Shown here: piece by piece, positions 1 through 64,000 of the stretch
How the letters are laid out: each line of letters opens with the position of its first letter
How positions within the stretch are numbered: the first letter of the stretch is position 1
Assembly: GCF_000002875.2 (NCBI RefSeq)
Contig: NC_009413.2
Span: 811,823-875,822, forward strand
From: Leishmania infantum JPCM5
Lineage: Eukaryota; Euglenozoa; Kinetoplastea; Trypanosomatida; Trypanosomatidae
Direction of reading: 5' to 3'
Length of the DNA: 64,000 bases
The notes under the pieces: model-generated
The model's input: the letters and a program-made list of their open reading frames with translations, nothing else
Database searches by the model: none
What the model was told of the DNA's origin: nothing
Program-made: the position numbers and the translations under genes

Positions 1-833
1 CTGCTGCTGCTTGGTAGCGCCGCGCCCGTAAGAAATCCCTTTTCCTCGTCTTTCCGCACTACCGCCTGTTCGGAAGTGCTTCGCTTTTCCGCCCGCACGC
101 GTTTGCGCCTGTGTACGTCTCTCCCTCTGTGCGTGCGTCTGTTGGTGCCAGCGCCTCTTTTCGCGCCTACTTTGCCGATTGCGTGTGCGCTCCTCAAGCA
201 GAGAAGCGTCCAGACAAGGAAAACGACGGTGATGATGAAAGCAGCGCGGGAGCCGCATGTAACGCGGGAGGAAGAGGGAAACAAAGGATGAGGCGGTGAA
301 AAAGCGGAGGGGCGAAGGAATCCGTCGTGATGGCGGACGGGGAGTGGAAGAGACCCTGGAGTCGCGTTGCACGGTGAATCCCGATGCAGCTCCGCCCAGC
401 ATACGGGTGCGGCCCTTCGCCACCACCACCGCCATTCCCCGCCTATTTCATTCGAAAGGAAAGAAGGAGCGGAAATAGGCCACGCACGCACCCCGCGTCA
501 CAGCCGGGTGAACGGCGATCATGCACCATGACGTCCAGATGGAAAGTTATCTAACTACGATATGTACACGAGCGGAAAGCGCGCCTCACGCGTTTTTCGT
601 GGCTCGAAACGGATAAGGAAGGAAGATAAAGAGAGGCTCGGTTCAAATCACGTGTACACACAGACGCACACACGCACAACAGCAATGCACCGCCTGTGTG
701 TATGGATAGAGCGAAAGGCAGACACGGTGAGAAGATGAAAAGGGAGAGCTAAACGAAAAAGAGCGACACGGCACGAAGAAAAGCCCGCTGCCTTCGTTTC
801 CTTCGTTATTCTCTATCGTTCCTTGAGGCACGC
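1..833. other. intergenic / 3' flank, no gene seen
   Basis: Purine-rich and CA-rich spacer downstream of the BRCT gene on the minus strand. Only short ORFs of biased composition occur. It probably holds the 3' UTR of the BRCT gene and part of the next gene's trans-splicing region. Confidence 0.6.
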
Positions 834-3800
834 CTACTCGGTTGCCGCTGCCTCCGTCCGACTGCGCTTTCGGGGCCGTCCCCAGTGCAGCAAGTTCATC
901 TCAGACCGCGGCGTGTCTGGCGCGCACAGAAACTGAACCAAGTACTCCAGACGCATGATAGGGCACGCGATGGACGCGGGACGGGATGCAAAGTCCTCCA
1001 GCTCACGCTCGCTGAAGACGGCATCATCGGCGAGCACGAGCTCGGTTGACGACGGCGGCGCACTGCCTCGCTTCTTGAACGCCGCTATCACCTCCGCGGC
1101 AGTGGCACCCTCGAGAGACGTGCACCCGCCGTTACGAAGCACTCGCAGGAAGCTTGCAGTGCGGGCGGAGTTAGTGCAGCACACACGCACCTGCCACGAC
1201 GCAAACGGCAGCTGAGACGCTTCGCGCTGCACCCGACAGCCACGCGCAAGCGATGCAACGGAGGAGCGGCAGCCCAGCGACGCGGCTACCTCGGCGCTCC
1301 ACTCAAACGGCGCCTCGCTGACGAGATAACCGGCCTGCGCACACGCCGTGACGTACGCAGGCGTCAGTATCCAGCGACCTGCGGCGAGGCAGCACAGAAA
1401 CTGCTCCGTCTTGGACGGCTTTGCTGTGATGAAGTGTGTGCATTCCTCCGGCTTGCTTGTGCGTTGAACGTGCGGAAAGGCATCCACAAAGGCGTCAAAG
1501 TCGCTCTTGAGCGCGTCTTTCGTAATCAGGAACACCGCCGAGGTAGAGGCGGAGCGGGGGTAAACATGGGTGACTGCTCCAGCGACGCAGCTGGCAGATG
1601 GCATGGCGGCCTTGGCTCTCCTCCTATCCTCTACGGCTTCGGTGATCGCATATGGGTTGCTGTGCAAAGCTGCTGGCGGGGCTGCGGCAATACCACCGTC
1701 CTCGTCGAGCGCCATCTGGTAAAAAATAACCTGTGATTCATCTGACATGGTGCGGCCTAGCAGTTGCTGCTGCTGATGGATCATGTGCGGCTGCGCGGAG
1801 GTGCGACGGAGGAGCGCGCGTTGCTCGACGCACAGATCGGCGCCGGTGGGCGGCGCGGTAGCCGAGCACGATCCACTTCGTTGAACTTGACCCTCCCTAT
1901 CGCCGCCAGACGGAGCGGAGACGGCGGATGCGTTGGCTGTGGTACAGGCCAGAAGGCGAGGATAAAGCGAGGCATGCACCGCGGACGCCCCGAACAGCGT
2001 TCCCGGCGGAGCAGCCTCCAGTTCCCCTAGAAGGCTCTCAAAGCCTGGTGTGCACTGAGTGGTGAGGTAGGCGTAGGAGGACAATGGTGGGTCGGCGTGG
2101 TGGTGCAGCGTCACGGCAAGATCGTCCCTTGCGTAGGGTGCACCGCCCTCTTGCTTTCCCGTCGCCGACGGCGAACGCGCAGAGCGGGACGGGGCAGAGG
2201 AGGGGTGGGGAGAGGTGGAGTGAATTGCCTGCAGTGCAGACCGCACCGCTGCTGCTGCCAACGGGGACTCGCCACCGGCTTCCTCGTCGTCATCGTCCCT
2301 CGCGCGGTGGGGCGGTGGGGGTGGCGAAGCCGTGTCGTTGGCGCGTCCAACGTCTGTGTTGGGCTGCTGGGATGAGGCCGCCTCCTCCTCCTCCTCCCTG
2401 TCTTCCACTACTCTTCCTCCCACCGCCGGCTTCCCTAGACCCCCCTCCACGCCGCCTTCAATCGCATCCTGCAAGCGAGGGCAGCGACAACGAGATGGCG
2501 ACGGTTGGCGCAAGGCCGGCGTCTGCATAGCGAGGTTTGTCGCTGTCGCTGACGCCGAGGAAGGTTGAGAGATGCGCAGCCGCACTGAGAGGCTCTCCTG
2601 GGAATTTTGGCCGCTGTGTGGTACCGCCGTGCGTGCGACGTTTGCGCGGACCGTTTTGACGAAGGTGAACGCCTCAGGAGTCGGAATTGCCAGCGTGAAG
2701 AGGTCTGCATCCAGCCACTGCGCCTGCTGAATGGATCGATAGACCCAGTCCACCCCGACGAGGCGGCATGCCGATGCCGAAGTCAAGGGCGCCGACGAGT
2801 GCGGTCGTGGGCGCGAAGAGTGCTTATAGTGGTGCTGGGCGAGCGCCGCAACCTTTTGGGAGGAAAGAAGCTGGCCGCGAGGTACCACAAGATGCGTTGT
2901 GTTGCACGGGAGGTACGGGTTGCCCTCCGGCTCTAGGGGAAGACTGGAAGCACTGCCATATCGCCCATCACCGCTGCCACCAAGCACGAGGGCTTCTTGC
3001 ACCTTCCCCGGCAGCCCAGACCGCTGCAGCGCTAAGAGGAGCGCGTGCCGGTCTGCCGGCGCAAGTCCTGTGAAGGTCAACACGGGACGGAAGACGCACT
3101 GGACGCGGAAGCCGAGGCATGAAAGTCGGCGCTGTTCCAGCCGGCACTGCGTCACCCACTGCCACGACACGACTTGCAGGCCAGGACGCGGGTAGAGGCA
3201 CTCCTCCACGCCGTCGCCAAGGACGAGGACATGTGTCGTGAACGGCGTAAGCTGAGGAGAGACAGTGACTCCCATGCCACTCAGCAGGTCGTGCTGCTGC
3301 GTTGTGAGCCGGTGTGGAGGGCTGCAGTAGGCAACAACGTCAGAGAACTCATCGGCAAGTGGACGCCGAGACATCCCTGGCGGGGAGGCGCAGGCCGCTG
3401 TCGATGCAGTGGGCATGAGCTGTGACGACGACAGAGACGGCTGAACGGCGCTGAGCATAATGCTGTCGCAACCCCTAAACGTCCCCTCTGTATGGCGAGA
3501 CCCTCGCACGCTTGTGATACTGCGCCCACGACTAGCGACACTGGATCTGAGAGTCGAAGTGGCAGACCGCACCGGCAGTGCTGAGGGGCGCACCGACCCG
3601 CAGACCGGCGCCCCGTTGTCATTCGACGAGCTAAGAGAGCCTGCGGAGGCCCCAGTCGAGCTGCACCCTGTCCTGTGTTTCGGTTCGCAGGCGACATCTG
3701 TGTGACCATTGCTACTGCTAGCTCTGCTGCCCCGGTCGGACGCCCTGAGCAACGACGCGTCGTGCGCTACCCGCCCTGGCACCGCATCCTCTAGCGGCAG

Positions 3801-4358
3801 GTGGTGACGGGAGGGCTGCTCGGTGGCGTAGAGCAGCACGAACTCCTCCATGGCAATAATCGGGATGCCGTGCTTCCGCGCGAACCGGACTTTGTCGTTT
3901 GAGGTCGCTGTAGGTAACGATGACAATAGTATCGAGCTGAGTGCCGCTGTTGATGCAACCAGCAACTCACAGTGCCGCGTAAGCATAGAGTTGTAGGTGG
4001 CGCGGCGCGCGCCGCACACGGCCTGCACACGGCCTCGCTCAAGGTGATTCAGGCTTGTGGTGCACACCTCCTTCCCCGTCAATCCGTGGCCGATGTCGAA
4101 GCGGTGCGTGGATTCCATCGCGCAGGCGCCGTCTGTCGCCCATTCGATGGAGACGCACGGGAGTCCGCGCATGCGTGCCACCGACAGCTTGCGAGATGCG
4201 GCACAGAGAGCCGAGCCGACAACAAGCACCTGGGTGCGACTGGTGAGGTCCCCACACCAGCATAATTCGCTGCGTAGAAGGTGCTGGCGGACGACGTTCA
4301 GCTCCTCACCGTAGATGCCGGTGGTCGTTACCTCAGGCCTGGTGGCCGGAACCTCCAT
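834..4358 (-). CDS. multi-BRCT domain protein (1174 aa), PTIP/Rtt107-like architecture
   Basis: I chose the ATG at 4358 (MEVPATRPEV) over an in-frame ATG nine codons upstream because the BRCT-like fold starts directly after it. By eye there are about six BRCT-like units: a pair at roughly residues 9-180, another pair at roughly 335-560, and a pair at roughly 930-1150. The conserved Trp/hydrophobic third helix shows in 'VVSWQWVTQC', 'LVGVDWVYRS' and 'WILTPAYVTAC'. Between residues about 560 and 900 lies a low-complexity Ser/Pro/Glu/Ala-rich linker of the kind often phosphorylated in DNA-damage scaffolds. Four N-terminal plus two C-terminal BRCTs recalls Rtt107 and PTIP, scaffolds that bind phosphorylated partners at damaged chromatin. 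The BRCT family is clear; the orthology and a role in repair are inference. No catalytic domain is visible. Confidence 0.85.
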   Translation of the reverse strand: MEVPATRPEVTTTGIYGEELNVVRQHLLRSELCWCGDLTSRTQVLVVGSALCAASRKLSVARMRGLPCVSIEWATDGACAMESTHRFDIGHGLTGKEVCTTSLNHLERGRVQAVCGARRATYNSMLTRHCELLVASTAALSSILLSSLPTATSNDKVRFARKHGIPIIAMEEFVLLYATEQPSRHHLPLEDAVPGRVAHDASLLRASDRGSRASSSNGHTDVACEPKHRTGCSSTGASAGSLSSSNDNGAPVCGSVRPSALPVRSATSTLRSSVASRGRSITSVRGSRHTEGTFRGCDSIMLSAVQPSLSSSQLMPTASTAACASPPGMSRRPLADEFSDVVAYCSPPHRLTTQQHDLLSGMGVTVSPQLTPFTTHVLVLGDGVEECLYPRPGLQVVSWQWVTQCRLEQRRLSCLGFRVQCVFRPVLTFTGLAPADRHALLLALQRSGLPGKVQEALVLGGSGDGRYGSASSLPLEPEGNPYLPCNTTHLVVPRGQLLSSQKVAALAQHHYKHSSRPRPHSSAPLTSASACRLVGVDWVYRSIQQAQWLDADLFTLAIPTPEAFTFVKTVRANVARTAVPHSGQNSQESLSVRLRISQPSSASATATNLAMQTPALRQPSPSRCRCPRLQDAIEGGVEGGLGKPAVGGRVVEDREEEEEAASSQQPNTDVGRANDTASPPPPPHRARDDDDEEAGGESPLAAAAVRSALQAIHSTSPHPSSAPSRSARSPSATGKQEGGAPYARDDLAVTLHHHADPPLSSYAYLTTQCTPGFESLLGELEAAPPGTLFGASAVHASLYPRLLACTTANASAVSAPSGGDREGQVQRSGSCSATAPPTGADLCVEQRALLRRTSAQPHMIHQQQQLLGRTMSDESQVIFYQMALDEDGGIAAAPPAALHSNPYAITEAVEDRRRAKAAMPSASCVAGAVTHVYPRSASTSAVFLITKDALKSDFDAFVDAFPHVQRTSKPEECTHFITAKPSKTEQFLCCLAAGRWILTPAYVTACAQAGYLVSEAPFEWSAEVAASLGCRSSVASLARGCRVQREASQLPFASWQVRVCCTNSARTASFLRVLRNGGCTSLEGATAAEVIAAFKKRGSAPPSSTELVLADDAVFSERELEDFASRPASIACPIMRLEYLVQFLCAPDTPRSEMNLLHWGRPRKRSRTEAAATE

Positions 4359-6112
4359 GCTGCGCAGAGAATAAACGAAGCGCAAGGGATCTGGTGAACG
4401 AACGCACCAAAAAGGAAAAAAAAAAGAGCTGCTAAGGGGAGGGGGGGGGAGCTGAGCTTTGCAGCCTCACCATCAAGAGAAACACGCACACACGCACAGG
4501 TGAATGCCCACGCAAGGCGTGGGCAAACAACCACCGGCACGCGTCCGATAACGAAAGCACCGATAATCTCTTTTCTTCTTTTTCCAAAGAGAAAAGAACG
4601 CACTTCGCGATGGTGTATGATAAAGACGCGGCTGCTGCGCAATCTATGCCACGGTGAAAACCTTTTTGTGCACACGTGCACGGTATCGCTGAGATACAGC
4701 GGAGCGAAGACGGCGACGAGAAAACTGCAACGCACAAACAGGTGTAAGTTCGGCTTACGGGCCACGCACAGGCGCACACACTAAAAAAACGAAAACAAAG
4801 TAAACACACAAAACAAAGAAGTGACAGTATGATCTAGCGGAGAGAGGGAGAGAGCACCAGGGGTGAGGAGGATGTCAGAGACGGAAACGGAACGCGGAAT
4901 GGCACCGGCGCAGCAAGGCAGGAAAGCCAAACAAGAACAGGAAAACGCGGCAGAACAGGCGAAAGCGAAGAGAAGCAATAGAGGAAAAGAGCACTCTAAA
5001 CGGAGGCAGGGATGCAGAAAGCTTCCCTAAGTGCGCGCGATGAGCAACAACAAAAAGTAAGAAAACGTTGCAGGGACGGGTTCAGGATGAAGCAGCAGGT
5101 TTTCTTTCCCACACCACTCCCGCCTTCGTGTGTGTTGTTGGTGTTATTAGTGTTTACGCGCACAAAAAGCAGTGCCTGGTGTTTTATTTTTTTCCCTTGT
5201 GCGTTCTTGGCAATGCTCGACGTGAAAAGGCGACAGTGGCACGTGCCGAACCTCTTGTCCATATGCCGTTGTCTGAACTATTCTTTTTTCCTCTCCCCTC
5301 TGTGTTCCCCTGCAGTCCACTGCGAAGACGCAGCGCGGTGCGGCAATCTGGAAGAAAGTAAGAGGCAGAGAGCACGCTGATGTGTAGCCCACAATGAGGT
5401 TTGGGGGAGGGAGCAAGGTCAAGACCAAAACGATGTGGACGTATGAGAACGGGGGAAAGCAGGAGAGAGGAAGAACAGGGTAAGCGAAGAATGACCAGGT
5501 ACGCAGTATGCAAAGACGTGAAGACACGGAGGAGGAGAAAGGCTTCTTTGTGCTTCCTTCAACGCAAAGGCCAAGGTGCGTGTATTCGAGGTAAGTCGTG
5601 CCATGAGTCGTGGGAGAGGTCAAGAGGGAGAGCATGCCCGTTCATCGACGCGTGCTCACACGTGCACACACATTTCTGCACCGCGCACTGAAAGACGTTT
5701 CCACGCGTAGAAGACGAGCAGCACGGCAGCTGGGCAGTCGGGCAAGACCGCGCCACGGCAAAGGTGACGATGACAGCTACCCAGCACTCTCTGTTGTACC
5801 TTTCTTGAGCCTTTTACTTTTTTTTCGTTTGGCATCAAAAAAAAAGTAAAGGAAAGCATAACTAAACGGGGGAGTCAAACCGCAAAACAAAACGAAAAAC
5901 TGCGGAGCAGAGAAGGGGCTGTGTCGGGGAGGAGAGGGAAAGGGAGAGGGAGCGGCAAACGCGCTCATACACGCGCGCACCCGCTTCCTCGGCATCTCTC
6001 AGTCTCACCCAGGTGTGACGCTCGGCCCTCCGAACTGTTTTCTGTTTCGATTTGGCCCAAGTCCTAGCAAGATCCACGTGCAGGGCAGAAGGGCGCCGCA
6101 CCCTAGCGCTGC
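4359..6112. other. intergenic, about 1.75 kb, no gene seen
   Basis: The BRCT gene's 5' flank (4.36-4.8 kb) has A/G and poly-G runs whose minus-strand complement is a pyrimidine tract suited to trans-splicing. The rest should be the 3' UTR of the S15a gene. ORFs on both strands are short and compositionally biased. Confidence 0.55.
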
Positions 6113-6505
6113 TTAGTAGAAGAAGCCGAGCACCTTACCACCGGTGTTGCGGGAGCGGGCCTCCTCGTGGTCCATGATGCCGAGCGAGGTCGTCAGCACC
6201 ACGAAGCCGAACTGACGGGAGGGCAGGATGTTCTTCATCCACTTCTCGTAGTCGGTGGTGGCGCAGTCGAAGCGCGGGCAGATAGCACCGCACTTGTTCA
6301 GGCGGCCGTTCAGGTTCACGACGATCTTGCCAGCGCGATGGTCATCGATGATCTCGAACTCGCCAATGTAGCCGTGCTTCTGCATCACCTGCAGGAACTT
6401 CACCACCACCTTGGAGGAGGGGCGGATGAGCACCTGGCGCTTGCCACGGCGCTCCGCGCTCGCAATGGTGCGAAGCGCGTTCGCGAGAACGCTCATCATC
6501 GTCAT
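6113..6505 (-). CDS. RPS15A: 40S ribosomal protein S15a (uS8)
   Basis: The product is a 130-aa cytosolic small-subunit protein that binds the central domain of 18S rRNA. The start is the ATG at 6505 ([14 protein letters not shown]), which gives the standard eukaryotic uS8 length. The open frame extends 15 codons further, but those residues are unlike the family. Conserved blocks include [52 protein letters not shown] and the C-terminal GIMDHEEAR...GGKVLGFFY. The block spacing and the C-terminal aromatic tail are those of the family. The gene looks intact and functional. The 3' side is a long spacer shared with the BRCT gene; the 5' side holds what looks like a decayed gene. Confidence 0.98.
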
Positions 6506-6515
6506 CTTTGCTACA

Positions 6516-6560
6516 GACTGCACTCGATAAAATGGAAGAGAAGTTCCCAAATTCAGAAAT
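6516..6560 (-). promoter_or_regulatory. candidate spliced-leader acceptor of the S15a mRNA
   Basis: Upstream of the ATG at 6505 the minus strand shows a pyrimidine-rich stretch (cttctcttccatttta), followed by a first AG ending at 6518. That would leave a 5' UTR of about 12 nt. This is a trans-splicing arrangement typical of trypanosomatids. It is inferred from pattern only. Confidence 0.4.
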
Positions 6561-6989
6561 CAGTTTCGTGGGAAGAGGAGACGGCAAACGCGTGCACGCA
6601 CGGGCGGGTACCAGACAGGTGCGCACGCACACGTTACAACGCATGCAAGTGAGACAAAGTAGTTTGAGATGCAAGAGCGGTGAAGTTATTATGGCGAGCC
6701 CAGATGAAAGAAAAGAGAGAAAAGTGTGCAAGATGAGGCGTGGAGTGAAACGACATGAACAACGCTGTTGATTCTCCGAGCAACTTCGGTATCATGTGAG
6801 ACATCGGCATCGTCAGATGCGCCTACGATGAAGCCAAGTACAGACGAAAAAAGGCGCGCGAGTTCCGGCGTGAAAGCAAGCCCCTCGGTAGGACATGAGC
6901 TAGCTTCCCGCTGGCACGCAGCTCTCTCTCTCTGCTCTTTGGTGCACTTTGTTCCTTGATCTTCTTTTTCCTACGCTTGCAATCGCGGA

Positions 6990-8368
6990 GCAGGCATGAG
7001 ACGGACGCGCGCAATTTATGAACCTGCCGACGCCGCGCGCAGTGGCCGCTTAAACTGTGGGGGTGAGGAAGTCGCCGCAGACACAACGGCAGCAACCTCT
7101 GTCGGTGCGGCTGCAGCGCCAGAGACAGCCCGGACGATGGTGGCAGCGTTTCCTTGCACTGCAGAGCGCTCTCTTGTGGGTCATGTGGGGTGGAAAGCCT
7201 CTTAGCACAGTCAGTGCCCTTTGGTCGAGGCGACCCCGAAAAGGCCTCATGATTCTCTGTTTTATCCGCCGTGGACGTGATTACTGCCGGCAGCACGAGA
7301 GGACAAGCGACGGCGTCTCTCATTGCAACGCCCAGCACTACCGCTGGCTCTTGTATCCTTGTCGCGAGAAAGGGCTGTAGCCCTGCAGGTAAGAGAGCCG
7401 GCAGCTCTGTGCCGCTGTCTGAGATCGCTTGTGCAGGGGCAGAAGGCCGTGTTAGGTGCACATCCTTCTCATCCGTAGCAGTGTGAGCCGCTGTTTCATC
7501 CGTTGCCGCTTTTGGCATCGTTGCCGCAGCAGAGACTTCAGCCGTTGTCTCCACCGTGGATGGCGGTTGTGAATCGCAACTGCGAGGCAGGGGGAGGGGG
7601 TGCTGTCGCAGCGCAGCGGCGCTGAGAGAGCCGTGAGAAAGCCAACTGCTGCATGTTGCTGATGACGCTAGAGTCTATCTCGAGTACGCCGAGGAGGTGG
7701 AAAGGCCTGGGCTTTGTCGGCCGCATCTACAGCGAAAAGGAAGTGGGCACAGAGTAGCTCTGAAACCTCAGAAGTGCCGCACACGCGTGCGGACGCGCGG
7801 TATCGGACGGGTGCACAGACGTCATCCCCCGTATGCGAGGTGCGGGCGTCGTTGCTGGCAGTTTCGTCCGCGGCGGTTTTCTCGACCCCGTCAATACTCG
7901 CAGTAGCGGTGGAAAGGTCAGGGCCAAGCGTGCTATGCGCTTTCTAGCCCGAATAGCTGGAGATGAAGACACCGAGGCCGCCAATGCCGCATGACGACTG
8001 ACCGGCTGCGCAGAAACCACAGGAAGAATCGGTGCAGGAAAGCAGCTAAGGGGCACTGGTATCCGGGAACCGTTGCCACGTCTGTCGCAGACACAGTTCA
8101 ACGTGAGAACGTGTGACTAGTCACTGCATGGAAGGACTGGCGGCAATGAAATGGAGAGGGCCGAGAGAAAGGGGCAATGCTTCACATACCTGTCTGAGGT
8201 GGCGACTGCAGCGAGAAGCTTCTTGGAAGTGGGGTGAGATGCTCCTCCGAGCACCACCTCGTCTAGGGCTATGATTGCCTTTCCAATGTCCCCCAAAGTT
8301 ACGTCCCGCGCATCCTCAGTGTGCCGTCGGGGGCTCATGCAAGTAAGCCATTGGAGATGTAACCTCAT
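6990..8368 (-). pseudogene. probable decayed protein-coding gene, several frames
   Basis: Three to four minus-strand frames carry coding-like sequence in succession. The first, from ATGs at 8368 or 8338 to about 8190, reads '..ARDVTLGDIGKAIIALDE..' and 'LGGASHPTSKKLLAAVATSD'. An Ala/Pro/Ser-rich frame follows at about 8090-7950. A third at about 7950-7690 includes 'GVEKTAADETASNDARTS'. A fourth runs from 7554 and includes 'TAEVSAAATMPKAATDETA'. The composition (balanced Ala/Thr/Asp/Glu, no CA-repeat peptides) differs from neighbouring UTR ORFs. No single frame is long enough for an intact gene and I recognise no family. The alternatives are a real gene broken by sequencing errors, or chance coding-like composition. 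Confidence 0.4.
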
Positions 8369-8979
8369 AGCGAGTGTGTGTGTGTGTGTGTACGTCGCAA
8401 AAGAACAAGGCAACAGTGGGTTGGAGGGAGCAGGCAGAAAGGAGATGAAAGGCCAGATGGAGGGAGGAATGGGGTGTGTGTATGTATGTGTTTGAACGAC
8501 GGGAAACAAAGGAGATGCCAGCAGGAGGAAAGGAAACGACGGCGCCTACTCGTAGATGATTGTCGACTTCAGTCCGCTTGTGTTTTCTTTCGTCCTTTCT
8601 TTGCGATCGTCACAGTCTGGTCGCTAGATCTGCGTGCATGACAGTGCTTGTCAAGGCGTGCGAAAGGAAAAGAGAAGTCGCAACGGACTGAGCTCTGCAG
8701 ATAGCCTCGCCTCTGACTTCTTTCTTGCTCTTGTTTGCTTGCAGTTGCTCCACATGGTGGTTGCACCACTTTTCATATGAAAGTGGCTGTGGGTCTCGCA
8801 ACAACCCTCACGCCGTATTACCGGAATGAGGTGAGAAGGAAGCGAGGTAAGGGAAGGGGGACGAAAGAAGGCTAGAGAGGGGCATGGAAGTGGTAAGGAG
8901 AGGAAAGGCATGGAAAAAGAGAATCAGCAAGAGAAAAAGCCCACAGTGGACGTTCACAAAGGCACATCCTCGTCTGCCA

Positions 8980-10842
8980 TCAGGCACTCCCCAAAAACAC
9001 GAGTATCGCATGGTCTTCGGGAGCAAAACTGGAGAAGACATAATGCTGCTGCTGAAACTGCTTGCCGTACACAGGGGAGAGGTGGGTACTCTTCGTGATA
9101 GACGAACTCGCCGTTGATTGCCGCTCGGCTGCGGCCACCTCACCGCCGGCGGCGCCACAACTGGAAGCTGAGGGCTGAGAACACAGCGACGCACTGCTGC
9201 GGAAAGAGCTGCGCCAGCCGGATCCGAAGGAGGAAAGGCGCTGTCCCGTCAGCGGGGAGGCACTCAAGCGCAGCGGTGATTTTGCAAGTAGCCCCTGCGG
9301 TGCGCTAGCTCCTGGGGTCAGTGGCGTGCTGTTCGCCTCCACCTCTTGTTTCGAAAACAGCTGACCATAAACACGCCCGCGCACCACGTACTCGCTCACC
9401 AGCTGATGCAGGTGAGTGGTGAGGAGCTGGAGCGCGGATACAGTGATGCTGCTTTGCTCGCGCGCGCGTGCAGTGTACGGCTGGAGGAGGGTGAGTATTC
9501 GGCTTTCCAGAGTGGTGGGCTCGACGGTTATCTCGCTGTCCACGGCTTGTCGCTCACGTTGCTGAGCTGCACGACGCAACTGGTCACAATCCTGTATGAA
9601 ACTAATGCGCTGGTTGTCCACACGCACGTGTACGATTCCGTCCGCCTCCATGTCGAAGAGCTTTATAATGTGTGGTGAGCTGTCCTCCAGATCTGCAGTT
9701 GGAGATGACACGAAGACGTACTTGGAGAGTGCACGCTGCGAAAAAGTCAAGAGTCGGCTCTCGTATGGCATACGGTAAGTCTCCGAGCCGAGGTGCATCT
9801 TCACCACAGTCGGAGGAAGCGTGTACGCCAACGCCATCGCAAAACTGGCACAGTCTCGAGCGTCCTCTCCTGTGACAACAATCTGGTTGCCGCTGAAAAG
9901 TGCACGCAGAAGGGTGTGTACCGCAGCCTCTGGCGCGTTCTTGGAAGCGGTGTCAGCGAAAAACTGGAGAAGCCACAGCGGTAAAGGCTTCACTACAATT
10001 TCAGCGTCGACGAAAAGTAGCTGCTTCGCAAACTGTGGGAGTAGAATGTCACCGTGTACGTGTGGGGCGTCGGTATTCACCTGGTCAATACAGGACTGGG
10101 CAAACGGCAGTCGATCCTCCAAAATCCGCTCTGCATCACGCTGTGCGGCATCTTTATCGTGGCACGCCAAAGGAATAGGTTCTGACAGCGCTTGAGGAAG
10201 AATGACTTCAAATTGACAATGCATGTCCTCCATCACGGCCTCCTGTGCGGCCGTAGACGTCGACAAGCTATCTGAGCCTGTGACAGGGAGGGAAAGGAGC
10301 TCCGTGAGCGGGCGCAGCGGCTTCCGGCGCGATTCCTCACGTAGCTGCTCTAGATTTGCCACAGTAGAATACTCCTGCTGATATCGAGTAGTGGCGCGCT
10401 GCGTCCAGCGCCTCAACAGCACCTCGACAAAGCAGCTCAGGTAGTCCCACCGCGCAACTAACTCGTGATACGAGGGATGCAGAAACACGAGGCAAAACCG
10501 GCGCTTCTCCCCGCGTGCCACGATGTCAGGTATACTGAAAAGAAAGCTGCCGACACACGGGCACCCACTTTCTTGGTACAGCAGGCGTTCTTCTCGACTT
10601 TCATTTGACGTGAGTACATGAGCAGCTACTGAGTTAAGGTAGTCCTTGCACTCATGGTGCAGCAAACCGCTGGCAACATGTTTACCCAGAAGGGTCCTTC
10701 CTTCGATGAAGCACAGTAGCTGGCGTACGACAGAATTACTCTTGGCTACCCGGTTGAAATCGAAGTATTCGAAAGCGTACGTCACCTTGGGTCCATCAAG
10801 GGCGTCAAACTCGCCAATGAACGCCGCGGGGGTATCCAGCAT
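8980..10842 (-). CDS. folliculin/SMCR8-like (longin-DENN) protein, tentative
   Basis: The product is 620 aa. The first ATG is at 10842 (MLDTPAAFIGEFDALDG); an extension two codons upstream begins with TTG and is not used. The N-terminus (FIGEFDALDGPKVTYAFEYF) resembles the 'hF.e..GP..h' opening of longin/DENN proteins. The block 'VGSFLFSIPDIVARGEKRRF' followed by 'CLVFLHPSYHELVARWDYLS' resembles the folliculin/SMCR8 longin segment, where 'FARGFQRWYS'-like residues precede a long helix. The later block 'VVTGEDARDCASFAMALA' could be the DENN core. The C-terminal 120 residues are Ser-rich and probably disordered. Family members form GTPase-activating complexes at lysosomes or cilia. The assignment rests on pattern similarity by eye; a conserved hypothetical protein is the fallback. 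The gene itself is well supported as a long ATG-started frame. Confidence 0.8.
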   Translation of the reverse strand: MLDTPAAFIGEFDALDGPKVTYAFEYFDFNRVAKSNSVVRQLLCFIEGRTLLGKHVASGLLHHECKDYLNSVAAHVLTSNESREERLLYQESGCPCVGSFLFSIPDIVARGEKRRFCLVFLHPSYHELVARWDYLSCFVEVLLRRWTQRATTRYQQEYSTVANLEQLREESRRKPLRPLTELLSLPVTGSDSLSTSTAAQEAVMEDMHCQFEVILPQALSEPIPLACHDKDAAQRDAERILEDRLPFAQSCIDQVNTDAPHVHGDILLPQFAKQLLFVDAEIVVKPLPLWLLQFFADTASKNAPEAAVHTLLRALFSGNQIVVTGEDARDCASFAMALAYTLPPTVVKMHLGSETYRMPYESRLLTFSQRALSKYVFVSSPTADLEDSSPHIIKLFDMEADGIVHVRVDNQRISFIQDCDQLRRAAQQRERQAVDSEITVEPTTLESRILTLLQPYTARAREQSSITVSALQLLTTHLHQLVSEYVVRGRVYGQLFSKQEVEANSTPLTPGASAPQGLLAKSPLRLSASPLTGQRLSSFGSGWRSSFRSSASLCSQPSASSCGAAGGEVAAAERQSTASSSITKSTHLSPVYGKQFQQQHYVFSSFAPEDHAILVFLGSA

Positions 10843-11539
10843 CGACAAGTGAGCCTGATTCTCGCTTGAGCATCGAACTCCAAAAACACAAAAAAAGAAA
10901 TAAGAGCCGCACAGCGTGGTGTGAGTCTCGTTTCGAGAGCACGGAGAGCAACTACACTAGTAGATGTGCATCAAAGGAAAGCAGGTGAGAAGAAAGTATG
11001 TTCACGCAGCAATAATAATAATAAGAGTTGCGCTTCAGTGTCACACAGGCTCGGCGCACTTTGTGTCAAATACTCGAAGTACTGCGCACAGATGTGACTG
11101 CTGGCATACCCCTCATGGGCAGAAGATACACCTACAAGAAGATAAAGCCAAATAGTCGAAGTGCCGCTAGTGTATCGAGGTCGGAAAAGAGGTTGGAAGA
11201 GCAGTACGTAAGGATGGTGAGAATAATCAAAGCGAGAGCCATGAAGACAAACGCCGAGAGACACAAAATCTACGTTGATAGGGGCAAGACTTCGCTCGCA
11301 CACATAGTCAGCTTTTGGGGTATGTGCCTCTGTCCACCATATCCAAGAGAACGGCGCATGTCGCAGCAGCATAGCCGGCATCCTTTGCGGCGTTTGCTTC
11401 AAGGATGTCATAAAGATCACCAGCTTTTTGTTCGTTGTTGTTAATCACGAGCAGTGGAAGGCTCTTGTGTGCGTTGAAACGAAGCGAAAAACATACGCAA
11501 AGAGGTGCGATACCGTTAGCACAACGGCAGACTATTTTC
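10843..11539. other. intergenic, about 0.7 kb, no gene seen
   Basis: AT-richer spacer between the Sam50 gene and the folliculin-like gene, with an (AAT)n run near 11010-11025. It presumably holds the Sam50 3' UTR and the next gene's splice-acceptor region. Confidence 0.55.
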
Positions 11540-12961
11540 CTAGAACGAGGAACTGAATGACCAGACCAAACCAAACCGGAACCGATCAAACAAACTTTTG
11601 GGACCGTTGCGGCAAACTATATTACCCTGCTTGTCAATACCAAGAGGAATAGACATGTTTAGTTCAAAGCGTCCACTCGGTGCGACGCCGAAGATGGGTA
11701 TCCGCGTAATTACAATTCCGGCACCAACGGAACATGCACAGTCCCGCAACCAACGGTAGCCGTCCTTGAGTGCATCGAGAGACTCCATCATGCGCACATG
11801 GCCTGCGTTCGCAAAAAGGTGCATTGAAGCGATCCCATTGTTGGGAAAAAAAAGAAACGGAAAGTTCAGACTTAGTGACGTCGCCCACAGAGCATTGCCT
11901 CCAGTTGCCGCAAAACGACTAGCATTGCCTCCCCAATCGAATGTAGAGGGTCCGACTGACTTGAACCCGCGAACGTGGCAATTGGACAGGAATAGTCGGT
12001 CATTCAGAGGAATACGACTTCCGAAAAAGGGGTAAATTCCTGCGAGCTTTGCGCTTAGCTGCAGACTAAAAAAAGGCCCAAGTGGGATGTACTTTGATCC
12101 CTGAAACTCACTTTTCAGAAATGTAAAATCACCGCCCATCGGGCCACCGGCAAATTCATTGCAAAGGCTGATCTGACTCCCATAAATGGGAAGCGGGTAC
12201 ATATTGTAGAGGAACGGGTTGGCGTGGTGAGCGACGTCTGTCATGGTGAGCTGGTGCCGGGCGTAGCCTTTATCTGTCGCCGAAAAATCGACCGCGTCCT
12301 CCACAGGAATATTTTTCATGTGCTTTGTTAATAAGGTCCTCCGCTGTAACCCGACAGAAAACTCAGATGCAAGTTTACCTTTTCGGTTTGTGGTAGTTGC
12401 CTTTACCTCCTCCACGCGCTCAGAGTTTGCCAGATGGTATGTTTTGTTTTCCGTTTTCCTTCCAATATAATATTCAGCGCTTTGGCCGATGAGTGGGACA
12501 TTGGAAAGAAAAGAAAACGATATCGAATGAATTCGGGAAGCGGGGGGAATGTAGTTACCTTTGACGGAGTACCGGCCGCCCAATATGTTCTCGAGGGCCA
12601 CCGTGATTTCTGGAATGGAAGCGTCCGTGGTGAAGACACCGATACTCTTTTTGGGCTTCTCTTCGATAACGTCTAACCGAACACAGATATCGTTTCGCTC
12701 TCCATCTGCAGTGGGTTCAAAATTATACTTTACGTTCCGAAAAATACCTGCAGAGATCCACCGACTGCGAATTTCTGTAATTGCTTCAACAGCCTCTTGC
12801 ATAGTTCGGCACCGTTTGATTGTTTCTAGATCTCTGGCCACGACATCCGGGTGCGTCCTCTCGATGCCCACCAGTCGCACGTGCGCGCGAATGGGCATTT
12901 TTAATGCCGCACTGAGGTCATCCTCACAAATGTTCACCGTCTGTTGCGTAGTGTCGGTCAT
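11540..12961 (-). CDS. SAM50: Sam50, mitochondrial outer-membrane beta-barrel assembly protein (Omp85 family)
   Basis: The product is 473 aa and starts at the ATG at 12961 (MTDTTQQTVNICEDDL). Residues about 25-120 fit a single POTRA domain ('HVRLVGIERTHPDVVARDLE', 'GIFRNVKYNFEP', 'VRLDVIEEKPKKSIGVFT'). The remaining residues alternate like a 16-strand barrel. The Omp85 hallmark (V/I)RGF is present as 'CHVRGFKSVGP', the lid-loop motif lying inside the barrel. The protein ends in 'RFGLVWSFSSSF', with the aromatic C-terminal residue expected for the last beta strand. Sam50 inserts beta-barrel proteins such as VDAC and ATOM40 into the mitochondrial outer membrane. One POTRA, no presequence and this length all match eukaryotic Sam50. 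Local base composition is more AT-rich than the flanks. Confidence 0.95.
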   Translation of the reverse strand: MTDTTQQTVNICEDDLSAALKMPIRAHVRLVGIERTHPDVVARDLETIKRCRTMQEAVEAITEIRSRWISAGIFRNVKYNFEPTADGERNDICVRLDVIEEKPKKSIGVFTTDASIPEITVALENILGGRYSVKGNYIPPASRIHSISFSFLSNVPLIGQSAEYYIGRKTENKTYHLANSERVEEVKATTTNRKGKLASEFSVGLQRRTLLTKHMKNIPVEDAVDFSATDKGYARHQLTMTDVAHHANPFLYNMYPLPIYGSQISLCNEFAGGPMGGDFTFLKSEFQGSKYIPLGPFFSLQLSAKLAGIYPFFGSRIPLNDRLFLSNCHVRGFKSVGPSTFDWGGNASRFAATGGNALWATSLSLNFPFLFFPNNGIASMHLFANAGHVRMMESLDALKDGYRWLRDCACSVGAGIVITRIPIFGVAPSGRFELNMSIPLGIDKQGNIVCRNGPKSLFDRFRFGLVWSFSSSF

Positions 12962-13493
12962 TTTATGTACGTGTGCGTATGTGTAAAACGTATCAAGTTT
13001 CGGGAAACCTCAAATTCAAATCCCTAAAGCTGCGGCAATGAACTAGAGCAGCAAAAAGGCAGAGGAGAATAGTGATAATAAGTTGAAATTGACAAAGGGC
13101 TGATAGAAGTCACTTGTCCCACCAACGCGAAATATGTAAATATATACATGAATGAGTTGGGTAAATATTCATGGAAAAAAAAAACGGCAGGCGAAATACG
13201 TGCAAGAAAAGGGTGTTCCACACCTCGTTTTTCGAAAGGTGAAGGTGTACGTGCTTCGACTATTCAGTTTAGATCTCATGTAACTCTATGCAAAAGGCGG
13301 AAATATAAACACCTTTTGATGTCCAGCTGCGTGAATTTCTCCTTTTTCATTTTTCTTTTCAACTGTCGGATATGGCAGGGGGCTAATTATGTTGTTGATC
13401 ATAAAACAGTAGCAACGAACACAACTGCATGATTCTGGAAGCGGCTGTGCAACAACGAAAACAACCTTCTTCACACATAGCACAAAAACGGTT
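12962..13493. other. intergenic, about 0.5 kb, AT-rich
   Basis: Unusually AT-rich spacer between the LPD-like gene and Sam50. No ORF of interest was seen. It probably contains the LPD-like gene's 3' UTR and the Sam50 trans-splice region. Confidence 0.5.
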
Positions 13494-15020
13494 TCATTTA
13501 TTGTGCGCGTACGCGCGCCCGTGCTCGAAATGAGGTGGATTCCATTCCCGAACAACAAGTTTCGGGAAGACGTCAGGTTTCAAAATCGAGGAGCCTAAAA
13601 GCATATGAAGACACTCTTGGAATCCTTGAGTGATAGCGGGGTAGACGGCGTGAAGATTGCGCAAGTCGTGTGCAGAGTCACGGTTGTGGATAGCCAGCGA
13701 TGCGAGCTCAATAATACTGCTTGCATGGGGACCCACTGCGCGCACGCCGAGAACTTGCATCTTTTTGTCGTTTGTTACAACTAGTTTGATAAAACCTCTC
13801 GTGTTGCCCATAGCTAATGCACGCCCTACGTATTCGTAGCTGTATCGTGCCATCTTGTAGCTGATGGACATCTTTTGACACTGCTGCTCATTTAGTCCGA
13901 CAGCTGCCACTTCTTGATCAAGGAACATGATGGTGGAGAGATTGTCCAGCTTGAGCTTCAATTGCTCCTCGGGATATGGTGTGTACATATGTTCGATGCA
14001 TGCACGTCCCTCCAGTTCAGCGACGTTGACGAGGGCGACACGCGTGCAGGTATCTCCACAAGCATAGATGTGTTTGTGTGGTTCAATGCGAAGGAATTCG
14101 TCTCGGTCGATGCGGTTGTTTTTTACCGTGACGCCGATTGCCTCCAAATTCAGCTTTGAAATGGCTGGCACGCGTCCGATGGAGACCAGAGCGCTGTCCG
14201 TGACATGATGATGAATAGAGTTGTCACGGACATCTCTAAGAGTGTAGTGGAACTTTCCATCATTGATGCTACTGCTCTCCATCGCGGAGTGATGATGAAA
14301 ACAAACACCTTTTTGCTCAAGAAGTGTTTGTACGAAGAGTGAGATATCTTCGTCCTCCATAGGCAAAATACGGCCGCTTTTTTCAATAATATTCACTTGC
14401 GTGACTCCGAAATTGGCGAAAATTGACGCGAACTCACATCCGATGACACCCGCGCCGATAATAACAACACTCTTGGGAAGCGGTTGCATCATTATATCAT
14501 CGGAGGTGAAGACAACCTTTCCGTCGGCGACGGCAGTTGGGTGAGGTCGTGGGTGGGCACCTGTGGCAATCACAAAGTAATCCGCCTCGACAGTTTCCTC
14601 CGTGCCATCTTTCTTCGCGACAGCTACCGAGTTCGGCGTCTTAAAAGAACCGAATCCGAAAAGCACCTCGATTTCGGCGTTGGCGAGAACCTCCAGCGTC
14701 TGAGTTTCGCGCGTTTCGGCGGCGTTCGTGATGGCCTTGAGGAGGTTGCTGTGCTTTATCTTTGGAAGCTCGCCAACGGACTTCATGAAACGGTGAGACG
14801 TGTTGCCCATGGTGTATCGCGCGAATTTCGCCATTTCCCACAATGTCTTGGACTGCAGCGCGCCATTCCAAAAGTCAGCACCGCCGATACGGGACTCTTC
14901 AATAATGCAGGCCTTTTTCCCTAGTTCGTACGCGCGGACGGCCGCGGCGATGCCGGCTGGACCACCGCCTAGCACGCAAACATCGAATTTCCTCGTCCAT
15001 GCAAAGATAGTGCGCTTCAT
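13494..15020 (-). CDS. dihydrolipoamide dehydrogenase-like flavoprotein lacking the catalytic residues
   Basis: The product is 508 aa from the ATG at 15020 (MKRTIFAWTRKFDVCVLGGG); the longer open frame to 15260 is not LPD-like. FAD-binding GGGPAG is at residues 18-23, and the NAD(P) fold 'IIGAGVIGCEFASIFANFG' and second FAD motif 'HIYACGDTC' are intact. The dimerisation domain is complete. In place of the family motif GGTCLNVGCIPSK the protein has G46-G47-A-D-F-W-N-G-A-L-Q-S-K58, so both redox cysteines are gone (Asp49, Ala54). In the C-terminal motif HPTLSE the sequence is YPAITQ, so the catalytic His is Tyr460 and the Glu is Gln465. It should therefore bind FAD and NAD but cannot do disulphide chemistry with lipoamide. 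The His-to-Tyr change also occurs in soluble transhydrogenases. The fold is certain, the function unknown; N-terminal Lys/Arg residues could be a mitochondrial signal. Confidence 0.95.
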   Translation of the reverse strand: MKRTIFAWTRKFDVCVLGGGPAGIAAAVRAYELGKKACIIEESRIGGADFWNGALQSKTLWEMAKFARYTMGNTSHRFMKSVGELPKIKHSNLLKAITNAAETRETQTLEVLANAEIEVLFGFGSFKTPNSVAVAKKDGTEETVEADYFVIATGAHPRPHPTAVADGKVVFTSDDIMMQPLPKSVVIIGAGVIGCEFASIFANFGVTQVNIIEKSGRILPMEDEDISLFVQTLLEQKGVCFHHHSAMESSSINDGKFHYTLRDVRDNSIHHHVTDSALVSIGRVPAISKLNLEAIGVTVKNNRIDRDEFLRIEPHKHIYACGDTCTRVALVNVAELEGRACIEHMYTPYPEEQLKLKLDNLSTIMFLDQEVAAVGLNEQQCQKMSISYKMARYSYEYVGRALAMGNTRGFIKLVVTNDKKMQVLGVRAVGPHASSIIELASLAIHNRDSAHDLRNLHAVYPAITQGFQECLHMLLGSSILKPDVFPKLVVREWNPPHFEHGRAYAHNK

Positions 15021-15404
15021 CGTAGTGGGGTGTCGGAGCGCTTCCTTTTTTTTTTGTCTGTAAATGATGTTTTTCGTTGAGAAGGCACTGAGGAGGCTGC
15101 TCGATAAAGCTACCTTGACAGCTGCAAAAGCGCGGAGGAAAGCCGATAGAAAAGACGGATCCTGGTTGGGGGGATTGGCAGAAAGAAACAAGAGCACTAC
15201 CTGGGGATCTGTAGGTGCAGTGGAGGAATTGCGGGTGAAGTGGAATGCTTCATACCTCACGAGAGTTGTTTCCTGCAGCGTGTCAGATGTGGTGAGAAGA
15301 GTGGTTGCTGTAGTCTATAATACAGCAGATGGTAGGATCGCTACTGCCCGGCTGTCCGTGTTCTGGAGACCACCAGATCTCTATTTTTTTTGTTCCTTGT
15401 TAAG

Positions 15405-15700
15405 TTGCCCTGACATATGCAGGGCCCCGGTATCCAGTGTGCGCTGGTCAGGGACGCCAAGCAACCCCCCTATCGCTGCCAAGGGCGAACTCAACTCGGG
15501 TGATGACAGGGCCAAGCATCTACAACGTAGCAGTGGCCACTGCAAGGCATCGCTACACATATCTGCTGCCAGGCCCTTAATGGTGTGGCGTCGGCGCGAC
15601 GTGCGGAACCTGCGGACGTTTGCACCATCCATATAATAGGCGAATTGCCTGCGTGGCTCGAACGTATCTCGCCTGGCCCTCCCTGCCTGCTGGTGGGCGA
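15405..15700 (+). mobile_element. degenerate SIDER-like retroposon remnant
   Basis: The plus strand resembles the SIDER2 copies described below: 'tgatgacagggccaagcat' against 'tgacggacagggtcaagcac', then 'caacgtagc' and 'tttgcaccatccatataat', and 'tggctcgaacgtatctcgcc' against 'cgactcgagcgtatcccacc'. The similarity is patchy and there are indels, so it is an old copy. Its orientation is opposite to the gene cluster. It lies between the tRNA genes and the LPD-like gene. Confidence 0.6.
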
Positions 15701-16183
15701 TCACTGGGTGCTGTGGGGCGGGGGGGGCGCCAGGCGCCGGCCGGCGTGGTGGGGTCGGCTCTGCGGTGGGTGGGCGGGGTTCGGGGCGGGGCGCGTGTCC
15801 CGACGGTTGGGGCTTTCGCGTTGCCGCGACGCGTTTATCTTTAGCCTGTGGTGAGCGGGGGGGCTGGGTAGAGTTGGGTGTGACGCATGTGTGAAGGAAT
15901 CGATGTTTTGAAGAAAAACGCCCCGTGCGCTGGCGGATGTGAATGGGCAAGGGGGGAAATGCAGTTGGTTTCGTGGGGTGGTGGAAAAAATTGGGAAGCC
16001 ATGGAGCTCATAGCTGTCGATCATCAGGGTGGATGAGTCGCAGAAAAGAAAGGCATGAATAGCCCGTCTGTCGGGGTGAAGTTCGAGGGAAGCCGTTCTG
16101 GGCGCAGTGGTGGCAGTCGAATTGGCAAAAAGTACTCTGTAAATGTGCCGTGTGCTGTTTTAGCTTCAGGTTTCTGGCCGAGG

Positions 16184-16188
16184 AAAAA
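16184..16188 (-). terminator. Pol III T-run terminator of tRNA-Leu
   Basis: Five T residues on the minus strand begin two bases after the mature tRNA 3' end, a standard RNA polymerase III stop signal. Confidence 0.6.
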
Positions 16189-16190
16189 GT

Positions 16191-16271
16191 GACAGGAGCG
16201 GGGTTCGAACCCGCGCCTACGAATAGAAGAGAACTTGAGTCTCCCGCCTTAGACCACTCGGCCATCCTGCC
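16191..16271 (-). tRNA. tRNA-Leu(CAA): tRNA-Leu, anticodon CAA
   Basis: The minus strand folds as a class II tRNA of 81 nt. Its acceptor GGCAGGA pairs with TCCTGTC, its A box contains TGGCCGAGTGG, and its B box is GGTTCGAACCC. The anticodon stem GGAGA/TCTCT encloses the loop CTCAAGT, giving CAA, and a long variable arm is present. It should decode UUG. The gene is transcribed in the same direction as the surrounding protein genes but by Pol III. Confidence 0.93.
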
Positions 16272-16324
16272 CTAATTCTCGTCGGCGTTTTCCTCCAGCC
16301 GCTTGCACAAAAAAAGATGTGAGT

Positions 16325-16329
16325 AAAAA
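16325..16329 (-). terminator. Pol III T-run terminator of tRNA-Ser
   Basis: Five T residues on the minus strand lie directly after the tRNA-Ser 3' end. A second longer T-run follows near 16311. Confidence 0.55.
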
Positions 16330-16330
16330 T

Positions 16331-16411
16331 CGTCATCAGCAGGATTCGAACCTGCGCGCGAGATCGCAGTTGATTTCGAGTCAACCCCCGTAACCACTTG
16401 GGTATGATGAC
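16331..16411 (-). tRNA. tRNA-Ser(CGA): tRNA-Ser, anticodon CGA
   Basis: The minus strand folds as a class II tRNA. Its acceptor GTCATCA pairs with TGATGAC, its A box contains CCCAAGTGGTTA, and its B box is GGTTCGAATCC. The anticodon stem GTTGA/TCAAC encloses the loop CTCGAAA, giving CGA, which decodes UCG. A long variable arm and a G discriminator are seen. The gene lies 59 bp upstream of tRNA-Leu on the same strand. Confidence 0.93.
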
Positions 16412-17086
16412 TACGAGTTGGGAAAGGTCCAGATCAGAAGTCAGGTGGAGGGAAAAATGGTTCTGTCGGAATTCATGGGTGTGCAGTTGGAATCTTAGAA
16501 CATCTTGCGGCTACCCCGTGGTCGAGGAAGTCCCGCCTTGTTTTTTGAGAGGGCGTGGGCCGCTAAGGAGGACGGTTTCTTCTGAATACAAGAATTCTCC
16601 ACTCATGGCCAAGGCGGCGCCCGGGTTGGACGGGGGATGGTGGTGGGGGTCGCGCCGGCCCCCCTCCCCAGCCCCCACGTCCACGGCGGCGGCTGGCCGG
16701 TCGCGTTTCGACGCGGGGTCGTCTTAACCGTCGCCGCCGTCGGCCCTTGCTCCCTCACGAATCTTTTTTGGCCGCGGTGCCGGGCGGGAAGGCTGCCGGG
16801 AATGCCGCGTGGGGAGTGAAAAAAGAGGGCGCAGTAGCAGAAGTTTTGCGTGGTTGCATGGCGCACCTGCGTCATGTCGTTCCGCACCCACGTGCGTGAG
16901 TGCAGTGCTACGCGCGACACTGGTCTAGGCGGCACCGCGCTGATGGCTTGCATGCACGTGCGCCAAGCGGCAATGATGAAGCCGACTGTGCTTTTTTTTC
17001 TTTGGAAGAGAACTCCCCCTCTCTCGTATCTAGGCGTGCAAAGCAATCAAAACCAATCTACAGATCGCAGCACGCAACCGCTGGCG
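16412..17086. other. intergenic upstream of tRNA-Ser
   Basis: Trypanosomatid snRNA/7SL genes often lie divergently upstream of a tRNA, so I looked for one here on the plus strand. I found no U6, U3, 7SL or 5S motif. A GC-rich stretch lies at 16610-16800. No gene is supported. Confidence 0.45.
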
Positions 17087-18085
17087 TCACCTCCGCCTGC
17101 GCTCTGCTGCAGCCTCCGCACCACGACGTTTCCCTTCACCCGCCGCGAACTTGAGCGCATCATACGGCTTCTCGTCAAACTCGAAGGCTGGCGTGATTTC
17201 CTTGGATGCTAGAATCTGGTGTCGGTGCGCCACCTTCTGCAAGTGCTGCAGCTCCTTCTCCACCAGCGACGTCAGCGCATCGGCCTCCTTCGTCTTTTGT
17301 TGGAGGAGGAGGAGCACCTTCTTGTACTCGACTTCGGCACGGCAACTGGCGCTCTGCACAGTCGATTTCAGCTCCTTCTGCCCGCCGCGAACGTCGTCCA
17401 GATCGGCACGAAGCGAGTCGACCTGCTCCTTGAAGCGGACAAAGTTGCGCTTCGCCCACTGATTCGTAGCGTCCGCAGTGGACTGCGTGACTTTCTGCAG
17501 GCGTTCGTCCAGCTGCATCAACCGCTCCTCGCAGCGCTCCGCCGTGCAGGTGCTAGCCCGCTGCAAGCGCTCTTCCAGCTCTCCGATGCGTTGCTGCACC
17601 GCCACCCATTGCTCCTCCTGCTTTCCTCTGCACGCACTCATTTGTCCCTCAAGGCGCTCCACGACACGGTGCAACGCTTGTGCATCCACAGCACCCTGCA
17701 TACCCTCCAGCTGCCGCTGCAGCTGGGCCGTCAGCTGCTCCTGTCGCTTGAGCCGCGCGCGCAGCTCGTCGTTCTGGCGCCGCAAGTCCGCTTCCTTCTC
17801 CTCTTGAATGCTCTGCGACAGCTTCACCAGGCGCGTCAGGTTCAGCACCTTATCGTCGCTCGCCTGCACACTGCGTGTGAGCGCTTCCAGTCGATCACGG
17901 TACTCCTGCGCTGCGAGCGTGCCACCAACAAGGCGATCCAGCTCTTGACCAAGCGCGCTAGTCACCGGTGCAACGGTGCGCTGCTCAAGGTATGGCCGGC
18001 TAGCACCGGTTGCCGTGGTTGATCCCTGCGCGCCATGTCGGAGGCGGCCACCCCCACTAACATACGCATCAGCGTACTCCATCAT
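17087..18085 (-). CDS. coiled-coil protein of unknown function (332 aa)
   Basis: The start is the ATG at 18085 (MMEYADAYVSGGG), just after a CA repeat. The longer open frame upstream only translates that repeat into Cys/Val. Residues about 40-300 are almost continuous heptad-like coiled coil rich in Leu, Gln, Glu, Arg and Lys ('LRRQNDELRARLKRQEQLTA', 'LQRQLEGMQGAV', 'RFKEQVDSLRADLDDV'). A short less helical tail (ITPAFEFDEKPYDALKFAAG) and a basic C-terminus follow. No catalytic motif, membrane segment or zinc site is present. Its neighbours include a dynein assembly factor, so a cytoskeletal or flagellar role is possible, but this is guesswork. Confidence 0.85.
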   Translation of the reverse strand: MMEYADAYVSGGGRLRHGAQGSTTATGASRPYLEQRTVAPVTSALGQELDRLVGGTLAAQEYRDRLEALTRSVQASDDKVLNLTRLVKLSQSIQEEKEADLRRQNDELRARLKRQEQLTAQLQRQLEGMQGAVDAQALHRVVERLEGQMSACRGKQEEQWVAVQQRIGELEERLQRASTCTAERCEERLMQLDERLQKVTQSTADATNQWAKRNFVRFKEQVDSLRADLDDVRGGQKELKSTVQSASCRAEVEYKKVLLLLQQKTKEADALTSLVEKELQHLQKVAHRHQILASKEITPAFEFDEKPYDALKFAAGEGKRRGAEAAAERRRR

Positions 18086-18358
18086 GGCTATGACACACAC
18101 ACACACACACACAAGCCCGAGAGGAAAAGACGATACAACCACCGCGGCACAGAGAGAGAGACTTCGCGGCAACAACACAAACAAACGCGCTCAGCTGATT
18201 CTGTGCGCGTGTGTGCGTGGGCGTGGAGGGTGGGTGAGTATGAACGGGAAAAAAGGCCCCTCTCTATGCGTATGTCGCGTCTATCGTGTGGTGCGTTTTT
18301 TTGTGTGTGTGTATTCTCGTGTAGTTGGCGCCAGGACGGCACGGCAGACACGCACACA

Positions 18359-18401
<43 letters not shown>

Positions 18402-19041
18402 GCAAAAGTGCACGCGCACTGTTAACAAAGAAACGCTGCTGGACTGAGAGGGAGGGAGCAAGGGCCAGTAGGAGAGGGGAGTACGAGGGAAGGGTGGGGG
18501 AAGAGCAAGCCTCGCAATACCAGACGAGGGACGAGAGGGAGAAAAGGATGGGCATCTCAAAGCACTGCTTCCCGACCCTCCTGCAGCGTGCAGAACTCGG
18601 GGATGGGGTATTGCTGATGTAGGTGTGGGCGGCTCTGCTCTGGATCGGGGTTGGGGGGGGGAGGAAGGACAAGAGGAAGATCGGCGTCGACGTCTGAACG
18701 AGGGAGAGTGAAAGAGAACCAACGCGCACGTGGGCACGGTATGCTTGTATTGCTAGCACTTCCCTGTCCTCCCCCATCCTCCCCCCAGTCGCTAGCTGCG
18801 ACGCTTGCTTTTGAGGGGTTCACCGTCAGGGCGCTCCTGCACAGAGCGACCAAACACACAGACACATCTGAGGGCAACGCGAAGTACAGTAAACTCTGAC
18901 AAAAAAGGGGGAGCGAAAGCGGCAAGCCACAAAACGAACGGCGCTTCCTGGTTAACGTCGGTATTGACGGTAGCTTGCAGGGGTGACGTAAAGGCGCAGC
19001 GGTGGCCACCACTGCCCATCTGTCCCGCGACTGCGGGCACA
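18086..19041. other. intergenic with CA microsatellites
   Basis: Spacer between the DNAAF6-like gene and the coiled-coil gene. It holds a short (CA)n at about 18090-18113 and a longer one at 18350-18401. G-runs lie near 18650. No gene was seen. Confidence 0.55.
18350..18401. repeat. (CA)n microsatellite
   Basis: About 52 bp of almost perfect CA dinucleotides. On the minus (transcribed) strand this reads (TG)n. Confidence 0.95.
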
Positions 19042-19884
19042 CTACGCGACGATCTTCACGTCGCTGTCGCTGCTTCTGTCAGCCTTGAGACGCACTGTCA
19101 GCATCTTTTTCTGCGCATCCCACGCCGCATCCGCCGCTGTTTTCTGCACCCGGCGTGGCAGAGGCGCAGCCAGGTAGTAGACCCCAGCCACCGAAACCCG
19201 CAACTCGTACGCTTCAACTTCCATCGTAATCTCAGATACGGACGTCACTCGCGGCAGCTCCACGCGCACCGTGACGCCATCACTCGCGGCACTCGAAGCA
19301 TCGCGCGTAAAGTCGACGCCGAGGTAGACATCCTCGGCAGAGACCTTCTGCTGATACAGCACCGTGTGCACGGGCTCCTCGAAGGCGCCAGCGTCGGAGG
19401 GGCTAGGTCGCCACAACGTTGCCGCGCGCGACTGCCCATCTGCTGATTGCAGACTCGCTTGCTGCGCTGCCGCACGTGCCGCGGCGGCCACTGGGGCCGG
19501 CCCGTCTCTCCGTTGCCGCATAAACAGAGCCGCCAGCTCCGCCTGCGTCCAGATCTCGTCCCCGCTCGGGCGTGCGGGTTGGGCCAGCTGTTTCTTTCGC
19601 TCCGCCTCCTTGCCGTGTGACGGCTCCGGCAGCCGCAGTTGGTGATCCACCACTGTCGGTGGCAGTGCAATGCCGGCCGGGTTCCCCTGCGATTGCAAGG
19701 AAGCCCCGCCAGGATCATTAGCTGAGACCACCACAGCACTGCTAGAGGTGCACCCTGCGCAACCGGTCGACGATGCCTGCTCCTCGAGGCTGAAACCCGT
19801 GACCTGGCCCTCTGGACGCTGAAAGGCACGGTTGCTGTCCAGCATCGAGGCCAGATTCTCCAAGTCACTCGCGTTCAACGTCAT
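19042..19884 (-). CDS. DNAAF6: PIH1D3/DNAAF6-like dynein axonemal assembly factor
   Basis: The product is 280 aa from the ATG at 19884 (MTLNASDLENLASMLDSNRA); the longer open frame upstream is not family-like. The C-terminal 110 residues form a CS/PIH1C-type beta sandwich with the PIH1D3 signature: 'VLYQQKVSAEDVYLGVDFTR' corresponds to the family's 'v.Yk..V..eDmfLG', followed by 'VRVELPRVTSVSEITMEVEA' and 'ELRVSVAGVYYLAAPLPRRV' and ending 'KMLTVRLKADRSSD'. The N-terminal half is low-complexity and probably disordered. Family members are HSP90 co-chaperone-like factors that pre-assemble axonemal dynein arms in the cytoplasm, in line with a flagellated organism. The domain match is good. It lacks an N-terminal PIH domain, as is normal for PIH1D3. 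Confidence 0.88.
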   Translation of the reverse strand: MTLNASDLENLASMLDSNRAFQRPEGQVTGFSLEEQASSTGCAGCTSSSAVVVSANDPGGASLQSQGNPAGIALPPTVVDHQLRLPEPSHGKEAERKKQLAQPARPSGDEIWTQAELAALFMRQRRDGPAPVAAAARAAAQQASLQSADGQSRAATLWRPSPSDAGAFEEPVHTVLYQQKVSAEDVYLGVDFTRDASSAASDGVTVRVELPRVTSVSEITMEVEAYELRVSVAGVYYLAAPLPRRVQKTAADAAWDAQKKMLTVRLKADRSSDSDVKIVA

Positions 19885-20391
19885 TTTCTTCGTTTTTGTT
19901 TCCTTTTTTTTTTGCGTCAGACGGCAAGAGGCGCATGAGCGTGATAGAGTGTGGAGGCGTTTTGCGCGCAGCAGGAAGAAGTGCACAGAGTGGTCGAAAT
20001 GGGGTTTGAGTCCAGCACGGACGGCACCAAGAGAGACAGACAGAGAGGAGGCTCTTGGAGGCGCTGACTTCTCTGTTGTGGCGTCCTTCACATCGCCTTC
20101 GCGCCGAGCCTCCTCGCTCTCGTTGTCGTGAACATTGGCCCATAGCAGCGACATTCCGCTGCTCCCTCGTGAGGAAGGCGGTGGGGCGAGGGCCGGCGGC
20201 GCACACCTCATATTTCTGGGACGAAACCCTTGCACTCACGCAAACACGCTGCACACTCCAGCTTGCGCAAACCGCATATTCCCTTTTCCTGAGCGTCTTG
20301 TGCTGCATACAATGGTCTTGCGGCATTCTTTTTCTGAGGGCATGCTGCTTCTGCTTTGCTTTGGCGCAGGTCTGGGGTGGGGGGGGGGAAG

Positions 20392-22056
20392 TCACAGCAT
20401 GCTTCTCTGCGGTGAACCAGCGCCTGTGCTACCGCCGGTTCGCTCTCTCTGCCACTGGTCGATCATCGCACGCATCTCGGGGCGCGCTACGAGGCGCATC
20501 AAATACTGCTTGGCTTGCATGGCAGTCATCGCATACGAACACAGATATCTGTCCTTGATCTGAATAACGTTGAGCGCTTTGTGATCCATGAGCGACAGCG
20601 GCCACTGCTTCCGCTGCGCCGCGTCCATGCTCCACCACATCCGCGCAACAAGAAGACTCCTAGAGTCCAGATACTTGGTTGGGATGCAGTCACGACGGCG
20701 CGGCTCGGTGTAGTAGAGTCGCCGCATGAGCCCCAGATACGCCTCCTTCACTCCGGCATCCTGGTTCTCTGGGTCCTCGAGTGCGCGGGTGGTGTTGTAG
20801 AACTCCATGAACTGGAGCAGATGCGAGGGCCACCGCAGCACCACCTCCTCGTCGCCTGGCTCGTCACTTTTCTGAAAGTGGCTGCGCAGGCTGTGAATAG
20901 AGTGCACCTGCTGCGTGTGCTCGAGCATCTCGCGAATCATCGGCTCCACCTTACCCACATACTGCTGCAGCTCCGGAACGCCCATGCCCACCCCGCCAAA
21001 CAGATAACCGCGCAGGTACTCTTGCGGACGGAAGGACGGGATTCTCCAACGAGCCGGCGCACTGGCGACGGCAACTCCGGGGCCGCTATTGTTGCTATTA
21101 CTGGCAGGCACAGAGGGTGGGGTTGGTGATCGAGCCGCAAGCGTTGCGGCTGCAGTGGTGCCCGTCGATGCAGCCGTGGTAACCGGGGCTGCCACTAGAC
21201 CGGCGTACCCACTCGGGTTTGTGGAGGATGTCGACGACAGGGGGACTTTGCTGGGCATGCGGGACGCCCTGCTACCGCTCCCGCTCCTCGGTGACTGCCT
21301 CTCGTCTTCGTCTTCGGCGGCGGCCGGGTTGGACGGTGCGAGAAAGAGGGTACCGCTGGGCAACACGACCTGCTGAGTTGGTATCATTATCACATAGCCG
21401 CACTGCGGCTTCAGTGTGTTGATCGGGTTGGGAGCCCGCAAGTAGGTGATAAGGTGCTCATCCATGCTACTGGAGGCGTCAAGCGTCTTTTCAATGAAGA
21501 CCCGCGCACCGGGCGATTCGAAGGTGACGGCTAGCGTGCCCTCCTCCACCGCGCGGCAGCCAGCGATGACGGCGCCGAGGCTGTGCCCAGTGTAGGAGAC
21601 GAACCACGACCCACTGCAGACTCTATCCATCACCTCCAGCTTGTGCCGCACCGCCTTGGAAAACTGCGCCGCCAAGAAGAACTGAATAGTGGGCTGCTCA
21701 AAGTACATCCAGATGCCGGCGCGGAGTCCGAGAACCTCCGAGGTTCCACGCTCCGATATGATGCAGTGGCGCGAGCCGCGGTGCACGTACGCGACGGCGA
21801 AGTACCCCTCCTTGTCAAGGTGCAGACTCGAGCACTGGAGCAAAACCTCCCAGCCCTCAGGCAGGGGCACCTGCATCGCCGTCTCTGGCGCTGCAGCGCA
21901 GTAGACATGCGCCGCCAGCGTTGCGTACACGCCATGGAGTGTGAGCTGGAGGAGACTGACCTCGTGCGGCTCCAGCCTCGGGCGGCTGGCAATCACATCG
22001 AGCGAGAGGGGCTTGCCATCATCGCCGCGAGCGTGCTTGGAAGAAAAGAGACCCAT
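20392..22056 (-). CDS. class 3 lipase-like alpha/beta hydrolase with N-myristoylation signal
   Basis: The product is 554 aa from the ATG at 22056. The N-terminus MGLFSSKHARG fits an N-myristoylation signal (Gly2, Ser6, Lys7), suggesting membrane attachment. The lipase nucleophile elbow is G157-H-S-L-G161 with Ser159 as nucleophile, and 'CIISERGTSEVLGLRAGIWM' matches the class 3 strand carrying the oxyanion-hole RGT. The segment 'EEGTLAVTFESPGARVF' after the elbow also fits ('tF..PrvG'). The catalytic Asp and His were not placed with confidence. Residues about 235-340 are a Ser/Pro/Ala-rich disordered insert, and the C-terminal 210 residues are family-unknown. The likely role is hydrolysis of acylglycerols or phospholipids at a membrane; the substrate is unknown. 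Confidence 0.9.
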   Translation of the reverse strand: MGLFSSKHARGDDGKPLSLDVIASRPRLEPHEVSLLQLTLHGVYATLAAHVYCAAAPETAMQVPLPEGWEVLLQCSSLHLDKEGYFAVAYVHRGSRHCIISERGTSEVLGLRAGIWMYFEQPTIQFFLAAQFSKAVRHKLEVMDRVCSGSWFVSYTGHSLGAVIAGCRAVEEGTLAVTFESPGARVFIEKTLDASSSMDEHLITYLRAPNPINTLKPQCGYVIMIPTQQVVLPSGTLFLAPSNPAAAEDEDERQSPRSGSGSRASRMPSKVPLSSTSSTNPSGYAGLVAAPVTTAASTGTTAAATLAARSPTPPSVPASNSNNSGPGVAVASAPARWRIPSFRPQEYLRGYLFGGVGMGVPELQQYVGKVEPMIREMLEHTQQVHSIHSLRSHFQKSDEPGDEEVVLRWPSHLLQFMEFYNTTRALEDPENQDAGVKEAYLGLMRRLYYTEPRRRDCIPTKYLDSRSLLVARMWWSMDAAQRKQWPLSLMDHKALNVIQIKDRYLCSYAMTAMQAKQYLMRLVARPEMRAMIDQWQRERTGGSTGAGSPQRSML

Positions 22057-24271
22057 GCGAAGTCGATCGATAATGCGGTATATATAAGTTGTCTGTGTAC
22101 ATGCGACTGTGATGTGTCTGCTCAGGTGATGCTCTGCACCGCACGTATGCAGCTGATGTGCATCTTACGCGTTACAGAAGGTGCAGGAAAAAAAAGTAAA
22201 GTGGCGCTGAGGGGAGGTCGACGGATACGAAGGAAAAGCGTGCTGCACACCGTACATCACGGAGGCACGGGCACCCGATCACTTCGATCCGTGTCAGTGA
22301 ACTCAGCTCCACCTCCTCCGCCCGATAAGACAAAACAGGGAGCTGTTAGGAGGAGGAGGAGGAGGGGAGGGGTTGCAGTCGCTGTATTACGACGTGATGT
22401 TACTTCTCATTCTTTTCATGCCAGTATCCAGAGTTTCTGTCACATCCAGTTCGTTCTTTCGCGGGCTTTTGACCGCGGCCATTCTCGGCCCCACACCACG
22501 AGGTTAGTATGCTCAACACAAACTCCCTAGCCTGCCATATAGGCCCCATCGCGTGGTGCGACACAGCCGTGGACACACGCGTTGCAGCAATGTGCCGACT
22601 CCAGCCATCTGAGCACGGCCCCTGCCTCAAGCTCTGCCCACCACTGCTCAGCAGGTCGCCACACAGCCGGCTCCCATCATGCCGGTCGCCACCCCTGGTG
22701 CATCCCTCGGGGTGGCACTCAGACTATACACACCAGGAGGCAGTGTGAGGGCCCGGGTGGGATACGCTCGAGTCGTGCTGACTCTCTGCCCGTTACATGG
22801 ACGGCAGAAGCGTGTGCACGGCCGCAGGCCTCTCCGACGCAGTGCCATATACGACCTGGCCTCCCTCCACCCCGCAACGTAGCAGGTGCTTGACCCTGTC
22901 CGTCACCAGAGGTGGCTCGGCATCGGCCGGGGATAGGGGGGTGGGAGGAGGTGGACTGCCTGGCACCCCTGAAGAGTGGGGGCGCCGGACCCTGAGATGC
23001 CACGCACGGAGAGGTGTGTGCCCTCCCGTGATCGAGTGTCACGAGTAGCACACGAGGAAAAGAAGAAGCACGAAGGAAACACCACACACAGATGAGGGAG
23101 AACGAGAACGGAGAAGGAGCTGCTGTTGCATTTCGCGGGAGGGCTTCTGCGCTGCCGTGTGTTCGGGAGCACACAGGAAAGGGAACTTGAGACACATATA
23201 GTACACAAGGCTGCCAGCGCACGCAGGTCAGCACGAACACGCACATCTGCATACTTACACATGCAGGACACCGTACAGATAACACTCAGTAAGAAGCGCA
23301 TTACGAAAGGAAGGGAGCAACAGCAAGACGAAACTCTCCTGCACGCTGCGCACGGCCGACACGGCGACAGAACGGCGACCGCAGCCGCGAAAAAACACAC
23401 ACACACACACACACGCATACACACAGGATTGGAGAAATAGTTCGGAGATCAAGGGCGGTGGAGGGTAAGGTGTGCGTGTGTGAGGAGGCGGAAAGCATGA
23501 TGCTGCGGTTGATGTTGGAGGCACGGGGCATGCGCAGACGGAAGAGTACACACCGTCATCGTTCCATCATACGCGCACGCATAAGGGGACGGACACAGAC
23601 GCACACCTCGACAGACCAAAAGCAGCCGTGCCAGAGAAACGAAGCTCAAAAAAAAAGAGTAAAACACTAAAAGGCTGAATGGCACACGTGTTCGCGTTTT
23701 GCATGAGCAGAGACAGATCTCTTCCAACGCCACGTTCCATACACACACGCATAAAGACAGCAGAAACGGCAAGAGAAGCCGCGTGGCGCTCTCCGCTGAA
23801 AGCTAATGCTGCACTGCGTTATTGTTGTTCGCTCATTTTATCGTTGCGTGCATCGCGTGCACCGACCACGTGCCCCCTTGGCCATCTCGCTTCCTTTGCT
23901 GTTTTTCTCCTTCCTGCCCAACTTCTTATAAAACTGCCGCTCAGTGGTGCTGATACCCCTCCGGCACACGCCCAGATGCACGCGACATCCCGCATACATA
24001 TCAACGCATGTGCTATGTATTTAGTTTTCTCACTTCGAGGATGGTTAGGTGGGTTTTAGGAGTGGTGAGGTTTCATTAGTGGCGGTTAAGAGGCAGGGGT
24101 GGGAGGAGGTGCGGGACAGAGAGGGCCAACGTGCCAGGCTCACAACCTTCCGCCATCCTCTTTTCTCATTCTTCGTCCGCGCACTGCTCACAACCCCGCT
24201 TTTCATTTGGCTTGAACAGTTTTCTTTGCTTTTGTTGGCGTGCTGTTGATGCGGCCCTGCTGCTATCCACG
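22057..24271. other. intergenic, about 2.2 kb, contains a SIDER2 copy
   Basis: This is the 3' flank of the small zinc-finger gene in transcription order. It contains SIDER2 copy 1 and a (CA)n run near 23395-23425. No protein gene is supported. Confidence 0.55.
22494..23060 (-). mobile_element. SIDER2-like retroposon, copy 1
   Basis: About 565 bp shared almost identically with the copies at 25202-25733 (inverted) and 45489-46011 (same orientation). The orientation is set by a signature on the minus strand, 'gagccacctctggtgacgga' followed by 'cagggtcaagcac', which resembles the 5' signature of trypanosomatid ingi/L1Tc retroposons as I recall it. It lies in sense orientation in the presumed 3' UTR of the zinc-finger gene, a position where SIDER2 elements are known to destabilise mRNA. 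It has no coding capacity. Confidence 0.88.
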
Positions 24272-24598
24272 TCACTCCTTCTTCTTGCTCTTGTCCTTCT
24301 TCAGACTGCCGTGCACCGCAACCCCCCTCGTCGTCCCGCCGTACTTCTCATGCAGATCCTCGAAGTCGTTCTCGTTGAAGGTCTCGTTCGGGTGCCTTGA
24401 CTCGAAGTGAATGCGCATGGACTTGAGGTCGGGGGCTTGTGCCATGCACACCTTGCAGATGAACTTCGAGTGACCAGCCACACCGCCCTTGCGATCCGCC
24501 AGACCAGCCGAGCCACCACCCATGTTTGTGGTGGCTAGGTGGTTCTTGCGCGCCGTCTCACCGGCCGTGTGCTTCGTTGGCTTCGCCTTGCCTCCCAT
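24272..24598 (-). CDS. small C2H2 zinc-finger protein (At2g23090/ZNF706-like)
   Basis: The product is 108 aa from the ATG at 24598 (MGGKAKPTKHTAGETARKNH). One zinc finger is formed by Cys48, Cys51, His64 and His69 (FICKVCMAQAPDLKSMRIHF). The Lys/Gly/Ala-rich N-terminus resembles the SERF/4F5-like lead of small plant and animal zinc-finger proteins with a 'CKVCM' finger. The tail after the finger, 'NETFNENDFEDLHEKYGGTT', is acidic, and the protein ends in a basic KKDKSKKKE cluster. The function is unknown; nucleic-acid or ribosome association is plausible. The gene is sandwiched between two inverted SIDER2 copies. Composition and length indicate a real gene. Confidence 0.9.
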   Translation of the reverse strand: MGGKAKPTKHTAGETARKNHLATTNMGGGSAGLADRKGGVAGHSKFICKVCMAQAPDLKSMRIHFESRHPNETFNENDFEDLHEKYGGTTRGVAVHGSLKKDKSKKKE

Positions 24599-26010
24599 TG
24601 TGCCCCACCAACAACAAAGGATGCGGTGTCTATGTGTTACACGTGTGTGCGCGCGTATGTGTGATGGACACCAAAGGGAAAGCTACAGCCAGGGCCCAGA
24701 GTGCTTCCGTGGCAGGACACAGACGCACAGACACAGGGACACTCGTTGCTTCACCACTAACTGCCAGAATGCTGTGTACTCGCTTGGTGTCCCGCTGCAC
24801 GTAGCGTGGAGGTGTCCATGAGGTCATGCAAGCACGTGTTCCATGCCAGGTGCATGCGCACAAGAGAGAGAGAGGGAGGGGGTGGCGAAGAAGAGCCGCA
24901 AGAGTACGCGTATGTGAAAGAGAGAAGAAGGGCGCCGACTCGAACGGCCGGAGGCGCAAGAGGCACCGATGAAGTGCACGTCGACTCTCATTGAGAGGTG
25001 GCAATACCCATCAAAGGACAGCAGGTTTTTCTACGACCAGCAGTCGATAGTGGGAAGACATTGGCAAGGTGAGAGCAGGAGCATGAGAGGGAGTCCACCC
25101 GACCTGAAGTGAGTGGTTCTGTTCCTTGTCCTTCCCGTTGTGCGCTCCTCCAGCACTCTGTGTCCCTTGCCTTTCTTCACTCTCCAATTATCCAAACGTT
25201 TCTTTTCCTCGCGTGCTACTCGTGACACTCGATCACGGGAGGGCACACACCTCTCCGTGCGTGGCATCTCAGGGTCCGGCGCCCCCACTCTTCAGGGGTG
25301 CCAGGCAGTCCACCTCCTCCCACCCCCCTATCCCCGGCCGATGCCGAGCCACCTCTGGTGACGGACAGGGTCAAGCACCTGCTACGTTGCGGGGTGGAGG
25401 GAGGCCAGGTCGTATATGGCACTGCGTCGGAGAGGCCTGCGGCCGTGCACACGCTTCTGCCGTCCATGTAACGGGCAGAGAGTCAGCACGACTCGAGCGT
25501 ATCCCACCCGGGCCCTCACACTGCCTCCTGGTGTGTATAGTCTGAGTGCCACCTCGAGGGATGCACCAGGGGTGGCGACCGGCATGATGGGAGCCGGCTG
25601 TGTGGCGACCTGCTGAGCAGTGGTGGGCAGAGCTTGAGGCAGGGGCCGTGCTCAGATGGCTGGAGTCGGCACATTGCTGCAACGCGTGTGTCAACGGCTG
25701 TGTCGCACCACGCGATGGGGCCTATATGGCAGGGCGGGGTGGTTGGTGGTGGTGGAGTGGAGCGTAGCTCATGCTCTATGACAGGATGGATGTGCTCGAA
25801 AAAATCATTCCTGACCTGAGCTTACATCCACTCGCCGCCGCAGGGTGCGGACAAGGGCGTAGCAGGACAGATGGAGGACGTTAGGGAAAGACAGTGAAGT
25901 TGAGATCGGCCTTTCCCTCTCAAGAAACAGTCGGTGCGCCCTTTCGCCGCTTCTACACCCCGCACGTTTCTTCCGCACCTTCTCTGATGCCATCGCTCGT
26001 GTGCCATCTT
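24599..26010. other. intergenic, about 1.4 kb, contains inverted SIDER2 copy
   Basis: 3' flank of the 1069-aa gene, holding SIDER2 copy 2 in antisense orientation. The remainder is GA- and GT-rich. No gene was seen. Confidence 0.55.
25202..25733 (+). mobile_element. SIDER2-like retroposon, copy 2 (inverted)
   Basis: Reverse complement of copy 1, sharing about 530 bp with only a handful of substitutions by eye (for example cgcgtgc against cgtgtgc near its start, and 'tgtcaacgg' against 'tgtccacgg' near its end). It begins with the same 'cttttcctcg' border as copy 1 but diverges after 'ggcctatatggcagg'. It is antisense to the transcription unit. Confidence 0.88.
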
Positions 26011-29000
26011 CTAGAACCGCCGCACGGTCCCCACGTAGTTTGCCCACGACTCAAAATCCGCACCTTCTCGCGGGGGCCAGTGCACCACGGCTGCATCACC
26101 GTCACTGTACCTTTCCGTAATCTTCACTTCAGAACTGACGCGCCGAGACTTGCGCAGCAGCTCCGTCGCGGAGACCACGGCGGACGGTAGCAGATGCCGC
26201 CGTTTCGCAAAGCGGCTGAGCGCCGGTGTGACCGCCAAGAGCCCTGCGCTCGGTGTGCATTGGAGTCGACGCAGCGGAGAGCCGTGCCGCGTGTCACTTC
26301 CACTGCCTGCCTCCGTCGCTGCGGCACGGTGCCATAGGGACAGGGGGTACTGCTGGTAGAGCGTCGTCCATTTGCGACTGAGGCTGTGCCAGACCTCCGG
26401 GGAGAGGGGGAGAGATGACGCGGTGGCGGCGTGGGTGTGCGTCTGCTGCAACTCGCAGAGTTGCTCCACCTCTCGCGCAATATACACCACGTCCTCGCTC
26501 CGCGCGCTGCCGTGGAGCTGGATGGCCCACATGAGCGCCAGCACCACCCACCGCGCGCGATCTTGCGGAGTGACGTGCTCGCTGAAGGTGAGCAGGAGGG
26601 CGCGATAGTAGGACATGAAGGCAGGATGCTCACCTTCCTGCAGGATCAGGAGGAGCTGATAGATGACCCGAGAGGAGAACACCGAGGAGAGTGCCGTGGG
26701 CCGCTGTGTAGAGGACACCCGCGACTCACTCGATGGCACGCGACCGCCGCCGGTCTCCTCCAGCGACTCGTCCACACCCGTGCACATGGGCCAGCTTGAC
26801 GGTGCACCCTCGCGCGACTGCGCAGGTTCAACCATTCGCAGTGTGACTCTCCGCGACGGAGGCCGCGTGGTTGCGCGGACGCCGCCTTGTGTCTCACCGC
26901 TGACCTTCACGTCGACCCGTTCTCCATCCGACTTCTGTAACTCCTCCTCCCCATCCTCCACGATGTAGGGAGCCACGCAGTGCTCCCACTCGGTGCGCCA
27001 GTTGACGGAGCGGCGGGCGTGCAGGAGGCGCACAAAGAGCAACTCCTCCGGCGTCGGCGCGAGCAGCTCATTCATGCGTAAGGACTGCAGCACCATATCG
27101 AAGTTTGGCAGCCCGCAGCGGGCGTAGGCGCAGAGGCACTGAAAGATGTCAGCATGCCCAGGGGAGAGGGCGGGTGTCGTGCCGCCCAGACAGAGCTGCA
27201 GACACCACATCGCCAGTTCGGCGTCGAGCTCGTCACTGGCAAGCCGGGCTGCCTCGCGAGCAACGGGCAGCGTCGCCAGCGCACTAGAGAGGATTGGCAC
27301 GGTGGATTGACGCCGGCGAAGACGGGACAGCCAGCGAACGGCTCGTGGGCGCTGACTCGACTGTTGTAGGTACCGAAGGTACCAGGCGAGTAGTGTGTCG
27401 AGCTGCGGCAGCGACTGCGCAGAGGGGTTGTCCATGGGAGGCAGTGGAGCGGCAATGCGATGAGCAGCGGCGTCGAACCCATCATGCTGCCTGCCCTTGC
27501 TCGCACCTGCGGCGGCCACCTTTGAAGCACGTGCCCACTCTTCCAGACACGCATCAACGCACAGCGTAGCCCACTCCGCGATGTCGTGCTGGTGAGCCAC
27601 CACAGCGGTACGCAGCAGCGTCAGGAGGGCGGGAACAGTAAGCAGCACAGGAGCGGATACGCGCTGCTTTTCGGAAGACGTTGTTCTCACGGAAATGCGC
27701 CGGTGCTCCCCGTCCGCCTCGCCATCGACTTCGCTGTCGTGTTGTGGCAGTCCTTGGCGAGCCAAGAGAGTGTTCGCCACTGCTTCCTCTTCTGCGAGCC
27801 AGTAGCGGAAGATCTGGGCGTAGACGGAGGATTGGGCGGCAGCCCAGTCCCCGCCTGTGTCCGCGTAGCGGTAGCTTGCTCTCCGCAGGGACGTGCGGAG
27901 AAAGTCTGCTGCGTCGGCGTCGTCGATGCGGAGGTGCCGCAGCACCGTCAAAGCAAAGTCACGCCAGGCCTGCTCTCCAGACGCCTCCGCGGGCGCGATG
28001 GTCGGGGACATCCTCGTCGTCAGTGAGGCAGCGGCCGCCGCCGCAGCAGTTGCTGCATTGCGTGTCACTGCGGTGGAGCTGATGACTGGGTCTGCCGGAA
28101 TACCTTCATCAGCATCACAGCTCTCATGTGGCACCCCGCCGTCTGCAACGGCGGTGCGCACGCCGATATCTGTCGCTGTTGATGCCAGACAACCTCCCCA
28201 ACCGTGGCGGAGAAGAACACCCACGCACTGCGCATAAACATGCAGTGCTGTGAGCGAGATCAGGGATGCAGTAGCGCTCGCCTCTGCCGGCGACGCGTGT
28301 ACGTCGTGGGGGAGGCACAGACGCAGCGTCGTCAAGTCAGCCGCTTTACCGGCGGCGTCGATAATAAAGTCGGGAACCGAAGAAGGAGCCCTGACGGCAA
28401 CGGTGGGCAACAACGCCTCCGAGGATCTGAGGGCGTGTTCGTGGGAGAGAGATGACTCTAGCAGTGCGCCTGGCTCTCTGTTACGACCGCCGTCGCTGGC
28501 GCCGCGCGCAAGCAGTACCGTGTCCGCATAGAGTGCACAGCACCGACTATACAGGCCTACGGCGTACCCAAGACAGCACACCTTCGTCACGAGGCGGTGG
28601 CGTTGCTTTTCGTGGAGTGCACCCAGTCGCTGAGGGGCCTGCGAGAGGTGGTCCAGCAGCACTCGAATATCTCGCACCGCCGCGGCATTCGCGTGGGGGC
28701 CGCGTCGAGTGGACACGTGATGGGGGCTGTGAGACACGGTGTCGAGGCCCTCCACGGCGGTCTCCACAGCTGCGGGCAGGGGAGATGCCGCAAGTCCCAT
28801 GCTCAGCGGCGCGGAGGAGAGGAGGAGAATGCGGTTGCAAAGGGACTCATGCTTCCGCAGAATGGCGTACACCTGCTCCACTGTCCACGCAGGCTGCGGA
28901 GCCGTCGCCGATGGCGAAGAGTCAGAGATGTGTGTGGCTTGGGCCGTGAAAGCGGTGGCATTGGTAGAGGCAGAGGCGTTGGCGTCTACAACGGCCACAG

Positions 29001-29220
29001 ACGTCGCCTCCGCAATGATGTCCGTCTGGCCTTGAGCGCCCGGAGGACTACTCCTGGCATGGGCGTATATCGCGCGTGACTCAGTCATCTGCGACGCTGC
29101 CGCAGCACCCGTTGCGGTGGCGACGAAGTATGCATGTGTAACCGCAATCTGACAACGTGAAAGATGAAGGCGATGAATGGGTCGAAGGCAGGCGGCATGA
29201 AATGACGGAGCGCGGCGCAT
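26011..29220 (-). CDS. large hypothetical protein (1069 aa), possible mitochondrial presequence
   Basis: The ATG at 29220 gives an N-terminus rich in Arg, His, Ala and Ser with no acidic residues (MRRAPSFHAACLRPIHRLHL), which fits a mitochondrial targeting peptide; the next ATG (MTESRAIYAHARS) is an alternative start. The protein is Ala/Leu/Arg-rich and largely helical, with recurring helical-pair-like stretches ('AAQSSVYAQIFRYWLAEEEA', 'LDTLLAWYLRYLQQSSQRPR', 'DIFQCLCAYARCGLPNFDMV') that could be degenerate PPR- or TPR-like repeats. I cannot assign a family. Long Ala-rich or Ser-rich inserts break the helices. Trypanosomatid mitochondrial RNA-processing and ribosomal proteins often look like this, but that is only a guess. 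Confidence 0.85.
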   Translation of the reverse strand: MRRAPSFHAACLRPIHRLHLSRCQIAVTHAYFVATATGAAAASQMTESRAIYAHARSSPPGAQGQTDIIAEATSVAVVDANASASTNATAFTAQATHISDSSPSATAPQPAWTVEQVYAILRKHESLCNRILLLSSAPLSMGLAASPLPAAVETAVEGLDTVSHSPHHVSTRRGPHANAAAVRDIRVLLDHLSQAPQRLGALHEKQRHRLVTKVCCLGYAVGLYSRCCALYADTVLLARGASDGGRNREPGALLESSLSHEHALRSSEALLPTVAVRAPSSVPDFIIDAAGKAADLTTLRLCLPHDVHASPAEASATASLISLTALHVYAQCVGVLLRHGWGGCLASTATDIGVRTAVADGGVPHESCDADEGIPADPVISSTAVTRNAATAAAAAAASLTTRMSPTIAPAEASGEQAWRDFALTVLRHLRIDDADAADFLRTSLRRASYRYADTGGDWAAAQSSVYAQIFRYWLAEEEAVANTLLARQGLPQHDSEVDGEADGEHRRISVRTTSSEKQRVSAPVLLTVPALLTLLRTAVVAHQHDIAEWATLCVDACLEEWARASKVAAAGASKGRQHDGFDAAAHRIAAPLPPMDNPSAQSLPQLDTLLAWYLRYLQQSSQRPRAVRWLSRLRRRQSTVPILSSALATLPVAREAARLASDELDAELAMWCLQLCLGGTTPALSPGHADIFQCLCAYARCGLPNFDMVLQSLRMNELLAPTPEELLFVRLLHARRSVNWRTEWEHCVAPYIVEDGEEELQKSDGERVDVKVSGETQGGVRATTRPPSRRVTLRMVEPAQSREGAPSSWPMCTGVDESLEETGGGRVPSSESRVSSTQRPTALSSVFSSRVIYQLLLILQEGEHPAFMSYYRALLLTFSEHVTPQDRARWVVLALMWAIQLHGSARSEDVVYIAREVEQLCELQQTHTHAATASSLPLSPEVWHSLSRKWTTLYQQYPLSLWHRAAATEAGSGSDTRHGSPLRRLQCTPSAGLLAVTPALSRFAKRRHLLPSAVVSATELLRKSRRVSSEVKITERYSDGDAAVVHWPPREGADFESWANYVGTVRRF

Positions 29221-31056
29221 GCCTTTTTTTTTTAGGCGCTTGCTTGGCTGCTATCGTTGGCCTGCGTGGATGACGTACCGGAGCCTTCTTCCTCCGTGGG
29301 CGTGTGCCCACCAGAGCCGCTCACGTGGTTCGGCGAGTGTTTCTGAATTGGGCGGGAGGCAGAGGACGGCAGCGGGGCTGGAAAGCGTGCAGATTCAGCA
29401 GCTGGCGGAGTGTGTAAGTGCGTCTGTGCTTGCGCATGCACGGAGGCGACAGGGCAAGCAAGAGTGTGCTCCGGCACCGTGCCTCGCCAGGGACGGAGAA
29501 ATATGGAGGCAAGACAAGGAGCACCTTGAAAGGACCACTCGCGCTACTACTGCTTTCCACAGTCGCCTCTGCCGCTTTCAGAGGCAAACGAAAGAAAACA
29601 AGCGACTTGCGGAAGCCTGAGAGGAGAGAGATCCGCGGCTTCTGTGCTCGTAGGCCCCCAAGGGTAGACTAGTATCGAGGAGAGAGCCAAGAAAGGCGAG
29701 GTGGGAGAGGACAGAGACAGAGTGGTGGTGATGGTGGTCAAACAGTCCGCGGCGCGTGGGAGGAGGCGTCTCCGCACAGCTACATGCGTCACGCCGCGCC
29801 TCGTTGCATGAGAAAAGTGCATCCAGGAAAGCAGAGCGCGGTGAGTGCAAAGACTCGGCAGTGCAAATACCCAACGGCTGTGCTGTTCCTATGTGTGCGT
29901 GTCTTCGTGCGTCCGCACCGTACTGTGCTGATCTCCTTTGTTGACCCACGCAGACTTCTGCCTTAGACGCCTTCTTCTTTTTGTCGTTGCTCCTTTCCTT
30001 GTGTCTCACGTCACCTTATCGTTTGCCGTTGCCGGTGTGTTCGTGGCCATGGCAGTCCCTCGCGGTGGAGACGTATCCGCAAAGCCAATGTGTTCCCGGC
30101 ACACTCGTGCGCGAGGGGAGTTGGAGCAGCACGTACGCACGCACCACCCTCACCGCACATGTCGTGCCTCTGTGTACAGCACGGACCCACCTTGACACGC
30201 GCTTACAGACGAGCGTGCTTGGAAGAAGAGACGCACACTCGACAAGAGCACAGAAGGGGCGGTGGCTGATGCCACTGCGGCCACACACAAACGCAAAACG
30301 CCAGTGCGAGCAGGGGGACGAGACGCGGCAGAAAAAGAAAAAAAACAAAGCGTGCTGAACGCCGGTGGATGCGTGCACGATAGTGGGCAAGGTGCGTCGA
30401 GAGGAGCTCAGATGGCATTCGCGGTGACCTTGTTTGCGTTCGACCACTCTTCCACACGTGCAAGGGTAAAAAGAAAAAAAAAGAAGAGGAGGAGGACTGA
30501 ACGAGGGCGTACGGGATTGCCCACAGCAGAACATGATTCATCGTGTGACGGCGTGCGCGTGTTCGAGGTTCCCGCTCTATGAAGCAGCGCATATCAAGCA
30601 AGCCTTTCCTGTTTTTTGTTGTTGGGTGGATGAGGCGGAGGGGGAGGGGGAGGAGAAGGTAGAGAGGGAGAGATGGCAACGCACGAAATATGTGTTGACA
30701 CCATCTATAAGCAGTGGTGGTCACGGTTGTGAAAGACGCCGCGATTCGTCGGTAAGGGAAAAGATGGGAAAGAAGGCAGAGAGGCCCAACGATGAATGCC
30801 TAATCCTACTACTGCTACTGCTACTGCTACTAGTCGAAAAAGCAAGGATGCAGGCAAGACAGAACGCCAGTGAAACAAAAGGAACCATATGATGATGGGG
30901 GGGGGGGGAGGCAAACATACGCACAGACACACAGGCAGACAGACAAATCCGAAAAAAGGCAAAAAAAAGGTTTTGGAGTGGGAGGGGGCTGTCGTGGCGG
31001 AGCGGACAGGCCACTTACACCGGCGCCGTTCTCCCAACCCCATAGACGGCGGCCAC
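29221..31056. other. intergenic, about 1.8 kb, no gene seen
   Basis: Spacer between the J-protein gene and the 1069-aa gene. It has a (CTACTG)n-type hexanucleotide stretch at about 30802-30833 and a poly-G run near 30897-30909. No coding region is supported on either strand. Confidence 0.55.
30802..30833. repeat. short (CTACTG)n-like tandem repeat
   Basis: About five units of ctactg with minor variation, in an untranslated spacer. Confidence 0.8.
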
Positions 31057-32247
31057 CTATAAGTCGTCGTCGTCTTCGTTCATCTCGTATGTAACGTCGT
31101 CAGCGTACGTTTTCGGTGTCTTGGGTGCCGTGTTGCGCATGCCTCGCACTCCATTTGGAGTAAAGGGCCGCCCTTGGTAGCTCACCACACGAGGCCCGCC
31201 CACGTCTCCGCTCGCACCCCGTCGCATCCCACGCGTCAAACTCATGGCTTGCTTCCGTCGCTCCTGCGCCATCCTGGCTTGATGTGTTGCCCACGCCGTG
31301 CCCGCTCTGGCAGCACCAGAAATGTCGTCCTCTGCCCCTTGGCCATTTTTGCCGCAGCCGCCGCTGTGACCACCCTCGGTGAGATCCATCAAAGGCCTCA
31401 TCAGCGGGGGGTCTAACCAGTGTTGCTCCAGCCGCAGCGGTGCCCGGCTCCTTCGACGTGCCTCCTCTTCATCTTTTCGTAGCTGTTCCCAGTACTCCGG
31501 ATCTTTATAGCCCTTGTCCCGGGCCTCCACCGCGCGCCAAACGCGATTGTTGCGCTCGTGCAGGTAGACCACGAAGGCCAGGCCGGACCACAGGCAGGCG
31601 TGCCGCGCCACTGCACGCACGAAGCCGCGGCGCTGCTCCTGCTCTGCTCGGCGAATTTCCTCGGGAGTGAACCCTGTGCCGTAGGGGTTTCGGTAGTTCG
31701 AGTAGTATGGACGGTAGAAGTACCAGGTGGAGAAGTTCGTCTGGCTGCCCCGCTGCCCGTCGCCGGCGAACGACGATGACTTAAATTCTTGCTGGAAATC
31801 CTCTCCTAGTCCTTCGCCGTAGGTGCGGTAATGTTGGCGTGCCTCGTAATGCGTGTTTGACGCGTGCCGGCGGCTTTCACAGCTGTTTGGGTTCATGTTC
31901 ATTTCGGTATACATGTCGCGCCAATAGGCGCGTTGCGAGCGCATGTCATCGCTCCACTCTGCATGCGGGCGGGCGCAGAAGCCGCTGCCGCCTCCACTGT
32001 CGTCGCTGGCGGCTGCTGCCTCGCTGACCTTCTTTTCCACGCTGTGCTCGTGCAGTAGCACCTCATAAGCTCTCTGAAGCTGTCGAAAGCCGTCGGCGTC
32101 GCCGCCAGCGTCGGGGTGGGCGGTCAGAGCTCTTTCGCGAAACGCCTTCTTGATATCAGCTGGTGTGTACGACTGCCCATCGTGAAGGCCGAGCACGTGT
32201 CGCGCAGAGACCGCATGCCACCTCAGAACGCATCCGCGAGCGAGCAT
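31057..32247 (-). CDS. J-domain (DnaJ) protein, probably mitochondrial
   Basis: The product is 396 aa from the ATG at 32247 (MLARGCVLRWHAVSARHVLG); the longer open frame starts in CA-repeat sequence. The J domain occupies about residues 17-70, with the invariant HPD at 44-46 ('ERALTAHPDAGGDADGFRQL'), which stimulates HSP70 ATPase. The Arg-containing N-terminus could be a mitochondrial presequence. A single hydrophobic segment around residues 225-240 ('ACLWSGLAFVVYLHE') may anchor it in a membrane. There is no Gly/Phe-rich or zinc-finger region, so it is a class III (DNAJC) type. The rest, with Tyr/Asn/Arg-rich and basic parts, is not recognised. The client or partner is unknown. Confidence 0.92.
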   Translation of the reverse strand: MLARGCVLRWHAVSARHVLGLHDGQSYTPADIKKAFRERALTAHPDAGGDADGFRQLQRAYEVLLHEHSVEKKVSEAAAASDDSGGGSGFCARPHAEWSDDMRSQRAYWRDMYTEMNMNPNSCESRRHASNTHYEARQHYRTYGEGLGEDFQQEFKSSSFAGDGQRGSQTNFSTWYFYRPYYSNYRNPYGTGFTPEEIRRAEQEQRRGFVRAVARHACLWSGLAFVVYLHERNNRVWRAVEARDKGYKDPEYWEQLRKDEEEARRRSRAPLRLEQHWLDPPLMRPLMDLTEGGHSGGCGKNGQGAEDDISGAARAGTAWATHQARMAQERRKQAMSLTRGMRRGASGDVGGPRVVSYQGRPFTPNGVRGMRNTAPKTPKTYADDVTYEMNEDDDDL

Positions 32248-32928
32248 GCAAAGGCTGCGCAGCAGCGCCGAGCAGGTATGTGTGTGTGTGTGTGCGTGTG
32301 GATCCGTATGCGTGTATTCGTGTCTGCGCGGTACGTCCCCGGGAGGCTCGGATGGCCGTAGGCGAAGAGAACGGCGAGGCAAAGCCAAGTAAAAGATGCG
32401 GGGAGCAGTTTGCAGAACACAGAGAGAGGGCGGAAGTGGGGAGGGGGCAGAGAAGTAGCGGCCAAGGTGGCCACACCACCCGCACGACTAAACGCTTACA
32501 TGAACGGTGTATGTTGCTCCATGTTGAGTGTCCATGACGTACGACTGCCTCCCCCGAGGTATGTGTACACATTCGCTGACGCATTCGTGTGCCTGCGCAC
32601 AAAGACGCGTTTCGACGCGAAGGACGGAGATAAAGAGAGCGGATTCACACACACATAATGACTAGTCACGGTTACAGCACAGCCGAAGCTGCAACTCCTC
32701 CCATGTTCATCTGCACACACACACACACACACACACCAGCGTTCCATCCTGTTGTATCGCTTCAACAATCAAGCTGCAGCACATCTGCAACGCAAGGGGG
32801 GGTGGGGGGAGGAGGAGGGGGGCTCAAGAGACGCACGCACTGCATGAGAAGCAGCGCAGTGAACAGACATGCACGCCGAACACCGTCAACCAAGCGCAAG
32901 GTGCGCAGCGCGACAGGTGCATATCTCG
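32248..32928. other. intergenic, about 0.7 kb with CA/GT repeats
   Basis: Spacer with (GT)n at about 32279-32300, (CA)n at about 32715-32736 and G-rich runs near 32798-32822. No gene was seen. Confidence 0.55.
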
Positions 32929-34272
32929 CTAGGCCAGGGAGGATGGGCCATTTGAGTCAGCGGGAGGCTCCTCCAGCCGGCGGATCTTCACCGCACCGCG
33001 ATTGCCGCCCTTGTACGCCTCCTCCAGCACCTCGACGGTCCGCGTAAAATGGCCCTCGCGCTTCAGGTCTCCCGTGTGCTCCGCAAAGTCGGCGGCGGAT
33101 GGGTACATGAGCCGCACCAGCTTCTCCTCCGGCTTCAAGAAGTTGCGAGCGTAGAAGTGGCAGCGGTAGTGAGCGTTTTTGCTCTTGTCGTCGCGGAAAG
33201 GTGCGCCGCAGTGCGGGCACCGGTACCGCGCGGCCGGCGTATTGCGCGGCGGGAAGATGGAGTTCAAGAAGCTTCGCAGCGTCCGCTCTACCGTGTCTGG
33301 GCTGCGCACACCACGCTCGAAGGAGCGCAGCGCGGCGTTCTTCGCGCTGGCCACCGCTGCTGGCTGCCCACCATTTTCCCTCACCCCTGATCCCACTAGA
33401 TTCGTCGTTGGGGCGGCTGCCATAACTTCCGCACTGACCCGGGCGGTGCTGTCGATGATGTGCTGCACGCTTGTCCCCCAAACATCGGGGCTGTTCACGC
33501 CACTGCGGCCCCCGTTCACCTTCGCCGTGGAGCTGCCAGCGGCATCCTGTTGCAGCTGTTTCTGTTCGTCCTCCTCCGCCTCGCGCGTGTGCTGAAGACG
33601 GTGCTGCAGGTACTCTTGAAGGCGGCGATGCACATCGCTGTTGAATGTGCTCTGCATGATCCACGAGTCCAGCAGGGCGTGGAAAAGATGGCGGTATTCA
33701 TCAACAGCGTTCGCCACCCAGTAGGACGTGGCAGGGGCAAACACTGGGACATAATAGGCAACAAGCTGCGGCAGCTCTTTTCCAATGACCTCGTGCAGCT
33801 TCCCGGCCACGTCAGCGCGGACACCTTTTACGAGGGCATCCATCACGCAGAACGCGAGGTACACATCCTGCACGGCCGCATGCGCTTGGTAGGTGCGCCC
33901 GCGGTCTAGCGCCGATCCGCGCGGCGCAATCATGGAGGAAATCGCGTTGGTGATGGTGCCGCTGCTTGAGGCAGCTGACGCCGCTGCGGCCGTGGCACGG
34001 GTGAGCTCGTCACTGACTTCTGCAAAGCGGGTTGCTGTGTCCTTGATGTGGTTTTGAATCGTGAGCCACGCGCTCTCCACCCAGCTAGGATGGTCGTTTA
34101 CGGCCCAAACGATGCCATCCAGCAGAAACTGCGTGCGGGGGATCATTGGCGGCACCCGAATGAAGGGATGCTGCCGTGAGGCCACCGCATACGATGGCGT
34201 GCGTAGTCGGCTGGCAAGGAAAAACTGAAGCGAGATGCACCACTCCTCCTTGCGTTGCGTGTCCAAGTCCAT
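32929..34272 (-). CDS. CID-like plus C2H2 zinc-finger protein, Pcf11-like 3'-end processing factor (tentative)
   Basis: The product is 447 aa from the ATG at 34272 (MDLDTQRKEEWCISLQFFLA). The N-terminal 225 residues look helical like a Pol II CTD-interacting domain. The segment 'DVYLAFCVMDALVKGVRADV' matches the CID 'yl.DSi.KNv' helix, and 'DEYRHLFHALLDSW' matches the final 'r.kl..Ll..W' helix. A linker rich in Ala, Ser and Gln follows. Near the C-terminus a zinc finger with Cys352, Cys355, His368 and His372 (CPHCGAPFRDDKSKNAHYRC, then HFYARN) resembles the Pcf11 'CxxCGxRF...HxxxHFxxN' finger. CID plus this finger is the Pcf11 layout, so a role in mRNA cleavage/polyadenylation or termination is inferred. 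Sequence similarity is low. Confidence 0.82.
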   Translation of the reverse strand: MDLDTQRKEEWCISLQFFLASRLRTPSYAVASRQHPFIRVPPMIPRTQFLLDGIVWAVNDHPSWVESAWLTIQNHIKDTATRFAEVSDELTRATAAAASAASSSGTITNAISSMIAPRGSALDRGRTYQAHAAVQDVYLAFCVMDALVKGVRADVAGKLHEVIGKELPQLVAYYVPVFAPATSYWVANAVDEYRHLFHALLDSWIMQSTFNSDVHRRLQEYLQHRLQHTREAEEDEQKQLQQDAAGSSTAKVNGGRSGVNSPDVWGTSVQHIIDSTARVSAEVMAAAPTTNLVGSGVRENGGQPAAVASAKNAALRSFERGVRSPDTVERTLRSFLNSIFPPRNTPAARYRCPHCGAPFRDDKSKNAHYRCHFYARNFLKPEEKLVRLMYPSAADFAEHTGDLKREGHFTRTVEVLEEAYKGGNRGAVKIRRLEEPPADSNGPSSLA

Positions 34273-34450
34273 GGGTGTTCTCTCTTGAGCGCAGTTTGTG
34301 TTGGGGGTTGGCCGGGGACGAGCACGTGTGTGTATGTGTGCAGAGTGTGCACCGAGGTAAGGACGAGGAGAGACGGAAAGAACCTTGTAGCGACAGTGCT
34401 CGCTTGCCTATGGATGTATGTGGCACAGTAGCTGATACATGCAAGCGAAG

Positions 34451-34478
34451 GTGTGTGTGTGTGTGTGTGTGTGTGTGG
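34451..34478. repeat. (GT)n microsatellite
   Basis: Fourteen GT dinucleotides in the 5' flank of the Pcf11-like gene. Confidence 0.95.
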
Positions 34479-34679
34479 ACGTGCCGTAGAGTTGCGTACG
34501 CAGCGCTGTCGTGACAGGGAAAGGAGGGTAGGAGAAGACCAAGAATCGACAAGCACACGCATGCACCACCACATCTCGCCACCCTCTGTTGCACTGCGGC
34601 TGCGTTAAGCAACCGCACCCGCCCAGCACCGTCTGGCGTCGCTTAGCCCATTTCAGTTTCACTGCATACAGCGCAGGCC

Positions 34680-34950
34680 AGGTCCAGGATGACGCTCGGC
34701 ATCACCGCGGCGAAGCGAAAGAGGAAAAGCTGTAGGTGGCTGCGCATGCTTGTTGAGTCGTCGACATGATTCGTCGTGATCTGGCCTCACAAACGCGATC
34801 ATGACCGCAACCCGCTTTAGCGAAGTGCCGGCCCAGACTGGTTTGCCGACACCAAGAGCACGCAGCCGTACCCCAGGCGCAGGCTGCAGCCTCCGTGGGC
34901 CTCCCCAGAAAGAGTGGGGACTGGACCCTGATGCAACAGTGAAATGACTG
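34680..34950 (-). mobile_element. possible very degenerate SIDER remnant
   Basis: On the plus strand 'cccagaaagagtggggactg' followed by 'gaccctgatgc' resembles the element border 'cccctgaagagtgggggcgc' followed by 'cggaccctgagatgcc' of SIDER2 copy 1. The rest is only weakly similar, so this is tentative. Confidence 0.3.
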
Positions 34951-35067
34951 ACGTCATCAGGGACGAAGAACACCAACAACAACACACGTGGGGGCCAGGG
35001 GTAGTACTGTTGAAGAGATGCAAGCATACCTACCGGGAGAGAGCGAGGGCACAGCCGCATCGGCGCC

Positions 35068-36447
35068 CTACTCGCGGGACTGCTGCTGTACCGCAGCTTT
35101 GTGAACAGACAGTATCCACGCCACAAACTGCGCCTTGCGCGTCATTCGTGCTGCTTGCTGCACCTGGGCCTCTGTCACCGGGCACTCCATAAAGTCCGTC
35201 GCCTCAGACGCTGTCATGGCGCCCAGACCCTCCTTCACGAGCTTCTTGAGCTCGGCGGCTGTGTAGTGATGATCCAGCTCAAACTCAGTGATGCTTGCGT
35301 CAGAGATGCGTTTCCGCTTCTCTCGCAGGATCTCTTTGGGAATACGCCGCGGGCACTCCAGCAGATATCGATCAATGTTCTCAGCCGTAAGCACCTCCTC
35401 GCCCTTTGCCGGTTCCCACGAGCCGAGACCGTCACGGTTGTCTGCCGAAGGACGCGTGTCGTCTGTGCGGGTGCGCTTCCTCTCGCCTTGGCTGTTCGTG
35501 CCGCTGTTGTCGCTGCTGCCACTTTGCCCGTTCGCCGAAGCGTTCTCGTCGTCGATGTCAACGGCCTCGTGGTTCTTCTCGAAGGATAGGATGAGCCAGT
35601 CTTGGAGCGCCTCCGCGGCGGCGGCACTCGACGCGTTCGCCGACACCTTGCCGGCGTGTGCGGGCACAGGGAAGACAACGTCCACCACGAAATCTGCCAG
35701 AGCATCGGGCAGGGCGGCGTCTTGTGCATCGGCTGCCTGCTGCTGCCGCATGAACGTCGAGTTCAGCACCGTAGGCTGAACGCCGCACGCTAGTATCATC
35801 CGCTTCACCTCATCGACCCGGCAGCGGCGAAGCCACTCGTCAAGCCCGTCGATGAGGAACTGCTCCACAAAAGGAGAACAGTTGCAGCAGCACAGTGGCG
35901 CCGCGGGGATGCCGAGCACCTCGCGTAGCCGAACCAGCAAGTGGATCGGAATCTCGTTTTCGACATCGTCTGCGTAGTGCGCGAGAGAGGTGGGATGCAA
36001 CACGGCTTCGCTCCAGGCAGTGCTTACGGGTGCCGAGGAAAGCGGGATGGAGGAGGATTCCTGCTGCTGCAGGGCCTCGTCACTGCTCAAGCCCGCCGGC
36101 GCGGTGCCGCCCTCTTCGAGCGGTAACGGCGCGGGGGTGGCGGTGATCCACAGGGACGCCTTCTTTGACTGTTCCGGCGCGCCGGTACCCAGCACAGCTA
36201 GTAATGCGTGCTGCTCTGCGGCGTCTGTGAAGAGACGACGCACATTGGCTCGCAGTGCATCCAGCGCCGCTGTGAGAACGCCGGTGATGGCGGCATCCGC
36301 GGCGAACACGCTCTCCGGATTCCGAAAGCTACCGGCCTCGTCGACCTCGGCGTCTAGTGCAAAGGCCTGTGCGCCGGTGTTGTCGAGGAAGGCAAGAACA
36401 CGAAACAGAGCATTCGATTTGAACTGCTGCGCGGCGACCGGGGACAT
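35068..36447 (-). CDS. hypothetical protein (459 aa)
   Basis: The start is the ATG at 36447 (MSPVAAQQFKSNALFRVLAF); the frame extends upstream only through a TTG. The N-terminal 250 residues look globular and helical, with a Cys cluster in 'IPAAPLCCCNCSPFVEQFLI'. An acidic/Asn/Ser-rich stretch with a basic cluster 'GERKRTRTDD' follows, which could act as a nuclear localisation signal. The C-terminal 110 residues are helical and charged ('PRRIPKEILREKRKRISDAS', 'LKKLVKEGLGAMTASEATDF'). I recognise no family. A nuclear protein is possible, but only the basic cluster supports that. Confidence 0.85.
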   Translation of the reverse strand: MSPVAAQQFKSNALFRVLAFLDNTGAQAFALDAEVDEAGSFRNPESVFAADAAITGVLTAALDALRANVRRLFTDAAEQHALLAVLGTGAPEQSKKASLWITATPAPLPLEEGGTAPAGLSSDEALQQQESSSIPLSSAPVSTAWSEAVLHPTSLAHYADDVENEIPIHLLVRLREVLGIPAAPLCCCNCSPFVEQFLIDGLDEWLRRCRVDEVKRMILACGVQPTVLNSTFMRQQQAADAQDAALPDALADFVVDVVFPVPAHAGKVSANASSAAAAEALQDWLILSFEKNHEAVDIDDENASANGQSGSSDNSGTNSQGERKRTRTDDTRPSADNRDGLGSWEPAKGEEVLTAENIDRYLLECPRRIPKEILREKRKRISDASITEFELDHHYTAAELKKLVKEGLGAMTASEATDFMECPVTEAQVQQAARMTRKAQFVAWILSVHKAAVQQQSRE

Positions 36448-37158
36448 CACCGCCTGTTTCGTCTGTGCGAGCGCCGATCTGAGGCGTGGCAACGGGGCAT
36501 AGAGAGCGCATGGCGAGGGATGTGAGACGGGAAAAGCGAGAGACGAGAGGGTGCTTTCAAGGATGCGACAGGATAACGAGACATGTGCGATTCACAGGGG
36601 AGGGGGAGAGGAAGGCGGTGGACAGCCCTTACCCACCTGTTCTTATATATGTACATATGCGTGCGTTCTTCTGCGACACCATGCCCAGGTGCCCATTCAC
36701 ACCATCACCGCTCTGAGGGTGGATGACGTTCCCTTCTCCCATCAAAAAGGCACCTCTGCCTTTATTTCCTTTATCGTGCTTGTGTGTGTGTGTGTATGTG
36801 TGTGTGTGCATATGGCTGTGCGCGCCCGTGAGCACTTCCATCGTGTGCGTGAGAGCACATAATGCAGTGAAGCGGTGACACACACGCACACACACACAAA
36901 GGCATGCACCACGTTACTCGCTCATTACCAAACAACTGAAATTCATCGGGGAAATTACGGTGAGGACTAAGCAGACACGAGAGTGCAGGCGCGTGGAGGG
37001 GAGGAGGGTGAGGGAGACGGACACNNAGATCGGCGTATGCTCACCCTCCCTCCACGCACCTTCGCACACACACAGCTGATAGTTGCGGACCCTCTTCAGT
37101 CATAAAAGGGCTGCACCTGCTTCCGTCTCTCTCTGTGGCGAGCGAGTTTTCACTCGTA
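36448..37158. other. intergenic, about 0.7 kb, contains two ambiguous bases
   Basis: GT-rich spacer with two undetermined bases at 37025-37026. No gene was seen. Confidence 0.55.
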
Positions 37159-37986
37159 TCACTCGTCGCGCCCTCGCTTCACGCTGATGCACACTAATTC
37201 AAACGTTTTGCCCGCCGCGGTGGGTGGGAGAAGTATGACCCGGCGACGACGCTGCTGTGATCTATCCCATGCGCTGTGCCCAGGGCCGTGGCGCACTTGC
37301 AGCTTGCCGTTGTTTTTCGTCGACGCTGAAGTCGGCAAAGACGATGACGCAGATGCACATCGGAAGTAGAGCGCTGTGGGAATAGAGATTTCTTCAGTAC
37401 TGGTGCAGCGCAGGGACGCGCGAGCATCGGGGGTGAGAGCGGCGACATCGATGAACAGTACACGCGTGGGCTTGTCTCCGCTGCGCTCAAGGCCCCTGCT
37501 ACGGCTGTGTCGACGCGCGCCGCAGTAAAACTGAGGACGAGAAAGCGCGGTAGGGTTCTGTGGTCCTTCAACGATGCAAAGGCTCCAGTGCTCTTTGTAT
37601 CGATTCGGACGCTGATACGACACACGCGCCGCGTAGAGAGGCACGGGGAAGACTGCTGCGTCAGCACGGGAGCTGATGCTGCTGCTGGTCGCACTGGTAT
37701 CATGCGCCGCAGGACTAAGTACTCGACCCTCGGCAACGATGTGGACTGTTCCCGCTTTGTGCGCGCCGAGAGGCGTTCGCTGCTGCCTTGCTTGCTCCTC
37801 TGGCGTATGAAGGGCGACACTGCGCGTCACCGATATCGATGCCTCTTCACACCTCCACGTCCCGGCGGCCTCCACGGTGAAGCGGGGCTGATGCGGCATC
37901 TGCACTTCATGCACGCGGACATCTTGGACGCATATATGCACGGTCTGGATGTCTGGCGACGCCTTCGCCACAGCGGTGCTACTCAT
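37159..37986 (-). CDS. hypothetical protein (275 aa)
   Basis: The start is the ATG at 37986 (MSSTAVAKASPDIQTVHICV); the frame extends upstream only via a TTG. The first 190 residues alternate hydrophobic and polar residues in short strands ('IQTVHICVQDVRVHEVQMPH', 'GTVHIVAEGRVLSP', 'FPVPLYAARVSYQRPNRYKE', 'HWSLCIVEGPQ'), which suggests a beta-sandwich. The second half is Arg/Ser-rich with several basic clusters and ends in 'VCISVKRGRDE'. No motif, signal peptide or membrane segment is recognised. It lies between the unknown 459-aa gene and the PP2A B''-like gene, which gives no functional hint. Confidence 0.75.
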   Translation of the reverse strand: MSSTAVAKASPDIQTVHICVQDVRVHEVQMPHQPRFTVEAAGTWRCEEASISVTRSVALHTPEEQARQQRTPLGAHKAGTVHIVAEGRVLSPAAHDTSATSSSISSRADAAVFPVPLYAARVSYQRPNRYKEHWSLCIVEGPQNPTALSRPQFYCGARRHSRSRGLERSGDKPTRVLFIDVAALTPDARASLRCTSTEEISIPTALYFRCASASSSLPTSASTKNNGKLQVRHGPGHSAWDRSQQRRRRVILLPPTAAGKTFELVCISVKRGRDE

Positions 37987-38811
37987 GACCAACAGCAATG
38001 GGACGCGGGCGGTGCGTGTGTTCGCTGGTACGCGTCCAGCAGCTTTCGTTGTATTCGTTTCCGCCAAATTCTGTGATACCGTGCACTGCGTGCTATTTCA
38101 CTGTGCGCTGCAACGTTCGCACTCGTATGCTTCCGGGGCCGGCAAAAAGACAAAACACACACACACACACACATACACACATACACACGCAGCGGAAGAG
38201 ACAGGGACAGGGACAGAGAGAGTCGTTTCGGAGAGGAGGAACGGTGGGGCACTTTATTGCCATTCGAGACGACGATAAGTTCACGTGTGTGCGTCGAGGA
38301 CGCACTTTAACATGGTACACAAAAATGCGGGGGTGATGAGTTGGGAGGGAGGGAGGAGGTAGACGCACACGAGTCCCAGTCCGCGTGGCCCACTTTAATT
38401 CCGTATCTCCGCACTCCTGTGCGCACGCACATGGATAGAGACGCGTACACTCAATGTTGCGGCTGCTCACCATGACATCAACGCTCAGGGAAGAGAGGAG
38501 CCGAAAACCCCGCCAACAGAAAGCACAGTATTTTGCGTGTTCCCCCTTGGCTTTCCCTCCTCTTCTCAACGCTTTCGCGGCTCCATCCTATCCCGTGAAT
38601 GCGCGCGCGCGCGTGTGTGTTTTGGTGGAAGAGAGGCGAGGAGCGGGTCCAAGCCACACAGCCCGCGAAAAAAAGGCGAGAAAAATGAGCCTGTGCTTTT
38701 GAGATCGCTGCACGGGGCTAACAGCATCGAGACAGCGGCGACAGAGTGGTGATGGTGGCCAGGGTCATTGCCGACATCCAGTGAAACTAGTTAGCGGCCT
38801 CCCCTCCTCAG
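37987..38811. other. intergenic, about 0.8 kb with CA repeat
   Basis: Contains (CA)n at about 38154-38185. Otherwise it is spacer without a recognisable gene. Confidence 0.55.
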
Positions 38812-40626
38812 TCAGCGCTGCTCGCGGTTTTCGTAGGTCCAGAACGAGAGGCAGTCAATCAAGAGTGCCACAAACAATCCCGCCTGCGGAGACCGCACAA
38901 ACTCGTCGCGCGTGATGAGCAGCGACTCGGCCTTCTCGACCAGGTCGAACACCTCCTGCACAACCGTCTCGCGCGAGGGCACGTCCAACCCGGCGGCTAC
39001 TAGCTTCGCGTGCGTTTCGCGAAAGAACTGGTTGACGATCATCGGCGTCAACACGCCCGTCCCTTCCATGTCAAGAATGTTCCAGAAGAAGTACGGCCGG
39101 CTGCACTGCGGCAGCAGCTCCACGGCTATTACAAAGTCTACAAATTTGCGGTAGTCCATCTCAGACCGTGTCATGAGCGTGTTCGTCTCGAAGTAGCGAT
39201 CGATAAAGAGGGAGCAGAGTGGACTGACGTCCGGCGGCAGACCGTCGTCGAGTACGGTCGGCAAACCTTTTTTGTACCCACGCAGGTTCTCTACATTGAG
39301 CGTACCCGTGTTGCGGGTGTCCAACAGCACGAATTTGTTGTAGAGCTGCTGCGTAACGAGAGCACCGAACCAGTTCTGCGGGTCGTCTTCCGTCATGAGC
39401 TGCAGGCTAACCCACTCATCCATGACACCGCTGTGTAGCAGGGAGTGGATGCGTAGCACGCCGCGATTGCCGGGGTCGAGGTCCCAGAAGAGCCGGCGAC
39501 TCACTGTGCAGCAGTAGAAGGGGAGCATGTCCTTGCCCATCGCCTGCAGCGCGGCGATCCGGGGCGCCAGATCGCGCACGTAGTTCTCCACCTCATCCTC
39601 CGAGAGCCGCCCATCGTTGTTGCTGTCCCACATAATAAGCTCCGCCTCGCACTTGACAAGGGACACCTGCTTCGCAAAGGTCTGGTAGATGGCGGCGATT
39701 TCGACCGCGCGCTCGGCGTTGCGAGGGCAGGAAAGGAAGAGTTGCACGTCCGGCCGCGGCGGCGGCACCGAGCAGAGGTAGAGCACGTTGCCGAGCGCCG
39801 GCTGATCCTCTGCAAGGCGGAGCAGATGCTCAAAGTGGGCGTGGCTCCGCATAAGGGAGCGTGCAGAGGCAGGAGTATCGCTGTGCTGCTGGTCGCGATA
39901 GCGCTTGACGTGCTGCAAGACAGCGTCCCAGCTCGCGCCCTGTGTGCCGCTGCTGCCTGGAGCGTCGTTGGGCGCTGCTATCGTAGCGGTCAAGACCGGT
40001 GGCGTGCTTGCGGAGAGAGGTTGGGCCAGCGACACAGGGGGCTGCAGCGGGGACATCGAGGGAGACGAATTACCGCCTCCGCTTCTCTCGTGGTTGTCCT
40101 TCTTTCCCTCTCTCCTGGATAGGATGCACTCGTCCTCATCCTCCGACACATCCCAGACGGTGCTCGGCGGCGGTGGCAGCTGCGCTTCATAGTGTTCCGC
40201 TGCCCACTCATTGAAGTCGTGCAGCAGCTGCTCGTACGCTTCCATGCTGATGCTGGTGCGATCCCCTGCACTCAGCAGCGTCCACAAATGTGCGTGCATC
40301 TCGTCCAGCTTTTCGATCTCCTTGAAGCGCATGTCCAACTCGAAGGCTTTGCAGGTGCTGTGCAGAAGCCGTGTTGTCTCGTCGGCAGCCGGGTCGCGAC
40401 CTCGCATGTAAAGCGCGGGTAGGAACGTCGCAGATGCCTGCTCGCGCCTCTGCACCAGCTCGCGGTTGATGCGCTCAGTTTCGGCTTCGAAGCACTGCGT
40501 TGCCCACTCCTCCAGCGCCGTCGAAGTAGTGAGCTCATGCGCCTGCTCCTCCTGGGCCGCAAAGGTGCGGAGGCGCTGAGTCGCGAGCGCGATCGGCGGG
40601 AAAGACGACGACGACGCAAGACTCAT
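38812..40626 (-). CDS. PP2A regulatory subunit B''-like EF-hand protein (PPP2R3C/TON2 type)
   Basis: The product is 604 aa from the ATG at 40626 (MSLASSSSFPPIALATQRLR). A canonical EF-hand loop, 'WDSNNDGRLSEDEVENYVRD', lies mid-protein. Degenerate EF-like loops follow ('LDTRNTGTLNVENL', 'LDMEGTGVLTPMIV'). The C-terminal third matches PP2A B'' subunits closely, especially PPP2R3C/TON2: 'LYNKFVLLDTRNTGTL', 'MDYRKFVDFVIAVE', 'YFFWNILDMEGTGVL' and the hallmark ending 'LLIDCLSFWTYENREQR'. B'' subunits direct the phosphatase core in a calcium-dependent way. TON2-type members act at centrosomes or cortical microtubule arrays, so a basal-body or cytoskeletal role is plausible. An Ser/Pro/Gly-rich insert sits at residues about 170-240. 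The family is secure; the exact subtype is inference. Confidence 0.93.
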   Translation of the reverse strand: MSLASSSSFPPIALATQRLRTFAAQEEQAHELTTSTALEEWATQCFEAETERINRELVQRREQASATFLPALYMRGRDPAADETTRLLHSTCKAFELDMRFKEIEKLDEMHAHLWTLLSAGDRTSISMEAYEQLLHDFNEWAAEHYEAQLPPPPSTVWDVSEDEDECILSRREGKKDNHERSGGGNSSPSMSPLQPPVSLAQPLSASTPPVLTATIAAPNDAPGSSGTQGASWDAVLQHVKRYRDQQHSDTPASARSLMRSHAHFEHLLRLAEDQPALGNVLYLCSVPPPRPDVQLFLSCPRNAERAVEIAAIYQTFAKQVSLVKCEAELIMWDSNNDGRLSEDEVENYVRDLAPRIAALQAMGKDMLPFYCCTVSRRLFWDLDPGNRGVLRIHSLLHSGVMDEWVSLQLMTEDDPQNWFGALVTQQLYNKFVLLDTRNTGTLNVENLRGYKKGLPTVLDDGLPPDVSPLCSLFIDRYFETNTLMTRSEMDYRKFVDFVIAVELLPQCSRPYFFWNILDMEGTGVLTPMIVNQFFRETHAKLVAAGLDVPSRETVVQEVFDLVEKAESLLITRDEFVRSPQAGLFVALLIDCLSFWTYENREQR

Positions 40627-41435
40627 GATATCGTTATTCTGCTCCTGAGCTGGAAGGCAATGCAGCAAGGAGGTGACAAGGGCGAGCGGGCGCGGCGTTC
40701 TAGGGCACTAAGGTCTGCGCGAGTGCTTTCCGTCGGTGGCGCCGCTGCAAACAATCGGCGGTGATAACAGGCGGCTACTGTGCACCCCCGCCCGCCCGTG
40801 CTTTCTTCCTCGAAGTCTCTCCGCACACACACTGGCGCTCACACACCCTCTATTCGGGCACCCGGGAATTGGTGGTGGGGGGAGGCTGGCAGCTTTGTGC
40901 CCAGCAGAAATTCGATACAGCGCAGGCAAAAGATCGGGCGAGTGGCCGTGCTTCACGGCGTATGCGTGCGTGTGTGAAGGGAAACGAAGGGAGCTGCTCG
41001 CTGCCTTGGAGTGCTTGGGTGCGTTGTTGCTGGACCTCTTGCGCGCATCAATGCCCCAAAAAAAGGAGAAGGAGGCGACACAGAGGAAGAGGAGGAGGAG
41101 GGGGAGGGGCAGTGTAAAGTAGGAAGGAGGTAGTGGGGATGGTAAGCTGTGGCGCAGCGTCCGCCGCAGAAGGCCAGCATGACGTTCCCCCTTTTCCGTG
41201 CGCAGAGAGGCGTTGCGCAGCTCAAGCGGCACGCATTGGGGTTGGTGAGCGGGGAGAAGAATAACCCTCCCTCCCCCCACCCACGCACAACGCTAGCTTG
41301 TAGTCCTAGTGAACCCCACATTGTTTGTTTTCCTTTCCGAATCGATCTTAGGTGTCGTGGGAGGAGAGACCAGCAGGCGACAATTCACGCAGGGAGGTCA
41401 TCTCCCGCATCCGCATACACAAAGCAACAAGGCAC
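40627..41435. other. intergenic, about 0.8 kb, no gene seen
   Basis: GA-rich spacer near 41050-41130, giving a strong pyrimidine tract on the transcribed strand upstream of the PP2A B''-like gene. No gene was seen. Confidence 0.5.
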
Positions 41436-42056
41436 TTACACGGAAACCCACTTGACGCTCTTCACATGCTCCTTGGCCCGCTGCTTCAGACGCTCGCGGG
41501 TGATTCGGGCGTTCACGTGATGCTGCGAGTCTACCACATGCACACAGAGGGCGCAGATAAAGGGAATAAACGTCCAGAAATACTCCCGGCGCACCGCCTC
41601 GGCGAGGCCGGCGTGTGCGTGGCGGAGGTGACGCAGCTGCTTCTGCAGAAAGGCACGCGCCGATGCCAAGAACTGCGTGATGTCTTTCAGGTACTGGTCA
41701 TAGGCGTTGAGGTACTCACCATAATTTTCGTACTGCTGCGGTGAGGGCATCTGCGGTGGGTTGAGGTCCACCTCTGTGAGGCCCTCTCCATCGCGCGGCT
41801 CGCCGCTGTCGTCCGCGTGTGTGGACGCACGGCTGCCGCCGCCGTAGGACGTGTCCTCTGACGGAATGTGGTGGAGAGGTGCCGCCGAGCCAGGCAGCAG
41901 CCCTGGTGATCGCGGATCAGGTGCACTGTTGGTGTAGACAGTGTACCCTGGCGAGCTATAGGAGCGACCTCGGTGACTGCGCAACGACACAAGAGGGAGA
42001 AGCACCGCGGATGCCGCTGTGGCTCGCCTCATGTGTAGTATGACCCTACACTGCAT
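41436..42056 (-). CDS. small hypothetical, probably mitochondrial membrane protein (206 aa)
   Basis: I chose the ATG at 42056 (MQCRVILHMRRATAASAVLL); the ATG at 42032 (MRRATAASAV) is a good alternative. Either way the N-terminus is Arg/Ser/Ala-rich with no acidic residues and ends in 'HRGRSYSSPG', a plausible mitochondrial presequence with a cleavage-like site. A Ser/Pro/Gly-rich stretch follows, then a helical region ('QQYENYGEYLNAYDQYLKDI', 'FLASARAFLQKQLRHLRHAH'), a single hydrophobic segment 'WTFIPFICALCVHVV', and a basic tail (RLKQRAKEHVKSVKWVSV). No family is recognised. The long open frame upstream encodes repeat-derived peptide and is not part of the gene. Confidence 0.75.
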   Translation of the reverse strand: MQCRVILHMRRATAASAVLLPLVSLRSHRGRSYSSPGYTVYTNSAPDPRSPGLLPGSAAPLHHIPSEDTSYGGGSRASTHADDSGEPRDGEGLTEVDLNPPQMPSPQQYENYGEYLNAYDQYLKDITQFLASARAFLQKQLRHLRHAHAGLAEAVRREYFWTFIPFICALCVHVVDSQHHVNARITRERLKQRAKEHVKSVKWVSV

Positions 42057-42810
42057 GCCAAGCACACGCACACCTGGGAGATGGTGGTGGGGTCGTAAAG
42101 GCGCTGACGACACCAGGCGCTTCAACAAGGCTGATGCTTCACTGTGTGCGTACAGAGCGAGAGAATGGAAGAAGGGGGACGGGAGAGAGGCGGGTAACAA
42201 AGGTGGTGAGAGTGAAGTCGCGTCCTGCCTATTACATTGCGACGGAGGCAGTGCTGGGGCGAGACATACCCCAGAAACATCTAAGCACACACACACACAC
42301 ACACAGCTGTTTCTTGCTTGTTCGTAGTATTTTGCTTTTCCATTCTGTGAAACATCGGTCTTTACTTGCAAGCCCTTCTGCGTCTCGTGCGATTTCTCTC
42401 TCTCGTTCCTCGCAGGGACGCTAAAGGGGGGGGGGGGGAGGAGGAGGGGCGCCTGCCGCTCTCCTGCGCAAGGAGACTTATCGCTGAAAGCAAACGTGAG
42501 CGGCACGCGCCTCCGAACACGGCGAAGCGACGTTTTCACTCCGGCTTCACCAACAGGGGGGTTCCGTGACCCTCTTGCACAGGCGCCTTCCTTTCGCATC
42601 TACCCGCACCGTTGCATCGCACTCACTTGATCGCTTCTCCAGGCATCGCAAGCACGCATGCTTCAAGATCCTTTCTTGTTCTCCTCACCTCTCCTCCACC
42701 CCGTTGCTTCGAGCCTCCGTCGCAAAGCCCAAACGACAGCACAGCTCCAAGAGAGGCCAGGAAATCACTCGCGGCCACAAGAAGGTGAGGGTTGCCCATC
42801 CGAGTCAGAG

Positions 42811-42905
42811 ACGTCCACATCACATGTGAACGCAAGAAACGAAGCAAGTCTCCATTCACGTCCGGCTCAGAAAAATAGATGCGATTGCACTTGGATGATC
42901 ATCAC
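42811..42905. repeat. 95-bp direct repeat, unit A
   Basis: Begins 'acgtccacatcacatgtgaa' and ends in the palindromic 'gatgatcatc'. It matches unit B, 637 bp to the right, without gaps and with about four or five substitutions by eye. No ORF is conserved across it. Confidence 0.9.
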
Positions 42906-43447
42906 GTTCTTCGCGCATAAACCCAACTTGCCAGGCGACACGAGTGTCCCTCTTTCGCTCTCTCTTGTGCTGTCTGGGCACATGGTCGGTGTGCGATGTT
43001 TGTTGTGAGGATACACCCGCCGGGGAAGGGGACAAGTCATCGTGGTACTCCCCAGCAGCAGCAGCGCAGTCGCACACGCACGCGGTTCTAGTTCGCCATC
43101 CACCATCGGGGCAGCTGACGGCAGAGCAACGGGCCCTTTCAAGACGCAGTCCATCGAGTCGCGCGCTCCGAAGCGCACAAGACACTCATATGTACACACC
43201 AATACCGACACGCACGTTCTGTTAGGGAAAGGGATATCTCACACAGATACAAAGACCTTCACAGGGCACTACCGAAGCTGTTCTCACCCCCCCCCCCCGC
43301 TCCACGGAACGGAGACGAGGTAGATCGACATCTGCGTCTCAGCGAAGTGATGCGAAGCCCAAGAATGCAGAGGTCAAAACACCTCAAGCATCGTCATGGA
43401 GGGGGACAAAGAAAACGGACACACGCACACACACGTTAGCTTCAGAA

Positions 43448-43542
43448 ACGTCCACATCACATGTGAATGCAAGGAACGAAGCAAGTCTCGATTCACGTCC
43501 GGCTCAGAAAAATAGATGCGATTGTACTTGGATGATCATCAT
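43448..43542. repeat. 95-bp direct repeat, unit B
   Basis: Second copy of the 95-bp unit, same orientation, ungapped alignment to unit A. The flanking sequences on both sides are unrelated. Confidence 0.9.
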
Positions 43543-45488
43543 GCATATGCGCGTCGCGTGGTGGCAGTGGCGTTGGGGAGGAAGGGCAGGGGCGGAGAGA
43601 ACACGGCCCCGATGAGGTAGAGACGGGATGCGCACTCTATTGAATGCCGCCGCTTTTCTTCCGTGTTGGCCGCCGAGTTTGCGTGCGCGGATTGCGTGCA
43701 GCGCATACACAGAGAGAGAGGGCGAGCGAGTGAGAGACACGCGCAGCATGCGAGGACATGTTGCACAAGACATGGGAAACGGAAAAAAAAACATGGAAAA
43801 AAAAGGGGCGGGGCGTCGGGCTCGCTGGGCGAATCTCGTGCTTGTGCTGCGGTCGCATGGGCCCTGGAGACATGTCCCCGCAGCGAATGCGAGTGACAGA
43901 GAGGAAGGCGGGGCACGAATGAGAGCCACTGACAGGAACCCCTGCGCACCCTCCCCTTGTCTAGCTTCATCACGTTTATCTGGAGTGAAGCAGAAAACCA
44001 CCCGGCGCGGTTCCACTCTCTACTTTACGAGCGCCACATGGACTGTGACACCCTCCGAAGTAGCATGCACGGTTGTCTCTAATCGGTGCTGTTCTTCTCC
44101 CTTCACTGCTACTTCGACGCGTATACACAGCCATACACGTGTGCTCGAAACCTTTGTTTCATGACCAGAGTGAGAAGGACAAAGAGAGGGGAACGAGTTA
44201 CACGGAGGAGATGAGCAAGCAAGCGTATTCGTTTCCGTCGATCTGAGTTCTGGGGTAGCGTCTGCAATCGTCCCGGTGACACTGAGGGCCATGCCAGCAG
44301 GAATAGAGTCCGCCTGTCATACAAGAGCGTCGATAAGCATCTATGCCTGTGCTTGTGTGCACGGACGAGAGTGCGGTGCCGCCTCGTCCTTCCAGCTCCC
44401 TGTCTCACCGCGTGGCGACATGAAGGGTCGTGCGGTGGTATTGCTCTGGGGACACAGACAGTAGAAGCAGCAAGAGAGAAGGCGGGGAGCCATGAGGTCA
44501 CTGGGGTCCTTTCTCGCGAAAGGACTGCATGAAGCATCGAACGAATACCGATAAATGGAGCAGAGATCTCGCTTGCACTGGAGAAAAGCAACTTCACGAT
44601 GCCCCCTCCCCACCCCCTCTCCGATTCCACCGCATCCTCATGTCTCCGGAAAAAACGCACGCAAAGTAAGAAGAATCAAAGGAACTAAGCAAAGGCGGCA
44701 AAATGATCGAATCTCCGTTTTGCTTCCCCGCCGTGACCAGTGGACGCAGTGGCCGGGGTAGGAGGGAGAGAAAGCGCGTCGTTGTGCGTTCACTGTCCGA
44801 TGCGTGCCTCCACCCTACCATGCGTGTTTCTGCCTGGGCACCGTACGCGCGTATCTGGCGGCACAAGTTCGCTCACCTTCGCCTCTCGCCCCACTCCCCT
44901 CAAACTTCACTGGACCGCGTACGTGTGTGGAGAGGAGAGCAGCTGAGAAAAAAAAAACGAAAGGAAAAGCACATGAGTAGCAGTGCATGCACGGGAAGAA
45001 ACATGAGAGAGCGAGAGAAGCGCGGCGCGCGCACGTGTGTGCACACGCACAGATGTGTGCATCAATACATGCATGCGTGTACTCGAGCACATACATGACA
45101 CTCGGTAAAAAGACTAAGTACTTACAAGAGGATGCTGAGAGACAAGCGGTGCAGGGAGCAGACGGCGCGCGTGTGTGTAAATGGGGAAGAAGGTGGTGCG
45201 GAAGGGGTGGGTGGGCTGAATAGACATGGGGTGCCAAAGGGCGCCACAGCCATGACCAAGCTGACACAGAAAGGCAACGCGACGCTAACATGCCAACATA
45301 TAGACGAGAGAAAACAAAAGAGCCAAGCGCGACAACGCCAAGGACCCTCACAAGGGCACCGCAGAAAGGAAAGCAGCACGTACAGCGCATCAGTAACGGG
45401 CACAAGCTCATCAGGAGACATTGAGAGAGAGAAAGGCAAACAACCTCATGGAAAGTTCTTTGTTACTTTCCTCCAATGCGCCCACCTT

Positions 45489-46011
45489 CTCGGCCGCACA
45501 CCACGAGGTTAGTATGCTCAACACAAACTCCCTAGCCTGCCATATAGGCCCCATCGCGTGGTGCGACACAGCTGTGGACACACGCGTTGCAGCAATGTGC
45601 CGACTCCAGCCATCTGAGCACGGCCCCTGCCTCAAGCTCTGCCCACCACTGCTCAGCAGGTCGCCACACAGCCGGCTCCCATCATGCCGGTCGCCACCCC
45701 TGGTGCATCCCTCGGGGTGGCACTCAGACTATACACACCAGGAGGCAGTGTGAGGGCCCGGGTGGGATACGCTCGAGTCGTGCTGACTCTCTGCCCGTTA
45801 CATGGACGGCAGAAGCGTGTGCACGGCCGCAGGCCTCTCCGACGCAGTGCCATATACGACCTGGCCTCCCTCCACCCCGCAACGTAGCAGGTGCTTGACC
45901 CTGTCCGTCACCAGAGGTGGCTCGGCATCGGCCGGGGATAGGGGGGTGGGAGGAGGTGGACTGCCTGGCACCCCTGAAGAGTGGGGGCGCCGGACCCTGA
46001 GATGCCACGCG
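45489..46011 (-). mobile_element. SIDER2-like retroposon, copy 3
   Basis: About 523 bp nearly identical to copy 1 (one or two substitutions by eye, for example 'acagctgtgg' against 'acagccgtgg'), in the same orientation 23.0 kb away. It ends at 'gagatgccacgc', so it lacks the last ~50 bp border shared by copies 1 and 2. It lies in sense orientation in the presumed 3' UTR of the prenyltransferase alpha gene. Confidence 0.88.
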
Positions 46012-46492
46012 GTGGCTACTAAGGGAGAAGAAAAAAGACAGGTTGCATGTGGCCTTGAGTTCAACTGTGAGGGGCAGAGCGAAACCGAACCCGAAGGGAC
46101 CTGCGAAGGCGTATGAGACCCGTGAGGCAAAACAAAAGGGAGGCAGTGATGGTGCAGAATGAGAAGAGTCGGGGCGCATGGTCGCGGGCGTCGATCTTTG
46201 TGCTTCCTTATGTGACGAACAGGCCGAGAGTTGGCGCGGCACAGTACAAAGGCGATGCGGTTGACGCGCGCCGCACGGCTGTTTGGAGATCTTCTTTACC
46301 GGGACCGCGGCACACCACCGCCGCCTTGGCTTTCTGGCATCAATCGGGCCAAAAGGTGGTTTGAACCAAGCAAATCGAGGAACGTAAGCCGCGTTAACCA
46401 CTCAGCGTCGGTGTTTGCTTTCGGCTGGAGCATACGCAGTTACACATGCCTACGCGCAACTGTGTGCTGTTCTTTTCGTCTCGCTGGTATTG

Positions 46493-48787
46493 TCAGACAG
46501 ACATGCCATAGCCGCGGTACATAACGTTAAGAACCTCGTGCTTCCAGTACTTGAGACGGATCGGGTCCGCCACCGTCAGCTGTTTCGCCTTGCTCAACGC
46601 AGCGGCCTCGTAGGCCAGGAAGTCGAGGACGACAGCATCCTGACGGTCTTCCTGCTTGCCTGCGTCCATTGCACTCGTCTTCGGTTCATCCCATGGACAG
46701 GGTTTCAGCCATTCCGGCTGGAGACCCTCGCGATACGCCTCCGACGGGCGAAGCTGCTGCACCCCGCGTCGCTGTGCCGCGTTCATGTACGTCAGCCACA
46801 TCTCTTCCAGCATTGCTTGACAGGCCAAGTACTGCGCTGTGTCGACCTGGTGGAAGTTATCCAGCATGTACTGTGAGCTGCTCTCGTAGAGAATCTTCAG
46901 CTCGGCAATCGCCTCAGACTTGGGTGCCTGCTGCGATGAGCTTCTCGTGTTGTTCGCCGCCGCCAAGCGCAAGACGCGCGCCGTCTGCGCCTCCAGCTCG
47001 GTAACCCGGAGCCGGACGACAGTGTGCAGCACCCGCTGCATGTGCCGCATCAGGGCAAAGCTCTCCACGTAGGCGTCCCACCGAACACAGCGTTGGCGGT
47101 CACGGAGGAGATCCACAAGTGGCGTGGAGGGGCTGACGGTGCCGGCGTCGGCGTCGGCGCACGTTTCGGAGTTCGCCAGTGCGACCGGGGTGAGCAATGG
47201 GGCGTCGGTGAGGTACCGCTGAAGCTCCTCACTACCGTCCCTGCTGGCGTGCTCTGCCGCCCACACGTGCCATCGCATGAGAAGTGTGTGGAAGAGGAGG
47301 GCAACGGAGCGGGCGTGGGCGTAGGCGGCCTCGTTCGTTGGGTCCACATACAACCACTGCAGCGAGTAATTCAGCTCCACTGCACAAATGTCTCGCAGGG
47401 TGCCCGGCCAGTTCTCGCTGTTGGTGGGTGCGCCGACCGAACTGGTGCAAGCCTCGGAGCAGACCTGCCGCCAGAGAGGACGAAGCAGGGCTTCCCTAAA
47501 GAGGGCGAAGCGGTGACACCACGCAGAGTTGTTGCGGCAGTCTTGACAGATAAGCTGCGCTGTGAACTGCAGCTCCTCGGTGAGTGGACTTGGTGGTAGG
47601 GTGGGGCGCAGTGCCGGCGGCGCTGCGCCCTCCGAGGTAGTGATCCAGTCGGGTCGCGGCGTAAAGCGCAGAGCTTGATCAGCTGCGGCTGCCGTAGCCA
47701 CCATTGCGTGCTCATCCAGGGCCTTCCGCGACGGCGGCGTCAGCAGGAAGGAGAAGGCATGCAAGTACCATGACAGGTGCAGCCAGGCATGATAGTTTTT
47801 CCCATCCTCATTGCACAGCACCGCGCGCAACGTCGGCCGTTCGTCGACCGCGGCAAAGTCGAGGCCGTCATGACGGCGCAGGTAATCGTTAAATGTTGCC
47901 TCACTCGCCAATAGGGGCACAAACGGACTGCTGTCCTCCACCTGCTGCTCCAGCTTTTCATCCGTGGCCGCGGCGTCCACACCGCATCGGACGTGAGAGG
48001 GGCTCTGCTGGAGAGCGTACGCCAGCAGCTCCTTTCGGTGGTGCCACACCTGAAAGTTCTTGTGGTACAGCCGGGTGAAGCAACCGACCGTCGTCAGTTC
48101 CCAGCGCACCGCACGCCACGGGCTCAGCCGACCTTCCCACGCAATGTCGGCGCGCGCAGGGAGCCAGTGCTGTGACGTCAGCCTCAGCTTCGTCTGCTTT
48201 TCGTCCATCTCCCGTAGCGCCTCTTGCTTGTCTGCCTCCGAGGCGGTGCAGGAAAGGATGGCGGCCGGTATCGGAAGTTCCGGCAGCGCGTCACGGGTCG
48301 CTTGCTCCAACACCGCAGGGGACATGAGCACATCGCGTCGGTCTTTCCAGACGGTGTAGTTGGAGGTGCACTGGCGAAGTGCAAAGGCCAGCAGAAGAAA
48401 CCAGCGTGCCGCTGAGGTGCGAATGGCATGAATTACAGGAGGCAGCTCACCACCCCCACATCGCTCACCGCAGGGCGGGAGCGTTGGGGTGTACTCCAGT
48501 TGACCTCGAAGTGCACGGTATACGCCGTAGATGAAGCTGAAGTTCGGCGGATAGTTAATTTTCGCGACGGGGTGCTCTGGCGATGCACCAAGACTCTCGT
48601 CTGCTGGTGTCACGTCCGCGGCAAGCGGCATGAAGGTCTCGACGCAGGCGAGCTCATAAAGCCGCTCCCCATCCTCGGGGTCCTGCGAGCAATCGGAGGA
48701 GGCAGCCGTCCAGGACGATACTGAGGACGGGGAGGATGTGCGGCTCGAACGCTGCATCGCGCCTGCAATGTCCATGCGAAGACGCAT
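46493..48787 (-). CDS. FNTA: protein farnesyltransferase/geranylgeranyltransferase type I alpha subunit
   Basis: The product is 764 aa from the ATG at 48787 (MRLRMDIAGAMQRSSRTSSP); downstream ATGs at 48775 and 48757 are also possible. The N-terminal 'VAKINYPPNFSFIYGVYRAL' matches the alpha-subunit lead (typically 'I.Y...f....dyfR'). PPTA repeats follow: 'TSNYTVWKDRRDVL', 'LYHKNFQVWHHRKELL', 'GKNYHAWLHLSWYL' and 'CRNNSAWCHRFALF', each with the conserved Asn..(V/A)W..R/H pattern. The subunit pairs with a beta subunit to transfer farnesyl or geranylgeranyl groups to C-terminal CaaX cysteines. It is roughly twice the mammalian length because of insertions between repeats, as reported for trypanosomatid subunits. 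The third repeat has His-Leu-Ser where the motif often has HR. Confidence 0.93.
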   Translation of the reverse strand: MRLRMDIAGAMQRSSRTSSPSSVSSWTAASSDCSQDPEDGERLYELACVETFMPLAADVTPADESLGASPEHPVAKINYPPNFSFIYGVYRALRGQLEYTPTLPPCGERCGGGELPPVIHAIRTSAARWFLLLAFALRQCTSNYTVWKDRRDVLMSPAVLEQATRDALPELPIPAAILSCTASEADKQEALREMDEKQTKLRLTSQHWLPARADIAWEGRLSPWRAVRWELTTVGCFTRLYHKNFQVWHHRKELLAYALQQSPSHVRCGVDAAATDEKLEQQVEDSSPFVPLLASEATFNDYLRRHDGLDFAAVDERPTLRAVLCNEDGKNYHAWLHLSWYLHAFSFLLTPPSRKALDEHAMVATAAAADQALRFTPRPDWITTSEGAAPPALRPTLPPSPLTEELQFTAQLICQDCRNNSAWCHRFALFREALLRPLWRQVCSEACTSSVGAPTNSENWPGTLRDICAVELNYSLQWLYVDPTNEAAYAHARSVALLFHTLLMRWHVWAAEHASRDGSEELQRYLTDAPLLTPVALANSETCADADAGTVSPSTPLVDLLRDRQRCVRWDAYVESFALMRHMQRVLHTVVRLRVTELEAQTARVLRLAAANNTRSSSQQAPKSEAIAELKILYESSSQYMLDNFHQVDTAQYLACQAMLEEMWLTYMNAAQRRGVQQLRPSEAYREGLQPEWLKPCPWDEPKTSAMDAGKQEDRQDAVVLDFLAYEAAALSKAKQLTVADPIRLKYWKHEVLNVMYRGYGMSV

Positions 48788-48888
48788 ACGACGATGAATG
48801 GCTGTGAGTGAGTGGAGGGGAAGAGGGAGAGAAAAGGCAAGCGGAAAGACGAAGTTGAGATGTGAAGTGTGAGATGGGCCGACATGTG

Positions 48889-48909
48889 CCCCCCCCCCGG
48901 GGGGGGGGG
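48889..48909. repeat. C10G11 homopolymer palindrome
   Basis: Ten C followed by eleven G, a perfect inverted repeat with no loop, about 100 bp upstream of the prenyltransferase start codon. It could be in the 5' UTR. Confidence 0.9.
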
Positions 48910-51248
48910 CAACCGCGTGCGAGCGCACCGCACCCTTTGCATGTCGGATGCCCGTCAGGAGATGGGGGCGTTCGTAAACGGACGCACCCAACCAAAGAGC
49001 TTACGTTGTTCTTAAATGATCCGTCATTAATTTCAATACGGAGACAGCGACATACCTCCCCGCCCCCCCGGCGAAGAAGACCATCTTCACAAAACAGATT
49101 CATCGCAGGAGGGGCAAGCGGGAGAGGGGGGAGGTCGATAAGCGCGAGGTGAAGGGAGGGTCTCTCTTTGACCGATGCACGTATGGTATTTTGATGCACC
49201 GTGGCTCGGATGTACATTGCAGTCGTGCTGCATGTAAAGCTGCTGTTACGGCTGGACAAAACCGCGGCTTCACACGCATCCTTCCCACGCACGTAGATGC
49301 ACTTAGGATATGACGAAAAGAGAAAAAGGAGGGAGGGCGACGACAACGCAAACACAGACGCACGCCAAAAGCGGTCAACATGCATAACACGCTCACGTAA
49401 GGTCCCACACGCAGGCGCCTATGAAAGATGGACAGTCATCCGTTCGGGGGGGGGATACCGGATCGCCTCTGCTTCCTTCCTCACGCATTCGTCTCCCTCG
49501 TGCGGCGTGCGTGCGCGCAGCTCTGAAGCAGGAACAGGAACTGAAGATAGCGTGTGAGAGGGTGGTTGAGTGGGAGAAGAGAACGTAAACAGACACACAA
49601 AGGCATAAAGAGAAGCGACGGCGAAATGCGAGAGCCGCAGGTCGCACAGGAACTCAGGCAAGCACATGGAGGCACGGCGGAGGAGGAGTGGAGGGAGGAG
49701 AGGGTGGTGGGTGGCCACCGCCTGGCATCCACGGCGCCACACTCGGTACCTCACACCCTCTCTCCGCTTTGTTGCACTATGCACACTTAATATGACATGA
49801 AAGAAGTCACGCCCCATTTTTTTTTGGGGGGGGGGTGAGTGGGGTGGCGGGCGGGCGATGCGAGGGAGCCGTGGAGGGAAGTGTGTGTGTGTGAGAGAGA
49901 AAGCAGCTTTGAGCCCACTCGCCCTCCCTCTCTCGCTTCTGCGGTTCAACACACACACACACACACACAGAGGCGTGCCAGCAGGTTGTCGTTGCCAAGG
50001 CTAGTGGCGACGCACGGACTCCCCTCCCTTTCCCTTTGCCTGTGGGCTGTCGTGTAAAAGAGCGCGACGGCGCATGTGTATGAGTATGCGCCTATGAAGA
50101 TACAAAACGGCTCCCATAAGCTGCGTACACGTGCGCTCACAAAATGCACGCGCCACGGCCGCTTAAAAGCCAACGGAGCTACGAAGGCAGCACGGGTGAC
50201 ACAGCGACTCCCCTCTCCATCACACAAAGATACCTAAATGAGTAGAGTTTGCGTGGTACATGCTTTCCGAATGCCCCCAAAATCCGCACTTCTGGACGGC
50301 GGCCACAAAACCAACGAGCGACAAGACAGAAGACAGGAAGAGTGAGAGAGGCACCGGCAGATAGAGACACAAAGTGAGAAAGAGCAGACAGGCTGTGCCG
50401 GGCGTCCTTCGACTTTCCGTCTGGCAAAGGCGCTATCACCGCTCCACACCTCATTTCGCACGTCTCTGCAACGGCAATATCCACCCGTGTCACAGCACCT
50501 TCACAAGGAGGTCACGAGGACACCATCGCAAGAGCACATCGTTGGCTGCAGCCAGGTGAAGCAGGGAGAAGAGCATAAGCAAAACAGAGCAAAGCCCCCC
50601 AAAAATAATCATCAAGCGAACAAAATCGGTCTGCTCCACAGAAAGAAAAAGAAAGCAAAAACACGAGGACGGCGGCAAGGATGAGGAGGGGGTCCGGTAA
50701 AAGGCCAACAAACAGCATCAGCAGTCAAGCAAAGCAAGAACACAACCATGAGAAATGAGGGCAAAAAAAGGGAGAGAGGCCGGGGGAGGGAGGGGGAAGA
50801 GGAGGGTAAGCGGCTACGCGTTCGAGGTACTACCGCTTGAACGGTGAAACGCTTTCCTCTCTGTCGCCAACTGTCTCTGTTCGGACTCTCGAGTAGTGAT
50901 GATGAGTGCCTGATGAAACGGGGCCGCCCTCGTACCTTTCTGTGTGTGTGTGTATGTGGGTGGGTGGGTGACTGTCGTGGCGGTGTTGCCGCAGAGGATG
51001 CATGGCAACCTCTGGCGGACCGCCTTCTCATCTTCTGGACTGCTATATGGCAGAAAGCACACCACACGCGACCACGAGCTAGTCTACGAACGCAATACGC
51101 GTACACGAGACGACGGGCAGCAGCGCCGACACCACACATGAGAAAGGGTGTCATGACGACAAGAAAAGGAAGAGACGGCAACAGAGGTATTACTTTTTTC
51201 TGATGCCCGTACACACAAGTTAAAGGTGAGGTGATTGGCGGAGCAGCA

Positions 51249-51269
51249 GGAGGGAGGGAGGGAGGGAGG
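51249..51269 (+). repeat. (GGGA)n tract, G-quadruplex-capable
   Basis: Five GGG runs separated by single A bases, just downstream of the fumarase stop codon on the plus strand. Confidence 0.8.
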
Positions 51270-51319
51270 CTATGATCGAAAGCGCGGGGGCAGAGCCCGT
51301 GTAAGGAGACGTTGCGCGC

Positions 51320-53026
51320 TCACGCAAGCGTCTTCGAGTACATGTCGTTTCCCTTGTCATCGACGACAATGAACGCAGGGAAGTCCTCGACCTCGATCTT
51401 CCACACCGCCTCCATGCCGAGTTCCGGGAAGGCGAGGCATGTTACCTCCTTGATCGAGTCCTTGGCGAGTATGGCCGCTGGACCGCCAATGCTGCCGAGG
51501 TAGAAGCCACCGTGCTTCTTGCACGCGTCCGTCACCTGCTTGCTGCGGTTGCCCTTGGCGAGCGTGATGTAGCTGCCGCCGTGCGACTGAAAGAGATCGA
51601 CGTAGGAGTCCATGCGGCCGGCCGTCGTCGGGCCAAAGGAACCAGAGGCGTGGCCCTCCGGCGTCTTGGCGGGCCCGGCGTAGTAAATAGGCGACGTCTT
51701 CATGTACTCTGGCAGCGGCTCGCCGTTATCCATCATCTCCTTGATCTTGGCGTGGGCAATATCGCGGGCCACGATGAGGGTGCCGTTAAGCATCACACGG
51801 GTACCGACCGGGTATTGGCTGAGCTGCTGGCGCACTTCGTCGATGGGGCGCTTCAGGTCGACGTTCACGCTCGTGGTGCTCAGGCGCACTTCCGGGATGT
51901 CGGGCAGGTACTGCGCCGGGTTCTGCTCAAGCTGCTCAATGTAGATGCCGCTCTTGTTGATGTGCGCAAGAATCTGGCGATCAGCGCTGCAAGACACCGC
52001 AAGGCCCACTGGGCAGGAGGCACCGTGGCGGGGCAGCCGAATCACGCGCGCCTGGTGGGCGAAGTACTTGCCACCAAACTGCGCTCCAATCCCGCTCTTC
52101 TGCGCCACCTCCATCACGATCTTCTCCCACTCAGGGTCGCGAAAGGCGCGGCCGTACTTGTCGCCAGTGGTCGGGAGCGAGTCGTAGTAGCGGCAACTGG
52201 CCAGCTTCACCGTCTTCATGGTCATCTCCGCGCTCGTGCCGCCGATGACGAGGGCGATGTGGTACGGCGGGCAGGCAGCCGTGCCGAGGGTCTTGAGCTT
52301 CTCCTCGATGAAGGCGCGCAGCGATTTGGGGTTCAGCAACGCCTTGGTTTCCTGGTACAGGTACGCCTTGTTTGCCGAGCCGCCGCCCTTGGCAATGAAG
52401 AGGAACTCGTAGTCGCTTCCGGGCACCGCGAGCAGGTCGAGCTGGGCGGGAAGATTGTCGCCGGTGTTGCACTCCTTGAACATGTCCAGCGCGGCAGTCT
52501 GGCTGTAACGCAGGTTGTGGTACCTGTAGGCGTTCCATATACCCTTGGACAAGTACTTCTCATCCTCGCCCCCGGTCCAGCAGAGCTCGCCACGCTTGCC
52601 GAGCACGATGGCCGTGCCGGTATCCTGGCACGACGGCAGCACCCGACCTGCCGCGATGCAGGCGTTCTTCAACAGCGTCATGGCGACGTAGCGGTCGTTG
52701 TCGGAGGCCTCGGGGTCCTCGATGGCGCGACGCCAACCCTCCAGGTGGTCCTTGCGGAAGAAGTGGTGCACATCCGAGAAGGCGCGGTGGGCGAGGATAG
52801 TGAGGGCCTCGGGGTTCACTTTCAGCACCTTGCGCCCGAACACCTCCACCTCCTCCACGTACTTCTCGCTCCCCTCGACCTTGGCGAACTCGGTTTGGTG
52901 GTGGTGCGGGTCGGTGGGCTGAAAGATGGCGGAGAAGTGGAAGTCTGCGTTGACAGCGGACGCGTCCTCGATGTCCTTGATGCCCGCACGGCGGCACCCG
53001 ATCTCGCAATGGTCGCACAGAGACAT
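51320..53026 (-). CDS. FH-2: class I iron-sulphur fumarate hydratase, cytosolic/glycosomal type (FH-2)
   Basis: The product is 568 aa from the ATG at 53026 ([20 protein letters not shown]); the open frame upstream is not fumarase-like. It converts fumarate to malate through a [4Fe-4S] cluster held by three cysteines. Those residues are present at Cys133 ('[12 protein letters not shown]'), Cys252 ('[14 protein letters not shown]') and Cys346 ('LAVSCSADR'), the positions reported for the Leishmania major enzyme. Other conserved parts are '[15 protein letters not shown]', '[20 protein letters not shown]', and the C-terminal domain '[20 protein letters not shown]' and '[20 protein letters not shown]'. 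No mitochondrial presequence is present, so it is the non-mitochondrial isoform. The C-terminus KTLA is not a canonical PTS1. In trypanosomatids this isoform feeds malate and fumarate metabolism and pyrimidine synthesis. The identification is essentially certain. Confidence 0.98.
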
Positions 53027-53870
53027 GATATACACTACTAGAGTGGAGTGTGGATGGGAAACACAAGACGCCGAAGAAAACGGAAGAGAAGAGGTGCAGT
53101 TAAAGCGAGTTTTGATACTGTGACGGCTGCAGTGAGGTGCGCATGCGAGACAGACGTCGTGGCGAACGCAGCGAGGGGCAGCGGCCACGCCGGCGTGATA
53201 GGTCGACCAGAGAATGATGGGGAAGGGTGGTGTGTGTGCGTGCGAGAGAGAAAGTGAAGCAAAAAGGAAGTGAAGAACAGTGTCGCAACGGCAAAGCGAA
53301 GAGGAGGGCGCGGCGAATGAGCGGCCACGGCGCCCTGCGCGTGCGCGTTCGGCCTTCTCTCTCTCTCTCGCTCTGGGCGCGCCCCCTTCCCCTCTTACAC
53401 GTCAGCGGCATACCTCGACGGTGCCTCGTTTCGCTGATCACGCCCCGGATCACTTGCTCGGTGAACGTTGAGCAGACCCCGTCTTGGCACGTTCTTTCTG
53501 TGAGCAGTATGACCTCTTCTCTTTCCGTATTCGCTCACGCCATCCGTCAGCGCAACGCGAGGGCGGTGATGTGTGCACACTGAAAGGAGGGGGTGGGATG
53601 GAGGTACGCAGGTGGGTGGCTCGACATGGTGACCTTCAACACTTCCGCCCCTTTCGCTTGACCCCCCATGCTACCAGCATGCGTCGCTTGCGCATCAACG
53701 CGTTGCAGTTAGCGCGTGTGCGCGGCTGACCACCACCGCCCCACTGTTGTCGACAGCGCTCGTTGCATCTGCCACGCCTATTGCCACGCACGCATCGCAC
53801 TCCGCTGTGCACGGTCATGCTTGCACCACTTGCTCTGCCGTCCACGTGACTCTGTCGTCGGTGCACAGGT
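53027..53870. other. intergenic between fumarase and the ligase relic
   Basis: Spacer with GA-rich and CT-rich stretches. A possible continuation of the ligase relic (second BRCT) was looked for and not convincingly found. Confidence 0.45.
53035..53095 (-). promoter_or_regulatory. candidate spliced-leader acceptor of the fumarase mRNA
   Basis: On the minus strand a pyrimidine tract ('cctcttctcttccgttttct' and 'ccatccacactccactct') is followed by the AG at 53039-53038 and another at 53036-53035. That would leave a 5' UTR of about 10 nt before the ATG at 53026. This is pattern-based only. Confidence 0.45.
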
Positions 53871-54007
53871 GTTAGATGCCACCTGTCTGTCCTACGAGGG
53901 CACCGTCTGTGAGGCAAAGCACGGCACGTGGCGGCACGGCATCTCCGCCACCGCAGGCTGGCGCTTCACCCATGGAGGTGGGGCCTCCGCGCTCGCACAC
54001 GTGGCAG

Positions 54008-55960
54008 TCACCTGCAGCACCGTTTTCGCTGCCCGCAGCACGGGGGGGCATGGACTGGCGCTGAGAAACGCCGCCGCTGCTTCTTGCAGAGATGCGGCAC
54101 GTGAGGTGGGCGAGGCGGACACATGAGCCGCCGTTCGTGACTGCCACTCAGGAGAGCTTGTGCGCTGCCCTTGGCCAAGGCAATAGCGGCGAACATCTTC
54201 GATACCGCTGGCCGCCCAGAGACACCGTCCAGCCCAAGTTCGTGCCGGCAAGCGTGAACTCGACGCGCAAGGACGACCACTGGATTACTCTCAGCATCTG
54301 AAGGTGCACGCCCTTGTGCCTCCCTCTGGTGGACGCGCGCGACAATGAGGAGGGAGCCGCGTTGGCTCATCGCCATGCAGAGGGTCGTGCCAGGCATCTT
54401 CGTCTTGCAGGAGCGGCTGCCGTAGAGCATGTGCCTCGGCGTCCACAGCAGCACCGCGACTGCCTCTACGCAGTCCACCAGCCACTGAGAGTGTGCTACG
54501 CCCGCAGATGCACACTTGGCACTCACATACGCCGTCTTGCTCTCACAGAGCTGAACCCGGTTGACCAACTTCGTTTCGCTAACGCTGTTGGAGATAAGCA
54601 GCGGCCTGATACGAGTCGGGTTCGCCAGGACTTCGCCTCCTTGCCGCTGCAGCTGGTGCTCCACGACTGCCCGGTCGCTCAGCAACGACATCGCAGCCGC
54701 GCTACGGTCGCCGTCACTTACCTCTGCTGCACCCCGTCACCGAACGCCGCCATGCCTCGACGCTACCAAAGGCGACGTAGTGAGCGCCAAACTCGAAGCC
54801 GCTGAGCCAGCAGCTCACCACCTCCTCTGGCCGAACGCCTCGCATCCTCCTCAGGGGACCGGAGAACCCAGCCGCAAACGACTGCGACTACACCTGCGCG
54901 GCGGCGACGAGCAAGGCCATCGCGGCAGGCCCAGACATCGAGCTCTCGCCATCGCCGATAGTTGACGGTGTCTGTCCCGATGCCGGCGCGGAGGCCGGGC
55001 TTGTCGCTACTGATGCTGCTGTCGGCGTGTATATTTCACGGAGGCGTTTACGCTTCACAAACTCTACCGCAAGAAGCTCGTCTCGCGTCTCCGCGAGACA
55101 CCTGTGCGGCATGTGCTGAAAGGCCTCCAGTATGGCAACCGGGTGCGACACGTAGGTGGTTTCTATGACTCTTTTGTTCGCCGCAGGCAGAGCATCAGCA
55201 GAAAGCGGAGGGAGAGGCCAGTGCAATAACGCAATGAATCCGTGAAGGCGTACTCAAAAACTTCGGCCACCACCAAATGCCGGGGGTGCACGTACACGTC
55301 AGGCGCTAGCTCCGTCTCTGTCGGCAGCCACTCGCCCAGCCAGGGTGAGACGGTCTGCTTGGTGAGCATGCGCTCCCAGCGCAGGTCGGGGGCGGCTTGC
55401 AGAGCAGCGAGGCCCTTCCTCACGTGCTCGGTCTCAACCCTGCATACGTCTTGGGAGACAGCCCGTTCCACGTCCCTATCGTCGTCGGCTCTCCCTCGCA
55501 GTGGACTCGTCAGCAACAAAGTCGTGCAAGTTCAAGCGGCCAAACGTCGCGCAATCGTGGCCGCCTATGACCACCAAGTCGAGCGAGCCCGCCAAAGCGG
55601 GGAGGTGGCCCGGCTTCGGTTTCATCCATGCAAGCTGGCGCTCGGCTGGCCCGCGCACGGGATATGTGCCGTTTGCACAAGAACGTCCTCACGCTTCGCC
55701 TCCACGGCCTTCTCCAGCTCGGCCATGATCGCCGCCGTGATGCCAACCGCTTCGGCGGTGATAACCTTGAGGTGGGTAAACTGCGCGATCAGCACCTACC
55801 GCCGCTGCCGCCGCCGACGATGCGTCAGGGCAACCTGCAGCAGCGGCTCCCCGTTGAGGAGCGCAAGATCAAACACTACCAAGTGAGCCCAGAGCCGCCC
55901 CCCTCCCTCCCATCTTCGACGGTGCCCTCGACATCTGTCGCGGTGGAGTCGAAAAGGTGC
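54008..55960 (-). pseudogene. LIG4: DNA ligase IV-like pseudogene, 5'-truncated and frameshifted
   Basis: Successive minus-strand frames match ligase IV in order. Motif IIIa 'VVFDLALLNGEPLL' (about 55880-55840) is followed by an in-frame TAG (55798-55796). Then come 'AELEKAVEAKREDVLVQ' (55720-55673), equivalent to the LIG4 motif IV '..KREEGIMVK', and after a frame change motif V 'WMKPKPGHLPALAGSLDLVV' (55628-55567). After another frame change come 'DVCRVETEHVRKGLAALQAA', 'PDVYVHPRHLVVAEVFEYAF' and 'CTGLSLRF'. A further frame at 55226-54888 contains 'VSHPVAILEAFQHM'. A BRCT domain lies at 54691-54400 ('VVEHQLQRQGGEVLANPTRI', 'AHSQWLVDCVEAV', 'WTPRHMLYGS'). At least one stop and about four frame changes break it. 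The N-terminal half with the KxDG lysine motif is not found, and motif IV has Gln for Lys. A ligase core plus C-terminal BRCT is specific to LIG4. The second BRCT is not clear. Confidence 0.82.
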
Positions 55961-56816
55961 GCTAGCCGCAACGACCGCTAAATGAGGAGTAATGGCACTG
56001 CTGACCACGTGCGATGGGGCCTCCAGCGTATACTTGTGCATGCCTATCGGTTTCTATATGTGCGGGCCTCTCGTTGACTGTTTTGTGTGCGCGAAGGATG
56101 CGCTCTTGAGCGAACACGCAACACGCCGCCAAGGCAACTTCAGAAACGAAGCGAGGAGGGAGAGTGGTGCGTGATGGACATCTATATGTGGAGAAGGCCT
56201 GGTGGTGCTGGTGATAGTGGTGGGGCCGAGAGCGGCGAGCGAGACGTGGGAGGAGTCGAAGAGAGATAACGAGAAAGAGGTGAGTAACAGATAGATGCTG
56301 ACGAGGCAAGGGAAGACTTGGCATGAGCCGCCGATGCGCATCTGCGCATACGTTTTCGCGGCGACACGGGGTGGGGGTTCGCCTGCTCTTCCGCAGGTGT
56401 ATTGGACGGATGGCGCATTCGCGGCCTTTTCTTTGTTCTTTCTTTTGCTTCGTGCTAGCGCGCCGCAGTTGAGCAGGTCGATGGATGGATAGAGGGGAGC
56501 GGCGTGCGACAACGGCGTCCTCCCTTTTGTTCGACGTAGGCATGGAAACGGAGGCAGAAGAAGAGCTGAAAATGCGCACACAGAGCGCAGTGCAGTGCAG
56601 TGCCGCAACCACCGGCGAAACCAACAAAAGCCACACGTACAGCACAGAGACGCAGGCGACACGGCACGCGCTACATTACGGAGTGCATGTCCGTTTTTTT
56701 TTTCTCGAATCACGGTCCGGCACGCGCACGGCGCGCAGGCGGACTTCATGCATCGCCCGAGATGGGCTCTCCTGCCCCGTCGTTGTCCACTTTGCGCTTT
56801 CTCTCTTGGGTTCTCC
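55961..56816. other. intergenic between ligase relic and coiled-coil gene
   Basis: No trace of the missing ligase N-terminus was seen. Composition is UTR-like, with pyrimidine tracts on the transcribed strand. Confidence 0.45.
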
Positions 56817-59800
56817 TCACTGATACGGCACACGGAACAGCACTGGTAGACGCGACCTCAGGTAGTCAGCGGATTCGGCCAGCTCTCGCAACTCCTGAAG
56901 TTGCTCCTCAACCGCGATTCGCACGTGGCGTTCGTCCTTGCCGCGCGCCCCCTCGCAGGCTGCCGCCATTTCTCGCAAACCGTGCTGCNNNNNNNNNNNN
57001 NNNNNNNNNNNNNNNNNNNNNNNNNNNNNNNNNNNNNNNNNNNNNNNNNNNNNNNNNNNNNNNNNNNNNNNNNNNNNNNNNNNNNNNNNTTAGCACCTTT
57101 CCACCACTTCGGTTTCTTCTATCGTCGACCTGGTCGTCGTCATCGCGGTTGGTGAGCGCCTGCGCTATCTGAGCGTCCCGCAGTGCTCTCCGCAGCTGCG
57201 TGTTCTCATCCTCGGCGTGCTCCAGACGAGCCAATACATCCACGCGAGCCGCTTTCGCATCCACCAGCGCGGCCTCCAACTCCGCCTTCTCGAGCTTCAG
57301 CTGCTCCCGCTCGATTGCGCGTGGACGCAACATGCTGTTTTCCAGCGTCAACACCTCCGTCGTCTCCACAAGCTGCTGCACCGCTCCGCTGGCCATATGT
57401 CGGCCGTAGAGGTCCCAGCTGTTCGTCACCTGCGCGCGCAGTGATGCCATGTCGCAGCGCAGTTCGCCGAGGGAGCTATGAAGGATGTCTTGCAAGTGCT
57501 GCTGATGTGCGTTGGCACGCTGAAGAGCTGCCTCCACATACGCCGTCAGCAGCTCTCCCCGCTCTTTCAAGGCAGCGAGCAGGTTCCTCTGCATCCCAGC
57601 GAGAGGAACGCGCCGGTATGGCGTACCGGGCAAGCTGCGCAGGGTGTGTACGAGCGCGCCGCACAGCACGTTACGCTCATGCTCAAGCGATGCCAGCTTC
57701 GCCGTCAGCTGCGCCACGTTACGCTTCTGAGCATCGGTCTCGCCAGACACGCTGGCCATTTCGCTCGCGAGGCGCACCTGCTCTTCTTCGCGACGAGCAA
57801 TCATCGCACGAAGCGCCTTCGCTTCCTCGCTGAAATCGCTCAGCAGCATATTGCTCTGTAGACTGCGGCGCGCCAGGTCCTCTTTCAGCGAGTCTCGCTC
57901 CAGCTTCAGAGAGCGAACCACGCCGCACAGCATATGCAGCCGCGTGCCGACGGTGACGTTGAGCAGAGTGCTGCGGTAGCCCGCGAGGGCCTCCTCCGTC
58001 TCTGGCAGCACCTGCTTGAGATCCACGATCTGTGTAGTCAGCAAAGCCATCAGCGCCTCCCCGTACTTGGGCGGCTTCTCTGCCTCGTCGCCCTTGACAA
58101 GGCGGCCCTCCAGAACTTGCAGGATTGCGCAACACGTAAAACGAAGGTTTTGCAAGTCGCCGATGCGCTCCCGCACTGTGGTCATGGTGTCCTGTAGCAC
58201 ACTGGCGCAGCCACCAGGGCGCCGCGACGTCGTCTTCTTGCGACCCTTCATTTCTTGCTGCATGAGACGTAGGCCCTTCTCCGGGGTGCACTGAAGGGCA
58301 GGTAACGGCTTTCGCTTCCGCTTCAGCGAGCGCTGGGTTGAGGACGTAGTGGAGAGCGAGTCGTCATCGCTGAAGGCGTGGTTCAGTCCGATCAGTATCC
58401 GCTCCGACTCCTGCTTCACCTCTTGCAACTCCTGCACCTTGGCGCCAATGAGCGGCAGCACATCACTCAGCTTCAGCGGCTTGCCGACCCCCTTCATCGA
58501 GCTTTCGCAGGAAGCGCCGCTGACACCATCCCCGACGCCCAGCAGCTGCTTCAGCTCCTGGACTGATGCGCCCGTCTCCTCGCATATTGCCTCCAGACGG
58601 GTGGCGAGCATGCGACTGTCTACACACCCAGCCTGTGCCCCAGCCTGCGTATGGCGCTTGAATGCAGTGCCCTTCGTCGCTGCGGCGGCCATGGGCAAGC
58701 TCGCGCTGTCTCGGCGCTCCATGCTGTTCAACACATTTATTTCCCCTTCATCGGGCGTGCCACCAAGGGCAACGATGCCGTGTACGACGGACTCCGACAG
58801 ATGCTGCAAGCAGTTCGCCATGTCCTGCACATCTGCCACCAGCGACAGCAGTCGCTTCGTCGCAGCCGCGTCAGTGCTCGCCATATCGAGCGGCCCTTTA
58901 ACTTTTGCGCGACAGAACGGCGATCCGGAAGAACGCATCTCCACCAACGGTCGCGTGAGAGCCGCCATTTTTTCCATCTCCTCCAGCGCCTGCGCCACTT
59001 CAGCACAGGATGCCCGCAAGGCTCGGTCGAGAGGCGACGATTCGGCGCCGTCTTCGGACGAGCTCGGTGCCAATTGATGTTCTTCGGGAGCAGCAGCCGC
59101 GGCAGCGGACGACCATGGCTTCAGTTCCACAAGCGCCTCCAGCACGCCTGCCGTCGGCTGGTCCTTCACCACTGTGAGCCTGTCGATACGCGCACGCTGC
59201 TCCACCGCGCTGTCGTTCACACGGGCAATGAGGTCGTACAGGAGGACAAGGCGATCGTGCAGCTCCGCCACAACCTCCCAGGTGGATGGATCGGCACCGT
59301 CGAAGCGGACGCTGTGACCCACAGACGTTGCTGCCGACTCCGCACGGGGTGCGCCTGCTGCTCCTCCATCCACACTGAGTTCCCGCAACCTTTGCACCGC
59401 CATGTTCTCGCGCAGGTGCTGCTGTACCAGCAGCTTCCCCATCGCGTCGTTGCTGTCTAGTTGCAACAAGTACTCCAAGTACTCGGACGGGTCGCTGCCG
59501 CGGGTTAGCGTCGGTGGCGGTCTGTCGGGTACTTGCTGAAGTGTGAGCGACCTCTGCAGCGACCGCTCCCGCGCTGCTGCAGCACTCGCATTATGCGTCA
59601 AGTGATGCAGACGCGTCAAGCAGTCCCGCAGTACATCGCGCAGGAACACACCAATGGCATTGTTTCTGCGATTCGCCTCTTCAACAGTCGATAGCTGCCT
59701 CGCCAACTCATGGTGCGCAACAGCGGCCGTCTCGATAGCGTCGTGCGCGGAGCGAAGCTGGGCCTCCAGCTCCGCGACGGCAGCTTCATAATCCGCCCGC

Positions 59801-62604
59801 TGCCGCTGCAGGTCGTCGACGTGCCGACGCAGCACCTCTCTCCTTTCGTCACTCAACGAGTTTTCCGACGCGGCTTCGGCCAGCTGCCTTCGCAGACTCT
59901 TCACCTCCTCGCACAACCTCCGCGTCGCCTCAGTCTGTGATTTCAGTGCCATATCCTTCGCCTTGGTGTCCTCCTCCAGCTCGTTTCGCTCCTTCTTGAG
60001 ATCCCTGCAGTCTTGCGCGCTCTGCGCTGCCTCCCGTTGCAGTTCTCTTAGCTGCCTCTGCAGATCCTTCTCGGCGACGCTGCGGCCCTTGCCGAGGTCG
60101 TCGACATGCTTCTTTAGAGCTCTCTCGCTGGCTTTGGTGCGTGTCGCCGTCTCCTTCAGCTCTGCCTGCAGCCGCTTCTTCGCCTCTTCGTTTTGCAGCT
60201 CCGACACAGCGAGGGCCTTCAGTTGCTCTTGAAGTTGGCGCACCTGCGCTCGCGCCCGCACAATGGCGTCGACAAGAGAGTTATCGGCAACCCCTTCAGA
60301 GCTCCTAAGCGTCTCTGCGGCTACCGCCGCCGCAGCCGTCAAGGCTCTTGCCACCGCCTCGGCGGTTGAAGGGTGTATGGAACCGCTGCGTGACGCCTCT
60401 GCTCCTCCTGCTTCTGAGTTGGATGTCTCCGGTGCAACCGTAGACCTGTCAGGGCGGCTCCTGCGTGCCGCAGAAAACCGCACTCCTTTTTCTCCACAAC
60501 GGCTCTTGCCTATGGCGACTTCTATGATTTCTTGAGCACTCTTCGTCAGACCGTCAAACTCATTCGTCGGCGCACTCGACTGCGCCGCCGCTGCTCGTTG
60601 CTGCGCTTGCAAGCACAGCTCTATGAGCTCTGTGGGCTTTCGATCGCCCTTGGCCGCCAACTGCCCGGCGCTACGGCGTGCTACTTCGACCTGCTCAGGC
60701 GTAGCCACGGCGTCGTCCTGCGGCGCCCTGTGCTGCCTTCGCGCCAACAGAGCTGCAGTCCTCTGACTCATGGTCGACGGCGGTGTGGCAGGAGGGGGTC
60801 GCAGAATGGCGACTGAGGTGTGCACCACCGCAGCATACTGCGCAATATGCTGCAGGTCGTCGGCATGTGCGGCTTCTAGGTCTCGGGTGCGGTGCCACAG
60901 CCGCTCCAGGGCCACGCTAACCTTCTCCGACGCGCCTTTGCCGGACCACAGCGATGTCAGCACCAGTACCGCGTCCATGTTTTCGCAGAGGGCACGCAGC
61001 GAGTCGGCGATGTTGGCTGATCGACTGGCACGCTCTTCAACCGACTCCTGCGGCTTCGCCATAAAGTTGGTGTTCGTAGCACCGCGGCCGCCGAACGCGT
61101 CGAGGGCGCGGAGCGCAGCACCCTGCAAGTTCGCCACCTCGTCCGCGGATCGCTTGCCGTCCTGGTGCATCGCCTGAATGGCGCCGGCTAAAGCCTTGGC
61201 GTCCTCTACAAGTAGCCGCGGCAGCTTCTGGTAGTCGATGAAGGTTGCATCCGCCGGGGAGGCTGGAGGGCGAATCGATGGCGGTGTCGCCTTTCTCACC
61301 ACCGGGGCCGCTGACGAGGATCGGGCAAAGGTCACAACCGCTGCACCGGAGCACCGGCCGCCGCCCGTGCTGCGAAGCGCAGACTGCGGGCCCGGCTTGC
61401 TGGGCCCGTCTCCCACGCGCGAGGTCGTCAGCGACGGCCCGCAGCTCGACTCCCAGTCGGAATCGGCTGGGGAGACCACTTGCAGCAGCGAAGATGCCGC
61501 TGCCAGAGTGCTACGCACCGTCTGCGCTGCCGAGGCGAGCTCATCGCGCTGAGCCTTGATGGTGGTGGCCTCCATCTCTTCGCTGAGTCGCTCGTGCAGG
61601 TGCGCAGCACACTCCTCGAACGATGCGGGCGGCGTAGGCATTTTGGCTATCAATGAAAGGGATACGAGTGTGTCGCCCACAGCGCGCAGCAGGGCCTCGG
61701 CAGCGTCCTTCGACTGGCGGGCGCTCTTCAGCAGGGTTTCGGAAGACGGCGGCCGTGGCGGCGGTGGTTTTGAGGCACCTGAGGGACTGCAGGGGTTTGC
61801 TGCAACGATGCTCCACTTGCGCAGCGAGCGCAAACGCAGACTCGACGGTCCCTCCAGGAGCCTCACCGCTTGCTGCATCGCCTCACGCAGTTCGTTGACC
61901 TCCCTTTGGCGCTGCTGCTCCGAGGCGCCGATGTCGCCGCGGCTGACCTCCAGGTCATTCTGCAGCCCTGACTGCTGCTGAAGAGCCGCATGGAGCTGAT
62001 CACGTAAGCCCTTTGTCTCACGCACGGCTTTCTGTAACTCCTGCTGCAGCTTCAGATTTGCATCTTCCAGCTCGGCAATCTCGGCGGCGCGGTGCTTCCT
62101 TGTCTGCATGTTGTGGAAGCGCCACCACCTGAGTAGCGTGCGGCTGCGCAGTCGTTCCTTGTTGAGCGCCTCGAGCAGCTCTACGTTGGTGACGGTGCGC
62201 TGCTTACGCTCCCGCACATGTGCGCGCCACTTGGCGAAGTACCGACGTGCCAGGGCGAGGAAGTCCGCCTTGGACCGCAGCGGCACGTCTTGACGCACAC
62301 GAATGGCCGATCGCACATTCTCGGAGGTTCGCATTTGGGTAAAGGCGAGCCACCGCATGAAACACCGAGTGTACTCCTGACGAAGGGAGTTGTGCTTCAG
62401 CATCGTGGAGCACCGCTTCAAGTGCGTCTGCAATCTGCGTTGTCGGATGGCAGCCGCCCACGCCGAGAAGGCCCGGCTTGCATGCAGAAGCTCGTTGCTA
62501 CGGCCCAGCAGTCGCGCTGTGTGTAGCTGCGTCGCACCCTCTGTGGCCGCCACCACCCCTGTCGGTGACCTACCACGCCGTGCGCTCCTCGGCGATGCGT
62601 GCAT
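56817..62604 (-). CDS. giant coiled-coil protein with SFI1-like Trp repeats (about 1.93 kaa, interrupted by an N gap)
   Basis: The start is the ATG at 62604 (MHASPRSARRGRSPTGVV). Residues about 40-185 carry Trp-containing repeats spaced like SFI1/centrin-binding motifs: 'AFSAWAAAIRQRRLQ', 'CFMRWLAFTQMR', 'YFAKWRAHVRERKQ' and 'LLRWWRFHNMQTRK'. From residue 190 to the C-terminus it is mainly coiled coil rich in Glu, Leu, Ala, Arg and Gln, with Ser/Pro-rich breaks. A 101-base N gap (56989-57089) interrupts it. Read in the frame preserved by counting the Ns it would stop at 56908. A different frame after the gap instead reads 'LREMAAACEGARGKDERHVR', 'IAVEEQLQELRELAESADYL' and ends 'RSRLPVLFRVPYQ' at 56817, which is clearly coiled-coil coding. 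I take 56817 as the true end. Centrin-binding or basal-body localisation is inferred from the Trp repeats. Confidence 0.9.
56989..57089. other. assembly gap (101 N)
   Basis: Run of undetermined bases within the coiled-coil gene. Its length is not in phase with the coding frame on both sides, so it is probably a placeholder length. Confidence 0.98.
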
Positions 62605-64000
62605 CGTGAGGGCACCACTGCAGCAATGGAAGACGGCAACCGAGAAAGGAAGCAGACGACGACGACGAAACAGAAACGAAAAAAAAAAAACGACTGTGGG
62701 ACAGCGGGGCAGGGCAACGTGGCGGCGGATGTGAGCAAAGCGCCACGCGAGTCAAGAGAACACGGCAGAAGCGGTGCGCTCGTGCGTGGGGAGAGGGAGG
62801 CCGCGCAGACGGTGCGGCGGAGCCACAGCGGCACAAAGAAAAGGGCGGGGAGAGGGGAGCGAAGTGGCTTTGAGTGAACGATGGCACACACACACACACG
62901 CACGCACACAAAGAAGCGCCGAGTGCCTTGATAACGGACCAGCAAGGAAAAAAGACGGACAGCACCGGCAGCGATGACGACCAGAGCGACTCGAACAGGG
63001 GACGGAGGAAGACAAGAGTCGAGAATCAGCGGCAAAGACAACCACGAACGCGCGCGCACAGAGAGAGAAAGAGTGACACTCCTCAATGAGATATGCACAC
63101 ACACACACACAAAGACACACACAGAAGTGGGCAGTGGATCTGAGGCAAAATGGGGAAGCGGGCAAGAAAGTAGGTGGCGTGGGCAGGAACGCAGGAAAAG
63201 AGTGCAGCACACACACACATGTACAGTTCCTGGCGGGGTGTATACTCCTCTCGCCTATACCTCGTAGCGATTCCCCTCTTCAAGGCGGTCCGACAGAGGG
63301 AGAGAGGGTCAGAGACAGGCCGGGTGAGGCGAGAGAGGCGGGCGTCGGGGGAAGTCCCACACGCACACACGTACAACCCATTACCCACGCGATAACGAAG
63401 GCAGTACGAGCGCACGTGCCAACGGATCGGCGAGCGCAGAGGGGAGAGAAGCGCTTACAAGAGACTGCTGGAGTACACGACACAGCGACATGAAGTTGAG
63501 ACCCTGGACGGATAAAGAGAAAGGGCAGTGTGCCACGTGGCGAGCAGACAGCCACGTGTGGGTGTCTCTGGTTTGAGCTGTATCGGGTTGCGCTACTTGG
63601 TGCGTGTGTGTTTAAGAGCCCCTGCTTCTTGCGCTGCCCCTTCCTGTGCTGCGCGGAGCGGATGTGAGCAGAGAGAGAGAGAGATGCACGCCTTCGCGTT
63701 TACATACCATACGAGAAGCTCTCCTAAATCACACGTCCGTGCAAACAGCGTGAGGACGAGGAGGGAGGAGAGGAAACGAGAGAGAAAGGTGGGCGACGGC
63801 ATGCGCAGTGCACACACCGGGCCAACGCAGCACAACATGGTACGAGTATTAACGCATGAAAAGACAGGGGAGAGAAGCAAAGAGAATAACAGAGGCGAGG
63901 GCGGAGAAGGGGAGAGGGACGATGCTCAGCGCAGGAGACACACAACGCTGCGCCCGCACAGAGCGTAACGCACACAAAACGTTATGGCGCGGCCGTGAGG
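62605..64000. other. 5' flank of the coiled-coil gene, no further gene seen
   Basis: About 1.4 kb of GA-, CA- and GT-rich spacer, with a pyrimidine tract on the transcribed strand just upstream of the ATG at 62604 and (CA)n near 62886-62912 and 63094-63123. No coding sequence is supported. Confidence 0.55.

What the first reader, a model, noticed from the sequence alone, without database searches (positions are those of the whole stretch)
54008..55960. Relic of a DNA ligase IV gene in a lineage thought to lack classical end joining
Seen in the sequence: consecutive minus-strand frames contain, in the right order and spacing, ligase motif IIIa (VVFDLALLNG), a motif IV block with the LIG4-type context (AKREDVLVQ), motif V (WMKPKPGH...LDLVVIGG), the OB-fold end (CTGLSLRF) and a BRCT domain (QWLVDCVEA...TPRHMLYGS). 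These are separated by a stop and about four frame changes. Established knowledge: only LIG4 combines an ATP-dependent ligase core with C-terminal BRCTs and a KREEG-type motif IV; ligase I and the kinetoplast ligases have no BRCT. Trypanosomatids are generally described as lacking LIG4 and XRCC4 although Ku is kept. Inference: an ancestor of this organism had LIG4 and lost it recently enough for the remnant to be readable, so loss of classical end joining may be later or more repeated than assumed.
Basis: partly seen in the sequence, partly recalled or inferred. Interest (0 to 1): 0.92.

Follow-up and report, generated by a model that had tools for sequence, protein, structure and literature searches.

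The report
Dead DNA ligase IV gene, Leishmania
A Leishmania-like chromosome still carries the broken remains of the gene for DNA ligase IV, the enzyme that seals chromosome breaks in classical end joining, and whole copies of that gene survive in relatives, although this parasite family is described as lacking the enzyme.

Summary
Minus strand 55909-53730 is a pseudogene of DNA ligase IV (LIG4). LIG4 profiles built without its two nearest relatives single out five unjoined reading-frame pieces among 1323 six-frame segments (best E 5.2e-20 and 5.5e-19); a ligase I profile finds two of them weakly. The remnant matches residues 488-1219 of a 1228-residue intact orthologue, with about 9 frame changes and 4 in-frame stops. 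The first two fifths, with the catalytic lysine, are not detectable. At 30 columns invariant in 19 other LIG4s it keeps 19; two living orthologues keep 30.

The larger result: full-length LIG4 exists in a living trypanosomatid, as an unremarked 'DNA ligase-like protein' of Novymonas esmeraldas, sister of the Leishmania clade; four more full-length copies, organisms not named, branch with it. Papers up to 2025 say that trypanosomatids, or Leishmania and Trypanosoma, lack LIG4. The loss here is therefore later than the split from Novymonas. How recent it is, and whether other Leishmania share it, could not be tested.

The parts
53730..55909 (-). LIG4 pseudogene (whole detectable remnant), matching residues 488-1219 of P0002
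   Evidence: Frame-tolerant alignment: 350 of 681 matched codons identical, 4 in-frame stops, 9 frame changes; score 1266 against null maxima of 66 and 62
55655..55909 (-). Catalytic-domain piece with motif IIIa and a decayed motif IV, interrupted by a stop
   Evidence: 50 of 84 codons identical to P0002; LIG4 profile E 0.0022 and 5.8e-4 for the two open pieces
55518..55649 (-). Catalytic-domain piece with motif V
   Evidence: 26 of 44 codons identical to P0002; LIG4 profile E 5.5e-10
55181..55513 (-). OB-fold piece
   Evidence: 60 of 111 codons identical to P0002; LIG4 profile E 5.2e-20
54720..55178 (-). Spacer between OB fold and BRCT domain
   Evidence: 58 of 139 codons identical to P0002
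54422..54715 (-). First BRCT domain
   Evidence: 52 of 98 codons identical to P0002; LIG4 BRCT1-linker profile E 5.5e-19 on segment 54011-54736
53730..54419 (-). Linker and poorly conserved C-terminal tail
   Evidence: Five collinear blocks, 104 of 205 codons identical to P0002; tblastn E 7.5e-6 for 53740-53907
55915..56820 (-). Interval where remains of the first two fifths of the gene would be expected; none detected
   Evidence: N-terminal parts of 5 intact orthologues score no better here than shuffled proteins (17 to 46 of 60 reach the score) or random window pieces (14 to 30 of 40); elsewhere in the assembly P0003 matches only the ligase I gene at E up to 1
51320..53026 (-). Flanking gene: fumarate hydratase 2
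   Evidence: PDB 5l2r, 1298.7 bits, 558 of 568 identical by my count of the printed alignment; Pfam fumarase domains
56908..62604 (-).
   Evidence: ORF of 1898 codons; no Pfam family over its cut-off

Best explanation
The locus is the decayed remnant of a LIG4 gene that this organism's ancestors inherited vertically within Euglenozoa. Shown: homology, order of domains, no detectable first two fifths (with the catalytic lysine), about 9 frame changes, 4 stops, and replacement of residues that none of the other 21 aligned LIG4s has replaced. Inferred: the ancestral enzyme sealed double-strand breaks held by Ku, as LIG4 does elsewhere; the gene died in this lineage after the split from Novymonas; nothing useful is made from it now. 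The assembly keeps two Ku-domain genes and two other ligases (a ligase I type and a shorter one that I take from recall to be the kinetoplast type), so Ku lacks its usual sealing partner and end joining must use another ligase. Intact LIG4 in Novymonas implies that classical end joining may still run in some trypanosomatids.
For: LIG4 profiles without P0002 or P0003 hit only this locus below E 0.01 among 1323 segments. Intact orthologues P0002 (E 1.6e-82) and P0003 of Novymonas (E 1.5e-76); the other 9 of 11 hits are at 2.7e-3 or worse, three of them named ligase I. P0003's best PDB match is DNA ligase 4 at 273 bits, against LIG3 121 and LIG1 107; Foldseek ranks 1-12 for its predicted fold are human LIG4 or end-joining-complex chains. 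Tree: 24 LIG4 rows plus the remnant against 6 ligase I rows, 100/100; remnant with P0002 and Novymonas, 100/100, on an end branch of 1.12 against 0.11 and 0.28. Invariant columns: remnant 19 of 30, living orthologues 30 and 30; at 85 columns 46, against 81 and 81. No second copy found. Two Ku-domain genes; two other ligase-core genes.
Against: Pfam on the joined pieces gives only a sub-threshold ligase match (15.3 bits, cut-off 26.2), and BRCT_2 at E 0.27 on the ORF. Even in the intact P0002 and P0003 the Pfam BRCT matches lie below the curated cut-offs and the LIG4-specific PF11411 is not listed. The PDB search with the joined pieces put ligase I marginally above LIG4 (24.0 against 23.5 bits), though LIG4 aligned over more of it (42-268 against 40-154). 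Four stops are fewer than a simple neutral simulation gives at 0.2 substitutions per site (mean 11, range 2-21), so the gene may be younger than that, or frame changes hide stops. No reads and no second Leishmania genome were available.
Confidence: 0.95

Rival explanations
1. The gene is alive and the breaks are assembly or sequencing errors.
For: The assembly has a run of N about 1 kb away, so local quality is not perfect; no reads were available.
Against: The N-terminal two fifths are not detectable here or elsewhere, and 11 of 30 residues invariant in 19 other LIG4s are replaced; scattered base-calling errors would not do both. The remnant's end branch is about ten times that of P0002.
Confidence: 0.02
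2. A dead duplicate of ligase I, ligase III or a kinetoplast ligase, not LIG4.
For: Single-sequence search of the joined pieces matches ligase I about as well as LIG4; a ligase I profile finds two of the pieces at E 2.1e-4 and 8.5e-4.
Against: A BRCT domain follows the OB fold in the same collinear locus; the LIG4 profile gives E 5.2e-20 on a piece where the ligase I profile lists nothing up to E 5; tree with LIG4 at 100/100; the organism's own ligase I is an intact gene elsewhere. Ligase III and kinetoplast ligases were not in the tree.
Confidence: 0.01
3. LIG4 entered a trypanosomatid ancestor from outside and was later lost, rather than descending vertically.
For: Presence among trypanosomatids looks patchy in the protein search, which only reaches proteins that share exact words with the query.
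Against: The trypanosomatid rows nest inside rows that look bodonid- and then diplonemid/euglenid-like, with the remnant beside Novymonas, as vertical descent predicts; organism names are known for few rows.
Confidence: 0.03

Closest known systems
DNA ligase IV (LIG4/Dnl4) of animals, fungi and plants
   Same: Order of DNA-binding domain, nucleotidyltransferase core, OB fold and BRCT1 in the intact orthologues
   Different: The window copy is a pseudogene without a detectable first two fifths; the kinetoplastid-type intact copies show no detectable second BRCT (weak test) and PF11411 is not listed for P0002 and P0003
Novymonas esmeraldas 'DNA ligase-like protein' (P0003, 1171 aa) and the unnamed P0002 (1228 aa)
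   Same: Orthologues; remnant 51% identical to P0002 (350 of 681) and 45% to P0003 (337 of 750, doubtful upstream extension included) over matched codons
   Different: Full length, catalytic motif residues kept
Ligase I and the shorter ligase of the same assembly
   Same: Share the ATP-dependent ligase core
   Different: Intact, on contigs C30 and C26; the remnant does not group with this ligase I; the shorter ligase was not in the tree

Membership tests
DNA ligase IV | LIG4-type ligase core and OB fold by profile | tested here: met
   Four pieces hit by a profile built from 19 LIG4s, E 5.2e-20 to 0.0022
DNA ligase IV | BRCT domain C-terminal to the OB fold | tested here: met
   E 5.5e-19 with the BRCT1-linker profile; Pfam alone is below cut-off
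DNA ligase IV | Placement inside the LIG4 clade | tested here: met
   100/100 against 6 ligase I rows; no LIG3 row was included
DNA ligase IV | N-terminal DNA-binding domain and motif I lysine | tested here: not met
   No remnant above null upstream or elsewhere: the window copy is a relic, not a working member; present in P0002 and P0003
DNA ligase IV | One open reading frame | tested here: not met
   About 9 frame changes and 4 stops; the database proteins P0002 and P0003 are full length
DNA ligase IV | XRCC4-binding segment between the BRCTs (PF11411) | tested here: inconclusive
   Not listed for P0002 or P0003 at E up to 1; of 9 other rows scanned, listed at E up to 0.01 in P0016, P0022, P0024 and P0026, over cut-off only in P0024; not scanned on the remnant alone
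DNA ligase IV | Second BRCT domain | tested here: inconclusive
   Kinetoplastid-type tails score at most 5.8 bits with a tail profile, but a Drosophila LIG4 scores only 8.0; low model confidence there
DNA ligase IV | Ku- and XRCC4-dependent sealing of breaks | not testable with these tools
   No experiment; Ku-domain genes present; the XRCC4 search is uninformative because no control rang
DNA ligase I | Grouping with ligase I; no BRCT | tested here: not met
   Tree; BRCT present

The most novel reading that the evidence does not exclude
Classical Ku-LIG4 end joining still works in several living trypanosomatids, including the closest relatives of Leishmania; it was lost several times independently, once inside the Leishmania lineage after Novymonas and perhaps after the P0002 organism split off, so Ku in Leishmania is a leftover of a pathway that died late rather than at the root of the family.
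Probability: 0.6. Interest if true: 0.9.

Novelty: new member of a known kind. Interest (0 to 1): 0.82.

Why it matters
Papers treat the absence of LIG4 as a trait of trypanosomatids and call the retention of Ku without it an anomaly (PMC6635534, passages and one section read). A LIG4 pseudogene in a genome that keeps Ku, and intact LIG4 in Novymonas, turn that into a loss that can be dated within the group. The question 'why is Ku kept?' becomes testable by comparing break repair in species with and without LIG4; Novymonas is reported to be amenable to genetic manipulation (PMC8406214, passage).

Tried and rejected
Pfam and PDB searches with the joined pieces do not separate LIG4 from ligase I; the LIG4 profiles do. 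The first protein search returned one ligase I at E 2.6; its length limit (1.75 times 604) shut out P0002 and P0003. Scans of viral contigs and genome contigs with the P0003-P0002 alignment, two peptide patterns each, found no relative (45 and 147 pattern matches, none confirmed). A possible upstream extension to 56156 seen with P0003 was dropped because N-terminal segments score no better than nulls. XRCC4 (PF06632) gave no match, but no control rang either. A Piwi search gave one match on C21; I recall that Viannia species carry a further Argonaute, which would argue against that subgenus; not pursued. The structure comparison has high rmsd, and by Z ligase I chains (33.0) come within 2 of LIG4 (34.6), so it supports 'ligase' more than it decides the type. 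Left out of the tree: P0035-P0037 and the ligase-I-type hits P0005 and P0008-P0011. The grouping of the remnant with P0002 apart from Novymonas is firm when mapped through P0002 (100/98; AU p 0.007 against P0002+P0003) but not when mapped through P0003 (86/86; p 0.057, and 0.27 for remnant+Novymonas).

Full report
What is there. The window lies in an assembly of 32.07 Mb in 75 contigs (G000:C29). The neighbouring gene at 51320-53026 matches PDB 5l2r, fumarate hydratase 2, with 10 differences in 568 residues (my count on the printed alignment); I recall that 5l2r is the L. major enzyme. The genome is therefore taken to be a Leishmania close to but not identical with L. major; no tool names it.

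Observation. To test them without joining pieces, I built profiles from 19 LIG4 proteins, leaving out the two nearest relatives P0002 and P0003, and searched all 1323 six-frame segments of at least 30 codons. The core/OB profile hit four segments, all within 55166-56053 on the minus strand (E 5.2e-20, 5.5e-10, 5.8e-4, 0.0022); the next segment was at E 3.5. The BRCT1-linker profile hit 54011-54736 (E 5.5e-19); the next was at 0.91. A ligase I profile hit two of these segments, at 2.1e-4 and 8.5e-4, and nothing else below 0.75. The locus is LIG4-like well beyond chance.

Relatives. A protein search with the remnant pieces gave 11 proteins at E up to 10 among 7995 scored candidates. Two were full length and strongly related: P0002 (1228 aa, unnamed source, E 1.6e-82) and P0003 (1171 aa, Novymonas esmeraldas, named 'DNA ligase-like protein', E 1.5e-76). 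The other nine were at 2.7e-3 or worse; three of them are named ligase I. A search with the alignment of the two gave 27 proteins at E up to 0.001, again among 7995 scored candidates, including P0013-P0015 at 43-46% identity to P0003. P0015 carries a product name in a style that I recall from the Angomonas deanei annotation; its organism is not shown.

Are the living genes LIG4? P0003's best PDB matches are DNA ligase 4 (273 bits), then ligase 3 (121) and ligase 1 (107). Catalytic motif residues (K338, D340, E413, D460, E519, K524, K541, K543 in P0003; motif names recalled) are invariant in the 21-row alignment. BRCT1 is found in 11 of 11 kinetoplastid-type rows tested, at 69-106 bits, with a profile from nine other LIG4s, although Pfam's own BRCT models stay below cut-off in P0002 and P0003. 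The predicted structure (mean pLDDT 69.2) has human LIG4 or end-joining-complex chains in Foldseek ranks 1-12; by VIA-align Z, LIG4 and ligase I are close (34.6 and 33.0).

Tree. With 31 rows, 24 LIG4 rows and the remnant separate from six ligase I rows at 100/100. The remnant sits with P0002 (100/97) and both with Novymonas (100/100); these three plus P0013-P0015 form a 100/100 group; other rows, which I take from their order and sources to be bodonid-like and diplonemid/euglenid-like, branch outside. In a smaller tree the link to P0002 rather than Novymonas depends on the alignment used, so only the placement within this trio is firm.

Decay. Against P0002 the remnant covers residues 488-1219: 681 codons matched, 350 identical, 4 in-frame stops, 9 frame changes. 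The score is 1266 against maxima of 66 in 12 shuffles and 62 in 12 other window stretches. The N-terminal part has no detectable remnant nearby (five orthologues, each against 60 shuffles and 40 random pieces) or elsewhere in the genome: of 6 matches to P0003 at E up to 1, 4 are this locus and 2 are the ligase I gene. At 30 columns invariant in 19 other LIG4s the remnant keeps 19, while P0002 and P0003 keep 30 each. At 85 columns invariant in nine kinetoplastid-type rows it keeps 46, against 81 and 81. At 219 columns invariant in P0013-P0015 alone it keeps 101, against 171 and 171. At the 462 remaining columns the remnant equals P0002 in 227, and Novymonas equals P0002 in 217. The remnant has thus changed conserved positions almost as readily as variable ones, as expected of a gene no longer under selection. 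A crude conversion gives 0.20 (0.10-0.37) to 0.25 (0.17-0.35) neutral substitutions per site since constraint ended; the low number of stops argues for the lower end.

Repair context. The assembly has two genes with Ku domains (open frames 869 and 994), a ligase I type and a second, shorter ligase, and one DRMBL-domain gene over the Pfam cut-off (I recall DRMBL as the SNM1/Artemis type). XRCC4 could not be judged.

Literature. [quoted passage not shown] 'jaculum' lacks Ku too. PMC8716037 and PMC4169256 say that LIG4 is absent from trypanosomatids; PMC12578213 (2025) says it for T. cruzi, T. brucei and Leishmania, and PMC9241504 for Leishmania. PMC8406214 places Novymonas as sister to Leishmania, Porcisia and Endotrypanum; the word 'ligase' occurs once in its main text, for tRNA ligases. 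PMC9544060 reports repair that it attributes to end joining in Bodo saltans. Ten full-text searches of the open library listed no paper that, by title, abstract start or passages seen, reports a LIG4 gene or pseudogene in a trypanosomatid; one search listed 20 of 589. Supplements, preprints and most subscription papers are not covered.

Conclusion. A LIG4 pseudogene is established for this genome. That a full-length LIG4 is recorded for Novymonas is established at protein-sequence level; that it works in end joining there is inferred. Independent losses elsewhere in the family follow if the published absences in Trypanosoma and others are right; those genomes were not searched here.

Noticed in passing
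P0002, P0003, P0013-P0021 (C-terminal tails): Kinetoplastid-type LIG4s keep BRCT1, but a second BRCT is not detected (at most 5.8 bits with a tail profile from nine other LIG4s; a Drosophila LIG4 scores only 8.0); possible loss or strong divergence of the XRCC4-binding half.
   Followed up: partly
window about 56989-57091: A run of 103 N lies inside the large neighbouring ORF (56908-62604), so its 3' end and frame are uncertain.
   Followed up: no
G000:C21:130645-131592: A single Piwi-domain match in the assembly (open frame 1248), no second Argonaute-type match.
   Followed up: no
G000:C34:1278203-1278502: DRMBL domain over the Pfam cut-off in an open frame of 891 codons; a second match on C13 is below cut-off.
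   Followed up: no
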